This document shows positions 1 to 64,000 of a DNA stretch of 64,000 nucleotides, in pieces; positions within the stretch are counted from its first letter, which is position 1; each line of letters starts with the position of its first letter. This stretch comes from Chloracidobacterium sp. GTDB taxonomy: Bacteria > Acidobacteriota > Blastocatellia > Chloracidobacteriales > Chloracidobacteriaceae. Position numbers and translations under genes: made by a program. The notes beneath the pieces are model-generated. The model saw only the letters and a program-made list of their open reading frames with translations. It searched no databases and was not told the origin of the DNA. The stretch covers positions 1 to 64,000 of the forward strand of contig JANWUV010000017.1 in the NCBI GenBank assembly GCA_025057975.1. The letters are read 5' to 3'.

Positions 1-140
1 TTTGCGAACGGCGGAAGCGGGCGGCCGAGGCGTTGGCGTACAATGCGTTGGTGCAGAGTTTTCCTGAGATTGTCCGGCTGGCGCGGGAAGCTGGCGCGGC
101 GGCGGCGCAGGGAACGCTGTTCGGAGACAAAGAGGCGTAA
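1..140 (+). CDS. C-terminal tail of a protein truncated by the window start (probable DNA methylase)
   Basis: An open frame enters from the left edge (first full codon at position 3) and stops with TAA at 138-140, leaving 45 residues. The tail is Ala/Arg-rich and contains a stretch around NALVQSFPEIVRLAR, ending in LFGDKEA. It resembles the end of DUF1156-type DNA methylases, which commonly sit next to DUF499 ATPases like the following gene. That assignment rests on gene context and remembered similarity and is tentative. The next gene starts 105 bases downstream on the same strand, so the two may share an operon. Confidence 0.5.
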   Translation, partial: CERRKRAAEALAYNALVQSFPEIVRLAREAGAAAAQGTLFGDKEA

Positions 141-245
141 GCGTTTCCGCAAGTGCGCGGGTTTTCCGGGGCGCTTGGTGGAAGCCACACTCGCCGGGCG
201 CACCACCCCGGCGTCCCGTCCTACGGCGGCGACAGAGGAGGAGCG

Positions 246-3200
246 ATGGCCGTCACGAATCAGGAACGAGTCGGCAAGGCAATGGAGGCGCTGCGCGCCG
301 GGCTAGGTCCCTACGTCGAACGCGAAGTGCAGGCGGCTTTCCAATCCGGGATACTGCATCATGACGCGGTGCGGCGCTTTCTAGACGATCCGCTCACCGG
401 GCAGAAGCCGATTGCGACGTGGGACGCGGCGGCGCTGCTCAAGCTGATGTGGGAAGTCTGGAACGATGTCTTCCGACGAACGCTCGGCTTCTCCGAACGC
501 AGCTTGGTTTCCGAACTCCGGGACTGGCGTAACAAGTGGGCGCATCAGGAGGCGTTTTCCAGCGACGACGCCTATCGCGTTCTCGATTCTGCGGCGCGTT
601 TGCTGACGGCCGTTTCCGCGCGTGAAGCCGATGAGATTGAGCGGATGAAGCTCGAACTGCTGCGCGCCCGGTTTGACGAGCAAGTACGCGGCGAGAAGCG
701 CAAAGTCGGCGGTTCGCTCATTGAACCGGCCGCGTCCGGCCATCTTGCCCCGTGGCGCGAGGTCGTCACGCCGCATCCCGATGTGGCCGGCGGGCGCTAC
801 CAACAGGCGGAGTTCGCCGCCGACCTGTGGCAGGTTCACTTAGGCGAAGGGACGGAAGAGTATCGGCATCCGCCGGAGTTTTTTCGTCGCACCTACCTTA
901 CGCAAAGTCTCAAGCGGCTGTTGGTCGGCGCCGTAGAGCGACTGGCGGGACGGGGCGGCGATCCGGTCATCCAACTGCAAACCAACTTCGGCGGCGGCAA
1001 AACGCACGCCATGCTCGCGTTGTACCACCTGTTTTCCGGCGTCCGCGTCGGCGAACTCCCCGGCGTGGACGCCGTGCTGGCCGAAGCCGGCGTTGCGCCG
1101 CCGGAGCGTGTGCGGCGCGTCGTACTGGTCGGCAACAAGCTGTCGCCCGGCAACCCCGTCGTGAAACCGGACGGCGTGCAGGTGCGCACGCTGTGGGGTG
1201 AGCTGGCGTACCAGCTTGGCGGTGCGGAAGCCTACGCGCGGATTGCGCCGGACGACGAGCGCGCCACCAGCCCCGGCGACCGTCTGCGGGAACTGTTGAG
1301 CGACTACGGCCCGTGCCTGATTTTGATTGACGAATGGGTGGCGTACGCCCGCCAGCTCCACGACGCCGACGATTTGCCCGGCGGCAGTTTTGAAACGCAG
1401 TTTACGTTTGCGCAGGCGCTCACCGAGTCCGTCAAACTCGTGGGAAACTGTCTGCTGGTCGTTTCGCTGCCGGCTTCGGATACGCAGGGAACGGCCTACG
1501 CGCCGGCCGACGATGTGGAAGTCGGCGGACTGCGCGGCCGTGAGGCGTTGGAGCGGCTGCGCAACGTCGTGGGGCGGGTGGAGTCCGCATGGCGTCCGGC
1601 GACGGCCGAAGAAGGCTTCGAGATTGTTCGGCGGCGGTTGTTTGAGCCGTTGTCCGGTCCCGAAGCTTACAAACAACGCGACGTGACGGCGCGCGCCTTC
1701 GCCGACCTGTACCGCGCGCATGCGGCTGAGTTTCCGCCGGAGTGTCGCAGCGCCGACTACGAGCGTCGCCTACAGGCGGCCTATCCCATTCACCCGGAGG
1801 TTTTTGACCGGCTGTATGAGGACTGGTCAACGTTGGCCGGGTTTCAACGGACGCGCGGCGTTTTGCGTTTGATGGCGGCGGTGATTCATCGTCTCTGGGA
1901 GAGCGGCGACCGCAGCCCCCTGATCCTACCGGCGAGCATTCCGATTGACGATCCGCGTGTGCGGTTTGAACTCACGCGCTACTTGCCCGACAACTGGACG
2001 CCGATCATCGAGAAGGATGTGGACGGCGCCGGCTCCCTGCCGATGAAGCTTGACCGCGAACTTCCAAACTTGGGCAAGTTGCAGGCGACGCGGCGCGTGG
2101 CGCGGGCGGTGTACTTGGGTTCGGCCCCGACGACGGCCGCCGCCCAGCGGGGGCTTGAGGATCGCCGGGTGAAGTTGGGCTGTGTTGCGCCGGGTGAGTC
2201 GCCGGCGGTTTTTGGCGACGCGCTGCGCCGGTTGGCAGCGGCGGCGACGTATCTGTATCAGGACGGGGCGCGGGTGTGGTACGCGCCGCAACCGACCGTA
2301 ACCAAGTTGGCCGAAGAGCGCGCCGAACAACTCAAGCGCGACCCGGATCAGGTCGCCGCCGAACTGGAGAAGCGTTTGCGCGCCGAGTTGCGGAACACGG
2401 CGGATTTCGCGCGGGTTCACCTCTGGCCGTGCTCCGGGGCGGACGTGCCCGACGAACTGGACGTGCGGCTGGTGGTGCTGCCGCCGGAGCATCCCTACGG
2501 CAAGGAAGCCGGCAACGCGGCCGAGCGGGCGGCGCAGGCGATTTTGGATGCACGCGGGAACACGCCGCGCCTGTACCGCAACACGCTGGTGTTCCTCGCG
2601 GCCGACCGGGCGCGTCTCTCCGACTTGGACGAAGCGGTGCGTCGGTATCTGGCGTGGGCGTCCATCATCGCGGAGAAGGACACGCTCGACCTGTCGCCGT
2701 TTCAGCTGCGTCAGGCGGAGGCTCAGCGACAGGCGGCGGAAGGCGCCGTGGCGGCGCGACTGCCGGAGACGTACCAGTGGCTGCTGGTCCCGGAACAGAA
2801 AACGCCGGCGTCGCCGGTGACGTGGACGACCGCCCGGTTGTCGGGAGCGGATGCGTTGGCGGCGCGCGCCGGGAAGAAGCTCCGCTACGACGAGCTGCTG
2901 GTAACGTCCCTTGGCGCAACCATGCTGCGAAAGCATCTGGACGAGATACCGCTGTGGCGGGGCGAACACGTCGCCGTTCGCCGACTCATTGAGGACTTCG
3001 CCGGTTATTTGTACCTGCCGCGACTGGCCGGGCCGCGGGTTTTGGTTCAGGCGGTTGAGAAGGGCGTCGGTTTGCTGAGCTGGGAGATGGAAACGTTCGC
3101 CTATGCCGAGGGCTACGACGAAGCCGCCGGGCGCTACCGTGGGTTGCGCGCCGGGCAGGTGTTGACCCTCGGTGTGGACGACGGCGGGTTGGTCGTCAAG

Positions 3201-3587
3201 CCCGACGCGGCGCGGCGGCAGTTGGCGCAGGAAACGCCGTCGCCTTCCGCTTCCGGCCAATCCGTTCCGGGCCGCGCCGATTTGGTACAGTCCGTACCGG
3301 CGGCGGCGCGTGTTTCCGACGCCGATGCGCTGAAGCCGTCCGTGCCGCCGCCCCTGCGACGCTTTTACGGGGCAGTCAGGCTTGATCCGGCGCGGGTCGG
3401 ACGCGACGCGGGACGGATTGCCGAGGAAGTCATTGCGCACCTGCTCGGTCAGCCGGACGCGGAAGTGAGCGTAACGTTGGAAATTGAGGCGCGACTGCCG
3501 AACGGAGCGAGCGAACAGGTGGTGCGGACGGTGACGGAGAACAGCCGAACGCTGAAGTTCAACCAGTATGCCTTCGAGACGGAGTAG
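246..3587 (+). CDS. DUF499 AAA ATPase with N-terminal Swt1-like HEPN domain
   Basis: Large cytoplasmic ATPase of 1113 residues. The start at 246 is preceded by a strong AGAGGAGG ribosome site; an earlier in-frame ATG at 153 would add 31 poorly protein-like residues. Residues about 1-140 look like the Swt1-type HEPN domain. They carry the HEPN R-x4-H signature at R95-H100 (RNKWAH), a motif that in many HEPN proteins marks RNase activity. A Walker A motif (FGGGKTHAM) lies at about 248-256 and a Walker B (LILIDEW) at about 358-364. The remaining about 700 residues fit DUF499. DUF499 ATPases typically travel with a DUF1156 methylase and a helicase in anti-phage clusters of the helicase-methylase-ATPase type. 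The preceding gene tail fits such a methylase, and no helicase follows on the right. The family call is strong; the defence role is inferred. Confidence 0.85.
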   Translation: MAVTNQERVGKAMEALRAGLGPYVEREVQAAFQSGILHHDAVRRFLDDPLTGQKPIATWDAAALLKLMWEVWNDVFRRTLGFSERSLVSELRDWRNKWAHQEAFSSDDAYRVLDSAARLLTAVSAREADEIERMKLELLRARFDEQVRGEKRKVGGSLIEPAASGHLAPWREVVTPHPDVAGGRYQQAEFAADLWQVHLGEGTEEYRHPPEFFRRTYLTQSLKRLLVGAVERLAGRGGDPVIQLQTNFGGGKTHAMLALYHLFSGVRVGELPGVDAVLAEAGVAPPERVRRVVLVGNKLSPGNPVVKPDGVQVRTLWGELAYQLGGAEAYARIAPDDERATSPGDRLRELLSDYGPCLILIDEWVAYARQLHDADDLPGGSFETQFTFAQALTESVKLVGNCLLVVSLPASDTQGTAYAPADDVEVGGLRGREALERLRNVVGRVESAWRPATAEEGFEIVRRRLFEPLSGPEAYKQRDVTARAFADLYRAHAAEFPPECRSADYERRLQAAYPIHPEVFDRLYEDWSTLAGFQRTRGVLRLMAAVIHRLWESGDRSPLILPASIPIDDPRVRFELTRYLPDNWTPIIEKDVDGAGSLPMKLDRELPNLGKLQATRRVARAVYLGSAPTTAAAQRGLEDRRVKLGCVAPGESPAVFGDALRRLAAAATYLYQDGARVWYAPQPTVTKLAEERAEQLKRDPDQVAAELEKRLRAELRNTADFARVHLWPCSGADVPDELDVRLVVLPPEHPYGKEAGNAAERAAQAILDARGNTPRLYRNTLVFLAADRARLSDLDEAVRRYLAWASIIAEKDTLDLSPFQLRQAEAQRQAAEGAVAARLPETYQWLLVPEQKTPASPVTWTTARLSGADALAARAGKKLRYDELLVTSLGATMLRKHLDEIPLWRGEHVAVRRLIEDFAGYLYLPRLAGPRVLVQAVEKGVGLLSWEMETFAYAEGYDEAAGRYRGLRAGQVLTLGVDDGGLVVKPDAARRQLAQETPSPSASGQSVPGRADLVQSVPAAARVSDADALKPSVPPPLRRFYGAVRLDPARVGRDAGRIAEEVIAHLLGQPDAEVSVTLEIEARLPNGASEQVVRTVTENSRTLKFNQYAFETE

Positions 3588-3806
3588 CCGTTCAAGCAGT
3601 CGCCGCCTTGACTGGAGCGACACTCACGGCGCGAACTGCGTCAATGGCTTGGCGTGTGGCGCAGCGTTTCGCGCCGTTCTGAAATCAGCCGCCGCCACAC
3701 CTTGCGGCGCGGCGGGACGCCGCTATGAACACAGTGGAAGTCCCCTGCATACAAAAAACCGTTGACGCAGCCTAGCCGGGGCATAGCTACGTTTCTGGAG
3801 ACCGTC

Positions 3807-4745
3807 TTAGGCAAACTGGCGGATGACATCCTGCGCTTGACGACAATATGTGCTCCAGAAGGCTTCTTCGGCGATGCGGCGCAGACGCGACGGCAGCTTG
3901 CGCCAGACGCGCGGTGACGACAGGTAACGCCTCCAGGTTCGCCGGGCATACAGCGCCATAATCTCCGCCGCCAAACCAGCAGGTGGCGGCGCAACGGTTG
4001 ACGCTCCCGGACGGAATACGGCGCGGATCACAGCACCGTCGCCGGCGGCCTGTACCTGAAGCGCCTCAAGTCCGGCGCGCGCTGCTACGGTCGCCAATGT
4101 TTCCGGCGTGAAGTGAAAGAGGTGCGCCGCAAAGAACGTGTTGTGCGGCGCAGCATATGGGTACAGCAGGTTGGGAACCTCAATCGCCAGCCTTCCCTGC
4201 GGCGACAACCAAGCGGCCATGCGGCGCAGGGCGGCGACTGGATCACGGAGATGCTCAAGTACGTGGAAGGCCGTCACCAAGTCAAAGACTGGCTGTGGTT
4301 CGAGCGCGTCTAGTGGGGCGCTCACAAGCGGCGCAGCGTACGCCGCCCGCGCATAGGCAGCGTAACCCGCGTGCGGTTCAACGCCTTCCGCATCAAAACC
4401 CCGCGCCCGCGCCACAGCGACAAACTCGCCGCCACCCGCGCCAATGTCGAGCAAGCGCGCGCCCGGAAGAAGCCATGGCGCGAGCCAATCAAGGCGTTCG
4501 CGCGCCGACCGCGCCGCTCGTACGATGTGCTTCTTTTTTGGACGATGAACGCCCTTGTAGGCTTCACGGTACGCCTGCGCATAAAACGTATGCAGCGTTT
4601 CCGCGTCGGGTCGCGGCGTCACCTGTGCGACGGCACAACGCAGGCATAGCGCAGTCATCAACGGGCGGCCGGTTTTACCGTCCACTTCGGAAAGCACGCG
4701 CCAATCCTGTCCGCCGCAAACACCACAACTGAAAGCGCCTATCAC
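3807..4745 (-). CDS. Zinc-ribbon class I SAM-dependent methyltransferase
   Basis: 312 residues. The N-terminus carries two Cys pairs (CGVCGG and CLRC, about residues 8-37), a small zinc ribbon common in sugar and small-molecule C-methyltransferase relatives. It is followed by a Rossmann SAM domain of the Methyltransf_23 type, with motif I LLDIGAGGGEF at about 95-105. A motif near HVLEHLRDP follows at about 160, where the acidic and His residues help bind SAM and substrate. The C-terminal 80 residues are basic and predicted helical. The substrate cannot be read from the sequence. It is transcribed toward the ATPase gene and has no obvious operon partner. Confidence 0.8.
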   Translation of the reverse strand: MIGAFSCGVCGGQDWRVLSEVDGKTGRPLMTALCLRCAVAQVTPRPDAETLHTFYAQAYREAYKGVHRPKKKHIVRAARSARERLDWLAPWLLPGARLLDIGAGGGEFVAVARARGFDAEGVEPHAGYAAYARAAYAAPLVSAPLDALEPQPVFDLVTAFHVLEHLRDPVAALRRMAAWLSPQGRLAIEVPNLLYPYAAPHNTFFAAHLFHFTPETLATVAARAGLEALQVQAAGDGAVIRAVFRPGASTVAPPPAGLAAEIMALYARRTWRRYLSSPRVWRKLPSRLRRIAEEAFWSTYCRQAQDVIRQFA

Positions 4746-4941
4746 ATCAAGCTACATCTCCTAACGGCGCTTGGGGCGTGCGCGCTAGGGCACCCCTTCA
4801 GGTGAGGTCTGACACTCTAAAACGGCTTTCCGACGGGAAGAAACCCTGCTCTCCGTCTGTGCGCCGTTCATCGAAACGAGCGTCGAAAGGTATCCGCTTA
4901 AAGCCGCCAGACAATAAGCTCTCCTCAGAATGAATGACGCT

Positions 4942-4969
4942 TTGCTTTGTAGGAGGCGGCGCGTATGCT
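4942..4969 (+). promoter_or_regulatory. Candidate sigma-70 promoter for the carboxylase gene
   Basis: TTGCTT at 4942-4947 and TATGCT at 4964-4969 are separated by 16 bases, each matching four of six consensus positions. The site lies about 55 bases upstream of the ATG at 5025. It is weak evidence from sequence alone. Confidence 0.35.
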
Positions 4970-5024
4970 GGGCTAATCAACCAACACTTTCCAACCGCGT
5001 GACGCACGCTTTACGGAACAGTCT

Positions 5025-6629
5025 ATGTTGATCGAGTCCAAGCTTCAGACTGATAGTGAAGAGTTTCAAACCAACTACGCCGCAATGCTGGCGCAGTGCG
5101 AGCAACTGCGTGAACGCCTTGAACTCGTCAAGCAGGGGGGCGGCCCAGCGGCGCAGGAAAAATTCCGGGCGCGCGGCAAGCTACTACCGCGTGAACGCAT
5201 CGAGCGGCTGCTCGACCCACGTAGCGATTTCCTAGAGCTATCGCCGCTGGCGGCGTGGGATATGTACGACAACGAAGCCCCATGCGCGTCGTTCATTGCT
5301 GGCATCGGGCGAGTTCATGGGGTCGAGTGCCTTATCACGGCGAACGACGCCACCGTAAAGGGCGGCGCGTTCTACCCGATGACCGTCAAGAAAAGCCTCC
5401 GCGCGCAGCAGATCGCGCTGGAAAATCGTCTACCCTGCATTTCGTTGGTCGAATCCGCCGGCGCCAACCTGTTTTATCAAGCGGAAATGTTCGTCGAGGG
5501 TGGGCGCGGCTTCTGTAATCAGGCGCGGCTGTCGGCGCGCGGCATTCCTCAAATCTCGCTCGTGTTCGGCAGTAGTACGGCGGGCGGCGCGTATGTGCCC
5601 GGCATGTCTGACTTCGTTGTGATGGTACGCCGGCAAGCCAAGGTGTTCTTGGGCGGGCCGCCGCTCGTCAAGGCGGCGACGGGTGAAGACATTGACGATG
5701 AAACCCTCGGCGGGGCGGACATGCACGGGCGCGTGTCAGGCGTCAGCGACTACACAGCCGAAGACGACGAGGACGCCATTCGCATCGGGCGTGAAATCGT
5801 CGCCAGCCTCAACTGGCGCAAACCGCCCATCCCCAACCGCCGGACGCCGGAACTGCCTGCCTACGATCCTGACGAACTGCTTGGGATCATCCCGGTCAAC
5901 CCGCGTAAGACGTTCGATATGCGCGAAGTCATCGCTCGGATTGTGGACGGCTCGCGCTTCTATGAGTTCAAGCGTGACTACGGCCCGACGCTGCTGACCG
6001 GCCATGCGCACATTGAGGGCTTTCCAGTCGGCATTATCGCCAACAACGGCGTGCTGTTTTCGGAATGCGCGCTTAAGGCGGCGCATTTCATCCAAATCTG
6101 CAATCAGACGCGAATTCCGATCATTTACCTACACAACACGCCGGGCTTTATGATCGGCAAGAAAGTCGAGTACGAAGGCATCGTCAAGCACGGCTCAAAA
6201 ATGATCCAAGCCGTCTCCAACGCGAGCGTACCGCAGTTTTCGGTCATTGTGGGCGGCTCATACGGCGCGGGCAACTACGCCATGTGCGGCCGCGCCTATG
6301 ACCCGCGCTTGCTGTTTTCGTGGGTCAACAGCCGGATTGCCGTCATGGGCGGCGAACAAGCGGCGGGCGTGCTCGTCCAAGTGCGGGTGGCGGCAATGAA
6401 AGCACGCGGCCAGACGCCCAACGCCGAGCAACTGGAAGCTATGCGCCGCGAAGTCGTCGAGCAGTTCGAGGCGCAATCCTCGGCGTACTACGCCACCGCA
6501 CGCCTGTGGGACGACGGCATCATTGACCCGCGCGATACGCGCCGGGTGCTTGGGTTGGGGTTGTCAATGGCGTACAACGCAGACTTCACCAGCGAGCCAG
6601 CGTCTCGCTATGGCGTGTTTCGCATGTAA
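5025..6629 (+). CDS. Acyl-CoA carboxylase beta (carboxyltransferase) subunit, methylcrotonyl-CoA carboxylase-like
   Basis: 534 residues, the usual length for the carboxyltransferase subunit of methylcrotonyl-CoA carboxylase and relatives. This subunit moves CO2 from carboxybiotin to an acyl-CoA. Family landmarks include the stretch around GGRGFCNQARLSARGIPQ, the oxyanion segment STAGGAYVPGM, FLGGPPLVKAATGE, and the C-terminal AMCGRAYDPR and MGGEQAAGVL blocks. These match MCC beta better than propionyl- or acetyl-CoA carboxylases. The biotin carboxylase/biotin-carrier alpha subunit is not in the window, so it must be encoded elsewhere. If the MCC assignment is right, the protein acts in leucine catabolism; a different short- or branched-chain acyl-CoA substrate remains possible. 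Confidence 0.85.
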   Translation: MLIESKLQTDSEEFQTNYAAMLAQCEQLRERLELVKQGGGPAAQEKFRARGKLLPRERIERLLDPRSDFLELSPLAAWDMYDNEAPCASFIAGIGRVHGVECLITANDATVKGGAFYPMTVKKSLRAQQIALENRLPCISLVESAGANLFYQAEMFVEGGRGFCNQARLSARGIPQISLVFGSSTAGGAYVPGMSDFVVMVRRQAKVFLGGPPLVKAATGEDIDDETLGGADMHGRVSGVSDYTAEDDEDAIRIGREIVASLNWRKPPIPNRRTPELPAYDPDELLGIIPVNPRKTFDMREVIARIVDGSRFYEFKRDYGPTLLTGHAHIEGFPVGIIANNGVLFSECALKAAHFIQICNQTRIPIIYLHNTPGFMIGKKVEYEGIVKHGSKMIQAVSNASVPQFSVIVGGSYGAGNYAMCGRAYDPRLLFSWVNSRIAVMGGEQAAGVLVQVRVAAMKARGQTPNAEQLEAMRREVVEQFEAQSSAYYATARLWDDGIIDPRDTRRVLGLGLSMAYNADFTSEPASRYGVFRM

Positions 6630-6674
6630 GCGGCCGAACCATCACAAGGTGCGAGCATACCAACAGCGGCGGCG

Positions 6675-7691
6675 TCAACGCCCGGCGCGGCGGTCCGGCA
6701 TGTCGTCGCCGGTGTCGTTGCCGGCGTCGGGCTGCCGCCCACGCCAGACGGCCTCCGCCGCCGCCTTGCGCGCCGTTGTGACAACGTACTCAGTCCCGTT
6801 GCTGGCAATCGTGATGTCGCCATGCAGGTCGGTGCGGTACACGGTCGCTCCGATGCGCCGCAGCCGGTCCAATGTCCCCTGCGTCGGGTGACCGTAGCGA
6901 TTCGTCGCGCCGCAGGAAATCACGGCGACTTCCGGCTTCACCGCCTGCAAAAATGGCTCCTTGGTCGAGTGACGTGAACCGTGATGCGCAACTTTCAACA
7001 CTTTGGCGTTGAGCGGCGCCTTGTCGGCCAGCAGACGCGCTTCTGTTTCGTCTTCCGCGTCGCCGGTAAACAGCATTGAAAAGCGCCCATAATCCAACCG
7101 CACGACGACGGAATTGGCGTTCAGGTCGCTGCCGGAGACGTTTTGCAGCCATGGCTGCCGCGGCCCTAGGACGGAAAGCACAATCCCGTTGTCAAGATTG
7201 AAATTCTGTCCCGCCTTGGCGATGGTCAGCCGTCCGACGTGCTTTTTGACGGCTTCAAGCATCCGGCGGTAGGTCAGGGTCGTGTGCTCTTGTCCGCTGT
7301 CGAGGAAATTTTTGACCTTGACGGCTTCCAACACATAGCCCATGCCGCCGATGTGGTCGGCGTGGGGATGCGTGGCGATGACCAGATCAAGCTCCCGAAT
7401 GTCCAATCGGCGCAAGAACGCCGTAACCCGCGAACCGGCTTCAGCGAGGCCCGCGTCAATGAGGACGGTTTTTCGTTCGGGCGTGACGATGAGGAAGCTG
7501 TCGCCCTGCCCTACGTCAATCGCATGGACATAGAGCACCTTGCCCGTCAGAGTGGGCGGCGACGGCGTCAACCGATCCCGGAACCGCCACAGTCCCCAGA
7601 GAGCGGCGGCAATAAGGCCAACGCCGGCCAAAAGCAACAACCAACTGCGCCAACCGCCCCGTGACGGCCGGCGCACCCGAGCAGCGCTCAT
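6675..7691 (-). CDS. ComEC/Rec2-type metallo-beta-lactamase-fold hydrolase, membrane anchored
   Basis: 338 residues. One N-terminal membrane helix (about 16-34) follows a basic cytoplasmic stretch, so the catalytic domain is probably periplasmic. The domain begins with HAIDVGQGDSFLI and carries the metal-binding motif HPHADH. Further ligands appear in FTGDAED and AHHGS, as in the soluble hydrolase domain of ComEC competence proteins. ComEC itself has many channel helices that are absent here, so this is a stand-alone MBL protein rather than the DNA channel. A role in DNA or nucleotide degradation is plausible but unproven. It is the last gene of the five-gene minus-strand operon, 9 bases after the preceding gene. 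Confidence 0.8.
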   Translation of the reverse strand: MSAARVRRPSRGGWRSWLLLLAGVGLIAAALWGLWRFRDRLTPSPPTLTGKVLYVHAIDVGQGDSFLIVTPERKTVLIDAGLAEAGSRVTAFLRRLDIRELDLVIATHPHADHIGGMGYVLEAVKVKNFLDSGQEHTTLTYRRMLEAVKKHVGRLTIAKAGQNFNLDNGIVLSVLGPRQPWLQNVSGSDLNANSVVVRLDYGRFSMLFTGDAEDETEARLLADKAPLNAKVLKVAHHGSRHSTKEPFLQAVKPEVAVISCGATNRYGHPTQGTLDRLRRIGATVYRTDLHGDITIASNGTEYVVTTARKAAAEAVWRGRQPDAGNDTGDDMPDRRAGR

Positions 7692-7700
7692 GGCTCTGTC

Positions 7701-8240
7701 CTATCTGTGATGGTTGTCATCCGCTAATTGGCGGGCGCGGGCGTTTGCATTGGGAGTGCGGGCGTCCAGCGTGAAGTCAATGTGATCGTAGCCTTCAAGG
7801 CCCTTCACGATGAGCTTCTCGCCGGTTTTCCAGGAAAAATCTGGCGCGCCGTCCGCACCCTCGGCGTACTCAAACGCACGCGCAATGACGGCGAACGGTT
7901 CGCCGCCGGCCAGCCGCCACTCCACCCTGCGCCCTTTTTGTTCGGCGTAGTTTGGAGCTTGCCCGGAGACGACAAGGCGTGAGAACCGCCTGTCGCGCGA
8001 TTCCACAAACACATCGGCGGCCAGCGCGCTAAAGCTCACCAGCAGGCGATAGTCGCCGTAGCCGGCGCAGTACAGCGGCGCATCGCTTCCCTCGGCGGCG
8101 GCGCGTCCGTAGCGACACTGTGTGTTGAGGTCGGTGTAGGCGCTTGTAAAGCCCGCCTGCGCCGCCGAATGACCGGGCAAGGTGACGACCGGCAAAATAA
8201 GGAGCACAAGCCAAACCAACTGAACAGGTTTGCGATTCAT
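7701..8240 (-). CDS. Secreted protein of unknown function
   Basis: 179 residues. The start at 8240 was chosen because it gives a clean signal peptide (about residues 1-27, hydrophobic [12 protein letters not shown] ending near HSAAQA). It also overlaps the lpxD stop in an ATGA arrangement, indicating translational coupling. An upstream in-frame ATG at 8357 would lie inside lpxD and precede the signal peptide with about 39 charged residues. The mature part has two Cys residues (C42-type and C58-type) and is predicted mostly beta. No family was recognised. Its place between lpxD and the MBL hydrolase suggests an envelope role, which is only an inference. Confidence 0.65.
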
Positions 8241-9307
8241 GAGGATGCCCTTTCCGGCGCGCGCTCGGCTTCTAGGGCGGCGACGCGCGTCTCCAAGGTT
8301 TGCACTGACTTCAGCAGCGCCGGTAGTTTCGCCTGCGCCGCCGAAACGCGCAGCCACTGACGGCGTTCAACCGCCGGATAGCCGGCCACTTGTTGGCCGG
8401 GTGGGACATCATTCGGGATGCCGCTCTGAGCTAGGGCCGTCACGCCGTCGCCGATGGTCAAATGGCCAGCGACGCCGACCTGCCCGGCTAGAATCACCCG
8501 CGAGCCAATGACGGCGCTGCCGGCGATGCCGACCTGCGCGCACAACAGCGTATCTTCGCCGACCTCAACGGCGTGGCCGATTTGCACAAGGTTGTCGAGC
8601 TTAGCGCCGCGTCGGATGCGGGTTTCGCCGACGCTTGCGCGGTCAATTTGCGTTCCTGCGCCGATTTCCACGTCGTCCTCAATAATGACGCGCCCGGTTT
8701 GCGGAATTTTTTCCCAGCTTCCGTCGGGGCGCTTGGCGTAACCGAAGCCGTCGCAGCCGACCGTGACGTGGTTGTGAATGATGACCCGTCGCCCGATTTC
8801 AACCCTTTCCCGAACGACGACATGGGCATGCAGCACGCAGTCGTCGCCAATCCGCGCGTCGTCATACACGACAACGTGCGAGTACAACGTCGTCCGGTCG
8901 CCAATGAGGACATTTTCCCCGACGACGGCGTAAGGGCCAATGCGTACTTCTGCGCCTAGCCGCGCCGAGGGCGCAATGAGCGCTGTTGGATGCACACCCG
9001 GCGGCGGCGTCGGCGGCCGGTAAAACCACTTCGCTACCTGCGCAAACGCCAGATAGGCGTCCGGCGCGCGGACAATCGGGCAGGGTACGCCGTCCGCCGC
9101 CGCGCCCCGACTGAGGATGATCGCCGCCGCCTTCGTCGTCCGCGCCTTGGCGGCGTAACGGGGATTAGCGAGAAAGGTCAGCTCGGTCGGTCCGGCGTCT
9201 TCAAGACCGGCGACGCCCGTAATGACGACATCCGTCGCGCCTTCCACTTCGTAACCGAAGGCGGCGGCAATCTCGCCAAGGGTGTAAGCTGAACGGTTGG
9301 TGGTCAT
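8237..9307 (-). CDS. lpxD: UDP-3-O-acylglucosamine N-acyltransferase
   Basis: 356 residues, the normal LpxD length. It transfers a hydroxyacyl chain from acyl carrier protein to the 2-amino group of UDP-3-O-acylglucosamine, the third step of lipid A synthesis in the cytoplasm. An N-terminal uridine-binding domain (about 1-105) is followed by a left-handed beta-helix of hexapeptide repeats (about 105-310) and a C-terminal helix. The catalytic His corresponds to the one in [19 protein letters not shown], another LpxD hallmark, is present. The gene is not beside bamA and skp as in enterobacteria; here it lies between a methyltransferase and a secreted protein, and bamA is about 18 kb away. Confidence 0.95.
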
Positions 9308-9327
9308 GCCGTTTGGTGACGTGGGCG

Positions 9328-9915
9328 TTATTTGACGACTTCTAGTTCAAAGTAAATCTCTTTGCCGCGCATAACGGCGTTCAAGTACTGCTCCCAAAAA
9401 CGCCGCAGGAAACGCCAGCGCGGATGGCGGCGGTCAAGGTTGACCAGCCATTCAACGCCACATACACGCCAGAGGTTGAGCAGAGTGACATACGGCGGCC
9501 GCTGACGGAAGCGCACCGGCGTGTAGAAATCAAAAACTTCCCCCCCGACCGTTAGGTTCCGAAAAGAGTAGCTGTTGAGGTGGTTGCGGTGCGTCAAATC
9601 GGTTGGAAAGTCAGGATTTGTCCAGTGCGGCGCAACCAGCAAAACCCACCCGCCGGGCCGGACAATACGGTGCAACTCCGTCACGACCGTCAAGGGCGAC
9701 TGTACGTGTTCGATGACATGCCGCCCAATGACGAGATCAAACGCATTGTCGGGAAAGGGATACGGCACGTCATCAAGATCGTGGATGACATCGGCGGCGG
9801 AGTGCGGGTTGGCGTCCAAGCCTGTTGCACCGGGGGTCTTGCGGCGTCCACAGCCAATGTCTAGCACCCGCCGCCCATCTGTCGCCGCTAGCCAGCGGGC
9901 TAGGACATCAGGCAT
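9328..9915 (-). CDS. Class I SAM-dependent methyltransferase
   Basis: 195 residues from the ATG at 9915, which overlaps the end of the preceding GDH-like gene by 8 bases. A longer frame reaching 10119 would run through the GDH coding sequence and is not protein-like. Motif [14 protein letters not shown] lies near the N-terminus. The acidic loop GLDANPH and the Methyltransf_11 motif around HVIEHV and [14 protein letters not shown] follow. The conserved [12 protein letters not shown] segment is seen in methyltransferases found near polysaccharide genes. The substrate is unknown. It is translationally coupled to the GDH-like gene. Confidence 0.8.
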
Positions 9916-11230
9916 AAATTCCGCGCAGGGCGAGGTCGCGTCCCATTTGCCGTACGCCAAGGATGTAGGCTGCGTCGCGCAGGCTAACGCCGTACATTTC
10001 CCCTGTCTTGACGACGTTGTGGTACATCCGAGTGACGTAATCGCGCAGCCGTTCCAACACAACGTGTCGCCGCCAGCGGAAACCGATGCGATTTTGAACC
10101 CACTCAAAGTACCGGACAATAATGCCGCCTGATTCGCCCATAATCGCCGGAATCACGTAGATGTCGCTGTTTTCCAACGTTTGACTTGCTTCCACGGTCG
10201 TCGCGCCGTAGGCTGCCTCACACAGGATGCGGCAGCGCAGGTGATTGACATTGTCGGCAGTGATTTGGTTTTGCAGGTAGGCTGGCACGAGCACGTCACA
10301 GTCAAGTGTCAATAACTCGGCGTCGGAGATAGCGTCGGCTTCCCGGTAGCCCGTCAACGAGTGCGTCCGGGCGAAGTACTCCAGTACATCGGGGACGTTT
10401 AGCCCGTCGGGCCGATACACGCCGCCGCCGGAGTCTGTGATGGCGATGACTTGGTAGCCGGCTTCATACAGCAACTTCGCCGCCGCGCCGCCGCGCCGTC
10501 CCGCACCCTGAATCGCTACGCGCGTCCGGGACGGTTGGCCGCCCAGGTGCTTGAGCGCGGCGTCAAGGAGACACCAGACGCCGTAGCCGACGGCTTCGTG
10601 CGAGCCATGCGAGCCGCCCAACTCCAACGGCTTGCCGGTGACAATCGCCGTCACGGTCTGCCGGGCATGCATTGAGTACGTATCCATAATCCATGCCATC
10701 ACCTGCTGGTCGGTGCTGAAGTCGGGCGCAAGGATGTCCCGTTCCGTCCCGATGATGTCGAGAATTTCCACCACGTACCGGCGGGTCAGGCGCTCAATTT
10801 CCTGACTCGACATCTGCGACGGATCGCAGATGACGCCGCCCATCGAGCCGCCAAAGGGGACATCAGCCACGGCCGCCGTCAGGGTCGCCCACAGCGCCAG
10901 CGCCCGTAGATCGTCCAGCGTCAGGTCAGGACGGTAGCGCAGCCCGCCCTGCATTGGTCCCATGGCGACGTGATGCTGGACGCGGTAGCCCGGAAAGACT
11001 TGGATTTCACCGGAGTCCATTTGAACCGGCAGGCTGACGGCCAACTCACGGCTCGGCAGCGCCAGAATCAGGCGGTAATTCGGGTCGAGGTTCAAAATAT
11101 CAGCGGCGCGGTTGAAGTACATGCTCACGACGCGCGTCATGCGCGCCTTGTTGTCAGGCGTGGCGTCGAGGTTGGCGGCGTCGAGGTCGGGCAGGGAACG
11201 GGAGGAAAGCGAAAGAAGGGGATTACTCAT
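9908..11230 (-). CDS. Glu/Leu/Phe/Val dehydrogenase family protein lacking the family lysines (probable non-catalytic GDH)
   Basis: 440 residues, full length for the hexameric glutamate dehydrogenase family. It has the N-terminal substrate domain and a C-terminal Rossmann domain with VAIQGAGRRGG. The fold motifs are well kept, but key side chains are not. The substrate-binding Lys of GPxKGG is Gln94. The Lys of the MTxK segment is Thr118. The catalytic Lys of PFGGAKGG is Met130. The catalytic-region Asp (APD, D170) remains. In known dehydrogenases these lysines bind the carboxylates and perform catalysis, so this protein is unlikely to be a normal GDH. A regulatory subunit, as GdhA is for GdhB in Thermus thermophilus, is one model. 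It is the first gene of the five-gene operon. Confidence 0.85.
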   Translation of the reverse strand: MSNPLLSLSSRSLPDLDAANLDATPDNKARMTRVVSMYFNRAADILNLDPNYRLILALPSRELAVSLPVQMDSGEIQVFPGYRVQHHVAMGPMQGGLRYRPDLTLDDLRALALWATLTAAVADVPFGGSMGGVICDPSQMSSQEIERLTRRYVVEILDIIGTERDILAPDFSTDQQVMAWIMDTYSMHARQTVTAIVTGKPLELGGSHGSHEAVGYGVWCLLDAALKHLGGQPSRTRVAIQGAGRRGGAAAKLLYEAGYQVIAITDSGGGVYRPDGLNVPDVLEYFARTHSLTGYREADAISDAELLTLDCDVLVPAYLQNQITADNVNHLRCRILCEAAYGATTVEASQTLENSDIYVIPAIMGESGGIIVRYFEWVQNRIGFRWRRHVVLERLRDYVTRMYHNVVKTGEMYGVSLRDAAYILGVRQMGRDLALRGIYA

Positions 11231-11424
11231 AGGCGATTCCTTGCGGTTGTTGGTAGAAGTGCGTGCGCCGCGTGTAGTTTTACACCGAATCGGTCTGCGG
11301 TGGTTAATTCAACTTTTCTGGGGCGTAATCCCCCGCGCCATACGCTACGTTGTGAGTGACACCGAGTCTGCAATGCTCTAGACGCCCTGCGCGATGCGCC
11401 GCCGGCGTCAAAAGCTTGAATCCG

Positions 11425-12894
11425 ATGCCGCCAAAACTTCGTCGTCGTCTCGTAACCATTCTCCGCACGTTTCTGCCGTTTTTTCGCGCTTGGGCCCTCA
11501 GTCGCCTGCCGGTGGGTGACCGGACGGCCCGCACGGCGCGCGCCGCGCAAAAGCTGCGTGAAGCTCTCGAACAATTAGGCATTGTCTTTATCAAGGTGGG
11601 GCAAGTCGTCGGCGTCCGTACGGACACGCTGGCGCCGGCCTACGCCGCCGAACTTGCCAAGTTGCAGGACGCCGTGCGTCCAGTGCCGATTCACATCGTC
11701 AAACCGTTTCTCGAACGTGAATACGGGCGTGTGTTGTCGGAAATCTTTGAGCGATTTGACCCGGAGCCGCTCGCTACGGCCAGCATCGGGCAAGTGCATC
11801 GCGCGCGGTGGCGTGGGCGGGAGGTGGTTATCAAGTTTCTCAAGCCGGACACGCTTGCCCTGCTGGAAACGGATTTTGAGTTGATTCGGCGCATTGCGGG
11901 CGGCCTGCGCCGGATTTCGCGCAACCCCATCTGGGAGGACATTCTGACGGTGGTGGGCCGTTTTGAAGCTGGCTTCCGGGAGGAAGCGGACTTCGCCGCA
12001 GAGCGACGGCACGCCGTTCGCATTCGGGAGATCTTAGCGCCGTTCCCGGATATCGTCGTCCCGGAAACAATTGACGAGTTGTGTACGCCGCGCATTCTGG
12101 CGCTGGCCTTCGTGGAGGGATGCCGGATCAGCGACGCCGAGGCCGTACGCCGGATCGTCCGCCGACCCGAACGGCTGCTTGACCGCCTTGTTCACCTTTA
12201 TGCCTACATGATTCTGTGCGAGGGCTACTACCACGCCGATCCGCATCCGGGAAATTTTCTGGTGCTGCCTGACGGCCGCTTGGCGCTGCTGGACTTCGGC
12301 ATGGTGCAAACCATGCAGGCGGCGACCCGCGAGACGCTGGCTCGTATCGTACAAGCCGCCCTGCGCGGTCAGCTCGACGAAGTAGTGGATGGGTTTTACC
12401 GTATCGGGCTGGTCGCCCCGGAAACGCCGCGTGATCTAGCGCGGGCGGCAATTGCCCGCATTGGTGAAATCAACGTCTTGCAGTCGAACACCAAAAACCG
12501 CATTGCGGCCGTCGGGCGGGCGGTTGAAGAGAGCCAGGTGCGTTTTCTTCTGCCGGAAGACCTCGCGTACGCCTTTCGGTTGATTCAAATGCTTGAAGGG
12601 GTGGCGTCATACTACCGGCCCGGTTGGAACGTCATCGCTGACGGCGGAGCAGGTTTGCAGGCGGCGCTGGAGGATTTGGTGCGCCGAACGGTGTCATCTC
12701 CCACTTCCCGCACGCCGGTCGCACCGCCGGCTGTCACTGTCAATGGTACGCGCCTGCGGCCGACCGAAAGCCCGGTGCGACGATTGTTCCAGACGTTGCA
12801 GGAGATGTTAGCCCCAGCCGCCGAACAACTCGACCAAGCCGCTGCGTCCGGCAAGGCCGAAACGGCCGTTGAAACCACAGCCGGACGGCCGTAA
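11425..12894 (+). CDS. UbiB/ABC1 (ADCK) atypical kinase family protein
   Basis: 489 residues from the ATG at 11425; an ATG at 11356 would add 23 residues of unlikely composition, and neither start has a clear ribosome site. Family signatures are present: the KxGQ-type motif in FIKVGQVVG, the Ala-rich loop ATASIGQVHRA, the VIKF lysine, HADPHPGNF and LLDFGMV. UbiB-family proteins are ATP-dependent and support quinone synthesis or lipid metabolism at the membrane; their exact activity is unsettled. E. coli UbiB has two C-terminal membrane helices; here the tail beyond residue about 430 is Pro/Ala-rich and polar. No quinone gene is adjacent. Confidence 0.85.
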   Translation: MPPKLRRRLVTILRTFLPFFRAWALSRLPVGDRTARTARAAQKLREALEQLGIVFIKVGQVVGVRTDTLAPAYAAELAKLQDAVRPVPIHIVKPFLEREYGRVLSEIFERFDPEPLATASIGQVHRARWRGREVVIKFLKPDTLALLETDFELIRRIAGGLRRISRNPIWEDILTVVGRFEAGFREEADFAAERRHAVRIREILAPFPDIVVPETIDELCTPRILALAFVEGCRISDAEAVRRIVRRPERLLDRLVHLYAYMILCEGYYHADPHPGNFLVLPDGRLALLDFGMVQTMQAATRETLARIVQAALRGQLDEVVDGFYRIGLVAPETPRDLARAAIARIGEINVLQSNTKNRIAAVGRAVEESQVRFLLPEDLAYAFRLIQMLEGVASYYRPGWNVIADGGAGLQAALEDLVRRTVSSPTSRTPVAPPAVTVNGTRLRPTESPVRRLFQTLQEMLAPAAEQLDQAAASGKAETAVETTAGRP

Positions 12895-12958
12895 CCCTAT
12901 CGCCGACAGGGTTCTGAAGAACATGGCGCTTTCTAGCCGTCTTAGCGTGGGGAAGAAG

Positions 12959-13041
12959 TGCCGGAGGAGAGACTCGAACTCTCACGGGGTTGCCCCCACC
13001 GGATTTTGAGTCCGGCGCGTCTACCATTCCACCACTCCGGC
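12959..13041 (-). tRNA. tRNA-Leu (anticodon CAA)
   Basis: An 83-nt class II tRNA. The acceptor stem pairs GCCGGAG with CTCCGGC and the discriminator base is A. The anticodon stem-loop CCGGA-CTCAAAA-TCCGG gives anticodon CAA, and a long variable arm (GGGG/CCCC) and a T-arm with GTTCGAGTC follow. CCA is not encoded. It lies just after the UbiB gene on the opposite strand and has its own promoter. Confidence 0.95.
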
Positions 13042-13059
13042 GAGCGTATGACGAAAACC

Positions 13060-13089
13060 AATATAGCGCAGCCCGGCGGCTAGGTGCAA
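13060..13089 (-). promoter_or_regulatory. Promoter of tRNA-Leu
   Basis: Read on the minus strand, TTGCAC at 13089-13084 and TATATT at 13065-13060 have an 18-base spacer. They end about 18 bases before the tRNA 5' end, the expected layout for a tRNA promoter. Confidence 0.6.
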
Positions 13090-13198
13090 AGTCCTGCGTT
13101 TGGGATGGGCGGCGAGCGCATGTTGCAGGTGGCAAGGGACAGCTTCATGTTGTTGGAAACACTTGGCTTAGGCCTAGTTGGGCGGGGTGGATTTTTTT

Positions 13199-13227
13199 TT
13201 GACGCCTATTTTTGCGTTTGCTAAAAT
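13199..13227 (+). promoter_or_regulatory. Promoter of speA
   Basis: TTGACG (13199-13204) and TAAAAT (13222-13227) are separated by 17 bases, each one mismatch from the sigma-70 consensus. The predicted transcription start is about 50 bases before the speA ATG. Confidence 0.65.
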
Positions 13228-13284
13228 CACTGGCTTGTTTGCGTCGTAACCACACAACGTGACTTCAAGCCGCGAGGGGAGGCG

Positions 13285-15174
13285 ATGAAAGCAAAGCTTG
13301 AGGAGGTTGCTCAAACGTATGGGATTGAAAACTGGGGCGCAGGGTACTTCAGCATCAACAAAAAGGGACACCTCGTGGTTCATCCCAGTGAATATGACCG
13401 ACGCGGCGCTGATGTCATGGAAATTCTTGAAGACCTCCAACGACGACGCATTCAGGCGCCGCTGCTGCTGCGGTTTCCACAAATCCTTGTCAACCAGATG
13501 AAAAAGTTGACCGGGGCCTTTCGCAACGCCATCAAAGAGTTTGGTTACAACGGCCGCTACTACGGCGTGTTTCCAATGAAGGTCAACCCGCGTCGTGAGG
13601 TTGTGGAAGAGTTTCTGCGCGCCGGTCGGCGGTATGACTTCGGAGTAGAAGTCGGCAGCAAGGCGGAACTGTACGCGGCGCTTGCGCACGAGCAATCGCC
13701 TGATTCGGTTCTCATCTGCAACGGCTTCAAGGATGAAAGTTACATCCGCTTGGCGTTGCTCGGCACGGAAATCGGTAAAAATGTCATCATTGTCATTGAG
13801 AAAATTGGCGAATTAGAAACCGTCATTCGGCTATCACAGGAAATCGGTATCCGTCCGTTGCTCGGCATTCGGGTCAAGTTGTACTCGAAAGGCAGCGGTC
13901 GGTGGGAAAAGTCAGGTGGTGAGTCGGCGAAGTTCGGCCTGACTACGAGTGAAATTCTGGAGGTCATTCGTGTTCTTCGTGAACACGAGATGGTTGATGA
14001 CCTTCGCCTGCTCCACTTCCACATCGGCTCACAAATTACCAGCATCAAGCGCGTCAAAAACGCCATCAAGGAAGCCGCACGCGTCTACGCTAAAATTCGG
14101 GCAATGAAAATCAATGTGGATTATCTCGACGTAGGCGGCGGGCTAGGCGTTGATTACGACGGTAGTAAGACCAGTTCGGAGTCATCGGCTAACTATACTG
14201 TTCAGGAGTTCGCCAACGACGTGGTGTACACCATCAAGAGCGTATGCGAGGACGAAGACGTGCCCGAGCCGCACATCATTACGGAATCGGGACGCATGCT
14301 GACTTCCTACCATGCGATCTTGGTAGCAAACATTCGCGCTGAAATTGAGACAGTTGTCGGCGAATATGAAAGTGTCAAAGTAGATGAAGATGATCCGCAG
14401 GTCATCGTTGAACTCAAAGATCTGTGCATGGGCATCAACTCAAAGAACTACGCCGAGTATTACCATGATGCTCTAGAGCACAAGGATGAGATGTACACGC
14501 TGTTCAATCTTGGCTTGATCTCACTGGAGGACCGCGCCAAGGGTGAGATTCTGTTCTGGGAAGTCTGTGAGCGGACAGCGAAGTATGCCCAGAATGATAA
14601 AAGCATGATTGATGAATACGAAGAGTTGCGCCAGATGTTGGCGGCCAAGTATCTATGCAACTTTTCAATTTTCCGCTCGCTGCCTGACAGCTGGGCTATT
14701 GACCAACTCTTTCCCATCATGCCGCTGCACAAACTGGACAAGCCCCCGACCGAACTGGCGACGTTGGTGGACATCACTTGCGACTCCGACGGCGTAATTG
14801 ACAAGTTTGTAGATTTGAAAGACATCAAAGAGACGTTGGAACTGCATCCGTTCAGAGGCGAGCCCTACTTTCTAGGGATTTTTCTAGTCGGCGCGTATCA
14901 GGAAGTCATGGGCAGCGGCCACAACTTGTTCGGCCCACTCAATGAGGCGCACATCATCATTGAGGACGAAGGCTACTTGATCACCAAGGTCGTCCCCGGC
15001 GGGACGCTAGGGGAAGCGGTTGAAACGGCCCGCTATGAACGGGCGGCGCTTCAGGAAAGCTTTGGCGAGTTAGCCGCTGAGCAGGTCAAGCGCGGCCGTC
15101 TTTCGGCCGAGCGGGCGAATGAGTTGTGCCGACAATACGAAAGCTATGTTTCCTGCTATACCTATCTGACCTGA
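13285..15174 (+). CDS. speA: Biosynthetic arginine decarboxylase
   Basis: 629 residues, the standard length. It converts arginine to agmatine with pyridoxal phosphate, the first step of polyamine synthesis by the agmatine route. An AGGGGAGG ribosome site precedes the ATG. The PLP lysine sits in VFPMKVNPR. The barrel motifs HFHIGSQ and LDVGGGLGVDYDG follow, and the second-domain catalytic Cys region is ITCDSDGVID. The next gene is a deoxyhypusine-synthase-like protein 101 bases downstream, so the pair may form a polyamine branch. No agmatinase or agmatine deiminase is in the window. Confidence 0.95.
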   Translation: MKAKLEEVAQTYGIENWGAGYFSINKKGHLVVHPSEYDRRGADVMEILEDLQRRRIQAPLLLRFPQILVNQMKKLTGAFRNAIKEFGYNGRYYGVFPMKVNPRREVVEEFLRAGRRYDFGVEVGSKAELYAALAHEQSPDSVLICNGFKDESYIRLALLGTEIGKNVIIVIEKIGELETVIRLSQEIGIRPLLGIRVKLYSKGSGRWEKSGGESAKFGLTTSEILEVIRVLREHEMVDDLRLLHFHIGSQITSIKRVKNAIKEAARVYAKIRAMKINVDYLDVGGGLGVDYDGSKTSSESSANYTVQEFANDVVYTIKSVCEDEDVPEPHIITESGRMLTSYHAILVANIRAEIETVVGEYESVKVDEDDPQVIVELKDLCMGINSKNYAEYYHDALEHKDEMYTLFNLGLISLEDRAKGEILFWEVCERTAKYAQNDKSMIDEYEELRQMLAAKYLCNFSIFRSLPDSWAIDQLFPIMPLHKLDKPPTELATLVDITCDSDGVIDKFVDLKDIKETLELHPFRGEPYFLGIFLVGAYQEVMGSGHNLFGPLNEAHIIIEDEGYLITKVVPGGTLGEAVETARYERAALQESFGELAAEQVKRGRLSAERANELCRQYESYVSCYTYLT

Positions 15175-15275
15175 GCCAACTGATTTCGGCTTGAGGGGGC
15201 TGTCGCCATTGCCCAGCGTGCGCTTCGCAGCGCCTGTGACACGAGTTGGAGACATGAGTTGGAAACAAAGAGGCT

Positions 15276-16325
15276 ATGAGCAGAAAAGCAAAAGCGTCGC
15301 CCTACTTGAAACGACCCACTGATCCCATTGAGCTTGACCGTGACCGCAGTGTGGCCGGGCTGCTGTCCAAGTTTGAGGCGACTTCTTTTCAGGCCCGTAA
15401 CCTCGCCATCGCCCACAACATCTGGCTGAATATGCTCGAGGACGCCTGCACCATCGTGCTTGGGTTGAGCGGCCCACTCATTCCGGCGGGGATGCGGCGC
15501 TTGATTGCTTGGCTGATTCGTAACCGCTATGTAGATGTGGTCGTCTCCGATGGTTTGACAGTTTTTCATGACATTCATGAATCGCTCGGTCGCCAGCATT
15601 ATCAGGGCTCGCCGCTAACGTCGCCGAGCGAGTTGCAGGCGCACGGCATCGCCCGTCTGTATGACACGTTGCTGAGCGAAGAAGAAATTCAGGAGGCGGA
15701 TGAGTGGTTGCGGAGCTTTGTCAATATGCAGGACATGAGCCGTCCGTATGCCACCCGCGAGTTTCTCAACCTGCTTGGCCACGAGCTTTCGGAAATCGCC
15801 AATGAAGACGGCGTCCTAACGGCAGCGTACAAAGCGCGCGTTCCGGTCTTTTGTCCCGGCGTGACGACTTCGCCGCTGGTGCGCGGGATCGCAGCCGGGC
15901 GGATTGATCGCAAATCGCCGTTTTTGTTTGATGTGATTCAGGATGTGGTGGAAATGGCGCACGTGCTGGTCGGTTCCACCAACGTCGGCGCACTGTATTT
16001 TGGCTCTAGCCTCTGTAGCGACTTTGTACAGCAGGCTCAAGCGACCGGCACGGTGGTCAATGCGCGGTTGCGTCCGCTGAAGTACGTTGTGCACGTCACG
16101 CTGGACGGCCTGCACAGCGGTGGCGCGGTGTTGCATCCGCTGGAAGACGCCGACAACTGGAGTCGCGCAGCGAAGGAGCTACGGCTGGTGACAACATACT
16201 GTGATCCAACGATTGCGTTGCCGATACTGGTGACGGCGCTGGCGCAAAGCGCCGCACGCCAGATCAAAACCCGACGGAAGCCGACGTTCACAATCGGACG
16301 TGAACTTGTCATGAACGCCGCCTAG
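15276..16325 (+). CDS. Divergent deoxyhypusine synthase-like protein
   Basis: 349 residues. Alignable blocks include SGPLIPAGMRRLI, a segment around DGLTVFHDIHESLG, QGSP, VPVFCPG and YCDPTIALPIL. These match the bacterial deoxyhypusine-synthase-like family, some members of which make homospermidine from putrescine and spermidine using NAD. The active site is changed. The lysine that forms the enzyme-substrate imine (Lys329 of human DHS, in WGK) aligns with Arg297 in W295-S-R297. The Gly-rich GGG..KHH/KNH segment reads FGSSLCSDF. Bacteria have no eIF5A, so a hypusine role is excluded. Its position just after speA suggests a reaction on agmatine- or putrescine-derived amines, or a non-catalytic role. 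The family assignment is good; the function is open. Confidence 0.75.
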   Translation: MSRKAKASPYLKRPTDPIELDRDRSVAGLLSKFEATSFQARNLAIAHNIWLNMLEDACTIVLGLSGPLIPAGMRRLIAWLIRNRYVDVVVSDGLTVFHDIHESLGRQHYQGSPLTSPSELQAHGIARLYDTLLSEEEIQEADEWLRSFVNMQDMSRPYATREFLNLLGHELSEIANEDGVLTAAYKARVPVFCPGVTTSPLVRGIAAGRIDRKSPFLFDVIQDVVEMAHVLVGSTNVGALYFGSSLCSDFVQQAQATGTVVNARLRPLKYVVHVTLDGLHSGGAVLHPLEDADNWSRAAKELRLVTTYCDPTIALPILVTALAQSAARQIKTRRKPTFTIGRELVMNAA

Positions 16326-16433
16326 TTTTGAAAAAGCTTCCCCACGCCTAAGGCTGTCGCTTCGTCGCCCTCCAGTTGAAAAGAAGCCGGCAGCAGTTGG
16401 GAGCGTCTGTTATTGCTAGACGCCGAACAGGCT

Positions 16434-16823
16434 ATGAGTAAGCGTTTTTACGAGGTCATGGTTGAGACAGAGTTCTGTGCGGCGCATGCGTTGCGGCGCT
16501 ACCACGGCCAGGGTGAGTCCGTCCATGGTCATAACTGGCGCATTCAGGTCTTTGTGCGCGGCGACAGGCTCGACGAGAACCACATCCTGATTGACTTTCG
16601 GGCGGTGCGGGAAGCGACGGAAGCCGTCATGCGGTACCTCGATCACAAGTACCTCAACGAACTACCGCCCTTTGACCGCGAACTCAACCCCTCGACGGAA
16701 AACATTGCGGCCTTTGTGTTTCACCAGGTCGCTGCCCGGATCAACACCGACCGCTATCAGGTGGCGTTGGTGCGGGCGTGGGAAACGCCTTCGACCATGG
16801 CCGCTTATGGCCTTGCGAGTTAG
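16434..16823 (+). CDS. 6-pyruvoyl-tetrahydropterin synthase family protein, PTPS-III type
   Basis: 129 residues. The zinc ligands are His18 and H31-G-H33, and the C-terminal Glu lies in WETPSTMAAYG. QueD enzymes have Cys four residues before the HGH motif. Here that position is Gly27, and Glu28 stands three before it, giving the ExxHGH motif of PTPS-III. PTPS-III enzymes convert dihydroneopterin (tri)phosphate-derived substrate to 6-hydroxymethyl-dihydropterin and can replace FolB in folate synthesis. The likely role is therefore folate rather than queuosine synthesis. The ATG at 16434 is preferred over one at 16413. The GNAT gene starts directly after its stop codon. Confidence 0.85.
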   Translation: MSKRFYEVMVETEFCAAHALRRYHGQGESVHGHNWRIQVFVRGDRLDENHILIDFRAVREATEAVMRYLDHKYLNELPPFDRELNPSTENIAAFVFHQVAARINTDRYQVALVRAWETPSTMAAYGLAS

Positions 16824-17327
16824 TTGACCGTGACGGACGTATCGGCGGTTCTCCCGCTGACGGCGCTGGACGCCTATGCTTGCTGGGCGTTGGCCCATCG
16901 CTGTTTCGCCGCGCACGAGACCTACGATCTCGCCACATTTCGCCTCTTGCTCGACTCGCCGGATTCGGTCTCCTATAAGGCGCTTGACGCTGACCGGCAC
17001 ATGGTGGGTTTTCTCATCGGGTTGGTTGACCGCTTCCCGACGCCCGGCCGCGGGCGCGGCCGACTCCTCGGCAGCGGACACATTGTAGCAGTCGGCGTTG
17101 CGCCTGAAGCGCGGCGGCAGGGACACGCGCGGCGCTTATTGACCACGGCCGAACAAGGCTTTCGGCGGCGAGGAATGACGATTGTGCATCTTGAGGTTCA
17201 TGCCGCAAACGTCGCCGCCTGCCGACTGTACGCCACGGCAGGTTACGTGGCCGCGCAACGCCTACCCGGCTACTACCCTGATGGAGACGACGCCCTGAAG
17301 ATGGTCAAGTCCCTGTTGGAGATATAG
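16824..17327 (+). CDS. GNAT N-acetyltransferase, RimI-like
   Basis: 167 residues if the TTG at 16824, directly after the preceding stop codon, is the start; a GTG at 16830 is the alternative. It carries the acetyl-CoA binding motif VAVGVAPEARRQGHARRLL and the C-terminal segment YYPDGDDALKM. The latter resembles RimI/ArdI-type protein N-terminal acetyltransferases. Tight coupling to the PTPS gene suggests co-translation, without implying a shared pathway. The 3' end overlaps the convergent aroDE gene by 23 bases. Confidence 0.75.
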   Translation: MTVTDVSAVLPLTALDAYACWALAHRCFAAHETYDLATFRLLLDSPDSVSYKALDADRHMVGFLIGLVDRFPTPGRGRGRLLGSGHIVAVGVAPEARRQGHARRLLTTAEQGFRRRGMTIVHLEVHAANVAACRLYATAGYVAAQRLPGYYPDGDDALKMVKSLLEI

Positions 17328-18840
17328 CCAGGGCGCGCTCGGCGGCCGCCTGCATGACCGACACCGGCGCAGTTTGTCCCGTCCAGCGGGTGAACTGTTC
17401 CGCCGCCTGAGCAACGAGCATCGGCAGCCCATCCAAGACGGCAATCCCCCGGTCAGCGGCGGCTTGGAGCAAAGGCGTTCGACGTGGGCGGTACACCAAG
17501 TCGTAAGCCCACGCCAAGCCGTCGAGCTTTTCCGGCGCAACTGGACAAGCGGTTTCGGCGTAGCCTGCCATGCCGACAGGCGTTGTATTGATGAGGCCAG
17601 TAAACCCGGCGCCGCAAAACCGCTCCAACGGCTCCACCGGTACGCCGAAGCGTGCGCCAAGCGCCTGGGCGCGTGCTGGACAACGGGCGAAAACCGTGAC
17701 CTGCGCGCCGGCTTCAACCAGTCCGCAGACGACGGCGTGCGCTGCGCCGCCCGCGCCTATGACAGCGACCGGCCGACCGGACACCGTGAAGCGTTCCGTA
17801 AGAGGACGCATTGCGCCAACGACGTCCGTATTGTCGCCGATGAGTTCCGTACCCTGTGTCAAGAGGGTGTTGACGGCTCCGACGCGCGCCGCTGTCGGTG
17901 TCAGGTGGTCGAGGTACGGGATGACAGCTGTCTTATGGGGCAAGGTCACGCTGTAGCCGCCGACCGACCAAGGCGTCCGTCGCGTGCGTGGATGAACAAA
18001 GTCTCGCACGAACATCCCCAGATCATCCGGCGACACCTCAACGGGGATGTACACCCAGTTCAAGCCCAGATGGGTGAAGGCGGCGTTGTGCAGGTCCTTA
18101 GAAAGTGAATGCGCGATGGGCGCGCCGATCAGGCCAGTGACGATGGTTTCGCGGTTGAGTTCAGGGACGCGGAACGTCCGGCGCAGTTCGGCGGCGGGCA
18201 GTTGTCCGGGCGCAATGGCGCGTCCGTCGTGTGCGGCGGCGTATGTCCAACGTGCGCCATAGGCTGGACCGAGAATCCGGGTGAAAACGCCGTAGCCGCC
18301 CATCCCGACGGCAATTTTCCGCGTTGGCGGTTGGGGTGTTTGCAGCCAGTGAAAGAGTCGCGCCACGTCATCCGGTCGGTTGACCGTAGTCGCCAGCTTG
18401 GCGGCTCCAGCGTATGGCGGAAAGCAGGTTGCAGCAAAGCCGCCGACATCCGGCGGCGTTTCGTGAAAGTCGTGCTGTGAGATGATGATGCGCGACCAGA
18501 CGGGCTGATCGGGTGAGTAGGCGGCAAGCAGAGGCGCAACAAGGTCTAATTCAACGTCAAAGGCTTCAGCCTCGGTCTGCAGGGCGTCACGCCAGAACGC
18601 CAGCCGTTCATCGCGGGTCAGTTCCCGAAAACCGCCCTGTTCGCGGGGACGAAATGTGACGACCACCGGTTTCGTCCGTTTGGTCAGGGCTTGACGCAGG
18701 ATGTTACTCACTTCGGCCGGCGGCGTCATCTGAAGCGCATCCAAGCGCAACTCCAGCCAGTCGGCGTCGGCGACGACAGCCGACGCAAGAGCAGCGAAAA
18801 GGGCGTCGGCGGTCGCAGCGGCAATCGGCATACAAATCAC
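17305..18840 (-). CDS. aroDE: Bifunctional 3-dehydroquinate dehydratase (type I) / shikimate dehydrogenase
   Basis: 511 residues carrying two enzymes of the shikimate pathway. Residues about 1-225 are type I dehydroquinase, with the Schiff-base Lys in GAAKLATTV and the catalytic His in SQHDFH. Residues about 235-505 are shikimate dehydrogenase, with GAPIAHSLS, the substrate-binding Lys in SVTLPHK, GDNTD, and the NADP site VIGAGGAAHA. The fusion, known in plants and chlamydiae and in scattered bacteria, would convert dehydroquinate to shikimate through linked sites. The protein is cytoplasmic. It is convergent with the GNAT gene and overlaps it by 23 bases. Confidence 0.93.
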   Translation of the reverse strand: MICMPIAAATADALFAALASAVVADADWLELRLDALQMTPPAEVSNILRQALTKRTKPVVVTFRPREQGGFRELTRDERLAFWRDALQTEAEAFDVELDLVAPLLAAYSPDQPVWSRIIISQHDFHETPPDVGGFAATCFPPYAGAAKLATTVNRPDDVARLFHWLQTPQPPTRKIAVGMGGYGVFTRILGPAYGARWTYAAAHDGRAIAPGQLPAAELRRTFRVPELNRETIVTGLIGAPIAHSLSKDLHNAAFTHLGLNWVYIPVEVSPDDLGMFVRDFVHPRTRRTPWSVGGYSVTLPHKTAVIPYLDHLTPTAARVGAVNTLLTQGTELIGDNTDVVGAMRPLTERFTVSGRPVAVIGAGGAAHAVVCGLVEAGAQVTVFARCPARAQALGARFGVPVEPLERFCGAGFTGLINTTPVGMAGYAETACPVAPEKLDGLAWAYDLVYRPRRTPLLQAAADRGIAVLDGLPMLVAQAAEQFTRWTGQTAPVSVMQAAAERALAISPTGT

Positions 18841-18866
18841 GGTGACAGCTCACGACAAGAAGCGCA

Positions 18867-19328
18867 TCACAAAAAGCGCATGCGGATGTCCGGCGACGGC
18901 GTCAGGCACGTGTCGTACTTCCCAAACAGCTGGTAGCGCCAAGCGGCGAAAAGATCATAGAGCCAATCGCGTAGGGCAGTGGGCAGGGCGTAGGCGACGG
19001 TCAGCAGCCGCCACCAGCCGCCAAGGTACTCAGCCACACGAAGCGCCGCCGTTGAACGAACGAAGACCTGCTCTGTGCCGTCGGACGCAGTTTCAACCAA
19101 GACGACGGAATCCACGGTCGCTAGCCATGGATGGCGCGCAACGACCGCTGCGCCGTACTCCCCTTGAAGAGGGGCGAAGCGCATGGTTCCGCGCCTGTCT
19201 TGGGCAATGATGAACCGCACCGTCCAGTTGCAAAAGCCGCAAACGCCGTCGTAGAGCAAAACGCGCTCCGGCTCGGAGGGTTCACCGTCCCTCGTATACG
19301 TTTGCGCACGATTTGGTGTTGAGGACAT
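18867..19328 (-). CDS. DCC family (DUF393) thiol-disulfide oxidoreductase-like protein
   Basis: 153 residues from the ATG at 19328. The family signature YDGVCGFCNWTVRF holds the paired cysteines of a thioredoxin-like CxxC motif. A Trp-rich helical segment (about 100-130) is typical of DUF393. Its substrate or partner is unknown. It starts 5 bases after the zinc-ribbon protein gene and so probably belongs to one transcript with it. An upstream in-frame ATG at 19403 would overlap that gene and was not used. Confidence 0.8.
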   Translation of the reverse strand: MSSTPNRAQTYTRDGEPSEPERVLLYDGVCGFCNWTVRFIIAQDRRGTMRFAPLQGEYGAAVVARHPWLATVDSVVLVETASDGTEQVFVRSTAALRVAEYLGGWWRLLTVAYALPTALRDWLYDLFAAWRYQLFGKYDTCLTPSPDIRMRFL

Positions 19329-19333
19329 AGTGG

Positions 19334-19918
19334 TTACTTCGTGAGTTCCATTGCCCAGCTGTTTTGGGGCGACACAGTTTTGGCGGCGACATCCACCTCC
19401 CACACAGCCGTCTGTGGTTCTTGACCAATGAGTTTGACCGTGTACGTCACCTTACATTTTGACCCTTGGCACTCAACGCGCCAGCCCTCCGCCTGATCGA
19501 CCTTCTTGCTCTCCACCAACTCCACGAGGTAGGCGGTGAGCGCCTCGCCGATTGTTCCACCCTGCTTGGCTTTGGCCCGCTCCACTAGATGCAGCGCGCC
19601 CAGTTCGACGGTTGGCGGCGGGGCGTTCCAAAATCTATACTCGCTGATGCCATAGCCGAGCGCGCCAGACAGCACGAGAACGCCGCCAAAGATGGCGACT
19701 AACTGCCACTTGGAGAGCTTGAGTTCAGGTTTGGTCTGAGCACGGGTGAGTTTGCCAGTTTTGCCGGGCGCAATCTTCTTTTTGGCTTGCGGCGCTGCGT
19801 ACTTGCCGGCGATGCCGGTGCTCACGCCAGCCTGCTGAATCTTCGGCGTCGCTAACTTGCACCTAGGACACTGGTCGGCGTCCACTGGGACTTCATAAAA
19901 ACAGCGCGGACATCTCAT
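19334..19918 (-). CDS. Zinc-ribbon membrane protein of unknown function
   Basis: 194 residues. An N-terminal zinc ribbon has two CxxC pairs (CPRC and CPRCK, residues 3-20). A Lys/Gln-rich linker follows, then one membrane helix (about 70-92) and a C-terminal domain with a Cys pair (VECQGSKCKVTY). The topology suggests a cytoplasmic zinc ribbon and an external beta domain. No enzyme motif was found. It is upstream of and probably co-transcribed with the DCC gene. Confidence 0.65.
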   Translation of the reverse strand: MRCPRCFYEVPVDADQCPRCKLATPKIQQAGVSTGIAGKYAAPQAKKKIAPGKTGKLTRAQTKPELKLSKWQLVAIFGGVLVLSGALGYGISEYRFWNAPPPTVELGALHLVERAKAKQGGTIGEALTAYLVELVESKKVDQAEGWRVECQGSKCKVTYTVKLIGQEPQTAVWEVDVAAKTVSPQNSWAMELTK

Positions 19919-20288
19919 AACGGGTCTTCAAGCCAACACGCAACATAGCGGCGGCGAGGGACTGCAATCACCCGCGGCAGTGACAAAATACGTCAGTTTT
20001 CCACAATCTGGTAACAAAAATCCGTCAGTCGTCTGGAATGATGCTGAATTCCATCTGCACTTCGGATTCTGGCTCACCGGCGCACAGGTAAGCCAAAACC
20101 ATCTCTTGCAAAGCTTTACGTTCTCTTCCGCAGGATTTGACAACTGTCCACCCGTCCGTCTTGGTAGTGTGGAGCCGGTTTTGCGGTACGCACCAGTGCG
20201 CTAGGACGGTTCAATAGAGCAACTTTGAACCCAAACCCAGGCGACGATCATCGTGCCTGGGCAGGTGCTTTGAAGGGAAAGGTCAAGT
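19919..20288. other. 370-base gap without a convincing gene
   Basis: The gap separates the divergent zinc-ribbon gene (-) and pseudopilin gene (+), so it should hold promoters for both. Short open frames on both strands (about 71-75 codons) overlap one another and lack ribosome sites or recognisable protein character. The right end carries two inverted repeats (reported separately). Confidence 0.6.
20209..20261 (+). promoter_or_regulatory. Two inverted repeats upstream of the pseudopilin gene
   Basis: GTTCAA (20209-20214) and TTGAAC (20225-20230) form a 6-base inverted repeat. CCCAGGC (20236-20242) and GCCTGGG (20255-20261) form a second, with inner ACGAT/ATCGT symmetry. They end 27 bases before the ATG, so they could be an operator or a leader hairpin. 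No function is shown by sequence alone. Confidence 0.4.
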
Positions 20289-20867
20289 ATGTCAAACAGG
20301 CTCTTACTTAGGCCGCGCCGTCGGGCGTTGTGGGGTCCCCAGCGAGGTTTCACGCTGATTGAACTCATCATCGTTGTGGCTATACTAGGCATTATTGCGG
20401 CAATCGCCGTTCCTAATCTGATTATCGCACGCGACGCCGCCCGCCGTGGGTGGTTTCAATCCACAGCGCGCGCCATCGGGTCATCTTTGGAGGTGTTTGC
20501 GCAAGCCAATCGCGGACGCTATCCAAGGGACGGCATCTTCTATGAAGCGCCGGGTGGTGATGCGGCCAAGTGGGAGCGGGACTCCGGGATGCCTTGGGTC
20601 GGCTTTGCTAACCCCGCCCAACAACCGACGTGGGCAATTGACTACCAGGTACACCCTAGTCCACTTGTACCGGGAGCGCGTTACGTTGGCCTGTGTTACT
20701 GCGGCCTGCGCGGCGCTCCGGCAGACGGCAACATTACTAACAATGCGTCGCTTTGGGCCGATTACGGCATGGGACAGGCAATCCCTACAGATCGCCGGCT
20801 AATCTTCATCTTTTATCAGGGACTTCCACCAGATCGAATCTGCCCAGACGCCGCATGTACCCCCTAG
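20289..20867 (+). CDS. Type IV pilin / type II secretion pseudopilin-like protein
   Basis: 192 residues. A basic leader of 20 residues ends in the prepilin peptidase site G20-FTLIE, followed by the classic hydrophobic helix. Cleavage and N-methylation at Phe21 are expected. The globular part contains four Cys residues (two in LCYCGL, two near the end), which may form disulfides. No pilus assembly genes are nearby, so it is an orphan; its assembly machine must be encoded elsewhere. A factor-independent terminator follows about 70 bases downstream. Confidence 0.8.
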   Translation: MSNRLLLRPRRRALWGPQRGFTLIELIIVVAILGIIAAIAVPNLIIARDAARRGWFQSTARAIGSSLEVFAQANRGRYPRDGIFYEAPGGDAAKWERDSGMPWVGFANPAQQPTWAIDYQVHPSPLVPGARYVGLCYCGLRGAPADGNITNNASLWADYGMGQAIPTDRRLIFIFYQGLPPDRICPDAACTP

Positions 20868-20939
20868 CCGTCCTTGACAGCGCTGAAGGCTGGCTCAGCT
20901 TTGGCGTCACTGCTAGACTCGCGAGTAACGTTATGTTCT

Positions 20940-20964
20940 AGTCTCGGTCAGCCGGGACTTTTTT
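20940..20964 (+). terminator. Rho-independent terminator after the pseudopilin gene
   Basis: An 8-base stem AGTCTCGG/CCGGGACT (one G-T pair) with a TCAG loop is followed by six T. It ends only 3 bases before the GTG at 20968 that could start the Rieske gene. Confidence 0.7.
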
Positions 20965-20967
20965 GTC

Positions 20968-21291
20968 GTGAAAAAAGCCATGCCGCGTGTCAGAGTCGCC
21001 GCCTTGTCCGACATACCACCGGGGCAAATGCGTCTTGCTTCAACGGAACAGCGGAAGTTAGTCATTTACAACTGCAACGGGATGTTCTACGCCAGTGAGA
21101 ACGCCTGCCCGCACATGGGCGCATCCCTGAGCGACGGCGTCCTCATTGGGACGGAAGTGACCTGCCCATGGCATCACTGGTCGTTTGATGTGACGACCGG
21201 CGCATGCACCAGTAATCCGCTTGCCCCGAAAACGCTGACCGTGTTTCCAACGACCATCGAGAATGACGAGGTGTGGGTGGAACTTCCATGA
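20968..21291 (+). CDS. Rieske [2Fe-2S] ferredoxin
   Basis: 107 residues from GTG 20968, or 103 from ATG 20980; the ATG is equally possible because the terminator abuts the GTG. The cluster motifs CPHMG and CPWHHW match the C-x-H ... C-x2-H ligands of bacterial Rieske ferredoxins of the nitrite reductase small-subunit/dioxygenase type. No membrane anchor is present, so it is a soluble electron carrier. Its partner oxygenase or reductase is not adjacent. Its stop overlaps the recD2 start (ATGA), which couples the two genes. Confidence 0.88.
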   Translation: MKKAMPRVRVAALSDIPPGQMRLASTEQRKLVIYNCNGMFYASENACPHMGASLSDGVLIGTEVTCPWHHWSFDVTTGACTSNPLAPKTLTVFPTTIENDEVWVELP

Positions 21292-23489
21292 CCGGTCGGC
21301 CGGCCGTCCCAACGACGCTTGTTGGAACGGTTGAGCGCATTACGTACGCCAATGCGGAAACGGGCTACACAGTACTCCGGTTACAGGTCCCAGACGAACG
21401 CGAGCCTTTGGCGGTCGTCGGCTACTTTCCGACGCTGTCGCCGGGCGTGACGCTCCGGCTGACAGGTTTCTGGACGACGCATCACACCCACGGCGTCCAG
21501 TTCAAGGCCGTACAGCACGAGATTCGCCAACCGGCGACGCTCGCTGGCATTGAGAAATACCTCGGCTCCGGCCTCATCAAGGGCATCGGCCCCGTCACTG
21601 CCCGGCGGATTGTCGCCCACTTTAGAGAAGCGACCCTAGACATCCTTGAAACGGACATTCAACGGTTGAGCGAGGTGCCCGGCATCGGCGCTAAGCGCAT
21701 GGCGATGATTGCGCGCGCTTGGGAAGCGCAGCGCGCCGTCAAAGATGTCATGCTGTTTTTGCAGTCGCATGGCGTCTCAACGCACTACGCCGCCAAGATT
21801 TACAAGCAGTACGGCGCGCGGGCGATTCAGACCGTCGTTGAAAATCCTTACCAACTGGCGCGCGATATCTACGGCATCGGTTTCAAGACCGCCGATGCGA
21901 TTGCCGCCAACCTCGGCGTTGCGCCTGACGCCGAAGCCCGGTTGCGCGCCGCCTGCCTCCATGTTTTGCACGAAGCCGTGGAGCATGGACATTGCTTCTT
22001 GCCGGCGTCCAAGCTGGTCGCTGAAGTCCAGTCGTTGCTGGGCCTGCCGGACGCATCGCGCGTGCAAGCGACGGCGGACGTGCTGGCCGCCGAGCAGGAA
22101 TTAGTCGCCGCTGCGCTGGACGCTCCACCGGAGACTTGCTACCACCTACCGTATTTGTTTTACGCCGAGCAGCACATTGCACGTTTGGCGCATGGGCTGT
22201 GCGCGCGTCCGTGCGCGGATCTGGAAGAGAAAGCCGCTCGGTGGCTTGAACACTACATGGCGCGTGAGCGGCTTCAACTGTCCGAAGAACAACGTCAGGC
22301 TGTACTGACGGCGGCCGTCCGGCGGATATTGGTCATTACAGGCGGGCCGGGCTGCGGCAAGACGACGACGTTGCGCGCCGTCGTGAGTCTGTTCCGGGCG
22401 TTGGGTCTACGGGTTGACTTGGCGGCGCCGACTGGACGCGCCGCCCAACGGCTTTCGGAAGTCACCGGCGGCGAGGCGCGCACATTGCATCGGCTACTGG
22501 CTTACGATCCGGGACGCGGGCGTTTCACCCACGACGGCGATTATCCGCTGGATACTGACGCTGTGATTGTCGATGAGGCCTCGATGCTGGACGCACCGCT
22601 GGCGGCGGCGTTGCTCAAGGCTGTCCCGGCGCACGGCCGGCTGCTGCTGGTTGGCGACGTTGATCAGTTGCCTTCGGTGGGACCAGGGCGAGTGCTGGGC
22701 GACATCATCGCGTCCGGCGTCATACCGGTTTGCCGCCTAACGCAGGTGTTTCGCCAAGCGGAGGGCAGTCTCATCATTCAGAACGCTCACCGCATCCGCG
22801 CCGGACAGTTTCCCAAGCTGATCCAGCCGGACGGCAAAACCACGACCGACTGCTACTTTGTCGCCGCCGAGACGCCGGAGGACATTCACCGGCGTCTCGC
22901 CAACATTGTGGCGCGCAGCCTCCCTAAGCGCTTTGGTTATGATCCAGTTGACGACATCCAAGTGCTGACGCCGATGAATCGTGGCGAATTGGGGGCCGGG
23001 GAACTCAATCGGCGCTTGCAGGCCGTGCTCAATCCGCCGCAGGCTGGGCGGCCGGAGGTCGAGCGGTTGGGACGAATCTTCCGAGTCGGCGACAAGGTTG
23101 TGCAGCGCGTCAACAACTACACGCGCGAAGTCTTCAACGGTGACATCGGGCGAATTGTCAGGATTGATCTTGAGGAGCAGTCCTTGACGGTAGATTACGG
23201 CGGACGGGAAGTAGATTACGACTGGGCGGACGCTGCTGAACTGGCGCACGCTTTTGCTCTGTCCGTCCACAAAAGTCAGGGATCGGAGTATCCAGCCGTG
23301 GTCATTGTGCTACACACGCAGGCGTTCCCGGTGCTGAGTCGAAATCTAGTTTACACGGCGCTGACACGCGCCAAGCAAACGGCTGTATTGCTAGGAACAA
23401 CGCGCGCCATCGGGTTGGCGCTGCGTCGGATTGAAGCTGAACAGCGCTACACCCGGCTGACGGCCATGCTGCGCGACCCTGTCCTCTGA
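21288..23489 (+). CDS. recD2: RecD2-type ATP-dependent DNA helicase
   Basis: 733 residues from the ATG at 21288, which overlaps the Rieske stop. The N-terminal part (about 1-200) holds helix-hairpin-helix segments (GIEKYLGSGLIKGIGP, VPGIGAKR, IYGIGFKTAD). The superfamily 1 motor follows, with Walker A GGPGCGKTTTL (about 353-363), VDEASMLD, GDVDQLPSVGPG, and the late motifs including SVHKSQGSEYP. RecD2 is a 5'-3' helicase found in genomes often without RecBC. It acts on DNA ends or replication intermediates in the cytoplasm. Confidence 0.95.
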   Translation: MTGRPAVPTTLVGTVERITYANAETGYTVLRLQVPDEREPLAVVGYFPTLSPGVTLRLTGFWTTHHTHGVQFKAVQHEIRQPATLAGIEKYLGSGLIKGIGPVTARRIVAHFREATLDILETDIQRLSEVPGIGAKRMAMIARAWEAQRAVKDVMLFLQSHGVSTHYAAKIYKQYGARAIQTVVENPYQLARDIYGIGFKTADAIAANLGVAPDAEARLRAACLHVLHEAVEHGHCFLPASKLVAEVQSLLGLPDASRVQATADVLAAEQELVAAALDAPPETCYHLPYLFYAEQHIARLAHGLCARPCADLEEKAARWLEHYMARERLQLSEEQRQAVLTAAVRRILVITGGPGCGKTTTLRAVVSLFRALGLRVDLAAPTGRAAQRLSEVTGGEARTLHRLLAYDPGRGRFTHDGDYPLDTDAVIVDEASMLDAPLAAALLKAVPAHGRLLLVGDVDQLPSVGPGRVLGDIIASGVIPVCRLTQVFRQAEGSLIIQNAHRIRAGQFPKLIQPDGKTTTDCYFVAAETPEDIHRRLANIVARSLPKRFGYDPVDDIQVLTPMNRGELGAGELNRRLQAVLNPPQAGRPEVERLGRIFRVGDKVVQRVNNYTREVFNGDIGRIVRIDLEEQSLTVDYGGREVDYDWADAAELAHAFALSVHKSQGSEYPAVVIVLHTQAFPVLSRNLVYTALTRAKQTAVLLGTTRAIGLALRRIEAEQRYTRLTAMLRDPVL

Positions 23490-23625
23490 CCCGCTCCTCA
23501 TGGAACGCGGCGCTGCGTCGTTTCTTGACATCGCCCGGCGACGCAACATAGGCTGTACTGCAATTTTCAGTCACTTACGGGCAAAGACCGTTTGCCCCGG
23601 CGAGAGAAAGGGTTCCAGCGGCTTC

Positions 23626-24360
23626 ATGCTCAGTGAGCGTATTGGCAACGCCGGCGCTAAGGTTCTGGATACGCTGGTTCGCTACCTTGCCCGCATTTTT
23701 CCCAACCCCAACACGCTGACCTTCATCGGGCTGCTCATCAATATCGGGTGCGCCGTGCTCTACGGCTGGGGGCATTTTTTCATCGCCGGACTGGTGATGA
23801 TTGTCGCCAACCTCTTCGACATGCTCGATGGGCGCGTCGCTCGGCTGACCGGACGTGTGACCCGCTTCGGCGGCTTCTTCGACTCGGTCATGGATCGTTA
23901 CTCCGATGTCATTGTGTTGATTGGGATTATGGTGTTCTACGCGCGGAATACCCCCTACCACAGCACCTTGTATGTCACGTTAGCCGGGGTTGCGCTGCTG
24001 GGTTCCGTGCTGGTCAGTTATACCCGCGCGCGGGCGGAAAATCTGATTCACCAGTGCAAAGTTGGCTTTTTGGAGCGACCGGAGCGGGTGGTGCTCATCA
24101 TTATCGGCTCACTGACGGAAATCGGCCCGGAGGACAATCCGTTCCTGCACAAAATGCGCGCCGTTTTGTGGGTGTTGGCCGTTCTCTCACACTGGACGGT
24201 TGTGCACCGGATGTACCACACCTATCTCGAAGCGCAGCGACTGGATATGGCTGGTGAGTCCGAGTTGGTCGTCAGGGGTGCTGCGCCCCAGTCACCTGAC
24301 GCTGCTTGGGAACCCGCCTTGCCAAAAGGACAGGCGGCGCCTTGGTATCGAGCGACGTAG
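23626..24360 (+). CDS. CDP-alcohol phosphatidyltransferase family membrane enzyme
   Basis: 244 residues from the ATG at 23626; an ATG at 23500 would add a non-hydrophobic 42-residue leader. The complete family motif is present: D-x2-D-G-x2-A-R ... G-x3-D-x3-D, seen as DMLDGRVAR followed by GGFFDSVMD. Several membrane helices surround it. The enzyme moves a phosphoalcohol from a CDP-linked donor, as in phosphatidylglycerol-phosphate, phosphatidylinositol or inositol-phosphate lipid synthesis. Which alcohol it uses cannot be decided here. It lies 136 bases after recD2. Confidence 0.88.
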   Translation: MLSERIGNAGAKVLDTLVRYLARIFPNPNTLTFIGLLINIGCAVLYGWGHFFIAGLVMIVANLFDMLDGRVARLTGRVTRFGGFFDSVMDRYSDVIVLIGIMVFYARNTPYHSTLYVTLAGVALLGSVLVSYTRARAENLIHQCKVGFLERPERVVLIIIGSLTEIGPEDNPFLHKMRAVLWVLAVLSHWTVVHRMYHTYLEAQRLDMAGESELVVRGAAPQSPDAAWEPALPKGQAAPWYRAT

Positions 24361-24387
24361 CGCCAAGGCGAGGAGGACTGGGTAACG

Positions 24388-25080
24388 ATGTTGTGTCCGT
24401 GCTGTGGACGAGAACAGCAAGACTTGCGGCAGGGCTGCCTTTGTGGTGCGCGGGCTGTCGCTGCGCCGCAAACCGACGCGATTGTCGAACTGCCGCGTGT
24501 TGGATGGGCCGTCACAGGGTTAGTTTGCGCCGTTGTTGGCTTGGGCGGTTTTTTGACGCCGTGGTTGCTGCCGTTAGCTGGACTGGGGGCCTACGCCGGT
24601 TGGACGGCGTACCGTCGCGCCCAACGCGAACCGGCACAGTTTGGCGGGCTGCGTTTAGCGCGGGTTGCTGTCATTCTTTCCGGCCTGACATTGCCGGGCT
24701 TGCTGCTGTTTGGCGCTTACCGCGCGCATGCCTGGTATGTCGGCCGGCAGGAAAGCGCGCGCGCGATCAGTCGCGCCCGGATGCTAGAGCTTGCCCTTGC
24801 CATTCAGGCCTACCGAAGGCAACGCCATGCGCTGCCCTCGCCACAACTTGACGAGTTGCGCACCGCCGGTCTGCTCTCCGGCCCTGTTAACGATAAGTGG
24901 GGAAAGGCGTTGCGCTACCAGCCGACAGGTGAGCTGGCGGCGGCGAATCCATCGGCGACGCCAGTGCTGACCCAGTACCGCATCGTCTCAGCCGGCGAAG
25001 ACGGCGAGTTTGGGACGGCGGACGATCTTATCCTCCAGGACGGCGTCTTTATCCCGCCGCCCCGCGCGACGGACAAGTAA
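24388..25080 (+). CDS. Zinc-ribbon membrane protein with GspG-like C-terminal domain
   Basis: 230 residues. An N-terminal Cys cluster (CPCC and CLC, residues 3-19) looks like a zinc ribbon. Two membrane segments follow (about 38-72 and 88-115). The C-terminal domain (about 125-225) resembles the globular part of the GspG major pseudopilin. It has a helix, then PVNDKWGKALRYQ, then an Asp/Glu-rich loop YRIVSAGEDGEFGTADD that would bind calcium in GspG. There is no prepilin cleavage site. The protein is not a pilin but may borrow the fold. It follows the phosphatidyltransferase gene by 27 bases. Confidence 0.6.
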   Translation: MLCPCCGREQQDLRQGCLCGARAVAAPQTDAIVELPRVGWAVTGLVCAVVGLGGFLTPWLLPLAGLGAYAGWTAYRRAQREPAQFGGLRLARVAVILSGLTLPGLLLFGAYRAHAWYVGRQESARAISRARMLELALAIQAYRRQRHALPSPQLDELRTAGLLSGPVNDKWGKALRYQPTGELAAANPSATPVLTQYRIVSAGEDGEFGTADDLILQDGVFIPPPRATDK

Positions 25081-25113
25081 CATTTTTCCTAGGGAAAGCC
25101 CGAAGCTCTGGTG

Positions 25114-25431
25114 ATGGAAGCGCGTCCTCGGAAGATAACCGGCGGCCTGCGGACTTGGTGGCGACGCCTGCTCGGTAAGGAAGACCCCGATCTTATTCGT
25201 CGCCGCCGATTGCGGGAAGTGGGCCGCATCATTGAAGGCGAAGTCCTGGAAATCAGTCCGATTGGGGCGGGCTGCGGTGTCTTAATCCGGTATCGCTACG
25301 AAGTGGCCAACGTTGAGTATGAATCCCTTGACGTGATTGAAACCCCGCAGGCAGCGAGTCATTACTGGCCGGGGCAGTACATCAGTGTCCGCTACGACCG
25401 CCGGTGGCCGGCCAACTCAATCCTTGGCTGA
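25114..25431 (+). CDS. Small DUF3592-like protein
   Basis: 105 residues from ATG 25114 (GTG 25111 is an alternative). The N-terminus is basic with several Arg. The rest is predicted beta, with GRIIEGEVLEI, a YEVANVEYES strand and PGQYISVRYDRRWPANSIL. The last block resembles DUF3592 domains, although the flanking membrane helices of that family are missing. Function unknown. Its end overlaps the convergent peptidase gene by 15 bases. Confidence 0.55.
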   Translation: MEARPRKITGGLRTWWRRLLGKEDPDLIRRRRLREVGRIIEGEVLEISPIGAGCGVLIRYRYEVANVEYESLDVIETPQAASHYWPGQYISVRYDRRWPANSILG

Positions 25432-26796
25432 ATTTAGCCTACCGGCTGCGCGCCGCGCCTGCTGCAGGGCTTGTTCAATGGCTTCCGGGCGGGAAGGGAT
25501 GTCAGCGGAGAGTTTGACCAGCCCAGTTTCTGTCACAAGATAGTCGTCCTCAATCCGAATCCCGATCCGTTCCGCCGGAATATAAATTCCCGGCTCAATG
25601 GTGATGACGCTACCAGGCGGCAGTGGGCGCGCATAATCGCCTACGTCGTGGACATGTAGCCCGATGAAATGACCAAGACCGTGGATGAAAAAGTTATCCA
25701 ACGTGAGTTGATCACCGGCGCGTAACGGACTGGCGCGCATGGCAGCGCGCGCCGCTAGCGTCAGGTCGCTCATTCGGCTCTTGCCCGGCGCAAACGCCTT
25801 AACCGCCGCTTCCTGCGCTGCAAGGACGACTTCATAGATGGCGCGCTGCCGGGGCGTGAACTTGCCGTTGGCTGGGAAGGTGCGAGTGATGTCAGCCGTG
25901 TAGCCGCGATACTTAGCCCCGACATCCACTACCACCAGATCGCCGTCCTCAATCCGGTCGCGATTGCGGTTGTAGTGCAGGATGGTGGCGTTTTGGCCGC
26001 CGCCGATGATGCAGGGGTAGCCCGGACGCTCCGCCCCATTGCGGTAGAAAGCCGCCAACACCACGGCTTCAAGCTCATACTCGTAGCATCCTACCCTCAG
26101 GTGCTTGAAAACGTCCCGAAAAGCCTCGCTCGTGATGCGCACCGCTTTTTTAAGCAACGCGATTTCCGCCGGAGTCTTGCACATCCGCATGAGGTTGACC
26201 GCCGAGCGGGCGTCGTTGATGGGTACGGTCGGCAACTCACGGCGCAGCAACTCGACCAGTTGCCGGACGGCGCGCTCCTGCACGTCCTCCGGGTCAGCGA
26301 TAAGATGAATTTGGCCACCGTCTTTGAACGCACCGGACAAACGCAGTTCCTGCAACACTTGCGCCAACGTATCGGACGGCAAGGCTCTCTCAACGCCGAA
26401 CCGCCGCTCGGCGTCCTGGTCAGGTCCTGGTTGTGGCCCCGTCCAACGTTCCTTTTGCGGATCGCGTCGCGGCAGAAACAGGATTTCGTGGACGCCTTGG
26501 TACGGCGTTGGCGTCAACAACAATGTTGCGCCGGGCGCTTCCACGCCAGTTAGGTAGAAAAAATTGTCGTCTTGGAAAAATTTCTCATTAACGCCGAGCG
26601 CCTCTTCAAGGCGACCCGGAACGAGAACAACACCGTCCGCCAGTCGTCGCCGGAGTTGCTCTCGCCGAGCTTTGAAATCCGCCAGCGGCTGCTCCGCCAA
26701 CATAGGTACGGCGTGTGGTGTTTCCGCCGCATATTGCGCCGGCCAGACAAAGAACAACAGAAAACCCAAGGCGACAACAGACGGTGGACGCAGCAT
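25417..26796 (-). CDS. pepP: Xaa-Pro aminopeptidase (M24B), with signal peptide
   Basis: 459 residues. A signal peptide (about 1-23) suggests export, unlike cytoplasmic E. coli PepP. The N-terminal creatinase-like domain (about 35-205) precedes the pita-bread catalytic domain. The five metal ligands are visible: Asp in VVVDVGA, Asp in TADITRTF, His in HGLGHFIGLHVHD, Glu in TIEPGIY and Glu in IRIEDD. It removes N-terminal residues preceding proline and uses two metal ions, usually manganese. It lies about 80 bases downstream of tRNA-Arg on the same strand. Confidence 0.92.
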   Translation of the reverse strand: MLRPPSVVALGFLLFFVWPAQYAAETPHAVPMLAEQPLADFKARREQLRRRLADGVVLVPGRLEEALGVNEKFFQDDNFFYLTGVEAPGATLLLTPTPYQGVHEILFLPRRDPQKERWTGPQPGPDQDAERRFGVERALPSDTLAQVLQELRLSGAFKDGGQIHLIADPEDVQERAVRQLVELLRRELPTVPINDARSAVNLMRMCKTPAEIALLKKAVRITSEAFRDVFKHLRVGCYEYELEAVVLAAFYRNGAERPGYPCIIGGGQNATILHYNRNRDRIEDGDLVVVDVGAKYRGYTADITRTFPANGKFTPRQRAIYEVVLAAQEAAVKAFAPGKSRMSDLTLAARAAMRASPLRAGDQLTLDNFFIHGLGHFIGLHVHDVGDYARPLPPGSVITIEPGIYIPAERIGIRIEDDYLVTETGLVKLSADIPSRPEAIEQALQQARRAAGRLNSAKD

Positions 26797-26878
26797 AGTG
26801 CGGAGACAACAGAAGGCGTGGGATGTCCGGGAAAAGACCCTGCGGACTGCGCCAGCTACAGCAGAACTGGTAAGGTAG

Positions 26879-26952
<74 letters not shown>

Positions 26953-26967
26953 ATGCGATTGAGCACC

Positions 26968-27564
26968 TCAGCGGGACGTCCCCGCCGGGTTCGCCTGATT
27001 ATACCGAGCCGCAAAGTCTTCAGTAATGTCCATGCCGGGCGCAAGGTACACAACCCCTCCCGCTTCAGCCGCCGTAGCGACATCGAGCAGGATGAGGATG
27101 CCGCGTTCCTTAGCATACGCTTCCAGCGCCTTGGTAATTTTTTCGCGCACAGGGTTGAGCAGGATAGCAGCGCGTTTCTCGGCAGCTTCATTGAGGTCTT
27201 CCTGCCGGCGCTTCAGGTCTTTCTTCTTGCGTTCGAGTTCATCGGTGCGCTTGAGGCGAACATCGGGGGAGAGTTGGTCGGCTAACCGCCGAAGCGCATC
27301 TTCCTCAGCCTGAATCTCTGTACTCAGGCGCTGCAGAGCCTCAACTGTTGGGCGAAATTCCGTCTGCAGGGTCGCCACCTGCTGGCGGTATTCGTTGATG
27401 AGTTCGCCGAAGGCCTGCGTGTTGACCACGGCAATCCGCGGCCCGACGGCCTGTCCAGCGGTGGGCTGCTGCGTCGTCGGCACGGCGGCGACGGTCGGCG
27501 CGGACGGCGAATCGCCGCCCGCCAGACTCAAAAGACCTAGCGCACAGTATGTCAATAAGGGCAT
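26968..27564 (-). CDS. OmpH/Skp family periplasmic chaperone
   Basis: 198 residues. The N-terminus is hydrophobic (about 1-16) and could be an export signal, though it lacks the usual positive charges, so a start farther upstream cannot be excluded. After a Pro/Thr/Gln linker comes the Skp core: IAVVNTQAF, a long charged coiled coil (about 65-140, Lys/Glu/Arg-rich), then ILILLDVATA and VVYLAPGMDITEDF. Skp proteins hold unfolded outer-membrane proteins on the way to BamA. It lies 68 bases downstream of bamA, the widespread bamA-skp order. Confidence 0.88.
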   Translation of the reverse strand: MPLLTYCALGLLSLAGGDSPSAPTVAAVPTTQQPTAGQAVGPRIAVVNTQAFGELINEYRQQVATLQTEFRPTVEALQRLSTEIQAEEDALRRLADQLSPDVRLKRTDELERKKKDLKRRQEDLNEAAEKRAAILLNPVREKITKALEAYAKERGILILLDVATAAEAGGVVYLAPGMDITEDFAARYNQANPAGTSR

Positions 27565-27632
27565 AGCAGTTGACCAACCTCAATAAAACGGCGCTGCATA
27601 CGAGCGGCGCCGCACGAAAAGCCGCTGGACGG

Positions 27633-30626
27633 TTAGAATGTCCGCCCAATGGTGAAACGAATGACGCCGCGTTCTTCAACAATGCCAAGCTGGCGCGGAT
27701 CAAAGACATTGGTTTTGGCGCCAGGGTTGTACGCGAAAATCAGCCGGAACGGTACTTGAAGCACCGGTAGGTTGACTTGCAGCTCCGCGCCGACCGAGGC
27801 GCGAAAGTTGCGCCCAATCCCGCCCAACGTCCGACTGAGACTAATCTGTGTGCGGGTGGCCTGCAGGGCTTGGACGAACGCAACGCGGAACCCATCCGGC
27901 AGCGGCCCGTTGGGATTTGGATCGTCTGGGCGCGTGCCGTCTAGGCGCGTCCCGTCAGGACGAAGAATAATCGGTCCCGGCACAGGCGAGTCAGGCGTTG
28001 AACCTAGCGTCGCCGGCAGCGCCCGCGCGCGGACACTCTGATCGCGCAGCGAACGAATGTTAAACACCGAACCGGCGTCGGCAAACAGCGCCACGGCAAG
28101 CGGTCCGACCAACGGAATGCGGTACTCCATGTTCAGAAGCAACTGTGAGTCGCCGCCGACCGGAATGAACTGAAACGACCCCGGCGGCAGCGGGAAAAGC
28201 TTGTCCGTATAGGTGTACTCCTGAATGACCGTTGGACTGACCTGCAAGCCCGGTTGCAACACTTGTCCAGTTAGCGCGTCCACCACCCGGACGTTGGTTG
28301 TCGTCCGCCGGTCTTCAATCGGCGCGACCGGCGAGATGGTGCGAATCCCATAGCCGCGAATCTCGAATTCGCCGCCCGTGTAAAACCGGTTGAACTGGGG
28401 GACGCCGCCGATGAAGGCAAGTGAGTTGCTGTCGAAGGGCGTCCCATAGGCACTGACGTGCGCGGCGCGAAACCGCATGCCGAACACTGCCGGTTTCTCA
28501 ATGCCCTGACCAAGGAAGCGAAATGGACGAAACTCGCGGTACTCCAGCAGCGGCGCGAGGTTTTTCACTCGTCCGCCCAGCCCCGACCACGTCAGACTCA
28601 ACGTCAGATTACGCCCGCTTGTTGGATTAATCGGATTGTTGACCGTGTTGTACACAAACGAGGGCGTCAGTGAACTGATGGTGATGCCCGGTTGGGCAAA
28701 AGTTACGATGATGTCGTTGTTGGGGTCATTGTCCCGGTTGACGGGCGGGTCAATGATCCGCGAGGTGCTGTAGTTGTACGCGATCCCGATCCGGGATACA
28801 CGGCCAAGCTTGGGAAAGCGGCTCGTCAGCACCGCCAGCGGCGCGGAAAACGACAGCGACGCGCCGGTTGTGTCTTGGGTAAACAGGTTACGCTCATCAA
28901 GTCCAGTGAAACTGTTGAAAAAGCCACTGGCAATAGCCGCGCTGCTGATCCCGCTCGCATAACGGAAGCGTTGACTAAACACCGAAACGCCGAAGCCGAT
29001 GCGCCGGTCGAGGAAATACGGATCGCTGTAGGACAAGGCGATGTTGCGGAAGAGATTGCCAGCCTGAACATCAACGGCGACGCTTTGCCCATAGCCAAAC
29101 AGATTGTTCGTGGTGTAGGTGAAGCCGATAAACGACCCCCCGATGCCGGAAACGCCGCCGGAAAACTGAATCTGCTGCCGTCCACGCTCCTTGACCTTGA
29201 TGACGATATTGACGGTCTTACGCCGTTCGTCCGTCGTCGTTTGAATGTCTTCTTTCTTAATTTCGTCAAAGTAACCAAGCTGGTTGAGCAGCAGGATGGA
29301 GTACTCCATCAACTCTTGGTTGTAGGGCTCACCTTCACTGACAAGCAGTTCACGGCGCAGCACCTTGTCGCGCGTGATGTTGTTGCCCGTAAACTCAATC
29401 TGCTCAATGGTGTAAACCGATCCTTCGTCAATCGAAATCACGAAGTCTGCCACACCTTCTGTTTCGCCTGGGGCGGGCGGCTTAAACGTCGGTTGGACGT
29501 TGACCTCCGCCTGAATGTAGCCACGGCTACCGTAGGCTTTTTTGAGCCGTTCGTAAACACCTTCGCGAATGGTCTTGGCGCTGGCGATGTCACCCTTACG
29601 CATACCGCAGATGAGCAAAACTTGTTCCGGCGTGAAAATCGTTGAGCCTTCCGTTGTGATCTCGCCGAAACGGTAGCGGATGCCTTCGTCAATTGGGACG
29701 ACAATCCGCAGGCCTTCAGCCTTCCGACCAATCAGCGGAATGCCGCTGCCAACCTTGCCGATGTTCTCAATACGCGGCTTCCCGATGGTCGGACGCAGGT
29801 AGCCCTTTTCGCGCAGAAACTGCGCTACTAGCTGCAAGTCGGTTTCAAACTTCTCCGGCGAATACACATCCTTCGAGGTGAAGCGCGTCAGAAAGCTCGA
29901 CGGCTTGGTGTACTTCATCTGCTTCCGCAGCGTCCGACTGGAGAAGACTTGATTGCCCTCAAACTCGATTTTGGCGACCCGCACCCGATTGCCTTCATCC
30001 ACATTGAAGATGATCACCACAGAGGTTTTTGACACATCCTCGATTTCAGCCGTGACGACGGCGTTGGGGCGGCCGCGCTCACTAAGCATAGTTTTGAGTT
30101 CACTCTCGGCGCGCTTGACCTGTACCGGATCATAGGGCGAGTCCTTGGTGATTGAGATGCGCTTTTCCTTGAAGCGCGTCAGCACGTCACTGACCTGAAT
30201 AGATTTCAGGCCTTCGTAGATGATGTCCCGCACAATTGGGTATTCGGTCAGGTTGAACACGACAATAACGCCGCCGGTGTTGCCTGGCTCCAACGTAACG
30301 TTACTACGCAAGGGGTCGAAAAACCCTTGTGCTAGAACGGCTTGGTAGTCGCGTTGGGCCTGCTCCGCGCTGTAGAGGTCGCCCGGCTTCATGGTCACGT
30401 ACAGGCGCAGCGTGTCGGTCGGGATGCGCCGGTTGCCGCGAAACTGAACGTCTTCAATGAGTTGTTGCTGGAGGGGGTCCTGGCTGGCGGCGGCGCTGAT
30501 GTCACCGCCAGTTTGCGCTGAGACAGGCGCAGCGCCGCCGAAGCTCCACAGCAGCAGAGCCGTCCAAAACGGCGCGGCCCACCGGCGACAGATGCAACCA
30601 GCCAAGGATGTGAAGGGCCAGAGCAT
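27633..30626 (-). CDS. bamA: Outer membrane protein assembly factor BamA
   Basis: 997 residues from ATG 30626. A longer frame to 30716 would run into the promoter, and the shorter start gives a signal peptide ending near APVSAQ. Five POTRA domains follow (about 50-500), seen as repeated blocks such as VQFRGNRRIPTDTLR, KIEFEGNQVFSSRTLRK and QIEFTGNNITRDKVLR. The C-terminal 450 residues are the 16-strand barrel, with RGYGIRTISP typical of lid-loop 6 (VRGF-like) and a terminal Phe in FTIGRTF. It folds and inserts outer-membrane proteins. The barrel carries a Pro/Asn/Asp-rich insertion (about residues 890-920), longer than in E. coli. Confidence 0.95.
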   Translation of the reverse strand: MLWPFTSLAGCICRRWAAPFWTALLLWSFGGAAPVSAQTGGDISAAASQDPLQQQLIEDVQFRGNRRIPTDTLRLYVTMKPGDLYSAEQAQRDYQAVLAQGFFDPLRSNVTLEPGNTGGVIVVFNLTEYPIVRDIIYEGLKSIQVSDVLTRFKEKRISITKDSPYDPVQVKRAESELKTMLSERGRPNAVVTAEIEDVSKTSVVIIFNVDEGNRVRVAKIEFEGNQVFSSRTLRKQMKYTKPSSFLTRFTSKDVYSPEKFETDLQLVAQFLREKGYLRPTIGKPRIENIGKVGSGIPLIGRKAEGLRIVVPIDEGIRYRFGEITTEGSTIFTPEQVLLICGMRKGDIASAKTIREGVYERLKKAYGSRGYIQAEVNVQPTFKPPAPGETEGVADFVISIDEGSVYTIEQIEFTGNNITRDKVLRRELLVSEGEPYNQELMEYSILLLNQLGYFDEIKKEDIQTTTDERRKTVNIVIKVKERGRQQIQFSGGVSGIGGSFIGFTYTTNNLFGYGQSVAVDVQAGNLFRNIALSYSDPYFLDRRIGFGVSVFSQRFRYASGISSAAIASGFFNSFTGLDERNLFTQDTTGASLSFSAPLAVLTSRFPKLGRVSRIGIAYNYSTSRIIDPPVNRDNDPNNDIIVTFAQPGITISSLTPSFVYNTVNNPINPTSGRNLTLSLTWSGLGGRVKNLAPLLEYREFRPFRFLGQGIEKPAVFGMRFRAAHVSAYGTPFDSNSLAFIGGVPQFNRFYTGGEFEIRGYGIRTISPVAPIEDRRTTTNVRVVDALTGQVLQPGLQVSPTVIQEYTYTDKLFPLPPGSFQFIPVGGDSQLLLNMEYRIPLVGPLAVALFADAGSVFNIRSLRDQSVRARALPATLGSTPDSPVPGPIILRPDGTRLDGTRPDDPNPNGPLPDGFRVAFVQALQATRTQISLSRTLGGIGRNFRASVGAELQVNLPVLQVPFRLIFAYNPGAKTNVFDPRQLGIVEERGVIRFTIGRTF

Positions 30627-30692
30627 GAAACGGAGCACGGGTAACAGGTTCAAACCAGTAAACGATACCGAGAAGCGCCGAACAGGTCGCGC

Positions 30693-30720
30693 ATCATAAC
30701 CAAACCGGGGTTGCAATCAA
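30693..30720 (-). promoter_or_regulatory. Promoter of bamA-ompH
   Basis: On the minus strand, TTGATT (30720-30715) and TATGAT (30698-30693) are spaced by 16 bases. Transcription would begin near 30686, about 60 bases before the bamA ATG at 30626, supporting that start. Confidence 0.55.
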
Positions 30721-30794
30721 GGAAAGCCATTTCAAAAGCAACGCTTCACACAAGGTTGCGATTCAAAACTTTGCAGCGTCACCGGCAGGCCCGG

Positions 30795-32537
30795 TTAGGG
30801 GAGAGCCACAGCCTCGACACCGAATGCCGGCCGCCAAGAGCAAGAAGACGGTGGGTCGTCGGCGGGAGTTCCCGGCTGTTCAGCGAAAAGCATCGCGTCT
30901 ATGGATTGAAGCAGCGGCGCAAAGGTTGTCTGATCGCGGGCGGCAATCGGAATGGCCCGGTAGCGAGCGCAGAGCGTCTGAACTTGGTCGGGCGGGAGCA
31001 GGTCCACTTTATTGAAAACAAGTTGGCGCGGGAGGTGGGACAGCCCCAGTTGCGCCAAAATCTCCTCGACTACTGCGATGCGACGGTCGTAGTCGGGGGC
31101 AGCGATGTCCACCAGATGAATCAGAAGGTCAGAGGTTTCGATTTCTTCTAGCGTCGCTTTGAAGGCGGCCAGCAGCGTCGGCGGCAGGTCGCGGATGAAG
31201 CCGACAGTGTCATTGATGATGATGTCACGGTCGCGCGGCAGTCGCAGCCGCCGACTGGTTGGGTCAAGCGTGGCAAACATCCGGCGTTCCGCCGTGACCT
31301 CACTTGAGGTCAACGCATTGAGAAGCGTGGATTTCCCAGCGTTCGTGTAGCCCACAATGGAAACGACGGGCATTTGTCGCCGCTCGCGCTGCGCCCGGCG
31401 CAGCCGACGTTGGCTGCGGAGGGCGGCGATGAGTTTTTCCAAATCGGCAATGCGGTCACGCGCACGCCGCCGATCTACTTCGAGCTTGGTTTCGCCAGGG
31501 CCGCGCGCGCCAATGCCGCCGGCAAGCCGTGACATGTCGGCGCCGCGTCCGGTAAGACGCGGTAAAAGGTATTTGAGCTGCGCCAGTTCGACCTGCACCT
31601 TGCCTTCACGACTACGGGCGCGCTGGGCGAAGATGTCAAGGATGAGCTGCGTCCGGTCAAGAATCTTCAGGTCCGTCGCCGCCTCAATGGTGCGCACCTG
31701 CGTTGGTGACAGGTCCCGATCAAACAACAGGACGTCCGCCGCATGCTGAAGACTCCGAATGATGACTTCTTGGAGCTTCCCTTTGCCGAGCAGCGTTTTC
31801 GGATCGAGTTCCCGGCGGCGCTGAATCAGCTTGTCCACCACGACAAGGTCGCAGGACTCAGCCAATTCAACCAGTTCGTCCATGGCGGCTTCCGCGTCGG
31901 CGAGCGGGCCGGTTGTTACAACGACCAGCATAGCGCGATCACGAAGGTCACGTGCATCCCGGAGTTTACGGGTGCGGGCGAACTCGGCCTCAAGGTTTTC
32001 AATGAGTTCGAGGAAGTCCACACGCAGCCGACTGGGATGAACCTTGTCCAGATACGCCCAAGGTTCACCGCTTGGGTCAGTAGCGGCGGAGGCAGGGAGA
32101 AGATGTGCGGCGTGAAGCCAACCCGGCAGCCCGTCATCCTCCACGCTGATGACGCCCATTAAGTCGAGGCGTAGCAGGGCGAGGTCGTTGAGGTCGTCGC
32201 GGGTGAGTCCGTCGCCGGAAAGCTGAGTATGCAAGCAGCGTAGCCCGCGAAAACGTCCCTGCCCACTGCGCACACGTTTGAGGTCGGGAATGACGATGCC
32301 GCCGGCGTCGCCGACGACGACATGCGCCACTTCGCCCGACCGACTAATCAAAACCCCGACTTGTCGCCGGATTTCGGCGGAAAGCTCCGTCATCTGCCGC
32401 GCTAGTTCCGGGGTAATGATGTCGCGGGGCGGAACACGGCGGCTCAAGAGCCGTTCAAGTCGCTTGAGCTGACTGGATTTGAGTCCCTGTGTGTTACCTT
32501 CGACCTTGGAAATAGGCGTTCCTCCCGTTGCAGCCAT
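30795..32537 (-). CDS. hflX: Ribosome-associated GTPase HflX
   Basis: 580 residues from ATG 32537; ATGs at 32585 or 32705 would extend it into the divergent cofG gene. The N-terminal HflX domain ends in the glycine-rich segment GGIGARGPGETKLEVDRRR. The G domain follows: G1 VGYTNAGKSTLLNAL, G3 DTVGFIRDLP and G4 FNKVDL. An N-terminal extension of about 180 residues before the canonical GTPase_HflX region (which contains DKLIQRRRELDPKTLLGKG) is longer than in E. coli. HflX splits or rescues stalled ribosomes under stress. It is divergent from cofG with about 65 bases between starts. Confidence 0.93.
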   Translation of the reverse strand: MAATGGTPISKVEGNTQGLKSSQLKRLERLLSRRVPPRDIITPELARQMTELSAEIRRQVGVLISRSGEVAHVVVGDAGGIVIPDLKRVRSGQGRFRGLRCLHTQLSGDGLTRDDLNDLALLRLDLMGVISVEDDGLPGWLHAAHLLPASAATDPSGEPWAYLDKVHPSRLRVDFLELIENLEAEFARTRKLRDARDLRDRAMLVVVTTGPLADAEAAMDELVELAESCDLVVVDKLIQRRRELDPKTLLGKGKLQEVIIRSLQHAADVLLFDRDLSPTQVRTIEAATDLKILDRTQLILDIFAQRARSREGKVQVELAQLKYLLPRLTGRGADMSRLAGGIGARGPGETKLEVDRRRARDRIADLEKLIAALRSQRRLRRAQRERRQMPVVSIVGYTNAGKSTLLNALTSSEVTAERRMFATLDPTSRRLRLPRDRDIIINDTVGFIRDLPPTLLAAFKATLEEIETSDLLIHLVDIAAPDYDRRIAVVEEILAQLGLSHLPRQLVFNKVDLLPPDQVQTLCARYRAIPIAARDQTTFAPLLQSIDAMLFAEQPGTPADDPPSSCSWRPAFGVEAVALP

Positions 32538-32602
32538 CCTGCGATTCCGCAGCGACGGCGAGAATGTCGGTTTTGATTTCAGCATACGCGCGACGTACCA
32601 AG

Positions 32603-33667
32603 ATGCAAGGCATGAGCTTCCAGCGCCATCGAGAGGCCTGTTGGGACAAACCCGCTGATTCGCCCTCCGGCGTTGACCGGCCGGCGTTGGTTGTGACCTA
32701 CTCACACAGCATAACGTTCATTCCTACTTACAGCTGCGTCTTTGCTTGCGGTTACTGCGCCTTTGCGCGTCCAACGCCGCTCGCTGCGCTTTCAGACGCC
32801 GAAGCCTGCTTTGCGCGGGGCGCACGCGCCGGTTGCCGCGAGGCGCTGATTATGAGCGGCGAAGGCGTCATGAGCTTTCCTGCTATTCGGGAGCAGCTCA
32901 GCCGCTGGGGCTTTCAGGATTATCATGACTACCTGATCGCCGTGTGTCGGTTGGCGCTGAAGTGGGGCTTGCTGCCGCACATCAACATTGGCAATCAGTC
33001 CGAGGCTGAGTTGCGCCGCCTGCGTTCGGTATGCGCCTCGATGGGGATGATGTTGGAGACGACGAGTACGGCGCTGTTGCGTAAGCGCGCCCACCGACGT
33101 GCGCCGAACAAGCACCCGCAGCGGCGGTTGGCGACACTGGAAGCGGCAGGACGGGCGCGCATTCCGTTCACGACCGGACTGCTCATTGGCGTCGGCGAAA
33201 CGTGGCATGACCGGCGGCGGTCGCTGGAGACCATCGCCCAGCTGCATCAACGGTATGGTCACATTCAGGAAGTCATCATCCAGCCGTTCACGCCGCATCC
33301 GGGGACAGCCATGGCGGCTGATGTTGGACCCGACCTGCCAACCCTGGTCGCCGCCGTACGGTTGGCGCGCGCCATCCTGCCGGATGAAGTCGTCGTTCAG
33401 ATTCCTCCGAATCTAGTTGCGGACGCCGATGGCCGGCGGCAATTGCTACTAGCCGGGGCGCGCGATTTCGGTGGGATTTCACCGGAACGGGATCACGTCA
33501 ACCCCGACGAACCATGGCTTGCGCCGCAGCGTTACGCCGCCGAACTTGCCGCGTGGGGCTTCGTGCTGCGTCCGCGCTTGGCAGTGTACCCGCGCTTTCA
33601 GACGTCCGAATGGCTCGAACCGGAGGTGGAACGCGCAATAAAAAAGCTGGGTGCACTACCCGCTTAG
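32603..33667 (+). CDS. cofG: 7,8-didemethyl-8-hydroxy-5-deazariboflavin synthase subunit CofG
   Basis: 354 residues; ATGs at 32564, 32603 and 32612 are all possible, with no strong ribosome site. The radical SAM cluster motif is C-x3-C-x2-C in SCVFACGYC. Further CofG blocks are GLLPHINIGN, SMGMMLETTS, IPFTTGLLIGVGET, GHIQEVIIQPF and FGGISPERDHVNP. With CofH it builds FO, the deazaflavin chromophore of coenzyme F420 and of some photolyases, from tyrosine and a pyrimidine precursor. CofH is not in the window. The match is closer to CofG than to the menaquinone-pathway enzymes MqnC or MqnE. Confidence 0.88.
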   Translation: MQGMSFQRHREACWDKPADSPSGVDRPALVVTYSHSITFIPTYSCVFACGYCAFARPTPLAALSDAEACFARGARAGCREALIMSGEGVMSFPAIREQLSRWGFQDYHDYLIAVCRLALKWGLLPHINIGNQSEAELRRLRSVCASMGMMLETTSTALLRKRAHRRAPNKHPQRRLATLEAAGRARIPFTTGLLIGVGETWHDRRRSLETIAQLHQRYGHIQEVIIQPFTPHPGTAMAADVGPDLPTLVAAVRLARAILPDEVVVQIPPNLVADADGRRQLLLAGARDFGGISPERDHVNPDEPWLAPQRYAAELAAWGFVLRPRLAVYPRFQTSEWLEPEVERAIKKLGALPA

Positions 33668-33689
33668 GCCTACGGCTCAAAGGTAGGCC
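33667..33689. terminator. Possible bidirectional hairpin between cofG and hisF
   Basis: GGCCTAC (33667-33673) and GTAGGCC (33683-33689) form a 7-base stem in the short gap between convergent genes. A T-run is missing, so termination is only suggested by position. Confidence 0.35.
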
Positions 33690-33714
33690 GCTGTTCCCTC
33701 TCAAGCGTTGGCTT

Positions 33715-34485
33715 TTATACCTGTCGGACACAGACGCCGCGTGAGTGAAGGTACGCTTTCGCCTCGCTAATCGTATGTCGTCCGAAGTGGAAAATCGAAG
33801 CCGCCAGCGCTGCGCTCGCCCGCCCGACCGTTAGACCTTCGTACAGGTGTTCGAGCGTCCCAACGCCGCCCGACGCAATGACTGGAATTGAAACCGCTTC
33901 CGCAACACGCGCCGTAAGTTCAAGGTCATAGCCGTCCTGCGTGCCGTCGCGATCCATACTCGTCAACAGGATTTCGCCCGCGCCAAGCTGTTCAGCCTCC
34001 ATCGCCCAAGCGACGGCGTCTTTGCCCGTCGGCGTACGCCCACCGTGCAAGAAGACTTCCCACCGCGGGGGCTGTACGCCCGGAACGCGCCGTGCGTCAA
34101 TCGCTACAACGATGCACTGGCTGCCGAACCTCTGCGCGCCTTCGGCGATTAGCTCAGGGCGCTCGAAGGCGGCGGTGTTGACGGAAACCTTGTCAGCCCC
34201 GGCAAGAAGAATGGCGTGCATGTCGTCAACTGTGCGGACGCCGCCGCCGACAGTGAAGGGAATAAACACCTCATCCGCGACGGCGCGCACCATGCGCGTC
34301 ACAATCGCGCGGCGGTCGGACGACGCCGTGATGTCGAGAAACACCAGTTCATCCGCGCCTTCGGCGTCGTAGCGCCGCGCCTGCTCAACCGGATCGCCCG
34401 CGTCCACGAGGTCCTGGAAGCGAACACCCTTGACGACCCGCCCGGCGTCCACATCAAGGCACGGGATGATGCGTTTGGCGAGCAT
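33715..34485 (-). CDS. hisF: Imidazole glycerol phosphate synthase cyclase subunit
   Basis: 256 residues, full length. It makes imidazole glycerol phosphate and AICAR from PRFAR and ammonia in histidine synthesis, with HisH as glutaminase partner (not in the window). The TIM barrel opens with [16 protein letters not shown], holding the first catalytic Asp. The second Asp is in [15 protein letters not shown], and phosphate-binding glycines appear in IASGGVGT. It starts 6 bases after the M48 peptidase gene, so the two probably share a transcript. The rest of the his pathway is elsewhere. Confidence 0.95.
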
Positions 34486-34491
34486 TGTTCC

Positions 34492-35604
34492 TTATCCAAG
34501 CTGGGTATTCAGCCCGCACGACGGGCAGAACACGTCGCTTTTGAGGATAGGAGCGTCGCAGTTGGGGCAGCGCAACCGGGTGTCGAGTTTCGGCGGTGCC
34601 GGACGATCCAGCGGATGCCCACACTGGTAGCAAAACCGTGCATGAGCGTCCACTTGGCCCGCGCCACAAGCTGGACACACCGGCAGGACGACAGAACCTG
34701 CCGCCTCGGCCGCCGTCGTTCCACGCCGGCTAGGCGGTTCGTCGGTCACTGCCGGCCGCATCCAATAGCTGCCGTCAAGCAGGGACTTATACGCGCCCGT
34801 TTCAGCCCACTGTTTGATCTCCCTGGCTCGGACGGCGGGAAACGAATGCGTCCGCCGGTAAACTTGGAGGAACTTATAGACCCGGCTGAGCAGGTCGCGG
34901 TCAAGTTCTTCGTACTCTTCCGCCTGCCGCAAAAATTCCTCTGTGTTAAGTTGGTCAAACACCGCCCGGCTTCCGCCGGCCAGCTTGAGAAGCAATGTCA
35001 GGTACGTCTCAACATCCTGCACGACCAGCAACCCGGCGCGGTCGCATGACAACTCCGCCTTGCGATCCCACTCATACAGCGCCAGCAGCAACCCTGAACC
35101 AACCACTGCGCCGAGACCGAATGTAGCCTCGCCGATTCGCTCGATGATGACCGAAAGGAAGGTCGCCATCATCTTGTAAAGCACATGACCGCATTTGATG
35201 TGCCCCAGTTCGTGCGCGATGACGCCGAGCAGTTCGTCTTCAGAGAGGAAATCCACCAAGCCCGACTGAAGTACGATGAACGGCCGCTCCGTCCCAAAGG
35301 TGTAGGCGTTCACAATCGGGTCCTGGTCCAAATAAAGCTCTGGCTCAGGAACAGCTAAAATCGCGCAGGCTTCGCGCAGCAGGTCATGAATGCGCTTGCA
35401 CTGACGCGGCGTGACGCGCACGTTGTCGGCGACGTTCGTGACGCGAAACCAGCGTTCCCAACCGTACTCGTTGAGTTTGCGAACGATAAAATCCAGCCCG
35501 CGCGCTTGCTTGACGGCCTCAAGCGCTGCTATGTCAAGCGGATGTTGGAAGTCCGCCGCTCGCAGTTTTGGCAACCGAATACGCTCCCGTCGTGGCGCGG
35601 TCAT
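34492..35604 (-). CDS. M48 family metallopeptidase with C-terminal zinc ribbons
   Basis: 370 residues. The active site is HELGH (about 130), with a likely third ligand in the downstream Glu/Asp-rich helix around RKAELSCDRAG. Moderately hydrophobic helices (FLSVIIERIGEATFGLGAVVGSGLLLAL) follow the catalytic helix and may associate with the membrane. The C-terminal 80 residues contain two zinc ribbons (CPACGAG..CYQCG and CPNCDA..CPSCG). Related M48 proteins act in envelope protein quality control; the substrate is unknown. The ribbons suggest a cytoplasmic C-terminus. Confidence 0.85.
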   Translation of the reverse strand: MTAPRRERIRLPKLRAADFQHPLDIAALEAVKQARGLDFIVRKLNEYGWERWFRVTNVADNVRVTPRQCKRIHDLLREACAILAVPEPELYLDQDPIVNAYTFGTERPFIVLQSGLVDFLSEDELLGVIAHELGHIKCGHVLYKMMATFLSVIIERIGEATFGLGAVVGSGLLLALYEWDRKAELSCDRAGLLVVQDVETYLTLLLKLAGGSRAVFDQLNTEEFLRQAEEYEELDRDLLSRVYKFLQVYRRTHSFPAVRAREIKQWAETGAYKSLLDGSYWMRPAVTDEPPSRRGTTAAEAAGSVVLPVCPACGAGQVDAHARFCYQCGHPLDRPAPPKLDTRLRCPNCDAPILKSDVFCPSCGLNTQLG

Positions 35605-35701
35605 CGTGATGTCGCCTGTCTAAAAAGTGTCCCGCTAAGCAGCATTGAAGGCGTCGCCTTAGTGGCCGTCACACCCTATCACACAACCGACCGAAAGCGA
35701 C

Positions 35702-35734
35702 GAAGCGCCGCCCCCTGCCGGGAAACGGCGCTTC
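35702..35734 (-). terminator. Possible terminator hairpin after the DUF465 gene
   Basis: GAAGCGCCG (35702-35710) and CGGCGCTTC (35726-35734) are perfect 9-base complements with a 15-base loop. They lie downstream of the minus-strand DUF465 gene and upstream of the M48 gene. The minus-strand sequence after the stem is only modestly T-rich. Confidence 0.4.
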
Positions 35735-35775
35735 ATCCATGGCGCAACGCGCCGGTCTAGGGTATCAAAGCGTGT

Positions 35776-36012
35776 TCACACCGTTGCCCTGACTTGATGC
35801 TGGCGTATGATTTCCTCCATCCGGTCTTTGAGATAAAGCTTGCGGCGTTTGAGCAGCGCGGACTCTTCGAGTTCATCCGGCCGCGGGTGGGGCAACGCCA
35901 GAATTTCTTGGAGGCGAGCGTCGGCGCGTTGATGTTCACGGACTAAACTCCGGTATTCCGGATGCGTCTGGAACAACTGTTGTTTGAGCGACTCCAACGT
36001 AGAAAGGCTCAT
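35776..36012 (-). CDS. YdcH-like DUF465 small coiled-coil protein
   Basis: 78 residues from ATG 36012, preceded by AAGGAG at good spacing. Two helices with many Leu, Glu, Gln and Arg residues carry the DUF465 pattern: HPEYRSLVREHQRADARLQEI, then a turn with PHPRPDELEE, then LLKRRKLYLKDRMEEII. Function of the family is unknown. An earlier ATG at 36129 would add a Cys-rich leader without similarity. Confidence 0.8.
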   Translation of the reverse strand: MSLSTLESLKQQLFQTHPEYRSLVREHQRADARLQEILALPHPRPDELEESALLKRRKLYLKDRMEEIIRQHQVRATV

Positions 36013-36167
36013 AGGGGTATTCTCCTTGTGGTTCAAAGCCGCGAAACCTGTCGCGGCTGTCGTCAAGACCGAGACGGAACACGAACAGCAGGGACGATGG
36101 CAAAGTTTTGTGAAACGGCGAGGCCGCAACTGTATTACGCCCCGCCTTCAAACGCAAGCGACCGCCT

Positions 36168-38132
36168 GTGAAACGCATCATGCCGCTGCGTACACGTTTT
36201 ATTGTACTCAGTTTGGTCAGCTTTTTCATCGTCGCTGTCGGCGGGTGGTTTTGGTGGTCAACATGGCGCGCAGCGCAGGAAGTGCGGCTGGCGGCCGAAG
36301 CCGCCGGACGGCTGGAAACACGTTCAACGCCGCTGGCCCCGCCAGATATGGCGGGAGTGACGCTTTGGTTGGATGCGGCGCACGTTGAGGCGCTCACGGA
36401 GTTTCGCGGTCAGCTCTACGCGGCGACGAGCGGCGGCTTGGCGGTGCTGGATACTGACGGTGCGCCGCTGCGTCACCTGACGACCGCCGACGGCTTGCCA
36501 GACAACGATCTCACTACACTCGCCGTCTTCCGGGACCGACTGTTTATCGGGACGCGCACAGCCGGCCTCGTTGAGTATGACGGCGTGCGGTTCATTCAGC
36601 ACGAATTCCGCAAACCGGCAGCTGTTCATGTGAGCAGCTTGTTGGCGACGCCGGACGTATTGGTGATTGGGATGCTCGACGGTGGGCTGTACGACTATGA
36701 CGGCGCGCAGTTCGGGCAGCGCTTTCAGCCGCCACGTGCAACACCTATCACCGGCGTCACGGCGCTGTACGCTGTCGGGACGCGCCTGTTCATCGGAACG
36801 CTGGCGCACGGCCTTTTTATCTGGCGCGACGGTGAACTCAAGCATGTGCCGCCGTCCGGCGGGCTGCCGTCGCCGCACGTCACAGCTTTCGCTTGGCGTG
36901 ACGAAAGCTTGTATGTGGCGACGGACGCCGGTGTGGTGCGTCTGACGCAAGACGAACAGCTTCAACCGGTTTCGCGCCAGCCCAACATTCGTTCGCTCGC
37001 TGTGTACGACGGCAAACTTTACGCCGGTTTGGTCGTCGGTGGCATTGTGGAAGTGCGGCCAATGAGTCAGGCCGCATTGCGCGCTGCGCAGTTATCGCCG
37101 GTACAGGCCGGGTCAGACGCAGCGCACCGTCAGGTTCGGCTGGCGGTGGTCGGTGAGCGACTGCTGGCGCTGACACAGAGCGGCGTTTATGCCGTACGTT
37201 CCAAGGGCGACAGTGGCTTCGAATGGCGGCGATTTGATCGTCCGAATCCGGCGGAAGGGCGGCTGACCTCTGGCAATGTCACCAGTCTAGCGTTTGATGC
37301 GACGGGACGTTTGTGGGTGGGAACGTTCGAGAATGGGTTGGACATTCTCGATCCCGACACTGGCGATCTGCTGCGTCACATCCAGGATGAAACCGTACGG
37401 GAAATCAACCACCTGTGCGCAACCTCGCGGCTGTCGCCGATGCTGGCGGCGACCTCCGGCGGGCTTGTGGCGTTTGATGCGGCGGGGAAGGTGGTGCGGC
37501 GCTACGACGCAAAATCGGCCGCGTTGATTGGCGACGCCGTTTCCCATGTCCGGCCGCTAGAAAATGGCGTTACTGCGCAGGCGCTGGCCGTGGCGACGGC
37601 GAAAGGCCTGACAATTTGGCGGGACGGCGTCGGACGCAGCTTGACGGCGTTTCACGGCCTGCCGAGCAACTATCTGTACTGCTGTGAAATGCTCAACGGC
37701 AAGCTGTACGTCGGCACGCTCGGCGGTTTGGCGGAACTGGATGGGTTGCGCGTAGCGCGTACGTGGCGGACGGACAACAGCGACTTGCCGGCGAATTGGA
37801 TCAATGCACTGCTGGCCGTGGAGGACACGCTGTATATCGGCACATACGGCGGCGGCGTCTGCGCCATGCGTCCAGCGGGTGACATCCGGCGTTTCCCGGA
37901 AACCAAGGGCGTTGAGATCAACCTCAACGCTATGGCGACGGACGGCGAGCGGCTTTACGTCGGGACGTTGGATCGTGGTTTGCTCGTTTACGACCTGCGA
38001 AGCGACCGATGGCGCGTCTGGCGGGACGGCCTGCCGTCCGCCAATGTTACGGCAATCGCCGTCCGGCCGGACGCCGTGTTTGTGGGGACGAGCGGCGGGG
38101 TTGCGCGGATAGAAAAACGTCGTTTTATGTGA
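36168..38132 (+). CDS. Membrane-anchored beta-propeller protein (two-component-regulator propeller type)
   Basis: 654 residues from GTG 36168 (ATG 36180 is the alternative). One N-terminal membrane helix (about 10-30) precedes an extracytoplasmic region of about 600 residues. That region is built from repeated blades with the pattern 'LYVGT..GGL...DG...', for example LYAATSGGLAVLD, LFIGTRTAGLVEYDG and LYVGTLGGLAELDG. Such propellers form the sensor part of hybrid two-component proteins. Here no kinase or output domain follows, so it is a stand-alone propeller. Its ligand is unknown. The ThpR gene starts 9 bases after it. Confidence 0.8.
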   Translation: MKRIMPLRTRFIVLSLVSFFIVAVGGWFWWSTWRAAQEVRLAAEAAGRLETRSTPLAPPDMAGVTLWLDAAHVEALTEFRGQLYAATSGGLAVLDTDGAPLRHLTTADGLPDNDLTTLAVFRDRLFIGTRTAGLVEYDGVRFIQHEFRKPAAVHVSSLLATPDVLVIGMLDGGLYDYDGAQFGQRFQPPRATPITGVTALYAVGTRLFIGTLAHGLFIWRDGELKHVPPSGGLPSPHVTAFAWRDESLYVATDAGVVRLTQDEQLQPVSRQPNIRSLAVYDGKLYAGLVVGGIVEVRPMSQAALRAAQLSPVQAGSDAAHRQVRLAVVGERLLALTQSGVYAVRSKGDSGFEWRRFDRPNPAEGRLTSGNVTSLAFDATGRLWVGTFENGLDILDPDTGDLLRHIQDETVREINHLCATSRLSPMLAATSGGLVAFDAAGKVVRRYDAKSAALIGDAVSHVRPLENGVTAQALAVATAKGLTIWRDGVGRSLTAFHGLPSNYLYCCEMLNGKLYVGTLGGLAELDGLRVARTWRTDNSDLPANWINALLAVEDTLYIGTYGGGVCAMRPAGDIRRFPETKGVEINLNAMATDGERLYVGTLDRGLLVYDLRSDRWRVWRDGLPSANVTAIAVRPDAVFVGTSGGVARIEKRRFM

Positions 38133-38141
38133 GGTTGCCGA

Positions 38142-38705
38142 ATGCGGGCGTTTTTGGCCTTGAATCCCGATGCGGATGCGCACGAAGTTTTATGTCGCTA
38201 TCGGCGGCGTCTGTTGGAAGCGCCATGGGCGCGTCACGTGAAATGGACGGCTGAGGCGAATTTGCACATGACGATCCGCTTCCTTGGCGACATTGACGCC
38301 GCCGTTGATGCGGCGCTAACGGAGCGACTAGAGGCTGCTCTTGGGCGACCGGACGCGCCGGGCCCATTGGAACTGAACATGACCGAGCCGCGCTTTTTCC
38401 CCTCGGCGCAGCAGCCACGAACCATCGCCTGTTTGGTCGCTGCGACATCAGGATTGACGGCGTTGGCGACGCTGGCCGAGACCACTGCGCAGTCCGTCGG
38501 GCTAGCCGCCGCCGACAAGCCGTTCCGTGGTCACATCACCTTGGGAAGGACGCGCCCGACATGGCCGTCCGGCGTCCGGTTAGAGATAGCGCCGGCGCTG
38601 ACTCGGTGGCGGGCGGACGCGCTGGTGCTCTATCGCAGCGACTTGCGACCTGACGGCCCGCGCTACACCGTCCTGCGGCGGTTTATGTTGTCCGGCGGCG
38701 CATAG
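38142..38705 (+). CDS. thpR: RNA 2',3'-cyclic phosphodiesterase
   Basis: 187 residues of the 2H phosphoesterase (LigT) family, with the two catalytic motifs HMTI and HITL spaced as usual. It opens RNA 2',3'-cyclic phosphates; its biological substrate in bacteria is unclear. ATG 38142 lies 9 bases after the propeller gene, so expression is probably linked. Confidence 0.9.
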   Translation: MRAFLALNPDADAHEVLCRYRRRLLEAPWARHVKWTAEANLHMTIRFLGDIDAAVDAALTERLEAALGRPDAPGPLELNMTEPRFFPSAQQPRTIACLVAATSGLTALATLAETTAQSVGLAAADKPFRGHITLGRTRPTWPSGVRLEIAPALTRWRADALVLYRSDLRPDGPRYTVLRRFMLSGGA

Positions 38706-38715
38706 TGCGCTCACT

Positions 38716-38746
38716 GGCGTGATATGCCGTTGGAGCGGCATTACGC
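38716..38746. terminator. Possible bidirectional hairpin between thpR and the M14 peptidase
   Basis: ATGCCG/CGGCAT with a 6-base loop, extended by GGCGT/ACGCC across a small bulge, lies between two convergent genes. No T-run is present. Confidence 0.35.
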
Positions 38747-38800
38747 CGGAGCATGGCTAGTTTGTGCGGAAAACGCCCTAGAGGGGCATGGCGAAGCGCC

Positions 38801-39997
38801 TTACGCCAGCTCAATAGGTTGAGCCAGCGCACGGAGCGCATCCACGTCAATTTCCGCCTCAATACGGACCTCTTCCCCGCTGACGCTCCGGCCGGCCAGC
38901 GACCACCGTTCACCGGCTTCGTAATCACGTAAGTCACCGACATCCATCACCCGCCCGCGAACGGCGTCCACATGCGGCTGCCGCCAGCTATCGAGGACGT
39001 TGACGGCGATGTCGGCGACAACCGGCGGTACGCCGGAACCGAAGTCGAGCGTGGCGGACTCAAAAATGAGATCGTAGAAGTGTTCGGTATTGCCGGGCAA
39101 CGCCTCGTAGGCGGACACTTCGACTTCTTCACATTCGTCGCCGGCAATGGCATGGAGCGCGCCCAGCAGCATCACGGCGTTGAGCTTGCGCAAGAAGTTC
39201 TTTTCCGGGTCATCACGCCAGCCGCCGGATTCGACCAAGACGACGCTTGTGCCCCAGCCCTGCATGGCGTCGCCGAAACTGCGCGGCTCATACGTGTCAT
39301 CGAAGCGCGCCATGTGGCCGGCGATGTAAGGCGTCAGCAGATGCACCAGCGTCGCCGCCAATCGCTTGGCGCGGCGGCGTGTGACATTGTCCTTCCCTGA
39401 AGCGTCGTGCGCCGGCGCCAGAAAGGCCATCGCCGTCAACCGGCGGCTGTCGCCGACAGTGTAGCGGGGATTTTGATCGTGGAGATTGAAAGCGTAATCT
39501 GGGACGAAATCGTCATGCGTCCGCTTGAGAATGCGCGCCTCCGGCGTCCGAAGGCAACGTGCGTCGCGGTTTAGGTCAAGCCCCTGCGCCGTCCGCCGCT
39601 GGAAGGCCGCAGCGCCATCCGGATTGAGCATCGGGATAATGCAGACCTGTACCTCTTTGAGGATGGTTGTGAGGCCGGCGTGTTGGTCGAAGGTCGTCAG
39701 CGCCGCCAGCAGGTCAAGCGTCGCCAAGGTTGCGGTCGGTTCGTCGCCGTGCATTTGCGTCCACATCAGGACACGCCGCCGGCCCTCCCCAAACATCACA
39801 CGGTGAATGGGACGACCGGCGGCCGATTGACCAGCGACCTCCACCTTGATGCGTTTGTCCTGAGCCGCAAAAGCGGCGAGGTGTGCGGCGAGTTCCTGCG
39901 CCGTCAAGCGGGGCGTTACCCCACGGACGGCGTAGCGATCATAGTGGGCGTTGAGAAACTCAACCAAGGCGAGCGTCGCCGCAGAGAGGCCCGGCAT
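38801..39997 (-). CDS. M14 family zinc carboxypeptidase-like protein
   Basis: 398 residues without a signal peptide. The zinc site is HGDE in TQMHGDEPTA, with the third ligand His in FNLHDQ. LDLNRDA holds the substrate Arg-type residue, and the catalytic Glu is in VVLVESGGW. This matches the M14 (zinc carboxypeptidase) fold of the succinylglutamate desuccinylase/murein-peptide type. The C-terminal 120 residues form an additional domain. It may trim peptides or amidated substrates. It lies 26 bases downstream of the citrate synthase gene on the same strand. Confidence 0.82.
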   Translation of the reverse strand: MPGLSAATLALVEFLNAHYDRYAVRGVTPRLTAQELAAHLAAFAAQDKRIKVEVAGQSAAGRPIHRVMFGEGRRRVLMWTQMHGDEPTATLATLDLLAALTTFDQHAGLTTILKEVQVCIIPMLNPDGAAAFQRRTAQGLDLNRDARCLRTPEARILKRTHDDFVPDYAFNLHDQNPRYTVGDSRRLTAMAFLAPAHDASGKDNVTRRRAKRLAATLVHLLTPYIAGHMARFDDTYEPRSFGDAMQGWGTSVVLVESGGWRDDPEKNFLRKLNAVMLLGALHAIAGDECEEVEVSAYEALPGNTEHFYDLIFESATLDFGSGVPPVVADIAVNVLDSWRQPHVDAVRGRVMDVGDLRDYEAGERWSLAGRSVSGEEVRIEAEIDVDALRALAQPIELA

Positions 39998-40023
39998 GGC
40001 AGGCGCATTCCCGTTCGCGCAAC

Positions 40024-41151
40024 CTATCGCTGAGATATCGGAATGTACGTCGCCTTCTCCGCGCCGGTGTAGAGCGCCAGCGGCCGGATGAGACGGTTGT
40101 CACGGAACTGCTCAATCGTGTGAGCGACCCACCCTGAAATCCGGCTGCACGCGAAAATCGGTGTAAACAAGTCCACTGGAATGTTGAGCGTGTAGAAGAC
40201 CGGAGCCGAGAAGAAGTCCACATTCGGGTATAGCTTCTTGCGGGCGAAAACCAGCTGCTCGATGCGTTCAGCCATTTCGTACCATTTGGTGTTGCCGATA
40301 TCTTCACCAAGCTGCTTAGCGAACTTGCGCAGCACGGTCGCGCGTGGGTCCATTGTCCGATAGACGCGGTGGCCGAAGCCCATGACCTTCTTCTTGTTGG
40401 CAAAAAGGTTGTCTATGTAAGCTTCAACCCGGTCGAGTTCGCCGATTTCAAGCAGCATTTCGAGAACGCGCTGATTCGCGCCGCCATGAAGTGACCCAGC
40501 CAGCGCGCCGATGGCGCCCGTAATGGCGGCGTGAATGTCGGAAAGCGTCGAAGCAATCACGCGCGCCGCAAATGTCGAGGCGTTCAGTTCGTGGTCGGCA
40601 TGCAGGATGAGGCATACGTCAAACACGCGCGCGCTCGACGGATGCGGCTTCTCCCCAGTCAACCCGTGTAGAAAACTTTCCGCCATCGTCAGGGACGGAT
40701 CCGGCGGGACGGGTTCAAGGCCGCGTCGAATCCGGTCATAGGCGGTGGTCAGCGTTGTCATCTGGGCGATGAGCCGGATGGCTTTGCGGACAGTGGCTTC
40801 GTCGCTGTTGTCATGGCCGTCCGGGTCATACGCTGAAAGGGCCGAAGTCGCCGTACGGAGCACTTCCATCGGCGTCGCCGTCGGCGGCATGGTCCGCAGC
40901 AGCGTGTAGATTTCCTTCGGAACGCCGCGCTCCGTCTGCAACTGCTTGGTAAAAGCGTCCAGTTCCGATTGTTTGGGGAGGTGGCCGAAGAGGAGAAAGT
41001 AGGCCGTTTCTTCAAACGTTGAATGCTCGGCTAGTTCTTGAATATCAATCCCACGGTACGTCAGGCGACCGGCCGCGCCGTCAATGAAGCAAATGGATGA
41101 CTGGGCCGCCAACACGCCCTCCAGACCTTTGACAAAATCCTCGTGCGCCAT
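40024..41151 (-). CDS. gltA: Citrate synthase (short type)
   Basis: 375 residues from ATG 41151, preceded by AAAGGAG. It condenses acetyl-CoA and oxaloacetate at the head of the TCA cycle. The catalytic His and Asp are in SLHGGANQ, GFGHRVYRTMDPRA and NVDFFSAPV, and the HADHELNAS motif is present. The length fits the dimeric citrate/methylcitrate synthase group without the long N-terminal regulatory domain, so a 2-methylcitrate synthase activity cannot be excluded. No prpB or prpD is nearby, which favours citrate synthase. A TATATT box at 41178-41183 (minus strand) may be its -10 element. Confidence 0.9.
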   Translation of the reverse strand: MAHEDFVKGLEGVLAAQSSICFIDGAAGRLTYRGIDIQELAEHSTFEETAYFLLFGHLPKQSELDAFTKQLQTERGVPKEIYTLLRTMPPTATPMEVLRTATSALSAYDPDGHDNSDEATVRKAIRLIAQMTTLTTAYDRIRRGLEPVPPDPSLTMAESFLHGLTGEKPHPSSARVFDVCLILHADHELNASTFAARVIASTLSDIHAAITGAIGALAGSLHGGANQRVLEMLLEIGELDRVEAYIDNLFANKKKVMGFGHRVYRTMDPRATVLRKFAKQLGEDIGNTKWYEMAERIEQLVFARKKLYPNVDFFSAPVFYTLNIPVDLFTPIFACSRISGWVAHTIEQFRDNRLIRPLALYTGAEKATYIPISQR

Positions 41152-41311
41152 GTCTGCTCCTTTATGGAGAGTAAAGAAATATAGTCCTTGTGACTGAACG
41201 CCGCTACGCCGCGCCACGCAACCCGACCGGAGGGGGGATTAGGCAACCGGTCATTCCGGTGGCGGGCCGCCGCCGAAGTGTGCGAACCATAACAAAGCCG
41301 CATGTAACCGG

Positions 41312-42298
41312 TCAACGCACCGTTAGGACCTGTCCAGCGACAAGTTCTTCAGGGCGGGCGGTTGCGGTGCCCAGCTTACCAACCACGACGCCGGCGGCAC
41401 GGTTAGCCAGTTCGGCGGCTTGATGCAGCGGCAGCCCTATGCTCATGCCGAGTGTCAGAACAGCGAGGACGGTGTCGCCTGCGCCGGTCACATCGTAGAC
41501 CTCACGGGCAACAGCTGGAAGATGGCGCAGGCGGCCGGTCGCTTCATAGAGCGTCATACCAGCTTCGCCGCGCGTGACCAAAACGTGGGCGTCGCCGAGC
41601 ATTGCTGACAGGCGGCGGCAAACATCACTGAGCGTCGCATCGTCGGAGATTGGCGTCTGGGCGATGAGAGCAGCTTCGTGGAGGTTCGGGGTGACAACGG
41701 TGACAGGCTGATAGTGGGCGAATCGCGCCGGTTTTGGGTCGAGCGCCACCGGCAGTCCCTGTGAGCGCGCCGCCATGAGGGTGTGACGCAGGACGCGCGG
41801 CGTAAGAACACCCTTGTCGTAATCGGAAACAGCGACTGCCGCGACGTGAGGCAGCCAAGCGTCAATCTTGGCGATGACGGCGGTTTCAATGGGTTCGGGA
41901 ATTGGGTGTCGGGATTCGCGGTCAAAGCGGGCCATCTGGTGGGCGTTGACCATCACGCGCGTTTTGCGCGTCGTTGGCCGGGCGGCGTCCGTGACGAGTC
42001 CGTGCCATTCCAGATGCCACCGCAGCATGGCGTCACGCAAGTGTTCGGCGGCGGGGTCATCGCCGATGACGCCTATGACAAACGGCACGCCGCCCAGTGC
42101 GCGGATGTTGGCGGCGACGTTGGCTGCGCCGCCCAGCGCGTAACTTTCGCGTTCGATCTCAACGACGGGCACTGGCGCTTCCGGAGCGATGCGGTGAGCG
42201 CGTCCCCAGAAAAATTCGTCCAGCATGACATCGCCGAGAACAAGGATACGCTGTCCGGCCATGGCGGCGACGGCTTGTTCGCGTTCGCGCTGGTTCAT
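41312..42298 (-). CDS. hldA: D-glycero-beta-D-manno-heptose-7-phosphate kinase (RfaE1/HldA type)
   Basis: 328 residues from ATG 42298; a GTG at 42325 would overlap the preceding permease gene by 8 bases. A PfkB/ribokinase fold shows GDVMLDEFFWG, GGAANVA and the catalytic DVTGAGDTV. It phosphorylates heptose 7-phosphate at C1 for the LPS inner core. The C-terminal nucleotidyltransferase of bifunctional HldE is absent, so a separate RfaE2/HldC would be needed. It is downstream of the ABC transporter genes and tightly packed with them. Confidence 0.88.
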   Translation of the reverse strand: MNQREREQAVAAMAGQRILVLGDVMLDEFFWGRAHRIAPEAPVPVVEIERESYALGGAANVAANIRALGGVPFVIGVIGDDPAAEHLRDAMLRWHLEWHGLVTDAARPTTRKTRVMVNAHQMARFDRESRHPIPEPIETAVIAKIDAWLPHVAAVAVSDYDKGVLTPRVLRHTLMAARSQGLPVALDPKPARFAHYQPVTVVTPNLHEAALIAQTPISDDATLSDVCRRLSAMLGDAHVLVTRGEAGMTLYEATGRLRHLPAVAREVYDVTGAGDTVLAVLTLGMSIGLPLHQAAELANRAAGVVVGKLGTATARPEELVAGQVLTVR

Positions 42299-42317
42299 CG
42301 AAGTTGGTCGTCCTTGG

Positions 42318-43754
42318 TCATTCACTGAGATGGCGGGCGACGTTTGTCCGGTAAGCCAGCGCCGCCGGCAGCAGCCCCATTAGCGCCCCAAGCAGCAGCG
42401 TACCAATGACAACGACCGCCTCAAACGGGACGTACGTCTTCAGCCAGCCCGGTCCGAGTTCTAGGCGCGTCCACGTCCACGGCGCGAGCGGCAGACCGCT
42501 TAGGAACTTGAGCGTCACCCCGGCCGTCGCCAGCAGCGCGTGGCCGAGCAGGACCCCAACCAGCCCGCCTAGCGCGGCCGTCGCGGCGGCTTCCCACAGC
42601 AGCCACGCAAAAATCGTCCGGCGGCGTGCACCGAGCGCCCTCAGCACTGCGATTTCGCGCCGCCGCTCCGCCAGTGAGTTGTAAATCGCCACCAACACCG
42701 ACACGGCCGCGACGACCACCACGAGCAGCGAGACAAGCAACAGCGCCCGATCAACCGTCCCTACGATAGCGAACAGCTTTTGCACCTCAACGCCCGGCAG
42801 CGCCGCCTGCGCGTCCTTGCCCTTGTTGATTTCCCGCTGCATGAGGAACAAGTAACCGGGCGAGCGCAGCTTGACGATGACCGAGGTCACTTCGGCAATC
42901 TCACCGGCGGGCGCAGCTGCTTGTGAGGCGGGTTGCGCCGGTGCGGCTGGCGCTTCGGTCGGCATGGCGGCTGACGGCTTACGGCCGTGGCGATGACCGT
43001 GGCGGTGGCTATGGTCGTCCTCCTTGGCCTCCGGTGTTAGGGACGATTCCGGGTCTGCGCCCAGCGCGTTGAGTTGGTCGAGCAACTTTTGACTCTTTTG
43101 GCTGGTATTGGTGCTGTCGCGGTGGATTTCATCCACGCTGCCGAGTGAAATGAAAATCACGCGGTCAAGCGGCGTGCCGGTTTCGCGCAGAATGCCTACG
43201 ACTGTAAACGGCGCTTCTTCGTGTTCTTCGGCGGCGACGGTGTCTTCCACCCCGTGTCGTGCGACGAAGGTTTGTCCCAGTCCAAGTTTTGTTTCGCGCG
43301 CAACGACGCTCCCGATCACGGCTTCATAATCCGCCGCAAACGGTCGTCCCTGCGCGACAGCGACCGGCTGCCCATCCTTGAGCTTGACGAGGTTGAAATA
43401 CTCCGGCTCGGTGCCGACCAGCCGGAAGCCCCGGTAGTTGTCGCCCAGCGCCAGTGGCACGGCGTAGGCGACGCGGTCGTCGGCTTTGAGCTGGCGATAG
43501 TAGGCGTAGGGGATGTTGCCCACCGGTACGTCAAGGTGGAACACTGTGTTGAGTACGAGCTGGAGCGGCGATCCCTTCGCGCCGACGACCAGTTCATAGG
43601 ACGCCGCCACGTTGTCAAAGTTCGCCTGCGCCTGCTGGCGCAGCGCCGTAATCGCGGTCACCAGCGCCACGCCTAGCGCGATAGAGAGCGCCGTCAGGCA
43701 GGTTGAAAGCCAACGTTGACGCAGGTTGCGATAGATGACCGTGAGTGTTTGCAT
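42318..43754 (-). CDS. FtsX/MacB-type ABC transporter permease with His-rich loop
   Basis: 478 residues from ATG 43754; an upstream ATG at 43874 would overlap the ATPase gene. One helix near the N-terminus (about 12-35) precedes a large periplasmic domain (about 40-330). Three C-terminal helices then give the FtsX fold, with the ERRREIAVLRALGARR segment. The periplasmic domain holds a His-rich stretch at about 242-255 (DDHSHRHGHRHGRK), followed by a long Pro/Ala linker. His clusters like this usually bind zinc, nickel or copper. The ATPase is encoded 43 bases upstream. Confidence 0.88.
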   Translation of the reverse strand: MQTLTVIYRNLRQRWLSTCLTALSIALGVALVTAITALRQQAQANFDNVAASYELVVGAKGSPLQLVLNTVFHLDVPVGNIPYAYYRQLKADDRVAYAVPLALGDNYRGFRLVGTEPEYFNLVKLKDGQPVAVAQGRPFAADYEAVIGSVVARETKLGLGQTFVARHGVEDTVAAEEHEEAPFTVVGILRETGTPLDRVIFISLGSVDEIHRDSTNTSQKSQKLLDQLNALGADPESSLTPEAKEDDHSHRHGHRHGRKPSAAMPTEAPAAPAQPASQAAAPAGEIAEVTSVIVKLRSPGYLFLMQREINKGKDAQAALPGVEVQKLFAIVGTVDRALLLVSLLVVVVAAVSVLVAIYNSLAERRREIAVLRALGARRRTIFAWLLWEAAATAALGGLVGVLLGHALLATAGVTLKFLSGLPLAPWTWTRLELGPGWLKTYVPFEAVVVIGTLLLGALMGLLPAALAYRTNVARHLSE

Positions 43755-43797
43755 AGCCGGTCTTGGTCGCCACGCTTGGTTGACGCGATAATGGATG

Positions 43798-44463
43798 TTA
43801 GTTGGCGCGGTTGATGTCGGAAAGGCGCAGAACGGTCGGGAAACGCCGTGCAACGGCTTCATCGTGCGTAACAACGATAAGCGCCGCGCCGATTTCCGCG
43901 CAAAGTTTTTGCATCAAGTCCAGTACGGCGTCGCGGTTGCGGGCGTCGAGCGCGCTGGTCGGCTCATCCGCCAATACCAACTTCGGGCGATTCGCCAGTG
44001 CGCGCGCCACGCCGACGCGCTGCTGCTGTCCGGCGGAAAGCTGGCGTGGAAAATACCGTGCGCGTTCTCGCAGCCCGACTTTGTCAAGCAGGGCCTGGGC
44101 GTAGGTCGCGCCGGCGCGGTTGTCGGCAAACTTCATCCCCAGCGCCACGTTTTCGAGCGCCGTAAAGGCTGGCAGCAGATGGATGTTCTGAAACACGTAG
44201 CCGATGTGCGCGGCACGGAAGCGATCGCGCCGAACTTCGTCCAGGCGCGTAATGTCGGTGTCGTCAAGGCGGACTTCGCCTTCATCCGGCGTGACAAGGC
44301 CGGCGATAACATTGAGTAGGGTGGTTTTACCAGAACCGCTTGCGCCGACCAGCGCGACCTGCTCACCGGCGGCGACCGTCCAAGTCGGTATGTCAAGCAC
44401 GCGCACAGGCGGTTCGCCGCCGGGGCTAGGATACTCCAATCGAAGGTTGCGCAAGTTGAGCAT
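43798..44463 (-). CDS. ABC transporter ATP-binding protein, LolD/MacB type
   Basis: 221 residues. Walker A is GASGSGKTTLLN, the signature is LSAGQQQRVGVARAL, Walker B is LVLADEPTSALD, and the switch His is in IVVTHDEA. It is the motor for the adjacent FtsX-type permease. Such pairs are mechanotransmission or lipoprotein/peptide exporters rather than classical importers. It is the first gene of the minus-strand ABC-permease-kinase group and shares an upstream region with the divergent COG0523 GTPase. Confidence 0.92.
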   Translation of the reverse strand: MLNLRNLRLEYPSPGGEPPVRVLDIPTWTVAAGEQVALVGASGSGKTTLLNVIAGLVTPDEGEVRLDDTDITRLDEVRRDRFRAAHIGYVFQNIHLLPAFTALENVALGMKFADNRAGATYAQALLDKVGLRERARYFPRQLSAGQQQRVGVARALANRPKLVLADEPTSALDARNRDAVLDLMQKLCAEIGAALIVVTHDEAVARRFPTVLRLSDINRAN

Positions 44464-44632
44464 GGTGGTTTCTGAAACCGCCGCCTAACGCCAGCGGCGG
44501 TTGCGGCTAGGAGGATTCCTAACTACAGTCGAGCCGCAACGCAATCTACTCGATATGGGAACGGGCGCGAAAGCCGGACGTTCCTGATTCTTCGGTTTGA
44601 GCAAAACATTCTGGACGAACGAGGTGTGAGGT
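44464..44632. promoter_or_regulatory. Divergent control region with inverted repeats (ABC transporter / COG0523 gene)
   Basis: The 169 bases between the two starts contain a 9-base inverted repeat, AACCGCCGC (44476-44484) with GCGGCGGTT (44494-44502), 13 bases from the ATPase start. A smaller TAGGA/TCCTA repeat follows. It may be an operator or leader hairpin. It does not resemble the AT-rich Zur boxes I know from other phyla. Confidence 0.4.
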
Positions 44633-45988
44633 ATGTCGTCGGGAGCTGCCGCGCAGCGCGTGCCAGTGACGGTGTTGACGGGCTTTCTGGGGGCGGGGAA
44701 GACCACGCTGCTCAACCGTTTGTTGAGCGAACAGCATGGTAAGCGCATCGCCGTCATTGAGAATGAGTTCGGCGAAGTCGGCGTGGACAACGAGCTGGTC
44801 ATTAACGCCGAAGAGGAAATTTTCGAGATGAACAACGGGTGCATTTGCTGCACCGTCCGGGGCGATCTCATTCGGATTCTTGGCAACCTGATGAAGCGCA
44901 AGGACAAGTTTGACTACATCTTGGTCGAGACGACCGGGATGGCTGATCCGGGTCCGGTGGCGCAGACGTTCTTCGTAGACGACGAAGTGCGGAGCAAAAC
45001 GCGCTTGGACGGCATCGTGACGGTCGTGGACGCCAAGCACGTCTGGGAACACCTCGACAGCCATGAAGTCAAGGAGCAGATTGCTTTTGGCGACGTGATT
45101 TTGATCAACAAGACCGATCTGGTTGACCCTGAGACGCTGGATCGGCTGGAGCAGCGCATTCGCGCGATGAACGCCACGGCGAAAATTCTGCGTACGCAGC
45201 AATCGAACGCCCCGGTGGACGCCTTACTTGACATTGGCGCGTTTGATTTGAACCGGGCGCTGGCGGTAGACCCGCAGTTTTTAGAGCCGGAGCATCCGTT
45301 TGAGTATGGCGGCGTGTACGAGTTGGCGGCCGGGCGGTACGAGTTTGTGATGCAGCTGGGGCCTAACCCGGCGATGGACGCCGCGTTGTTGCCCGTCCCC
45401 GACGGCGCGGCAGACGGTTTGGCGGCGACGGCCGACCGAGCCATTGTCGTGTTTTCCGACGACCCCGACCGCGTGACGGCGGGCGGCGTCATCACGCCCA
45501 GCGAGCGGTTGCGGCGGTTGTGCTTGGAAGCGGATGGGCCGACGGTTTTTGTGTTTGAGATTGAAAGCGATGGGCGGTACGCGCTCTTTACACAGCATCA
45601 GCCCGATGAGTTTGCGGCGGTGCTCCGGCGTGACGGCGTCGTGGTGACGCCGACGACGAGCCGGGCGTACAAGCCTGATCACGAACACGATGATGAAGTG
45701 TCGTCGGTTGGGATCACGACACCGGGCGACCTTGACCCGAAGAAACTCAATGCGTGGTTGGGCGACTTACTTCAAAACAAGGGGCCGGACATTTTTCGGA
45801 TGAAGGGTATCTTGAGCATTTCAGGCGATCCGCGCCGGTTTGTGTTTCAGGGCGTACACATGATGTTTGAAGGTCGTCCGGATCGGGAGTGGGGGACGGA
45901 GCCGCGCCACAATGCACTGGTGTTTATTGGGCGCAACCTCGACCGTGCGGCGCTGGAGGCAAGCTTTCGGGCGTGTTTGGTGAATTAG
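44633..45988 (+). CDS. CobW/COG0523 family metal-binding GTPase
   Basis: 451 residues. The G domain has Walker A GFLGAGKTTLLN, the metal-binding motif CICC in NNGCICCTVRGD, and INKTDL. COG0523 proteins deliver or allocate zinc, cobalt or nickel to client proteins. The CobW C-terminal domain is present (FRMKGILSISGDPRRFVFQGVHMMFEG). Between them lies an unusually long insert (about 200-330) plus an Asp/Glu/His patch KPDHEHDDE. The metal cannot be read from sequence. It is divergent from the ABC transporter with a His-rich loop and is followed by a WD40 gene, which suggests a metal-handling group. Confidence 0.9.
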   Translation: MSSGAAAQRVPVTVLTGFLGAGKTTLLNRLLSEQHGKRIAVIENEFGEVGVDNELVINAEEEIFEMNNGCICCTVRGDLIRILGNLMKRKDKFDYILVETTGMADPGPVAQTFFVDDEVRSKTRLDGIVTVVDAKHVWEHLDSHEVKEQIAFGDVILINKTDLVDPETLDRLEQRIRAMNATAKILRTQQSNAPVDALLDIGAFDLNRALAVDPQFLEPEHPFEYGGVYELAAGRYEFVMQLGPNPAMDAALLPVPDGAADGLAATADRAIVVFSDDPDRVTAGGVITPSERLRRLCLEADGPTVFVFEIESDGRYALFTQHQPDEFAAVLRRDGVVVTPTTSRAYKPDHEHDDEVSSVGITTPGDLDPKKLNAWLGDLLQNKGPDIFRMKGILSISGDPRRFVFQGVHMMFEGRPDREWGTEPRHNALVFIGRNLDRAALEASFRACLVN

Positions 45989-46231
45989 CACGCTTTCCGA
46001 GAACGACCTCTAGCGAACTGACCCGCCAACCGGCGTTGAGCGCCGCCGCCAACCTTTGGCGCGATCCAGGTAAGGCAATGCTTCAGTTGGGCGGAGGCTG
46101 CGCCGAACCTAACTGTGATGCCCTGTGTCGGCGCTCTCCTTTCCCAACCTAATACCTTAGGCTGGCTGGAGAATGAACGTCTCTACGGTTTTCCGCCTCC
46201 TTTGCGGTTGAAGGCGGCAGGAGCGTTACTT

Positions 46232-47308
46232 ATGCCGTTGCCATCAATCACTGAGTTTTTGAAAAGCGCGACTCGGCAACTAGACCCGTTTTGGCGGGCG
46301 ACGCTTGACGATCACGTAATGGCGCTGCATTGGTCGCCGGATGGGGCGCAGTTGGCGGCGCTGTCCGCCGCCGGGACGCTCACGGTCTTTGACGCGGCTT
46401 CCGGCGTCGTCCGCTGGACGCAAGTCGCGCACCGGGTGGGCGGCATGACGCTGGACGGCGCGCTCGACGGCGCGTTGTTGGCGACGGGCGGGCAGGACGG
46501 GCGTGTAAGGCTGTGGAAGGCGACGACCGGCGAGCAGGTCGCCGATTTGCCGGCCGGGGCGAGTTGGGTGGAGCGCGTGGCGTGGAGTCCGGTGTACGCC
46601 GACGGTCAGCCCCTCCTTCTGGCGTCGGCGGCCGGCAAGGCGCTGCGCTTTTGGACGCCGACTGGCGAACTGGTCAGCGAACACACGCGCCATACGAGTA
46701 CGATTGCCGACATCCGGTGGCATCCGACGCGGCGCGCACTGGTGACGGCAAGTTATGGCTTGTTGACGGTTTGGGTGCCGGGTGCGGATGTTCCGGCCGA
46801 GGTTTTCGCGTGGAAGGGATCGCATTTGGCAGCGGCGTGGCGGCCGGACGGTAAATATCTGATTGTCGGTGATCAGGACGCTACGGTGCACGTCTGGGAC
46901 ACTGCAACCGGCGAAGACTTGATGATGTCGGGCTACCAGACGAAGGTCCGCGAGTTGGCTTGGCATCCGCGCGGGCGATTTCTGGCGACGGGCGGCGGGA
47001 CGGCTGTGACCATCTGGGATTTCTCCGGGCGCGGGCCGGCCGGCTCAACGCCGGTGGTGTTGGAAAGTCACGCCGGGCTGGTGACGGCGCTGGCCTATCG
47101 TGCGGATGGGAAGGTGTTGGCCTCAGGTGGCGAGGATGGGTTGTTGCTGTGGCGTCCGCCGGAGAAGCCGGGGCGTCCAGCGTCGCCGTCCGGTCGGTAC
47201 GAACCGGCCGGCGGGGTGTCGGTTTTGGCGTGGCGCGCTGATGGGGGACGCATCGCCGTCGGCAGTCCGCAGGGCGAAGTCGCCGTTCTGGCGGGCGACT
47301 TGGCGTGA
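46232..47308 (+). CDS. WD40 repeat protein
   Basis: 358 residues from ATG 46232, which has an upstream GGCAGGAG; an earlier ATG at 46115 adds 39 non-repeat residues. Seven or so WD40 blades run through nearly the whole chain, for example VMALHWSPDGAQLAALSAAG, LLATGGQDGRVRLW, YLIVGDQDATVHVWD and VLASGGEDGLLLW. No signal peptide is seen, so it is probably cytoplasmic and serves as a protein-binding scaffold. It lies 243 bases after the COG0523 gene on the same strand and may be its functional partner. Confidence 0.85.
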   Translation: MPLPSITEFLKSATRQLDPFWRATLDDHVMALHWSPDGAQLAALSAAGTLTVFDAASGVVRWTQVAHRVGGMTLDGALDGALLATGGQDGRVRLWKATTGEQVADLPAGASWVERVAWSPVYADGQPLLLASAAGKALRFWTPTGELVSEHTRHTSTIADIRWHPTRRALVTASYGLLTVWVPGADVPAEVFAWKGSHLAAAWRPDGKYLIVGDQDATVHVWDTATGEDLMMSGYQTKVRELAWHPRGRFLATGGGTAVTIWDFSGRGPAGSTPVVLESHAGLVTALAYRADGKVLASGGEDGLLLWRPPEKPGRPASPSGRYEPAGGVSVLAWRADGGRIAVGSPQGEVAVLAGDLA

Positions 47309-47450
47309 TTTCCGCCTGTCCAACAGACGCGGCCGGCATCGTGTCGCCCACTTCACGGGCTGTTGGTGGGGAATGAACGTTAGGCAACCTCACTGCAACG
47401 AACCCCCCTCACCAAGCATTACGCCCACGCAACGCCTCACGAGAAACCCT

Positions 47451-47479
47451 TTGACAACCCCACTGAGCCTGCATATAGT
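47451..47479 (+). promoter_or_regulatory. Near-consensus sigma-70 promoter without an assigned gene
   Basis: TTGACA (47451-47456) is a perfect -35 and TATAGT (47474-47479) matches five of six -10 bases, with the ideal 17-base spacer. Transcription would start near 47486. The next coding sequence is 725 bases away and has its own promoter. Confidence 0.65.
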
Positions 47480-47485
47480 GGGCGG

Positions 47486-47667
47486 CAGAGTCATCTTGAA
47501 AAAATCGTGCAACAGCGTCTCCATATTTTTTTCGATAGGCGGCGCTTCACGTGTGGTGCAACCAGGTTAGGTCAAACCAGGTTGTAACTCGCCCAGCGCT
47601 TGCTCAAGGCTGTATATTGTGGCATCTTACCTGTGCTTTCTGCCTCTTATCTTTCAGGCAGTTCTTT
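47486..47667 (+). ncRNA. Candidate small structured RNA downstream of the orphan promoter
   Basis: From the predicted start, about 180 bases run to a hairpin CTGCCT (47640-47645)/AGGCAG (47656-47661) followed by TTCTTT. A GGCAGA near the 5' end can pair with TCTGCC near the 3' end. ACAGC pairs with GCTGT and CAACC with GGTTG further in. The length and end-to-end pairing recall 6S RNA, but no covariance test was possible. Highly tentative. Confidence 0.3.
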
Positions 47668-48132
47668 ACCAACTCGGCACAAGGCGGATCAAAATCTTAC
47701 GCCCAACTGGTACGGTCAGGGCAAGGTCTTACTGTGCCTGTCCGGCTTTTGTCGCAGGCCTTGGCTGGGGCGTGTCAGATTTCCAAGGCGTCACACCCTT
47801 CTCTGTAGGCCGGCTGCGGGCGACATATGGCAGGCATGGGCGGAGGCGGGTGTTTTCATTCATCGAACCGCCGGTCGGCGACGGCGCTCGCTGCGTCCTT
47901 TGCGCGCGAGTGACGGCTTCCGTCCGATTGCTGATCACGGGGTAGAAATCTTCGAGGAGGTGAGAGGCCGTATGAGTCCGGCGAAGAGGGCATGACGCTC
48001 CGAAGTGGCCACGCGATCAGCACGGCGTTCGGCTTGACTTGCCAAAGTCGAAAACGCTAGCGTCGGCAAAAGTTTACATGCCAGTTGTTACGAACACACG
48101 ATTTCAAACTGGTATTGCAGCAAACCGTTTGG

Positions 48133-48160
48133 TTGACAGGCGCTTGCGACGTGGTATTTT
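48133..48160 (+). promoter_or_regulatory. Promoter of the giant secreted-protein gene
   Basis: TTGACA (48133-48138) and TATTTT (48155-48160) are spaced by 16 bases. The start codon at 48211 follows about 45 bases after the expected transcription start and has a GAGGAGG ribosome site. Confidence 0.6.
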
Positions 48161-48210
48161 CCCGCCCGCATTCGTTTGTCAGCTAGCAGAAGTTTCTTGA
48201 GGAGGACACA

Positions 48211-51200
48211 ATGATCTCTCATCGTCATGTCCGGCTGTCATCATTCCGATGGCTGCTTGCCTGGGCGGTCATCCTGTGCTTTGGCGCAGGCGGGACCGCG
48301 TTTGGTCAGGGAGACTGCCCGGGTCCGTCGGGTCCGCCGGCCGTTGCCGGTCTCGGCGCCGGTCCCGGTAACACCGACCGCTCGTTTGGTTACAGCGGCC
48401 CGCCGAATTTCAATACGATCGATGGCTCCCTCGCCGCGATGCTGGAGAGAATCGGCAACATCATCCCGGCACCGGGTGAAGTTCGAGCGATTGCCGTTCA
48501 GCGCATTGGCGTGAATGCCAATAAGTTCATCGTCGCGGGCGATTTTGCCTACCGTGTGCCGGGGACAAACATCACGTACCGCAATATCCTGCGGTTGAAT
48601 CCGACCGGCTCAATCGACACAACCTTCACAACGCTATTCTTCCCCGGGCCAATCAACGCTTTGGCGGTTGACTCGCTGGACCGCATCGTGGTTGGCGGCG
48701 CGTTTCTCATTCCCGGTCCGCCGAACCGTTCGCGCCTGCTGCGTTTGCTGCCCACCGGTGCGCTTGACGTTGGATTCAACCCGCCGGTGCCGACCGCCGA
48801 GGTGCTGGCGCTCGAAGTGGATCCGGCGGATAACATTTACGTCGGCCTCAACGGCGGTACAATTGGCGGGCGTCTCAACTTTACGCGTTTGTTGCCGACT
48901 GGGGCGCTTGACCCAACCGCTTTTTGGAACCCTGCTGCGGTTGTTCCGCCGGCGTTTCCAACCTCGGTCGCCGGCCCGGTGCGCGCCATCAAGTACGCCG
49001 CCAACCTGTTCGGCATCGGCGTTCCCGGTGTTGTGGTGGGTGGCTCGTTTACACAAGCCACCGGCGGCACGTCGCAGAACGTCGGCAACATTGCGCTGTA
49101 TGACCCGAACGGTCAGGTGGACTTTTTCTTCCCGACGACCGGCGGCGGCGCAAACGCACCGGTCAATGCCCTTGCCGTAGCTGAGCCACCGCCCGGCACC
49201 GCTTCACAAATTTTCGCCGGTGGCGAGTTTTCGTTGTTTAACCAGCAGGCTCGTACGCGAGTGGCCAAGTTCACGGCTTTTGGTCTTGATTTGGCTTTCG
49301 TTCCTACGCCGGCGGCTGCGGTGCCGAACCCGGTCCGGGCGCTGGCTTTCACGGTCGGTCCTCCTTTCACGCAGCCGCCGCCTTTTGCTGTTTTGCACGT
49401 CGGCGGTCAGGAGACGGCGACAGCCTTTGCCGATGTGGCGATGAGCCCGACAACTGGTGTGATTAGCGCCGGTCTGAATACCGCTTCACCGTTCTTCCCG
49501 GCGAATCCGGCCGTTGTCCGGGCGATTGCGCCGAATGCGACGAACGGTGCGCTCTTCGGCGGCGCTTTCCTCAACGCGCAAGCTGAAAAGCTCCGGGCTA
49601 CGTTTAACACAGCTTACAACCCGCCGAACGCCGCCGGCTTGCCGTCGTTTGTCGCCGCCGGCCCGACACAGTTCTACGCTTCCGCACTGCTGCCCAACGG
49701 TGATCTCCTAATCGGCGGTGACGTAGGGGTGCCGTCCACTGGCACGACCGTCGCCGACGGTGGTCATATCGTTGAGCTTTACCGGATTACGTCGTGCGGC
49801 ACGGTCAGCGTCGTGGCGCGGTTTAGAAACGTCGGCGGCTACTTGGTGCGTAACGACATTGACAACGGCAACCTTGTGTCGCCGCCGCTCGACATCAACA
49901 CCACGCCCGGCATGGGCTTCCGACGGATTGACGTGGTCGAGCCGCCGTCCATTCGCGCGATAGCCGTTGCGCCGAACGGTGACATCTACGTGGGTGGGCA
50001 GTTCAACCAAGTTTCCGACGGCCCCGGTGGACCGTTTGTGCCGTGGAACAATCTCGTGCGTCTGCGTCCGAACGGCACAATTGATCCGCTGTTCCAAGTC
50101 GGACAAGATGACCCGTCGCCACCGGCCGGTTACACCCCGATTCGTAAGGGTGGCCCAACCGGCTTCGGCTCGCCCGGTACCGGCTTTACAACGGTTGATC
50201 CGCAGACAGCACTCCCGGCTTTGGTGGGTACCTGCGACTCTCCACCAACCTTGCCGTCTGCCGGCAGTGGTGAGAAGTTCAACCCTGATCAAGGGCGCGT
50301 CAATGCGATTGTCCTGCAACCTGACGGGAAGGTGCTCATCGGCGGCAACTTCAAGTGCTACAATGAAGTGCCCCGGAGCGGCATTGCGCGTTTGACAAGC
50401 ACCGGTGCGCTCGACCCAACGTTTGGCGATGACTCGTTCTCAGTGCCCGGTGTTGGTGACTATGTATTGTGCGGTAATCCGGGTGGGGCAGCCGTGGTTA
50501 ACATTCCGCGCACCAGCGCCGTTGTGGCGTATCAGCGGGCGCGCGTCAACGCCATTCTGCTTGAGCCAGACGGCAAGGTGGTTGTGGCCGGCTTGTTTGC
50601 CCGCGCCAACAACGTTGATCGCTTCAACATTGCTCGCTTCAACAGCGACGGTACGCTTGACACGAGCTTTGCCACCGGCCCGACGGGCACGACGTTCCCG
50701 ACCGGCACTTCCGGGTTGGGCGCGACACTCGCAACCGGACCGAACAATGGAGCGACCTCCAATGGGCGCGGCGGTGAAATCTTCGCACTCGGTCGCCAAA
50801 GCCTTGGCGCGAATGCCGGACGCATCCTGATTGGCGGCGCTTTTACGCGCATTCTCAACCAGACCGGCACAGCCAGCAGCTTGGTGCGGACGGCCTTTAC
50901 GCGGTTTGAGCCAACCGGTCGCCACGATGCCTCGTTTGCTCAATTGAACTTCACGGCGGCTCCAGTGGTTCGCGCCATTGCCGTCAAGGCGGATGACCGT
51001 CCGCTCATCGGCGGGCCGTTCCGAATCGGGCCGCGTGACTTGGTTCCGGGTGACTTTATCGGCTACATCAACAACACAACGCGCGTCCGCGTCCATCGCA
51101 CCGGCGTCAACGGTACATTTGAAGACGATGTGGACGGTTTCGGCGTCCCACGGGCGACCTTCCTAGCTGTTCCACCGGGCGTCGGTCAGAACCCGAATGC

Positions 51201-53115
51201 GCCGCTGGTCTTCCAGCCGGGGCCGTACGCCGTGGACGACTTTGGTTCGCCGGCGTCCATCTTCCCGGTTGGCGGCGATGAAATTGGCTACTACCCCAAC
51301 CTGCCGTTCAGCATAACGCCGCCGTTTGGGCCGCGTTTCCAAGATACGGCGATGACGGTCAACACCATCACGCTTGATCCGGCGCGGCGGCGCGCATACA
51401 TCGGCGGTCTGTTCAATGTCTTTGAGTCGGTACGCGCCGACTTCCAGAACGACGGCGCGGGTGCTCCGACTGGGCTCAACCTTGACATCCGGTGGCCGGG
51501 TGTGGCGGCATTGCAGAATGGCTCCGGCTGCTCGTATGGCCTTGTGCTGCCGAGCTTCCCGCCGTTCCAGCCAATTCCAGCTGGCGGTACCGTGACGCTT
51601 CCGGCAATGAGTCCTGCTGGTGGCCAAATGGTCATCGCCACAATGACCCGCAGCGCCGTGTCGTTGTGCAACCTGCTGCCGACCATCTCGACAACCTCCG
51701 GGTTCGTCACGATCGTCGGTGCGGTACCACGTACGACGAATCCGGGCTTTGTGGACATTGTTATCAGTGTGTCACCCAACGGTACGGGCGCGCTCCGCAC
51801 CGGCTCGGTGACGGTGACGCTGCCGAGCGAAACGGGTACGTCGCCTGCGCCGACCACCTTTACTTTCGGCCAAGGTCCTTTGCCTTCCGGCTGCACCTTC
51901 TCGGCCGTAGCTGTGCCGACTACCTTCCCGACCGCCGGCGGTACGGGCCAGTTCCAGATCACGACCGGAGCGGGTTGCCCGTGGACAATCACGGGACTGC
52001 CGGCTTGGATTTCGGCCAGCCCGTTGAGCGGCAGCGGTACCGCTACGGTGAGCTTCGCGGTGGCGGCCAACACCGGCGCGCCGCGTTCAGCGACGGTAAC
52101 GGTGGCAGGTCAGACCATCACCATCACGCAGGACGGCACCTGCACGCTGACGCTTGGCGCTCCGACAGGTACGTCGCAGCCGGTCGGCGGTGGTACGGGC
52201 AGCTTCACGGTGACGACCTCGGCAGGTTGCACCTACACGGCGACGAGCAGTGCGCCATGGCTGGTCATCACGTCGGGTGCGACCGGCGGCCCAACCGGTA
52301 CGGTCAGCTTCTCCGTCGGCCGCAATAGCGGCGCGGCGCGGCAGGCGACTATCACGGTGACGGCTCCGGGCGCTACGCCGCAGTCAGTTACAGTGTCGCA
52401 GGCGCCGGACAGCGGAGCGGACACCATTGGTATGTTCCGTCCGTCGGATGGCTTCTTCTACCTGCGCTTCACCAACACGTCGGGCTTCGCCGATACGAGC
52501 TTCTTCTACGGTCAGGCGGCGGACATCCCACTCGCTGGTGACTGGAACGGTGATGGCATCACGACCATCGGCGTCTTCCGTGGCGGTCAGTTCTTGCTGC
52601 GCAACAGCAACACGGCCGGCGTGGCGGATGTTCCAGCGTTTGCTATCGCCGGTACGCAGCCGGGTGACATTCCGCTTGTTGGTGACTGGGACGGCAACGG
52701 TACAACGACGGCTGGGTTGTTCCGTGGCGGTGTCTTCCTGCTGCGCAACTCGAACACCAGCGGCGCACCCGACCTCATCATCAACTACGGTTTGCCGACC
52801 GACACGCCGATTGTCGGCGACTGGGACGGCGACGGTGTGACGACCATCGGGGCATTCCGCAGCTCAATTGCGTTCTTCTTCCTGCGCAACTCGAACACGC
52901 CGGGCAACGCCGACATTCAGGCGTTCTTCGGCAGCGCGGGCGACTCGCCGATTGCGGGCGACTGGAACGGTGATGGTATTACGACCATCGGCGTCTTCCG
53001 GGCGGCGCCATTCCCGGTGTTCTTCCTCCGCAACACCAACACCAGCGGCACAGCGGATATTACCGTCAACTACGGTAATCCGGCTGACCGACCGGTGGTT
53101 GGTAAGTGGCAGTAA
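48211..53115 (+). CDS. Giant secreted protein: delta-60 repeats, BACON domains, C-terminal FG-GAP-like repeats
   Basis: 1634 residues. A signal peptide (about 1-32, ending TAFGQ) is followed by a very long N-terminal region (about 60-1130) of delta-60 type repeats. Each has a pattern like 'G..I.IGG.F......NI.RL...G..D..F', probably folded as beta-propellers. Two BACON domains follow (about 1228-1310 and 1312-1400), each opening with a Cys and containing CPWTITG or CTYTATSSAPWL. The C-terminus (1404-1634) is five repeats of about 46 residues with GDWDGDGVTTIG-type Asp/Gly loops likely to bind calcium. No cell-wall or type IX sorting signal was recognised. It probably acts at the cell surface in adhesion or carbohydrate binding, a guess from the domains. 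Confidence 0.85.
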   Translation: MISHRHVRLSSFRWLLAWAVILCFGAGGTAFGQGDCPGPSGPPAVAGLGAGPGNTDRSFGYSGPPNFNTIDGSLAAMLERIGNIIPAPGEVRAIAVQRIGVNANKFIVAGDFAYRVPGTNITYRNILRLNPTGSIDTTFTTLFFPGPINALAVDSLDRIVVGGAFLIPGPPNRSRLLRLLPTGALDVGFNPPVPTAEVLALEVDPADNIYVGLNGGTIGGRLNFTRLLPTGALDPTAFWNPAAVVPPAFPTSVAGPVRAIKYAANLFGIGVPGVVVGGSFTQATGGTSQNVGNIALYDPNGQVDFFFPTTGGGANAPVNALAVAEPPPGTASQIFAGGEFSLFNQQARTRVAKFTAFGLDLAFVPTPAAAVPNPVRALAFTVGPPFTQPPPFAVLHVGGQETATAFADVAMSPTTGVISAGLNTASPFFPANPAVVRAIAPNATNGALFGGAFLNAQAEKLRATFNTAYNPPNAAGLPSFVAAGPTQFYASALLPNGDLLIGGDVGVPSTGTTVADGGHIVELYRITSCGTVSVVARFRNVGGYLVRNDIDNGNLVSPPLDINTTPGMGFRRIDVVEPPSIRAIAVAPNGDIYVGGQFNQVSDGPGGPFVPWNNLVRLRPNGTIDPLFQVGQDDPSPPAGYTPIRKGGPTGFGSPGTGFTTVDPQTALPALVGTCDSPPTLPSAGSGEKFNPDQGRVNAIVLQPDGKVLIGGNFKCYNEVPRSGIARLTSTGALDPTFGDDSFSVPGVGDYVLCGNPGGAAVVNIPRTSAVVAYQRARVNAILLEPDGKVVVAGLFARANNVDRFNIARFNSDGTLDTSFATGPTGTTFPTGTSGLGATLATGPNNGATSNGRGGEIFALGRQSLGANAGRILIGGAFTRILNQTGTASSLVRTAFTRFEPTGRHDASFAQLNFTAAPVVRAIAVKADDRPLIGGPFRIGPRDLVPGDFIGYINNTTRVRVHRTGVNGTFEDDVDGFGVPRATFLAVPPGVGQNPNAPLVFQPGPYAVDDFGSPASIFPVGGDEIGYYPNLPFSITPPFGPRFQDTAMTVNTITLDPARRRAYIGGLFNVFESVRADFQNDGAGAPTGLNLDIRWPGVAALQNGSGCSYGLVLPSFPPFQPIPAGGTVTLPAMSPAGGQMVIATMTRSAVSLCNLLPTISTTSGFVTIVGAVPRTTNPGFVDIVISVSPNGTGALRTGSVTVTLPSETGTSPAPTTFTFGQGPLPSGCTFSAVAVPTTFPTAGGTGQFQITTGAGCPWTITGLPAWISASPLSGSGTATVSFAVAANTGAPRSATVTVAGQTITITQDGTCTLTLGAPTGTSQPVGGGTGSFTVTTSAGCTYTATSSAPWLVITSGATGGPTGTVSFSVGRNSGAARQATITVTAPGATPQSVTVSQAPDSGADTIGMFRPSDGFFYLRFTNTSGFADTSFFYGQAADIPLAGDWNGDGITTIGVFRGGQFLLRNSNTAGVADVPAFAIAGTQPGDIPLVGDWDGNGTTTAGLFRGGVFLLRNSNTSGAPDLIINYGLPTDTPIVGDWDGDGVTTIGAFRSSIAFFFLRNSNTPGNADIQAFFGSAGDSPIAGDWNGDGITTIGVFRAAPFPVFFLRNTNTSGTADITVNYGNPADRPVVGKWQ
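52420..53112 (+). repeat. Five tandem about 46-residue coding repeats
   Basis: The 3' end of the giant gene encodes five similar units. Each holds an Asp-rich loop (GDWxGxGxTT) followed by an FRxxxFxLRNxNTxGxAD strand pair. The DNA is also repetitive (recurring about every 140 bases), making it prone to recombination or assembly error. Confidence 0.75.
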
Positions 53116-53128
53116 ACCTCTCAACCCG

Positions 53129-53161
53129 CAGGTAGGGTCGGGCGGTCGTCCACCCTACCTG
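53129..53161 (+). other. Hairpin after the giant gene
   Basis: CAGGTAGGGT (53129-53138) and ACCCTACCTG (53152-53161) form a perfect 10-base stem with a 13-base loop just after the stop codon. It precedes the terminator and may protect the mRNA 3' end. Confidence 0.55.
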
Positions 53162-53177
53162 ACGGCGTAACCTTGAG

Positions 53178-53219
53178 CCGCTGGAGCGTTCTGCAGAATG
53201 CTCCAGCGGTTTTGTTTTT
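53178..53219 (+). terminator. Strong Rho-independent terminator of the giant gene
   Basis: CCGCTGGAGC (53178-53187) pairs with GCTCCAGCGG (53200-53209), and the pairing continues into an inner TTCTGCAGAA palindrome. TTTTGTTTTT follows. Confidence 0.85.
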
Positions 53220-53393
53220 CAGTGCGCTTCTGTGAAGTTGCGGTCTCCCAAGTAGGCTGGGGAGCTCCGCTGCACCAGACGGCTTCAGAGAAGGGTGCTC
53301 TTGCTACGCCTTTTGTGACGTGGTTCTCGTAACGAGCAGCCGCCGCAGGGGAAAGCGGCGGAATGCCGCTGCACGCCGAACCGTTGACGTGGT

Positions 53394-54584
53394 TTACCCC
53401 GAAAGAGCTCGCGCAACAGCATTTGTCACCTGTAACTGCTCACTCTCTGTCATTTCCGGCCACATCGGCAGGCTGAGTACTTCACTTGCCGCCACCTCGC
53501 TAACCGGTTGCGGCGGAAACCGCCCGGCATACACTGGCAGTTGGTGAATCGGTGTCGGGTAGTACACCATCGTCCCAATACGCTGCTCCGTTAGCCGTTG
53601 GCGTACTGCATCGCGCCGCCCATCCTGAATCCGCAGCGTGTACTGGTGAAAGACGTGGCCGGGCGTCACAGCCGGCGTCACAACGCCCGGCAACCCTGCA
53701 AAGGCCCGATGGTAGGTCTCGGCAATCGCCCGCCGAGCGGCGTTCCACTCGGCGACATAAGGCAGTTTCACCCGGAGAATTGCCGCTTGAAGCGCGTCCA
53801 ACCGCGAGTTGTACCCCAGCATTTCGTGCTGGTACGCGATAAGCGAGCCGTGCGAGCGCAACTTACGGCAACGTTCGGCCAAGTGGGCGTCGTTGGTGAC
53901 AATGAGACCACCGTCGCCGTACGCGCCGAGGTTTTTTGACGGGTAGAATGAAAAAGTCCCCAGGGTTCCCAGCGTTCCAACGTAACGTCCTTGCAGCCCC
54001 CTCTGCGTGGTAGGCGCGCAAGCTAGACCGTCACAACCAGCGCAAGGTGGCGAGTACTGCGCCCCAAAAGCCTGCGCCGCGTCTTCAATGACAGCCAGAC
54101 CATGACGCTCCGCCAACTCCAGCAGCCTTCCCATTGCCGCCGGGCGACCGAAAAGATGCACTGGCAGTATCGCCCGCGTGCGCGGGGTGATGCAGGCCTC
54201 AACGTTGCGTGGATCAAGATTGAAGCTGTCAGCTTCGATGTCGGCGAAAACCGGCGTCGCACCGACTAGGCTAATCGCCTCCGCCGTCGCAAAAAATGAA
54301 AACGGCGTCGTGATGACTTCATCGCCGGGGCCGATGTCGAGTGCCCGAAGCGCAATCACCAAGGCGTCCGTCCCTGAGTTGACGCCGACAGCGTGCGCCG
54401 CGCCTAAGTACTGTGCAACCTCCGCCTCAAAAGCCGTCACTTCCTCGCCCAGAATAAACCGCTGCGACGCACAAACGCGCTCCATCGCTGCGTGCAAAGC
54501 AGGACGAAGCGCACGGTACTGCGGTTCGAGGTTGAGAATCGGGATGAAACTGTCTGGCGCGGTTTCAGGAGGCTTCTTCAGCAA
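53394..54584 (-). CDS. DegT/DnrJ/EryC1/StrS family sugar aminotransferase
   Basis: About 396 residues. PLP enzyme of the nucleotide-sugar aminotransferase family, with NSGTDAL, VIEDAAQAFGA and the PLP Lys in SFYPSKNLGAYGDGG. YNSRLDALQAAIL and the C-terminal block RIGTMVYYPTPIHQ also fit. It aminates a keto-sugar nucleotide, probably for surface polysaccharide. The start is uncertain: no ATG lies near the expected N-terminus. TTG 54584 is chosen, inside the end of the preceding gene, and coupling is likely. A Cys-rich insert (three Cys in PPCAGCDGLAC) after AFGAQY is absent from most relatives. No other polysaccharide gene is adjacent. Confidence 0.85.
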   Translation of the reverse strand: MLKKPPETAPDSFIPILNLEPQYRALRPALHAAMERVCASQRFILGEEVTAFEAEVAQYLGAAHAVGVNSGTDALVIALRALDIGPGDEVITTPFSFFATAEAISLVGATPVFADIEADSFNLDPRNVEACITPRTRAILPVHLFGRPAAMGRLLELAERHGLAVIEDAAQAFGAQYSPPCAGCDGLACAPTTQRGLQGRYVGTLGTLGTFSFYPSKNLGAYGDGGLIVTNDAHLAERCRKLRSHGSLIAYQHEMLGYNSRLDALQAAILRVKLPYVAEWNAARRAIAETYHRAFAGLPGVVTPAVTPGHVFHQYTLRIQDGRRDAVRQRLTEQRIGTMVYYPTPIHQLPVYAGRFPPQPVSEVAASEVLSLPMWPEMTESEQLQVTNAVARALSG

Positions 54585-55692
54585 GCGGTTTGGCAAGTTC
54601 GGCTCGCGCAGCGACTTCGTTGAATTCAAGTCCAAACGCCTCGCACGCCAATTGCACCTCGCGGAGTGTAATATCCGGCCGGCCATACCACTCCCGCGCA
54701 CGCCCGACGACGTGCGCCGCCTTGCGCGAGATTTCCTGCTCCGGCGTGAGCTTGCTGCTACGTTTGAGGCGCGACTTGAGCGGCGGCGTCACTAAGTGCA
54801 AATCGGGAGCGCTTGGTTCAGCCGTCGGCGTTTCCTCAGCTTTCGGCTCACTCGGTTGGTCATTGCGCTCCGCCGTCTTGAGAATCTCCGCCAAACGGCG
54901 AGAAAGCCGGGAGGTATCCAGTTGCGACGGCGATACGTGGTGAAGGGGTTCGGCGTTGGCTTTGGTAGCCGCTGGCGTACCATGCGTTGTTCGCATCGCC
55001 TCGCCGGGCGGCGCTCCCGCCGGAGCGCTCGCTGACAGCCCATTGACCCGCGCGACAGCCTCTACCTGCTCAAACAAAGCCGCCAAACGGTCTTTCTCAC
55101 TAACCGGCGTGGGTGTTTCCCGATAGGCGGCGACAGGGGTAGCCGGCCCAGATGTCACGGCCGAACCGTTCGCTGAACCTGGCGCGGCAACCGCCACCGT
55201 TCGGTTGACGGCAGCTGATGTGGGAGCCCCGGTCGGCTCAGCGTGCAGGCTTTCGTACACAGGGAGGAGAGCCGCCGCCAGAAGTTCATAGCGGTCGTCC
55301 AAATTGGGAGTTTCCAAAATGTCCCGAATAGCGTTCAGCGCCTTCTGAAAGCCAGCCTGAATATCAGGCGGCAAGGCCGCCGCCAGCGCCGCTCCATCTA
55401 GTTGCAACCGGCTGTACCATGCCAGCAAAGCCGCCTGATCCGTTACCTGCGGTAGGCGCAGGCAGCGGAGGAGAGCTACCGACCGCGCATCTAGCCCTCC
55501 AGTTGGCGGCGCATTTGCAGCCGTCGGTTGCGTCGCCGGAAAAACTCCATCGGTGACTGGCGACGCCGACGGCAGCCGCCGCCGTTCAATCCGCGCGCCG
55601 AGCCGAAAGGCCATCAGCGCGCCGCCCACCGCTACGACTTGCCCGGCCAACCCCAACACCGAAAAGAACAGCAGTTGCACCCCGTCGGTCAT
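54565..55692 (-). CDS. Single-pass membrane protein of unknown function
   Basis: 375 residues from ATG 55692; an ATG at 55773 would add 27 polar residues before the membrane helix. The helix (about 7-27) is followed by an Arg-rich stop-transfer segment. A predicted helical region comes at about 65-140 (LLRCLRLPQVTDQAALLAWYS and further). A long Ala/Pro/Thr-rich region of low complexity (about 140-300) leads into a small charged C-terminal domain (about 310-375). No family was recognised. It is coupled to the downstream aminotransferase by overlap. Confidence 0.6.
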   Translation of the reverse strand: MTDGVQLLFFSVLGLAGQVVAVGGALMAFRLGARIERRRLPSASPVTDGVFPATQPTAANAPPTGGLDARSVALLRCLRLPQVTDQAALLAWYSRLQLDGAALAAALPPDIQAGFQKALNAIRDILETPNLDDRYELLAAALLPVYESLHAEPTGAPTSAAVNRTVAVAAPGSANGSAVTSGPATPVAAYRETPTPVSEKDRLAALFEQVEAVARVNGLSASAPAGAPPGEAMRTTHGTPAATKANAEPLHHVSPSQLDTSRLSRRLAEILKTAERNDQPSEPKAEETPTAEPSAPDLHLVTPPLKSRLKRSSKLTPEQEISRKAAHVVGRAREWYGRPDITLREVQLACEAFGLEFNEVAARAELAKPLAEEAS

Positions 55693-56060
55693 GGTCAATC
55701 TCGCTTGCGAGATAAGGTCGAGCGCGACGCGGAGACGAAGATGACGTACGGCAGAGTCGGGGCCGTCGCGCACTTTTCCTCTTTCACCCTACATTGCAAC
55801 CCCGGACAACGCCAAGTCCCGTTTTGTGACTTCTGATACGTTAGGTCAGAGGATTTTCTTCAGGCAAAGAAAGTAACAAGTTGGCTTGCCATTTGCTGTG
55901 CGGCGGCGTTTCCCGTGCGCTGCATCTCCCGGAAAGGGCGCTTCGCCTTCGACGCTTGGGTCGGTCTGCCGAGTAGTGGCGGTACGGGCAGGGTTATATG
56001 AGCAGCCTGGGCAGTAGGCGGCGACTTACACTCGAAAGCGCGCGCGTCGCCTTACATTTA
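55693..56060. other. 368-base gap without a gene
   Basis: It lies between selB and the membrane-protein gene, both on the minus strand. It probably holds the selB terminator and the promoter of the downstream pair. A GGCGAC/GTCGCC repeat (on the minus strand just after selB) may be part of a terminator. A selC tRNA was looked for here and not seen. Confidence 0.55.
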
Positions 56061-57953
56061 TTACACCACAATCCGCTTGTCGCCATAGCGCCGCGTGACG
56101 CCGATCTGGTCAAGCCATTCCAACAACGGAATCGCATACTTTCGCGGCAGGTTAAACATTGCTTTGAAGTCACCGACTTCCACCTTTTCGCCCGGTGATT
56201 TCGCCTGCCGTACGCGAGCGACAATCTCGGCGGCGACTTCGGCATGAAGCAGGAAATCAGCTACTCGCAGGATGCGCTGTTCCGCCAGCAGCGCCGCGAC
56301 GCTGGCTTGCGCCTGCGCTAGGGCCAGGCCGGTAGCACGGCCAATCTCTTCGATCGTCGGCGGCTGCGCGCCGGCCGCACGGCATACGCGCTCAACGCGG
56401 TCTTTCAGCGCCGTTTCTTCTTCGGAAAGCTGAACCCGATGCGTCGCCAGCCGCATGGCGCGGGCGTCGGCGATGATGTTTCCGCGCTGAACGAGCTGAG
56501 CGACGGCGTACTGGAAAACTTCCGGCGGGGCATTCCGGGCGACACGGTTGCGGATGTCTTCGCGCGGCAGGTCAGGCTGAAGCAGACGCTCACGATGAGT
56601 CGCCGCCAGCGCATCGAGAATAGTTTGCGCAAGCGCGTCCAACGCACCTTTGGACACCAACCGACGGGTCGCTGTCAAATACACGCAACCTACCGTCCGG
56701 CGCGCGAAGGCTTCCAGTTCGGCGTCGGCGTCGCCAGTCAGTCCGGCAAGCTCTTCAAGCGTCAGCCCGTTTGCTCCGGCTCGCTCAACAAAGGCTAAGC
56801 GCCGATGGTCAGGATCGGCGTCCAGCCTTGAGAGGAAGTCGGCGGCAGCGCGCAAACGGCCGCGGCGGCGCGGTGGGTGGGCGTCAAGGATGCGCCCACC
56901 GCCAATCGTCGCGGGCGGTGAAGGTCGCCGGACAATGAAGCAGTCGCCGGGCAGCGCCAGAATCGGCGCTTCAAGGCGAAGCTGGGCGAAACAGGCGTCG
57001 CCGGGCGGAAGTTCGCGGCCACCGTCAAGCAGCGTCACCCGCGCCATTCCCTCACTGGTCCCGTGGTGGAAGCGAACGCGGGCATTCTGCGGCAACGGTT
57101 GGGGCGCGTCAGGAAGCAATTCCAACCGTACGTCAAGAAGGGAAGTCGGCTGAAAACAACGCGCCGGCACAATCACTTGGCCGCGCCGAAGATCGGCGAC
57201 CGCTAGCCCTCCTAAATTCAACGCCGCCCGCTCGCCGGCCCGGACGACTTCCCGCGCTTCGCCGTGAACTTCAATCCCGCGAATGCGCGCCGTAAGACCA
57301 CCCGGCTCAACGCCGACTTCGTCACCAACGCGAAATGTTCCAGCAATCAGCGTACCCGTCGCTACCACACCGAAGCCGCGCTTGGTAAACACGCGGTCAA
57401 TCGGCAGGCGCGGCGGACGTGTCGCATCGCGGACGCTGACCAACGCGGCTTCCACTTCAAGCGCATCCAGTAGGTCATCTACACCTTCGCCGGTTTTGGC
57501 GCTGACCGGAACAATCGGTTTGTCGGCCAGAAACGTATCAGCCGTCAGCCGCGCGACATCTTCCTGAACCAGCGCGAGCCACTCCGCCGTGACGAGATCG
57601 CGCTTGGTCAGGGCAACGACGCCGCGCGTCAGACCTAGCAACCGACAGATCGCCAGATGTTCAACCGTTTGCGGCATAACGCCCTCGTCGGCCGCCACAA
57701 CCAGCAACACAAGGTCGAGCCCATGCGCTCCGGCGAGCATGTTTTTGATGAAGCGTTCATGGCCGGGGACATCAATGAAGGCGAAGCGCCGTCCCTTGCG
57801 CGTCAGATGGGCGAAGCCCAAGTCAATCGTCATGCCGCGCCGCTGTTCTTCAGGAAGCCGGTCGGTGTTGACGCCAGTTAGCGCGCGGACTAGCGCGGTC
57901 TTGCCGTGGTCAATGTGGCCGGCCGTGCCGACAATCAAGCTTGGCGTCATCAT
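56061..57953 (-). CDS. selB: Selenocysteine-specific elongation factor SelB
   Basis: 630 residues. It brings selenocysteyl-tRNA to UGA codons marked by a SECIS hairpin. The EF-Tu-like G domain has GHIDHGKTALVRAL, the switch motif RRGMTIDLGFA, DVPGHERFIKNML and the G4 motif TKRDL. Beta-barrel domains 2 and 3 follow, then a C-terminal array of winged helices (about 400-630) that binds SECIS RNA in the family. IDLGFA distinguishes SelB from EF-Tu. The start overlaps the stop of the preceding gene (ATGA). selA, selD and selC are not in the window. Confidence 0.95.
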   Translation of the reverse strand: MMTPSLIVGTAGHIDHGKTALVRALTGVNTDRLPEEQRRGMTIDLGFAHLTRKGRRFAFIDVPGHERFIKNMLAGAHGLDLVLLVVAADEGVMPQTVEHLAICRLLGLTRGVVALTKRDLVTAEWLALVQEDVARLTADTFLADKPIVPVSAKTGEGVDDLLDALEVEAALVSVRDATRPPRLPIDRVFTKRGFGVVATGTLIAGTFRVGDEVGVEPGGLTARIRGIEVHGEAREVVRAGERAALNLGGLAVADLRRGQVIVPARCFQPTSLLDVRLELLPDAPQPLPQNARVRFHHGTSEGMARVTLLDGGRELPPGDACFAQLRLEAPILALPGDCFIVRRPSPPATIGGGRILDAHPPRRRGRLRAAADFLSRLDADPDHRRLAFVERAGANGLTLEELAGLTGDADAELEAFARRTVGCVYLTATRRLVSKGALDALAQTILDALAATHRERLLQPDLPREDIRNRVARNAPPEVFQYAVAQLVQRGNIIADARAMRLATHRVQLSEEETALKDRVERVCRAAGAQPPTIEEIGRATGLALAQAQASVAALLAEQRILRVADFLLHAEVAAEIVARVRQAKSPGEKVEVGDFKAMFNLPRKYAIPLLEWLDQIGVTRRYGDKRIVV

Positions 57954-58459
57954 CGCGGAGAGCGCCCTGCCGCTTGGAGCGAGTCGGCAATGACGACCAC
58001 ATCGCGGTCATAACGGGCGCGGGACGCCGCCGGATAAACAAACTCGAAGCCGATTTGCCGCCGCCGGTTCACCAACTTACGAAGATAGAAAATCCGCGCG
58101 CCGTCCGCTTCGTAGCCTGATACAACCAGAAAGCCTTTCCCGGCCCGCTGGTAGGTCACGTGCCGCCCCGTAGCCACACAGCGGTCAAGCTCTGTCCGCA
58201 ACGCCTCAGCGACGGTTTCACCCAAGGGATTAAGGTTGCCCCAGACGCGCAACTCGGCTTCATCGGCGTTTTTGAAAACCTGCCCGTCGCCGTTTTCCGA
58301 TTCACCCTGGGGGATGAAATCAGCCGGGTAGGCGACCCGGTAGCCAAAGCGCGCGTTGACGTAGGTTTGAAATCCCGATTGCGCAACAGCGTCAAGGCAA
58401 GCCCACCCAATGAGCGCCAGAAGAGCTGGAAGGTATACAACCGAGCGAAGATGTTTCAT
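57950..58459 (-). CDS. Secreted PsbP-like protein of unknown function
   Basis: 169 residues from ATG 58459. A signal peptide (about 1-27) is followed by a domain with GFQTYVNARFGYRVAYPADF, VFKNADEAELRVWGN and a C-terminal strand-rich segment. This recalls the PsbP/MOG1 fold seen in many small secreted bacterial proteins. Precise function unknown. Its stop overlaps the selB start by 4 bases, so the two are coupled, though a functional link with selenocysteine is not implied. Confidence 0.7.
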   Translation of the reverse strand: MKHLRSVVYLPALLALIGWACLDAVAQSGFQTYVNARFGYRVAYPADFIPQGESENGDGQVFKNADEAELRVWGNLNPLGETVAEALRTELDRCVATGRHVTYQRAGKGFLVVSGYEADGARIFYLRKLVNRRRQIGFEFVYPAASRARYDRDVVVIADSLQAAGRSPR

Positions 58460-58476
58460 CGTCGTCCCACGGTAGG

Positions 58477-59517
58477 TCAGTCGTACAGCTTGCGTCGGTC
58501 GCGGTACCACGGCCACTTGAAGCGCATGGCGTTGGCGACGCTCCGCCCAGGATTGAGAAAGCTGCGCACCATGCCGCGCCAGAATGGATTCCGAACACGC
58601 CGCTCAAACCACTGAATAAGGTGCTTGTCCAGCGCGTCTTCGCCAACAAGCCAGAGCGTTCCAATGGTCGGCGTGATGACCAAATCCACATAGGCCATCG
58701 GGCTTTTGCCGTCGGGACGCGGCGCACGCCCGACGTTGCCCAGCGACGCTTCACTGATCGGTCCGATTTCAAACTGCGTACTATAAACCGCCGACCACGC
58801 CATCGCCTTCAGGCGACTTTTCCAGTAAGCCTTCGTCGTCGGTGCGAACTCAAGGTACTGTCCCTGCGGGTCGTTGTGGATTTGAATGTAGCCGGACGCC
58901 GCGCCCATAATCGGATGTCCGATGTAGTTGACCAAAAACGGGTCGCCATCCCGCCAGCCGCGCAGGTTGCGGATGGATTGCAGCCAGTCGCGAAAAAACG
59001 GCCCTACAATCTCTTTGCGCGTCCCATCCTCAGTCGCAAAACGCAGAATGTGCTGAAGGGCGTTGAAGAACATCGCCTGCCGGAAGGCTTCGCCCCACTG
59101 GAAGCGGGTTGGCGTTGTGGCGTCTCCAGCCGCCGGATCATTCGCGGCGTTGTTCGGAAATGGAATAAGTGCGTCCGATGATGACTTCGAGTTGGGCGCT
59201 GAAGCCTCTGGCTGCAGCGTGTTGAGCGTGTTGCGTGTTTCCGACGCCGGCGGTGGGAAGGCCTCATCACCGGCCGGCGCTTGACGCAGTCCAGGCCGCT
59301 GGGGCGCAGGTTGGTCGGCGGGTTGGTCGGAAAGGCGTGTGATCCGGATCGGCTTGATTTCAGGTGCGTCGTCCGGCGGCAACGCCTCCTGCGCCCAGAC
59401 CGGCGTTGGCGCGAGCGCCAACAGCCCGACGGCTGTCAGGCAAGCCAGTCGCCCCCAAGAGCGGTTCGCCAAGTTCTGTAAAACAGATGTTACGTTTGCG
59501 CAAATCTGCATTTTCAC
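58477..59517 (-). CDS. Secreted or outer-membrane protein of unknown function
   Basis: 346 residues. A signal peptide (about 1-42, ending TPVWA) is followed by a Pro/Ala/Ser-rich linker (about 43-140) and a conserved-looking C-terminal domain (about 140-340). The latter has segments VNYIGHPIMGAASGYIQIHND and GTLWLVGEDALDKHLI, with many aromatic residues. The pattern suggests an envelope-associated helical protein; no family was named with confidence. It starts a minus-strand group with the PsbP-like gene and selB and is divergent from the TonB receptor. Confidence 0.65.
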   Translation of the reverse strand: MKMQICANVTSVLQNLANRSWGRLACLTAVGLLALAPTPVWAQEALPPDDAPEIKPIRITRLSDQPADQPAPQRPGLRQAPAGDEAFPPPASETRNTLNTLQPEASAPNSKSSSDALIPFPNNAANDPAAGDATTPTRFQWGEAFRQAMFFNALQHILRFATEDGTRKEIVGPFFRDWLQSIRNLRGWRDGDPFLVNYIGHPIMGAASGYIQIHNDPQGQYLEFAPTTKAYWKSRLKAMAWSAVYSTQFEIGPISEASLGNVGRAPRPDGKSPMAYVDLVITPTIGTLWLVGEDALDKHLIQWFERRVRNPFWRGMVRSFLNPGRSVANAMRFKWPWYRDRRKLYD

Positions 59518-59571
59518 GTGGATGTTCTCCTACCGGCTTATTTTTAGCGAACTTATATGCGAGGAACGCCT

Positions 59572-62547
59572 ATGCGGTTTTTCAAGCGTCCGTGTGTGCG
59601 AAGTTATGCGTTGTACACCTACTGGCTTGTCGGGATGCTGCTCGGTTTTCTTATCGTTGCCAACGCCCAGTCCGAGTCGGGTGGAGCCGGCATCGAAGGT
59701 TTGGTCGTAGACCAGAGCGGCGCCGCCGTGGCTGGCGCAACCGTCGTCATCAAAAATAGGGAAACCGGCTACACCCGAACTGTAACTACGGACGCCAACG
59801 GAAGGTACGCCGCCGGCGTGTTGCCGGTGGGCGTATACGAGGTTGAGGCGACAGTGTCAGACAGACAACCCGGCAGGCGAATTGTCAAGCTCACCGTCGG
59901 CAATACCGAGTCGGTTGACCTGAAGCTGGAAGTCGCCGGAGTCAGCGAAATCATCGAGGTAACGGCCGACCAAGGCGTGGTGGATGTCCAAGAGTCGGCG
60001 ACCGGCCTCAACATTAGCGAGCGGGCGATTCGAGACTTACCCATTCGTGGACGCAACTTCGCTGAATTCTTTCAACTCCAACCCGGCATCATGCAGGAGC
60101 AGGATCGCAGCGGGTTGGTTGTCGCCGGACAGCGTTCCATCAACTCGAATGTCGCCGTGGACGGCGCGGACTTCAACGATCCTCTGCAGGGCAACCAGCG
60201 CGGCGGCAATGAGGCGGTTTTCTTCTTCCCGCAGTCGGCGGTGCGTGAGTTTCAGGTTGTCCGGGCGGGCGCAAGCGCCGAAATCGGGCGCACCAACGCC
60301 GGTTTCCTCAACGTCGTCACCAAGAGTGGGACAAATGAGTTTCATGGCGAAGCGTTTTACTTCAACCGGAATCGTTTTCTGACCTCGCCGGACGCCTTCG
60401 GGCGCGACCTCGACAACCTACAGAATCAGTTCGGTGGGAGCGTCGGCGGCCCCATCAAGCGTGACCGCGTGTTTTTCTTTGCCGCCGCTGAGCAAAACTT
60501 TCTACGTGTGCCGTTTGTGGTGAGCTTCAATGTCCCGACCGGCCAAACGCTGCCGCAGGTTTTGCGTGACCTCGAAGGCGAAAAACGCGGGACGAACAAC
60601 CCGACGGCGCTGTTTGTACGCGGCGACTACATCCTTAACAGCCGGAATACGCTCAACACGCAGTACAACTACACGCGCTTGCGCGGCGAGAACTTCAACT
60701 TTGAAAATGCGCGACAGACAATAGCCGAGTCGGTCAACTACGCGCGCCAAAACCGCAGCCACGGCTTCAAGAGCAGCCTTGTGACGGTTGTCACCGACCG
60801 TTTTGTCAACGAACTGCGCGGGCAAATTGCAAATGACGACCGCGACGAAGTGCCTAATTCGCAAAGTTCCCAGATTGACATCGCTGGCGTTGGGACAGTC
60901 GGCGGGGACAACGGTCGGCCGCGCACCTTTCGTACGCTTCGGTTTCAGCTTTCCGACAACGTAAGCTACACCGGCGGCCGCCATCAACTGCGTTTTGGGT
61001 TTGACTTGAACTTCAACCGCGTGCAGCAGCAGCGGGCGGCAGCCATTCAGGGGCGGTACGGCTTTACAGGCGGAAGTGCTCTGCCCAACTACCTCCGTGC
61101 GCTGGCGGGCGTCAACACCATCAACCGCTATCGCGGCTTCCTGCCCGGCACGCCGCAGGAGCCGGCGACATTTCGGGGGGTGCAGCAGGAAATAGCGGTG
61201 TTCATCACGGATAAGATTCGCGTGCTGCCGACGCTGACCGTGACGGTCGGGTTGCGATGGGAAGGGCAGTTCAACCCGCAGCCAATTGCGCCGAACCCGG
61301 ACATTCCCGAAACGCAGCGCATCCCCAATGACTTGGAGCAGTGGCAGCCGCGCTTGGGTTTGGCGTGGAACATCAACGGCGACAAGAAGACGGTCGTACG
61401 CGCTTCGGCCGGCATCTTTACGGCACGGACGCCCGCGACACTGTTCCAGCGTGTCACGACGGAAAACGGCATCCTGAATCTCGCCATTGACACGAACAAC
61501 ATTCCGGCCGGGCCGCGGCGCAACGCGCTGCTGGCGGCGATTTTCCCCTTCTTTCCAAACGCCCTTCCGGCGCTTCCGGCCGGGTTCTCGCCAATTGACT
61601 TCCCCCAGCGCGTCTACGGCTTTGCCAGAGATTTCCAAAATCCACGGTCGTTTCAGGCGTCACTAACGATTGAACGTCAGTTCTTCAAACACTGGTCAGT
61701 GACGGCCGGCTTTATTCGCAACTCGACATGGGATTTGCAGCGGCGGGTCAACCGCAACCTGCCGCCGCCGGGCAGTCCCGGTTATATTGTGGTCGGTAAC
61801 TCCGGCTACGTCTTCTTCAACACGGCGTTCCGCCCGATTCAGATTTTGAACGGGCGCAATTACGGCCCGATTCTCATCAACGAATCATCGGCGCATTCGA
61901 GCTACAACGGCGGGACGCTGACCGTCACGCGCCGCTATGTCAACCGCTTTCAGCTCACGGCGAACTACACCTTCTCGCGGACAATGGATGACGATTCCAA
62001 TGAGCGAAACTTCAATCAGGAGTTTTCCATCAATCCGTTCAATCTGAAGCTGGAGCGCGGGCCGTCTAAGCAGGACATCCGGCATAACTTTAACTTGAGC
62101 GGCCTGGTGGACTTGCCCTACGGCTTCATCGTCAGCGCGCTAATTGTGGCGCGGTCAGGATTGCCCTACACGCCGATTATCGGCGATGACGTAAACAACG
62201 ACGGCAACGAAAATGACCGTGCCATCATCAACGGCGTCGTCGTCGGCCGAAACACGTTTCGCCAGCCCAACTTCTTCAACTTGGATTTGCGCGTCGTCAA
62301 GGGCTTCCGCGTCGGCGAACAAATGCGGCTGGATTTTCTGGCCGAGTTTTTCAACGTGACGCGCAACACGAACAAGAACTATGACGTGGACGCGGTTGCG
62401 ATTGTGGAAGGCCCGCGTCCGTTGGCGAACGGGACGCTCTCGACGGCGGCACTCAATCCGGCGGGTTTCCTACCGTACAGCGCGCCTTCGACGGCGCGGT
62501 TTGGTGGCCCACGCCAAGTGCAACTCGGCGTACGTTTTACGTTCTAG
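59572..62547 (+). CDS. TonB-dependent receptor, Oar-like, with carboxypeptidase-regulatory domain
   Basis: 991 residues from ATG 59572, which has GAGGA upstream; ATG 59557 adds five residues. A signal anchor (about 14-32) precedes a carboxypeptidase-regulatory-like beta-sandwich (about 38-125, IEGLVVDQSGAAVAGATVVIKN). The plug (about 125-225) contains LPIRGRNFAEFFQLQPG, VDGADFNDP and GFLNVVTKSGTNEFHGEAF. The beta-barrel ends with the outer-membrane signature GVRFTF. Such receptors are abundant in Acidobacteriota and are thought to import large glycans or peptides using TonB energy. The ligand is unknown. Confidence 0.92.
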   Translation: MRFFKRPCVRSYALYTYWLVGMLLGFLIVANAQSESGGAGIEGLVVDQSGAAVAGATVVIKNRETGYTRTVTTDANGRYAAGVLPVGVYEVEATVSDRQPGRRIVKLTVGNTESVDLKLEVAGVSEIIEVTADQGVVDVQESATGLNISERAIRDLPIRGRNFAEFFQLQPGIMQEQDRSGLVVAGQRSINSNVAVDGADFNDPLQGNQRGGNEAVFFFPQSAVREFQVVRAGASAEIGRTNAGFLNVVTKSGTNEFHGEAFYFNRNRFLTSPDAFGRDLDNLQNQFGGSVGGPIKRDRVFFFAAAEQNFLRVPFVVSFNVPTGQTLPQVLRDLEGEKRGTNNPTALFVRGDYILNSRNTLNTQYNYTRLRGENFNFENARQTIAESVNYARQNRSHGFKSSLVTVVTDRFVNELRGQIANDDRDEVPNSQSSQIDIAGVGTVGGDNGRPRTFRTLRFQLSDNVSYTGGRHQLRFGFDLNFNRVQQQRAAAIQGRYGFTGGSALPNYLRALAGVNTINRYRGFLPGTPQEPATFRGVQQEIAVFITDKIRVLPTLTVTVGLRWEGQFNPQPIAPNPDIPETQRIPNDLEQWQPRLGLAWNINGDKKTVVRASAGIFTARTPATLFQRVTTENGILNLAIDTNNIPAGPRRNALLAAIFPFFPNALPALPAGFSPIDFPQRVYGFARDFQNPRSFQASLTIERQFFKHWSVTAGFIRNSTWDLQRRVNRNLPPPGSPGYIVVGNSGYVFFNTAFRPIQILNGRNYGPILINESSAHSSYNGGTLTVTRRYVNRFQLTANYTFSRTMDDDSNERNFNQEFSINPFNLKLERGPSKQDIRHNFNLSGLVDLPYGFIVSALIVARSGLPYTPIIGDDVNNDGNENDRAIINGVVVGRNTFRQPNFFNLDLRVVKGFRVGEQMRLDFLAEFFNVTRNTNKNYDVDAVAIVEGPRPLANGTLSTAALNPAGFLPYSAPSTARFGGPRQVQLGVRFTF

Positions 62548-62594
62548 GCGCTTTCCGAAGCAAATGGGGCGAATCTACCCGCCGGGCGGTGGCA

Positions 62595-62661
62595 GGGAAG
62601 CAGCGCATCAGACAAGACCGTTCGCTTTGCACAGGCGTGGAAGGCGTCACCGCTGCTTCCC
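62595..62661. repeat. 11-base inverted repeat between convergent genes
   Basis: GGGAAGCAGCG (62595-62605) and CGCTGCTTCCC (62651-62661) are perfect complements separated by 45 bases. They lie between the TonB receptor and the convergent ligase gene. The repeat may form a long-loop hairpin acting as a terminator, or be a dispersed intergenic repeat. Confidence 0.5.
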
Positions 62662-62708
62662 CTCCGGGGGCCGAAAAGCGTGTCAAGGCGGTAGGCCGCT
62701 GGAACACC

Positions 62709-64000
62709 CTACGGCGTAAACTGCACGTCGCGCCACGGTTCAAAGTAGGGCTTGAGCTTATTACGCTGGTACTTCCCCGTTGAAGTGACCGGAATTTCCG
62801 TGCCAAAAACGACGACTTTGGGCGATTTGTGGAACGGCAGTCGTTCGCGCGCCGCGCGAAGGATGGCTTCAGCGGTGAGCGTCGCCCCGTCTTCAAGGAC
62901 GATGTAGGCTCCGACCTCCTCGCCGTACCAGCGATGCTCGAAGCCTACGGCCAGTCCGCACTTAACGCCAGGAATGCTCGACAGGACTTCGTCAATTTCA
63001 AAGGGCGACAAGTTAACGCCCCCGCGGATGATGAGTTCCTTGATGCGGCCGGTGATGAAGAAGAACGCCCGCCCTTGCGCATCGCGTTCGTAAAAACCCT
63101 CGTCGCCGCTACGAAACCAGCCATGTGCAAAGGCTTCGGCGTTGGCTTCAGGACGCTTGAAGTAGCCTGTCATAACGCTGGGACCGCAAATGACGATTTC
63201 ACCACGTACGCCAGGCGGCAAAGCGTTGCCATCTGCATCATGAATCGCCACGTTACATACTGGGAGCGCTGTCCCGATCGATGGAAAACCGAAATCCCGC
63301 ATCCAGCGCCGGTGCTCTTCCGGGGATAAGTCAAGCGGCAACATCGTGGAGTAACAGGTGGTTTCGCTCAGTCCATAACCGTGCAGGACGCGGACGCCGA
63401 ACGTTTCTTCAAACTGCCGCGCCAGCTCGACCGTAAGCGGCCCTGCGCCGCAAATCAGATGCGAGAGACGATTGCCCTCCGAGCGCAAAAACAGTTCCGG
63501 GCGCTCTAGTAGGAACGCCAGCAGCGTCGGCACAACGCTCACAATGCGGACGCTCTCGCTTGCAATCCGCGCCCAGAACGTCGTCGGTGAAAACTTGTGG
63601 TTGAGCACTGCTGTAGCGCCGGCGACGAACGGCGTCAGGAGCGTCACCACAATGCCGTTGACGTGGTGGATCGGGAGGACGCACATCAGCGCGTCATCCG
63701 CTGTGACGCGATTCCAGTCGCGGAGCGCCTGCGCGTCAAGGAGCAAGTTTGCTTGTGTCAGCACAACCCCTTTGGGCGCACCGGTTGTCCCCGACGTGTA
63801 AACGACAAGGGCTTCGCGTTCAGGCTTGACATCCGGGGGCAGAAGCGCGCCAGCGAACGCCGCCCGCCATGCGCCGTCCTGTAGCGAAAGGACGCTGCGA
63901 ACAGCCGGAAGCGCGTCCGCCAACGCCTGCGCTTCAGGAAGAAACTCCGGCAGCGCTAGAATCAGTCGCGCTTCGGCGTTTTCGACGACGAAGCGCCGAC
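62709..64000 (-). CDS. AMP-dependent acyl-CoA ligase (N-terminus beyond the window)
   Basis: At least 430 residues; the frame stays open to the window edge, so the N-terminal part is missing. It belongs to the ANL superfamily, which activates a carboxylate with ATP and transfers it to CoA (or another carrier). The P-loop-like motif is YTSGTTGAPKGVVLTQ. HGYGLSETTCYS (A5), the hinge region RSGDEGFYERD and GRIKELIIRGG follow. The C-terminal catalytic Lys is in TSTGKYQRNKL. The acid substrate is not evident. It is convergent with the TonB receptor gene. Confidence 0.88.
   Translation of the reverse strand, partial: RRFVVENAEARLILALPEFLPEAQALADALPAVRSVLSLQDGAWRAAFAGALLPPDVKPEREALVVYTSGTTGAPKGVVLTQANLLLDAQALRDWNRVTADDALMCVLPIHHVNGIVVTLLTPFVAGATAVLNHKFSPTTFWARIASESVRIVSVVPTLLAFLLERPELFLRSEGNRLSHLICGAGPLTVELARQFEETFGVRVLHGYGLSETTCYSTMLPLDLSPEEHRRWMRDFGFPSIGTALPVCNVAIHDADGNALPPGVRGEIVICGPSVMTGYFKRPEANAEAFAHGWFRSGDEGFYERDAQGRAFFFITGRIKELIIRGGVNLSPFEIDEVLSSIPGVKCGLAVGFEHRWYGEEVGAYIVLEDGATLTAEAILRAARERLPFHKSPKVVVFGTEIPVTSTGKYQRNKLKPYFEPWRDVQFTP

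Follow-up and report, generated by a model that had tools for sequence, protein, structure and literature searches.

The chemistry of deoxyhypusine synthase (DHS) proteins is regarded as centring on a lysine imine. In the window, the whole stretch of 64,000 nucleotides of Chloracidobacterium DNA analysed here, a gene for a DHS-like protein lies behind an arginine decarboxylase gene, and an arginine stands on the column of that lysine. Whether the protein performs a different amine chemistry or has lost catalysis was the choice offered by a sequence-only reading of the locus, and it is the question addressed here. The two genes are:

13285..15174, plus strand: speA, biosynthetic arginine decarboxylase, which makes agmatine (TIGR01273, PRK05354).
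15276..16325, plus strand: DHS-like protein A, 349 amino acids, PF01916, with a predicted DHS fold and the imine lysine replaced by Arg297.

The coordinates and spacing given by that reading were right: the frame opens with an ATG at 15276 and closes with a stop codon ending at 16325 (349 residues), and 101 bases separate it from the end of speA at 15174. The speA product scored 721.5 bits with TIGR01273 (cut-off 624.1) and 827.9 bits with PRK05354. In a profile search A matched PF01916 over residues 29-321 with 212.7 bits (cut-off 27, E 9.1e-63). Eight NCBIfam models were matched below the cut-off of each, the best with 270.9 bits against 434; an A protein with the full motif set (L118) also fell just under this same cut-off, at 428.2. 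The best relatives of A in a PDB sequence search were DHS proteins, and its AlphaFold2 model (pLDDT 71.2, pTM 0.78) has the DHS fold, with Z 26.8 to 1dhs and an rmsd of 2.6 over 287 residues; residues 277-309 of the model are below pLDDT 50 and uninformative for the geometry of Lys300. The sole non-DHS protein among the 50 fold matches listed was the cyanobacterial arginine dihydrolase ArgZ (6juy; Z 14.0, 204 residues), another arginine/ornithine enzyme. Reading of the translation confirmed that the C-terminal YCDPTIALPIL is retained in A. A scan for promoters and terminators around the locus stayed at chance level. Upstream of speA a tRNA-Leu(caa) gene was found (window 12958-13041, minus strand), and the listed ORF that overlaps it is probably spurious.

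No match to A was obtained in the phages collection, and one scan of viral_contigs using a single protein as query gave nothing. Two scans of viral_contigs with alignments detected SpeY-like relatives at 18 and 19 loci, largely on the same contigs, with WGK kept in all 16 aligned. A phage origin of A was rejected on these grounds.

The name A is used for all orthologs of the window protein. Eighty-three full-length A proteins were read, 72 from the same class (Blastocatellia) and 11 from other classes, drawn from 58 relatives, 162 class genomes and 247 phylum genomes after a cut copy (L037) had been dropped; the class set is not exhaustive, family f4 being sampled (f1 to f9 are family codes from the genome search). 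The genus is group g1 of that search, the window genome and six relatives (Chloracidobacterium). Among records that bear a name, a Blastocatellia MAG and Chloracidobacterium sp. CP2_5A came nearest to the window, which places it in Chloracidobacterium or close by (Acidobacteriota). In the tree, A formed a clade separate from the SpeY-like proteins and from B, another DHS-like protein. One draft genome carries an A-type gene with a single in-frame TAA (G161:C322:9291-10172), a possible pseudogene or assembly error.

The lysine column lies in the following segment:

16158..16175, plus strand: W295-S-R297-A-A-K300, with Arg297 on the imine-lysine column and Lys300 as the proposed alternative.

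Direct reading confirmed W295-S-R297 in place of WGK. The distance from residue 297 to Asp310 equals that from Lys329 to Asp342 in human DHS, so that Arg297 sits on the Lys329 column; a lysine misaligned through a gap was rejected, since the W295-D310 spacing is also that of human W327-D342. The imine-forming lysine was missing, and Arg297 present, in 7/7 genus genomes, and chance or sequencing error was therefore rejected. When the column was mapped on the phylogeny, as the sequence-only reading had proposed, the loss proved real but not private to the window gene. Lysine was absent at 297 in 27 of the 83 A proteins (Lys 56, Arg 21, Ala 3, Gly 1 in the f8 protein L021, Val 1, Gln 1). It was present in all 11 A proteins outside the class, as well as in all 32 non-A DHS-like sequences of the tree (B, SpeY-like, the L002 paralog described below, and others). 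On a tree from which columns 297 and 300 had been left out, a minimum of six Lys/non-Lys changes was counted. Five are losses by parsimony, placed in f8, f7, f3, the genus and L137; the sixth, within f7, may be a regain. Three f7 proteins (L031, L038, L043) have Lys297 although they branch inside a clade with Arg297, and may have regained the catalytic lysine.

The other altered contact positions of the window protein are:

15549..15560, plus strand: residues 92-95, D-G-L-T, an NAD-contact segment that reads T-G-A-N in the 11 A orthologs outside the class.
15867..15869, plus strand: Thr198, replacing an Asp kept in 11/11 proteins outside the class; human Asp238, reported as an NAD contact (excerpt of PMC7432094).
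15882..15884, plus strand: Arg203, in the column of human Asp243 (polyamine anchor); Arg in the nine f1 proteins read.
16002..16025, plus strand: residues 243-250, G-S-S-L-C-S-D-F, in place of G-G-G-x-P-K-N-F.

Contact columns were taken from Pyrococcus DHS for NAD (PMC7432094) and from human DHS for the polyamine (PMC7226451), as given in excerpts of these sources, and the 14 counted are those invariant in the 11 A proteins outside the class. Eight of the 14 are changed in the genus (T92D, A94L, D198T, G245S, K248S, N249D, E291D, K297R), each to the same residue in 7/7 genomes. Among the nine NAD columns invariant outside the class, five are changed (T92D, A94L, D198T, G245S, N249D), and the sequence of A thus departs from the NAD contacts of a DHS enzyme. 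The window protein differs also by T276L, where 9/11 proteins outside the class have Thr. The alteration of the Gly-rich and KHH/KNH segments, described earlier from the window alone, stood up to comparison: G-S-S-L-C-S-D-F contrasts with GGGxPKNF in 10/11 A proteins outside the class and SGGTPKNF in one. On the human Asp243 column the outside A proteins have Met or Ile, and two of the nine f1 proteins with Arg203 have the lysine. Since G93, H98, Q253, D277, W295 and D310 are kept (G93, H98, D277 and D310 being NAD contacts), a pocket remains.

Counted by group majority, 8 of the 14 contact columns are changed in the genus, 2 in the sister genera (a comparison of two proteins), 4 in f3, 4 in f7 and 3 in f8 (the lysine included in these three families), 3 in f5, 1 in f6, 3 in f9 and 5 in f4. 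The change of 8/14 contact columns in the genus compares with 31/82 for the other invariant columns (Fisher p 0.24); targeted loss at contact residues is not significant, and the result therefore points to divergence of the protein at large, from which the active site is no longer exempt. At 48 columns that A (outside the class), B and SpeY-like proteins conserve in common, the proportion changed was 41% in the genus, 37% in f4, 26% in the f1 sister genera, 20% in f3, 16% in f5, 15% in f7, 8% in f8, and 4% in f6 and f9. Family f4 keeps Lys297 in 35/36 proteins yet has lost other motifs, which indicates that the parts lost differ from line to line. The f4 proteins (e.g. L048-L057) are a mirror image of the window protein, with the lysine kept, GGGxPKNF replaced by forms like GSxxSQxM, and TGAN by SGxV or similar.

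The frame of A is open, without stops, in 7/7 genus genomes. Between the window genome and the six others, NG86 dN/dS was 0.031-0.055 for A and 0.009-0.018 for speA; for the neighbouring PTPS, acetyltransferase and aroDE genes it was 0.044-0.084, 0.064-0.107 and 0.119-0.156, respectively, all values being rough because synonymous distances exceed 1. In all six pairs A ranked above speA and below the three other genes. Of 19 altered columns 16 are invariant in the genus, against 77% of all columns.

The pairing with speA, which had been noted for the window gene, is conserved, but as a feature of the class and not as something special to this gene. The speA gene lies upstream of A on the same strand in 70/70 testable class loci (the other two of the 72 are cut by a contig end), with gaps of 23-196 bases and one of 521. 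In the flanks fetched for the 11 A loci outside the class speA stood upstream on the same strand in none, and 10 of these 11 genomes gave no full-length match to the window-type SpeA. SpeA does not need A in general, since three f2 genomes (G010, G011, G013) have SpeA and A was not found in them.

Ureohydrolase copies were found by similarity to the L047 gene (TIGR01230 agmatinase, 227.6 bits, cut-off 174.3). Such a gene follows A within 650 bases in 20/70 class loci with enough flank (two of the 72 end too soon) and in 7/11 loci outside the class; it is directly downstream in all five f8 genomes read. No ureohydrolase lies beside A in the genus. One PF00491 protein was found per genus genome; that of the window scored as an arginase (305.9 bits, cut-off 227.6). 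The ureohydrolase partner of a caldomycin synthase is missing downstream of A. A PF04371 search of 30 relatives detected an AguA-type protein in 18. A ureohydrolase stands beside A in 0/17 AguA genomes with a readable downstream side (one over only 632 bases), against 5/7 readable genomes that have A and lack AguA; A and AguA are both missing from four of the 30. This split suggests that either of two routes can serve to remove the guanidino group. Among 25 of these genomes with a readable column 297, whose lineages are not independent, loss of the lysine was counted in 13/17 with AguA and 2/8 without.

An AguA-type protein occurs in 7/7 genus genomes, one of them partial. In the window genome its best NCBIfam match is agmatine deiminase, below the cut-offs (253.5 against 483; 231.8 against 381.8), and its gene adjoins an AguB-type gene (305.5 bits, cut-off 410.25). 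SpeD and SpeE gave no match in the seven genus genomes, and an HSS/CASDH-type search of three of them gave weak PF03435 matches only (best 28 bits, cut-off 25.1). In G346, a genome outside the class, A has as its neighbour on the opposite strand a gene resembling agmatine deiminase (L128:1796-2878; 276 bits, under the 483 cut-off). The window also encodes a CofG-type FO synthase subunit at 32609-33664, plus strand (NF004884, 375.8 bits, cut-off 209).

The window genome has a further DHS-like paralog, L002 (L002:1453-2427; G000:C2:238252-239226), which with its orthologs retains WGK in 7/7 genus genomes and would be the likeliest triamine enzyme of the genus. This paralog is 75-81% identical in seven genomes of f1, f2, f4 and f6 outside the genus, while the other 16 of the 30 genomes searched gave no close copy; it is unusually conserved and patchy, and was perhaps spread by transfer. 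The idea that the lysine of A was lost only where a second DHS-like copy compensates was dropped, because most class genomes have at least two copies, among them some whose A keeps the lysine.

Several known systems bear on these results. According to PMC10981699, caldomycin synthase (CdmS) of Thermus acts on agmatine and is followed in the pathway by a ureohydrolase, giving homospermidine. As with CdmS, A has the bacterial DHS fold, and many orthologs lie beside SpeA, an agmatinase-like ureohydrolase, or both; CdmS is reported to keep its lysine (Lys299), unlike the window protein, which scored 172.8 bits with the caldomycin / bis(guanidino)azanonane synthase model NF002699 (cut-off 500). Like SpeY of cyanobacteria and the PRK00770 homospermidine proteins, A belongs to the bacterial DHS-like homospermidine branch. 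The Trichormus protein L138 passes NF002699 at 592 bits and the Blastocatellia paralog B (L083) passes NF001980 at 574 bits; in contrast to the window protein, GGGxPKNF and the lysine are both intact in the B and SpeY-like rows read. With the deoxyhypusine synthases of human and Pyrococcus A shares the fold and motif order, whereas the equivalents of human Lys329, His288, Lys287, Asp238, Asp243, Gly283 and Gly284 are replaced; those of His288 and Asp243 differ also in the lysine-keeping A proteins of other classes.

The human K329A variant is described, in an excerpt of PMC10042821, as catalytically dead, with nearly all spermidine dehydrogenation lost, and as still binding NAD, spermidine and eIF5A; a DHS can therefore apparently lose its chemistry and keep binding. 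In trypanosomes a lysine-less DHS paralog is reported to raise the activity of the catalytic DHS 3000-fold (excerpt of PMC3663545). Like this prozyme (DHSp, 6dft_B), A is a lysine-less DHS fold with a lysine-bearing paralog, L002, in the same genome; unlike it, A has lost the lysine repeatedly in one speA-tied ortholog line. The homospermidine synthase (HSS) of Blastochloris viridis operates, in the account given by part of PMC4725965, with neither an active-site lysine nor an enzyme imine. It is a precedent for lysine-free polyamine coupling, but its fold is unrelated to that of A, and since this other fold works in such a way, lysine loss alone is no proof of inactivity.

Taken from the sequences, the A protein of Chloracidobacterium probably has a non-catalytic job or a different chemistry, under strong selection. 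The reading preferred here, at a probability of about 0.55, is that of a conserved pseudoenzyme with the DHS fold, belonging to the polyamine pathway, for which we infer the loss of activity, the partner and the ligand. The ancestor would have been an NAD- and lysine-dependent DHS-like synthase, probably downstream of agmatine and working with an agmatinase-like ureohydrolase towards homospermidine. Homospermidine synthesis from agmatine or putrescine was probably the ancestral role because the A proteins outside the class all keep the lysine and seven of their 11 genes directly precede an agmatinase-like ureohydrolase gene. In Chloracidobacterium the imine lysine and the KN pair would then have been lost, together with the Gly-rich loop and the NAD contacts at TGAN and the Asp238-type position, with replacements fixed or nearly so, and A would have been retained as a folded, strongly constrained pseudoenzyme. 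Its present job would most likely be that of a binding or regulatory subunit, affecting either SpeA and agmatine flow or the remaining lysine-bearing DHS-like enzyme, for which the dead DHS paralog of trypanosomes offers a parallel. Between the two possibilities named at the outset, lost catalysis fits the genus sequences better than different chemistry, with 8/14 contacts and 5/9 NAD columns changed; because several NAD contacts have gone together with the lysine, the pseudoenzyme is favoured for the window protein.

A rival reading is a catalyst without an enzyme-bound imine: once NAD has oxidised the first amine, the resulting imine or aldehyde would react directly with the second, the course proposed for the unrelated bacterial HSS. 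This would agree with five parsimony losses in a gene that stayed behind speA, with the few contacts changed in f3, f7 and f8, with the ureohydrolase directly downstream in the five f8 genomes, and with the reported lysine-free Blastochloris enzyme (PMC4725965, in part). For the window protein it appears unlikely: NAD binding is doubtful where 8/14 contacts are changed, including Asp198 and the Gly-rich loop, and the near absence of spermidine dehydrogenation reported for human K329A (PMC10042821, in part) speaks against it as well. In f8, lysine-independent coupling would be a serious option, because beyond the lysine few contacts have been lost there and the ureohydrolase gene still adjoins A. 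A wider proposal, which we regard as rather doubtful, is that Blastocatellia evolved lysine-independent coupling in the DHS fold. The imine step would have become dispensable after the joining to speA, and Arg, Ala, Val, Gly or Gln would have replaced the lysine on about five occasions, with 10 to 11 of the 14 contact columns kept in f3, f7 and f8 and the ureohydrolase retained beside A in f8. Chloracidobacterium would be the far end of the series, and its arginines 203 and 297, which occupy old polyamine-site columns, would suggest a new, possibly anionic ligand.

In a more specific form of the preferred pseudoenzyme reading, A and L002 would form a mixed tetramer to which A contributes the subunit without the lysine, like DHSp/DHSc. 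The presence of the WGK paralog in 7/7 genus genomes and the reported location of DHS active sites at subunit interfaces (PMC7432094, in part) are consistent with this, as is the Z of 24.4 between the model of A and the trypanosome regulatory subunit, though that to human DHS is 26.8. We consider it quite unlikely, since the A and L002 genes are deeply diverged and far apart in the window genome and also in the two-contig genome G001, a lysine-bearing A coexists with the L002 paralog in G017, G019 and G027, and the nine f3, f7 and f8 genomes searched gave no close L002 copy and carry B instead. The proposal of the sequence-only reading that Lys300, three residues on, now forms the imine is very improbable. 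Lys300 is found in 23 of the 27 lysine-less A proteins against 19 of the 56 with Lys297, and no residue other than Lys or Arg occurs there in the 27. However, the other four have Arg300, and the large raw difference is discounted because it tracks relatedness: five independent pairs with and without the lysine, on well supported branches, went the same way 1.2 times and the other way 0.9 times on average, no association in a test with little power and too few pairs for significance. The unchanged distance to Asp310 implies, moreover, that the loop at 297-300 has not shifted, and the sequences do not support Lys300 as the replacement. Hardly any weight is given to a decaying remnant that persists through its operon position; the unspared active-site columns, the missing ureohydrolase beside A and the arginase as sole PF00491 protein of the window genome would suit it, but a dN/dS of 0.031-0.055 at synonymous distances above 1, a frame open in 7/7 genomes and altered residues that are mostly fixed argue against decay.

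Neither the fold nor the family is new, nor is the notion of a dead DHS paralog. In the titles and abstract starts of the open-licence literature searched, with one general Acidobacteria genome paper (PMC5900883) checked by excerpts, nothing was found on protein A, on the polyamines of Chloracidobacterium or on a lysine-less bacterial DHS, nor did that literature yield a bacterial DHS-like ortholog that is linked to speA and has lost the lysine repeatedly. The label "deoxyhypusine synthase" may mislead for A-type proteins. An ortholog series with about five losses of the lysine, behind the gene for the likely substrate, is a natural test of the need for lysine in amine coupling, and the same series could show how a polyamine enzyme becomes a non-catalytic subunit.
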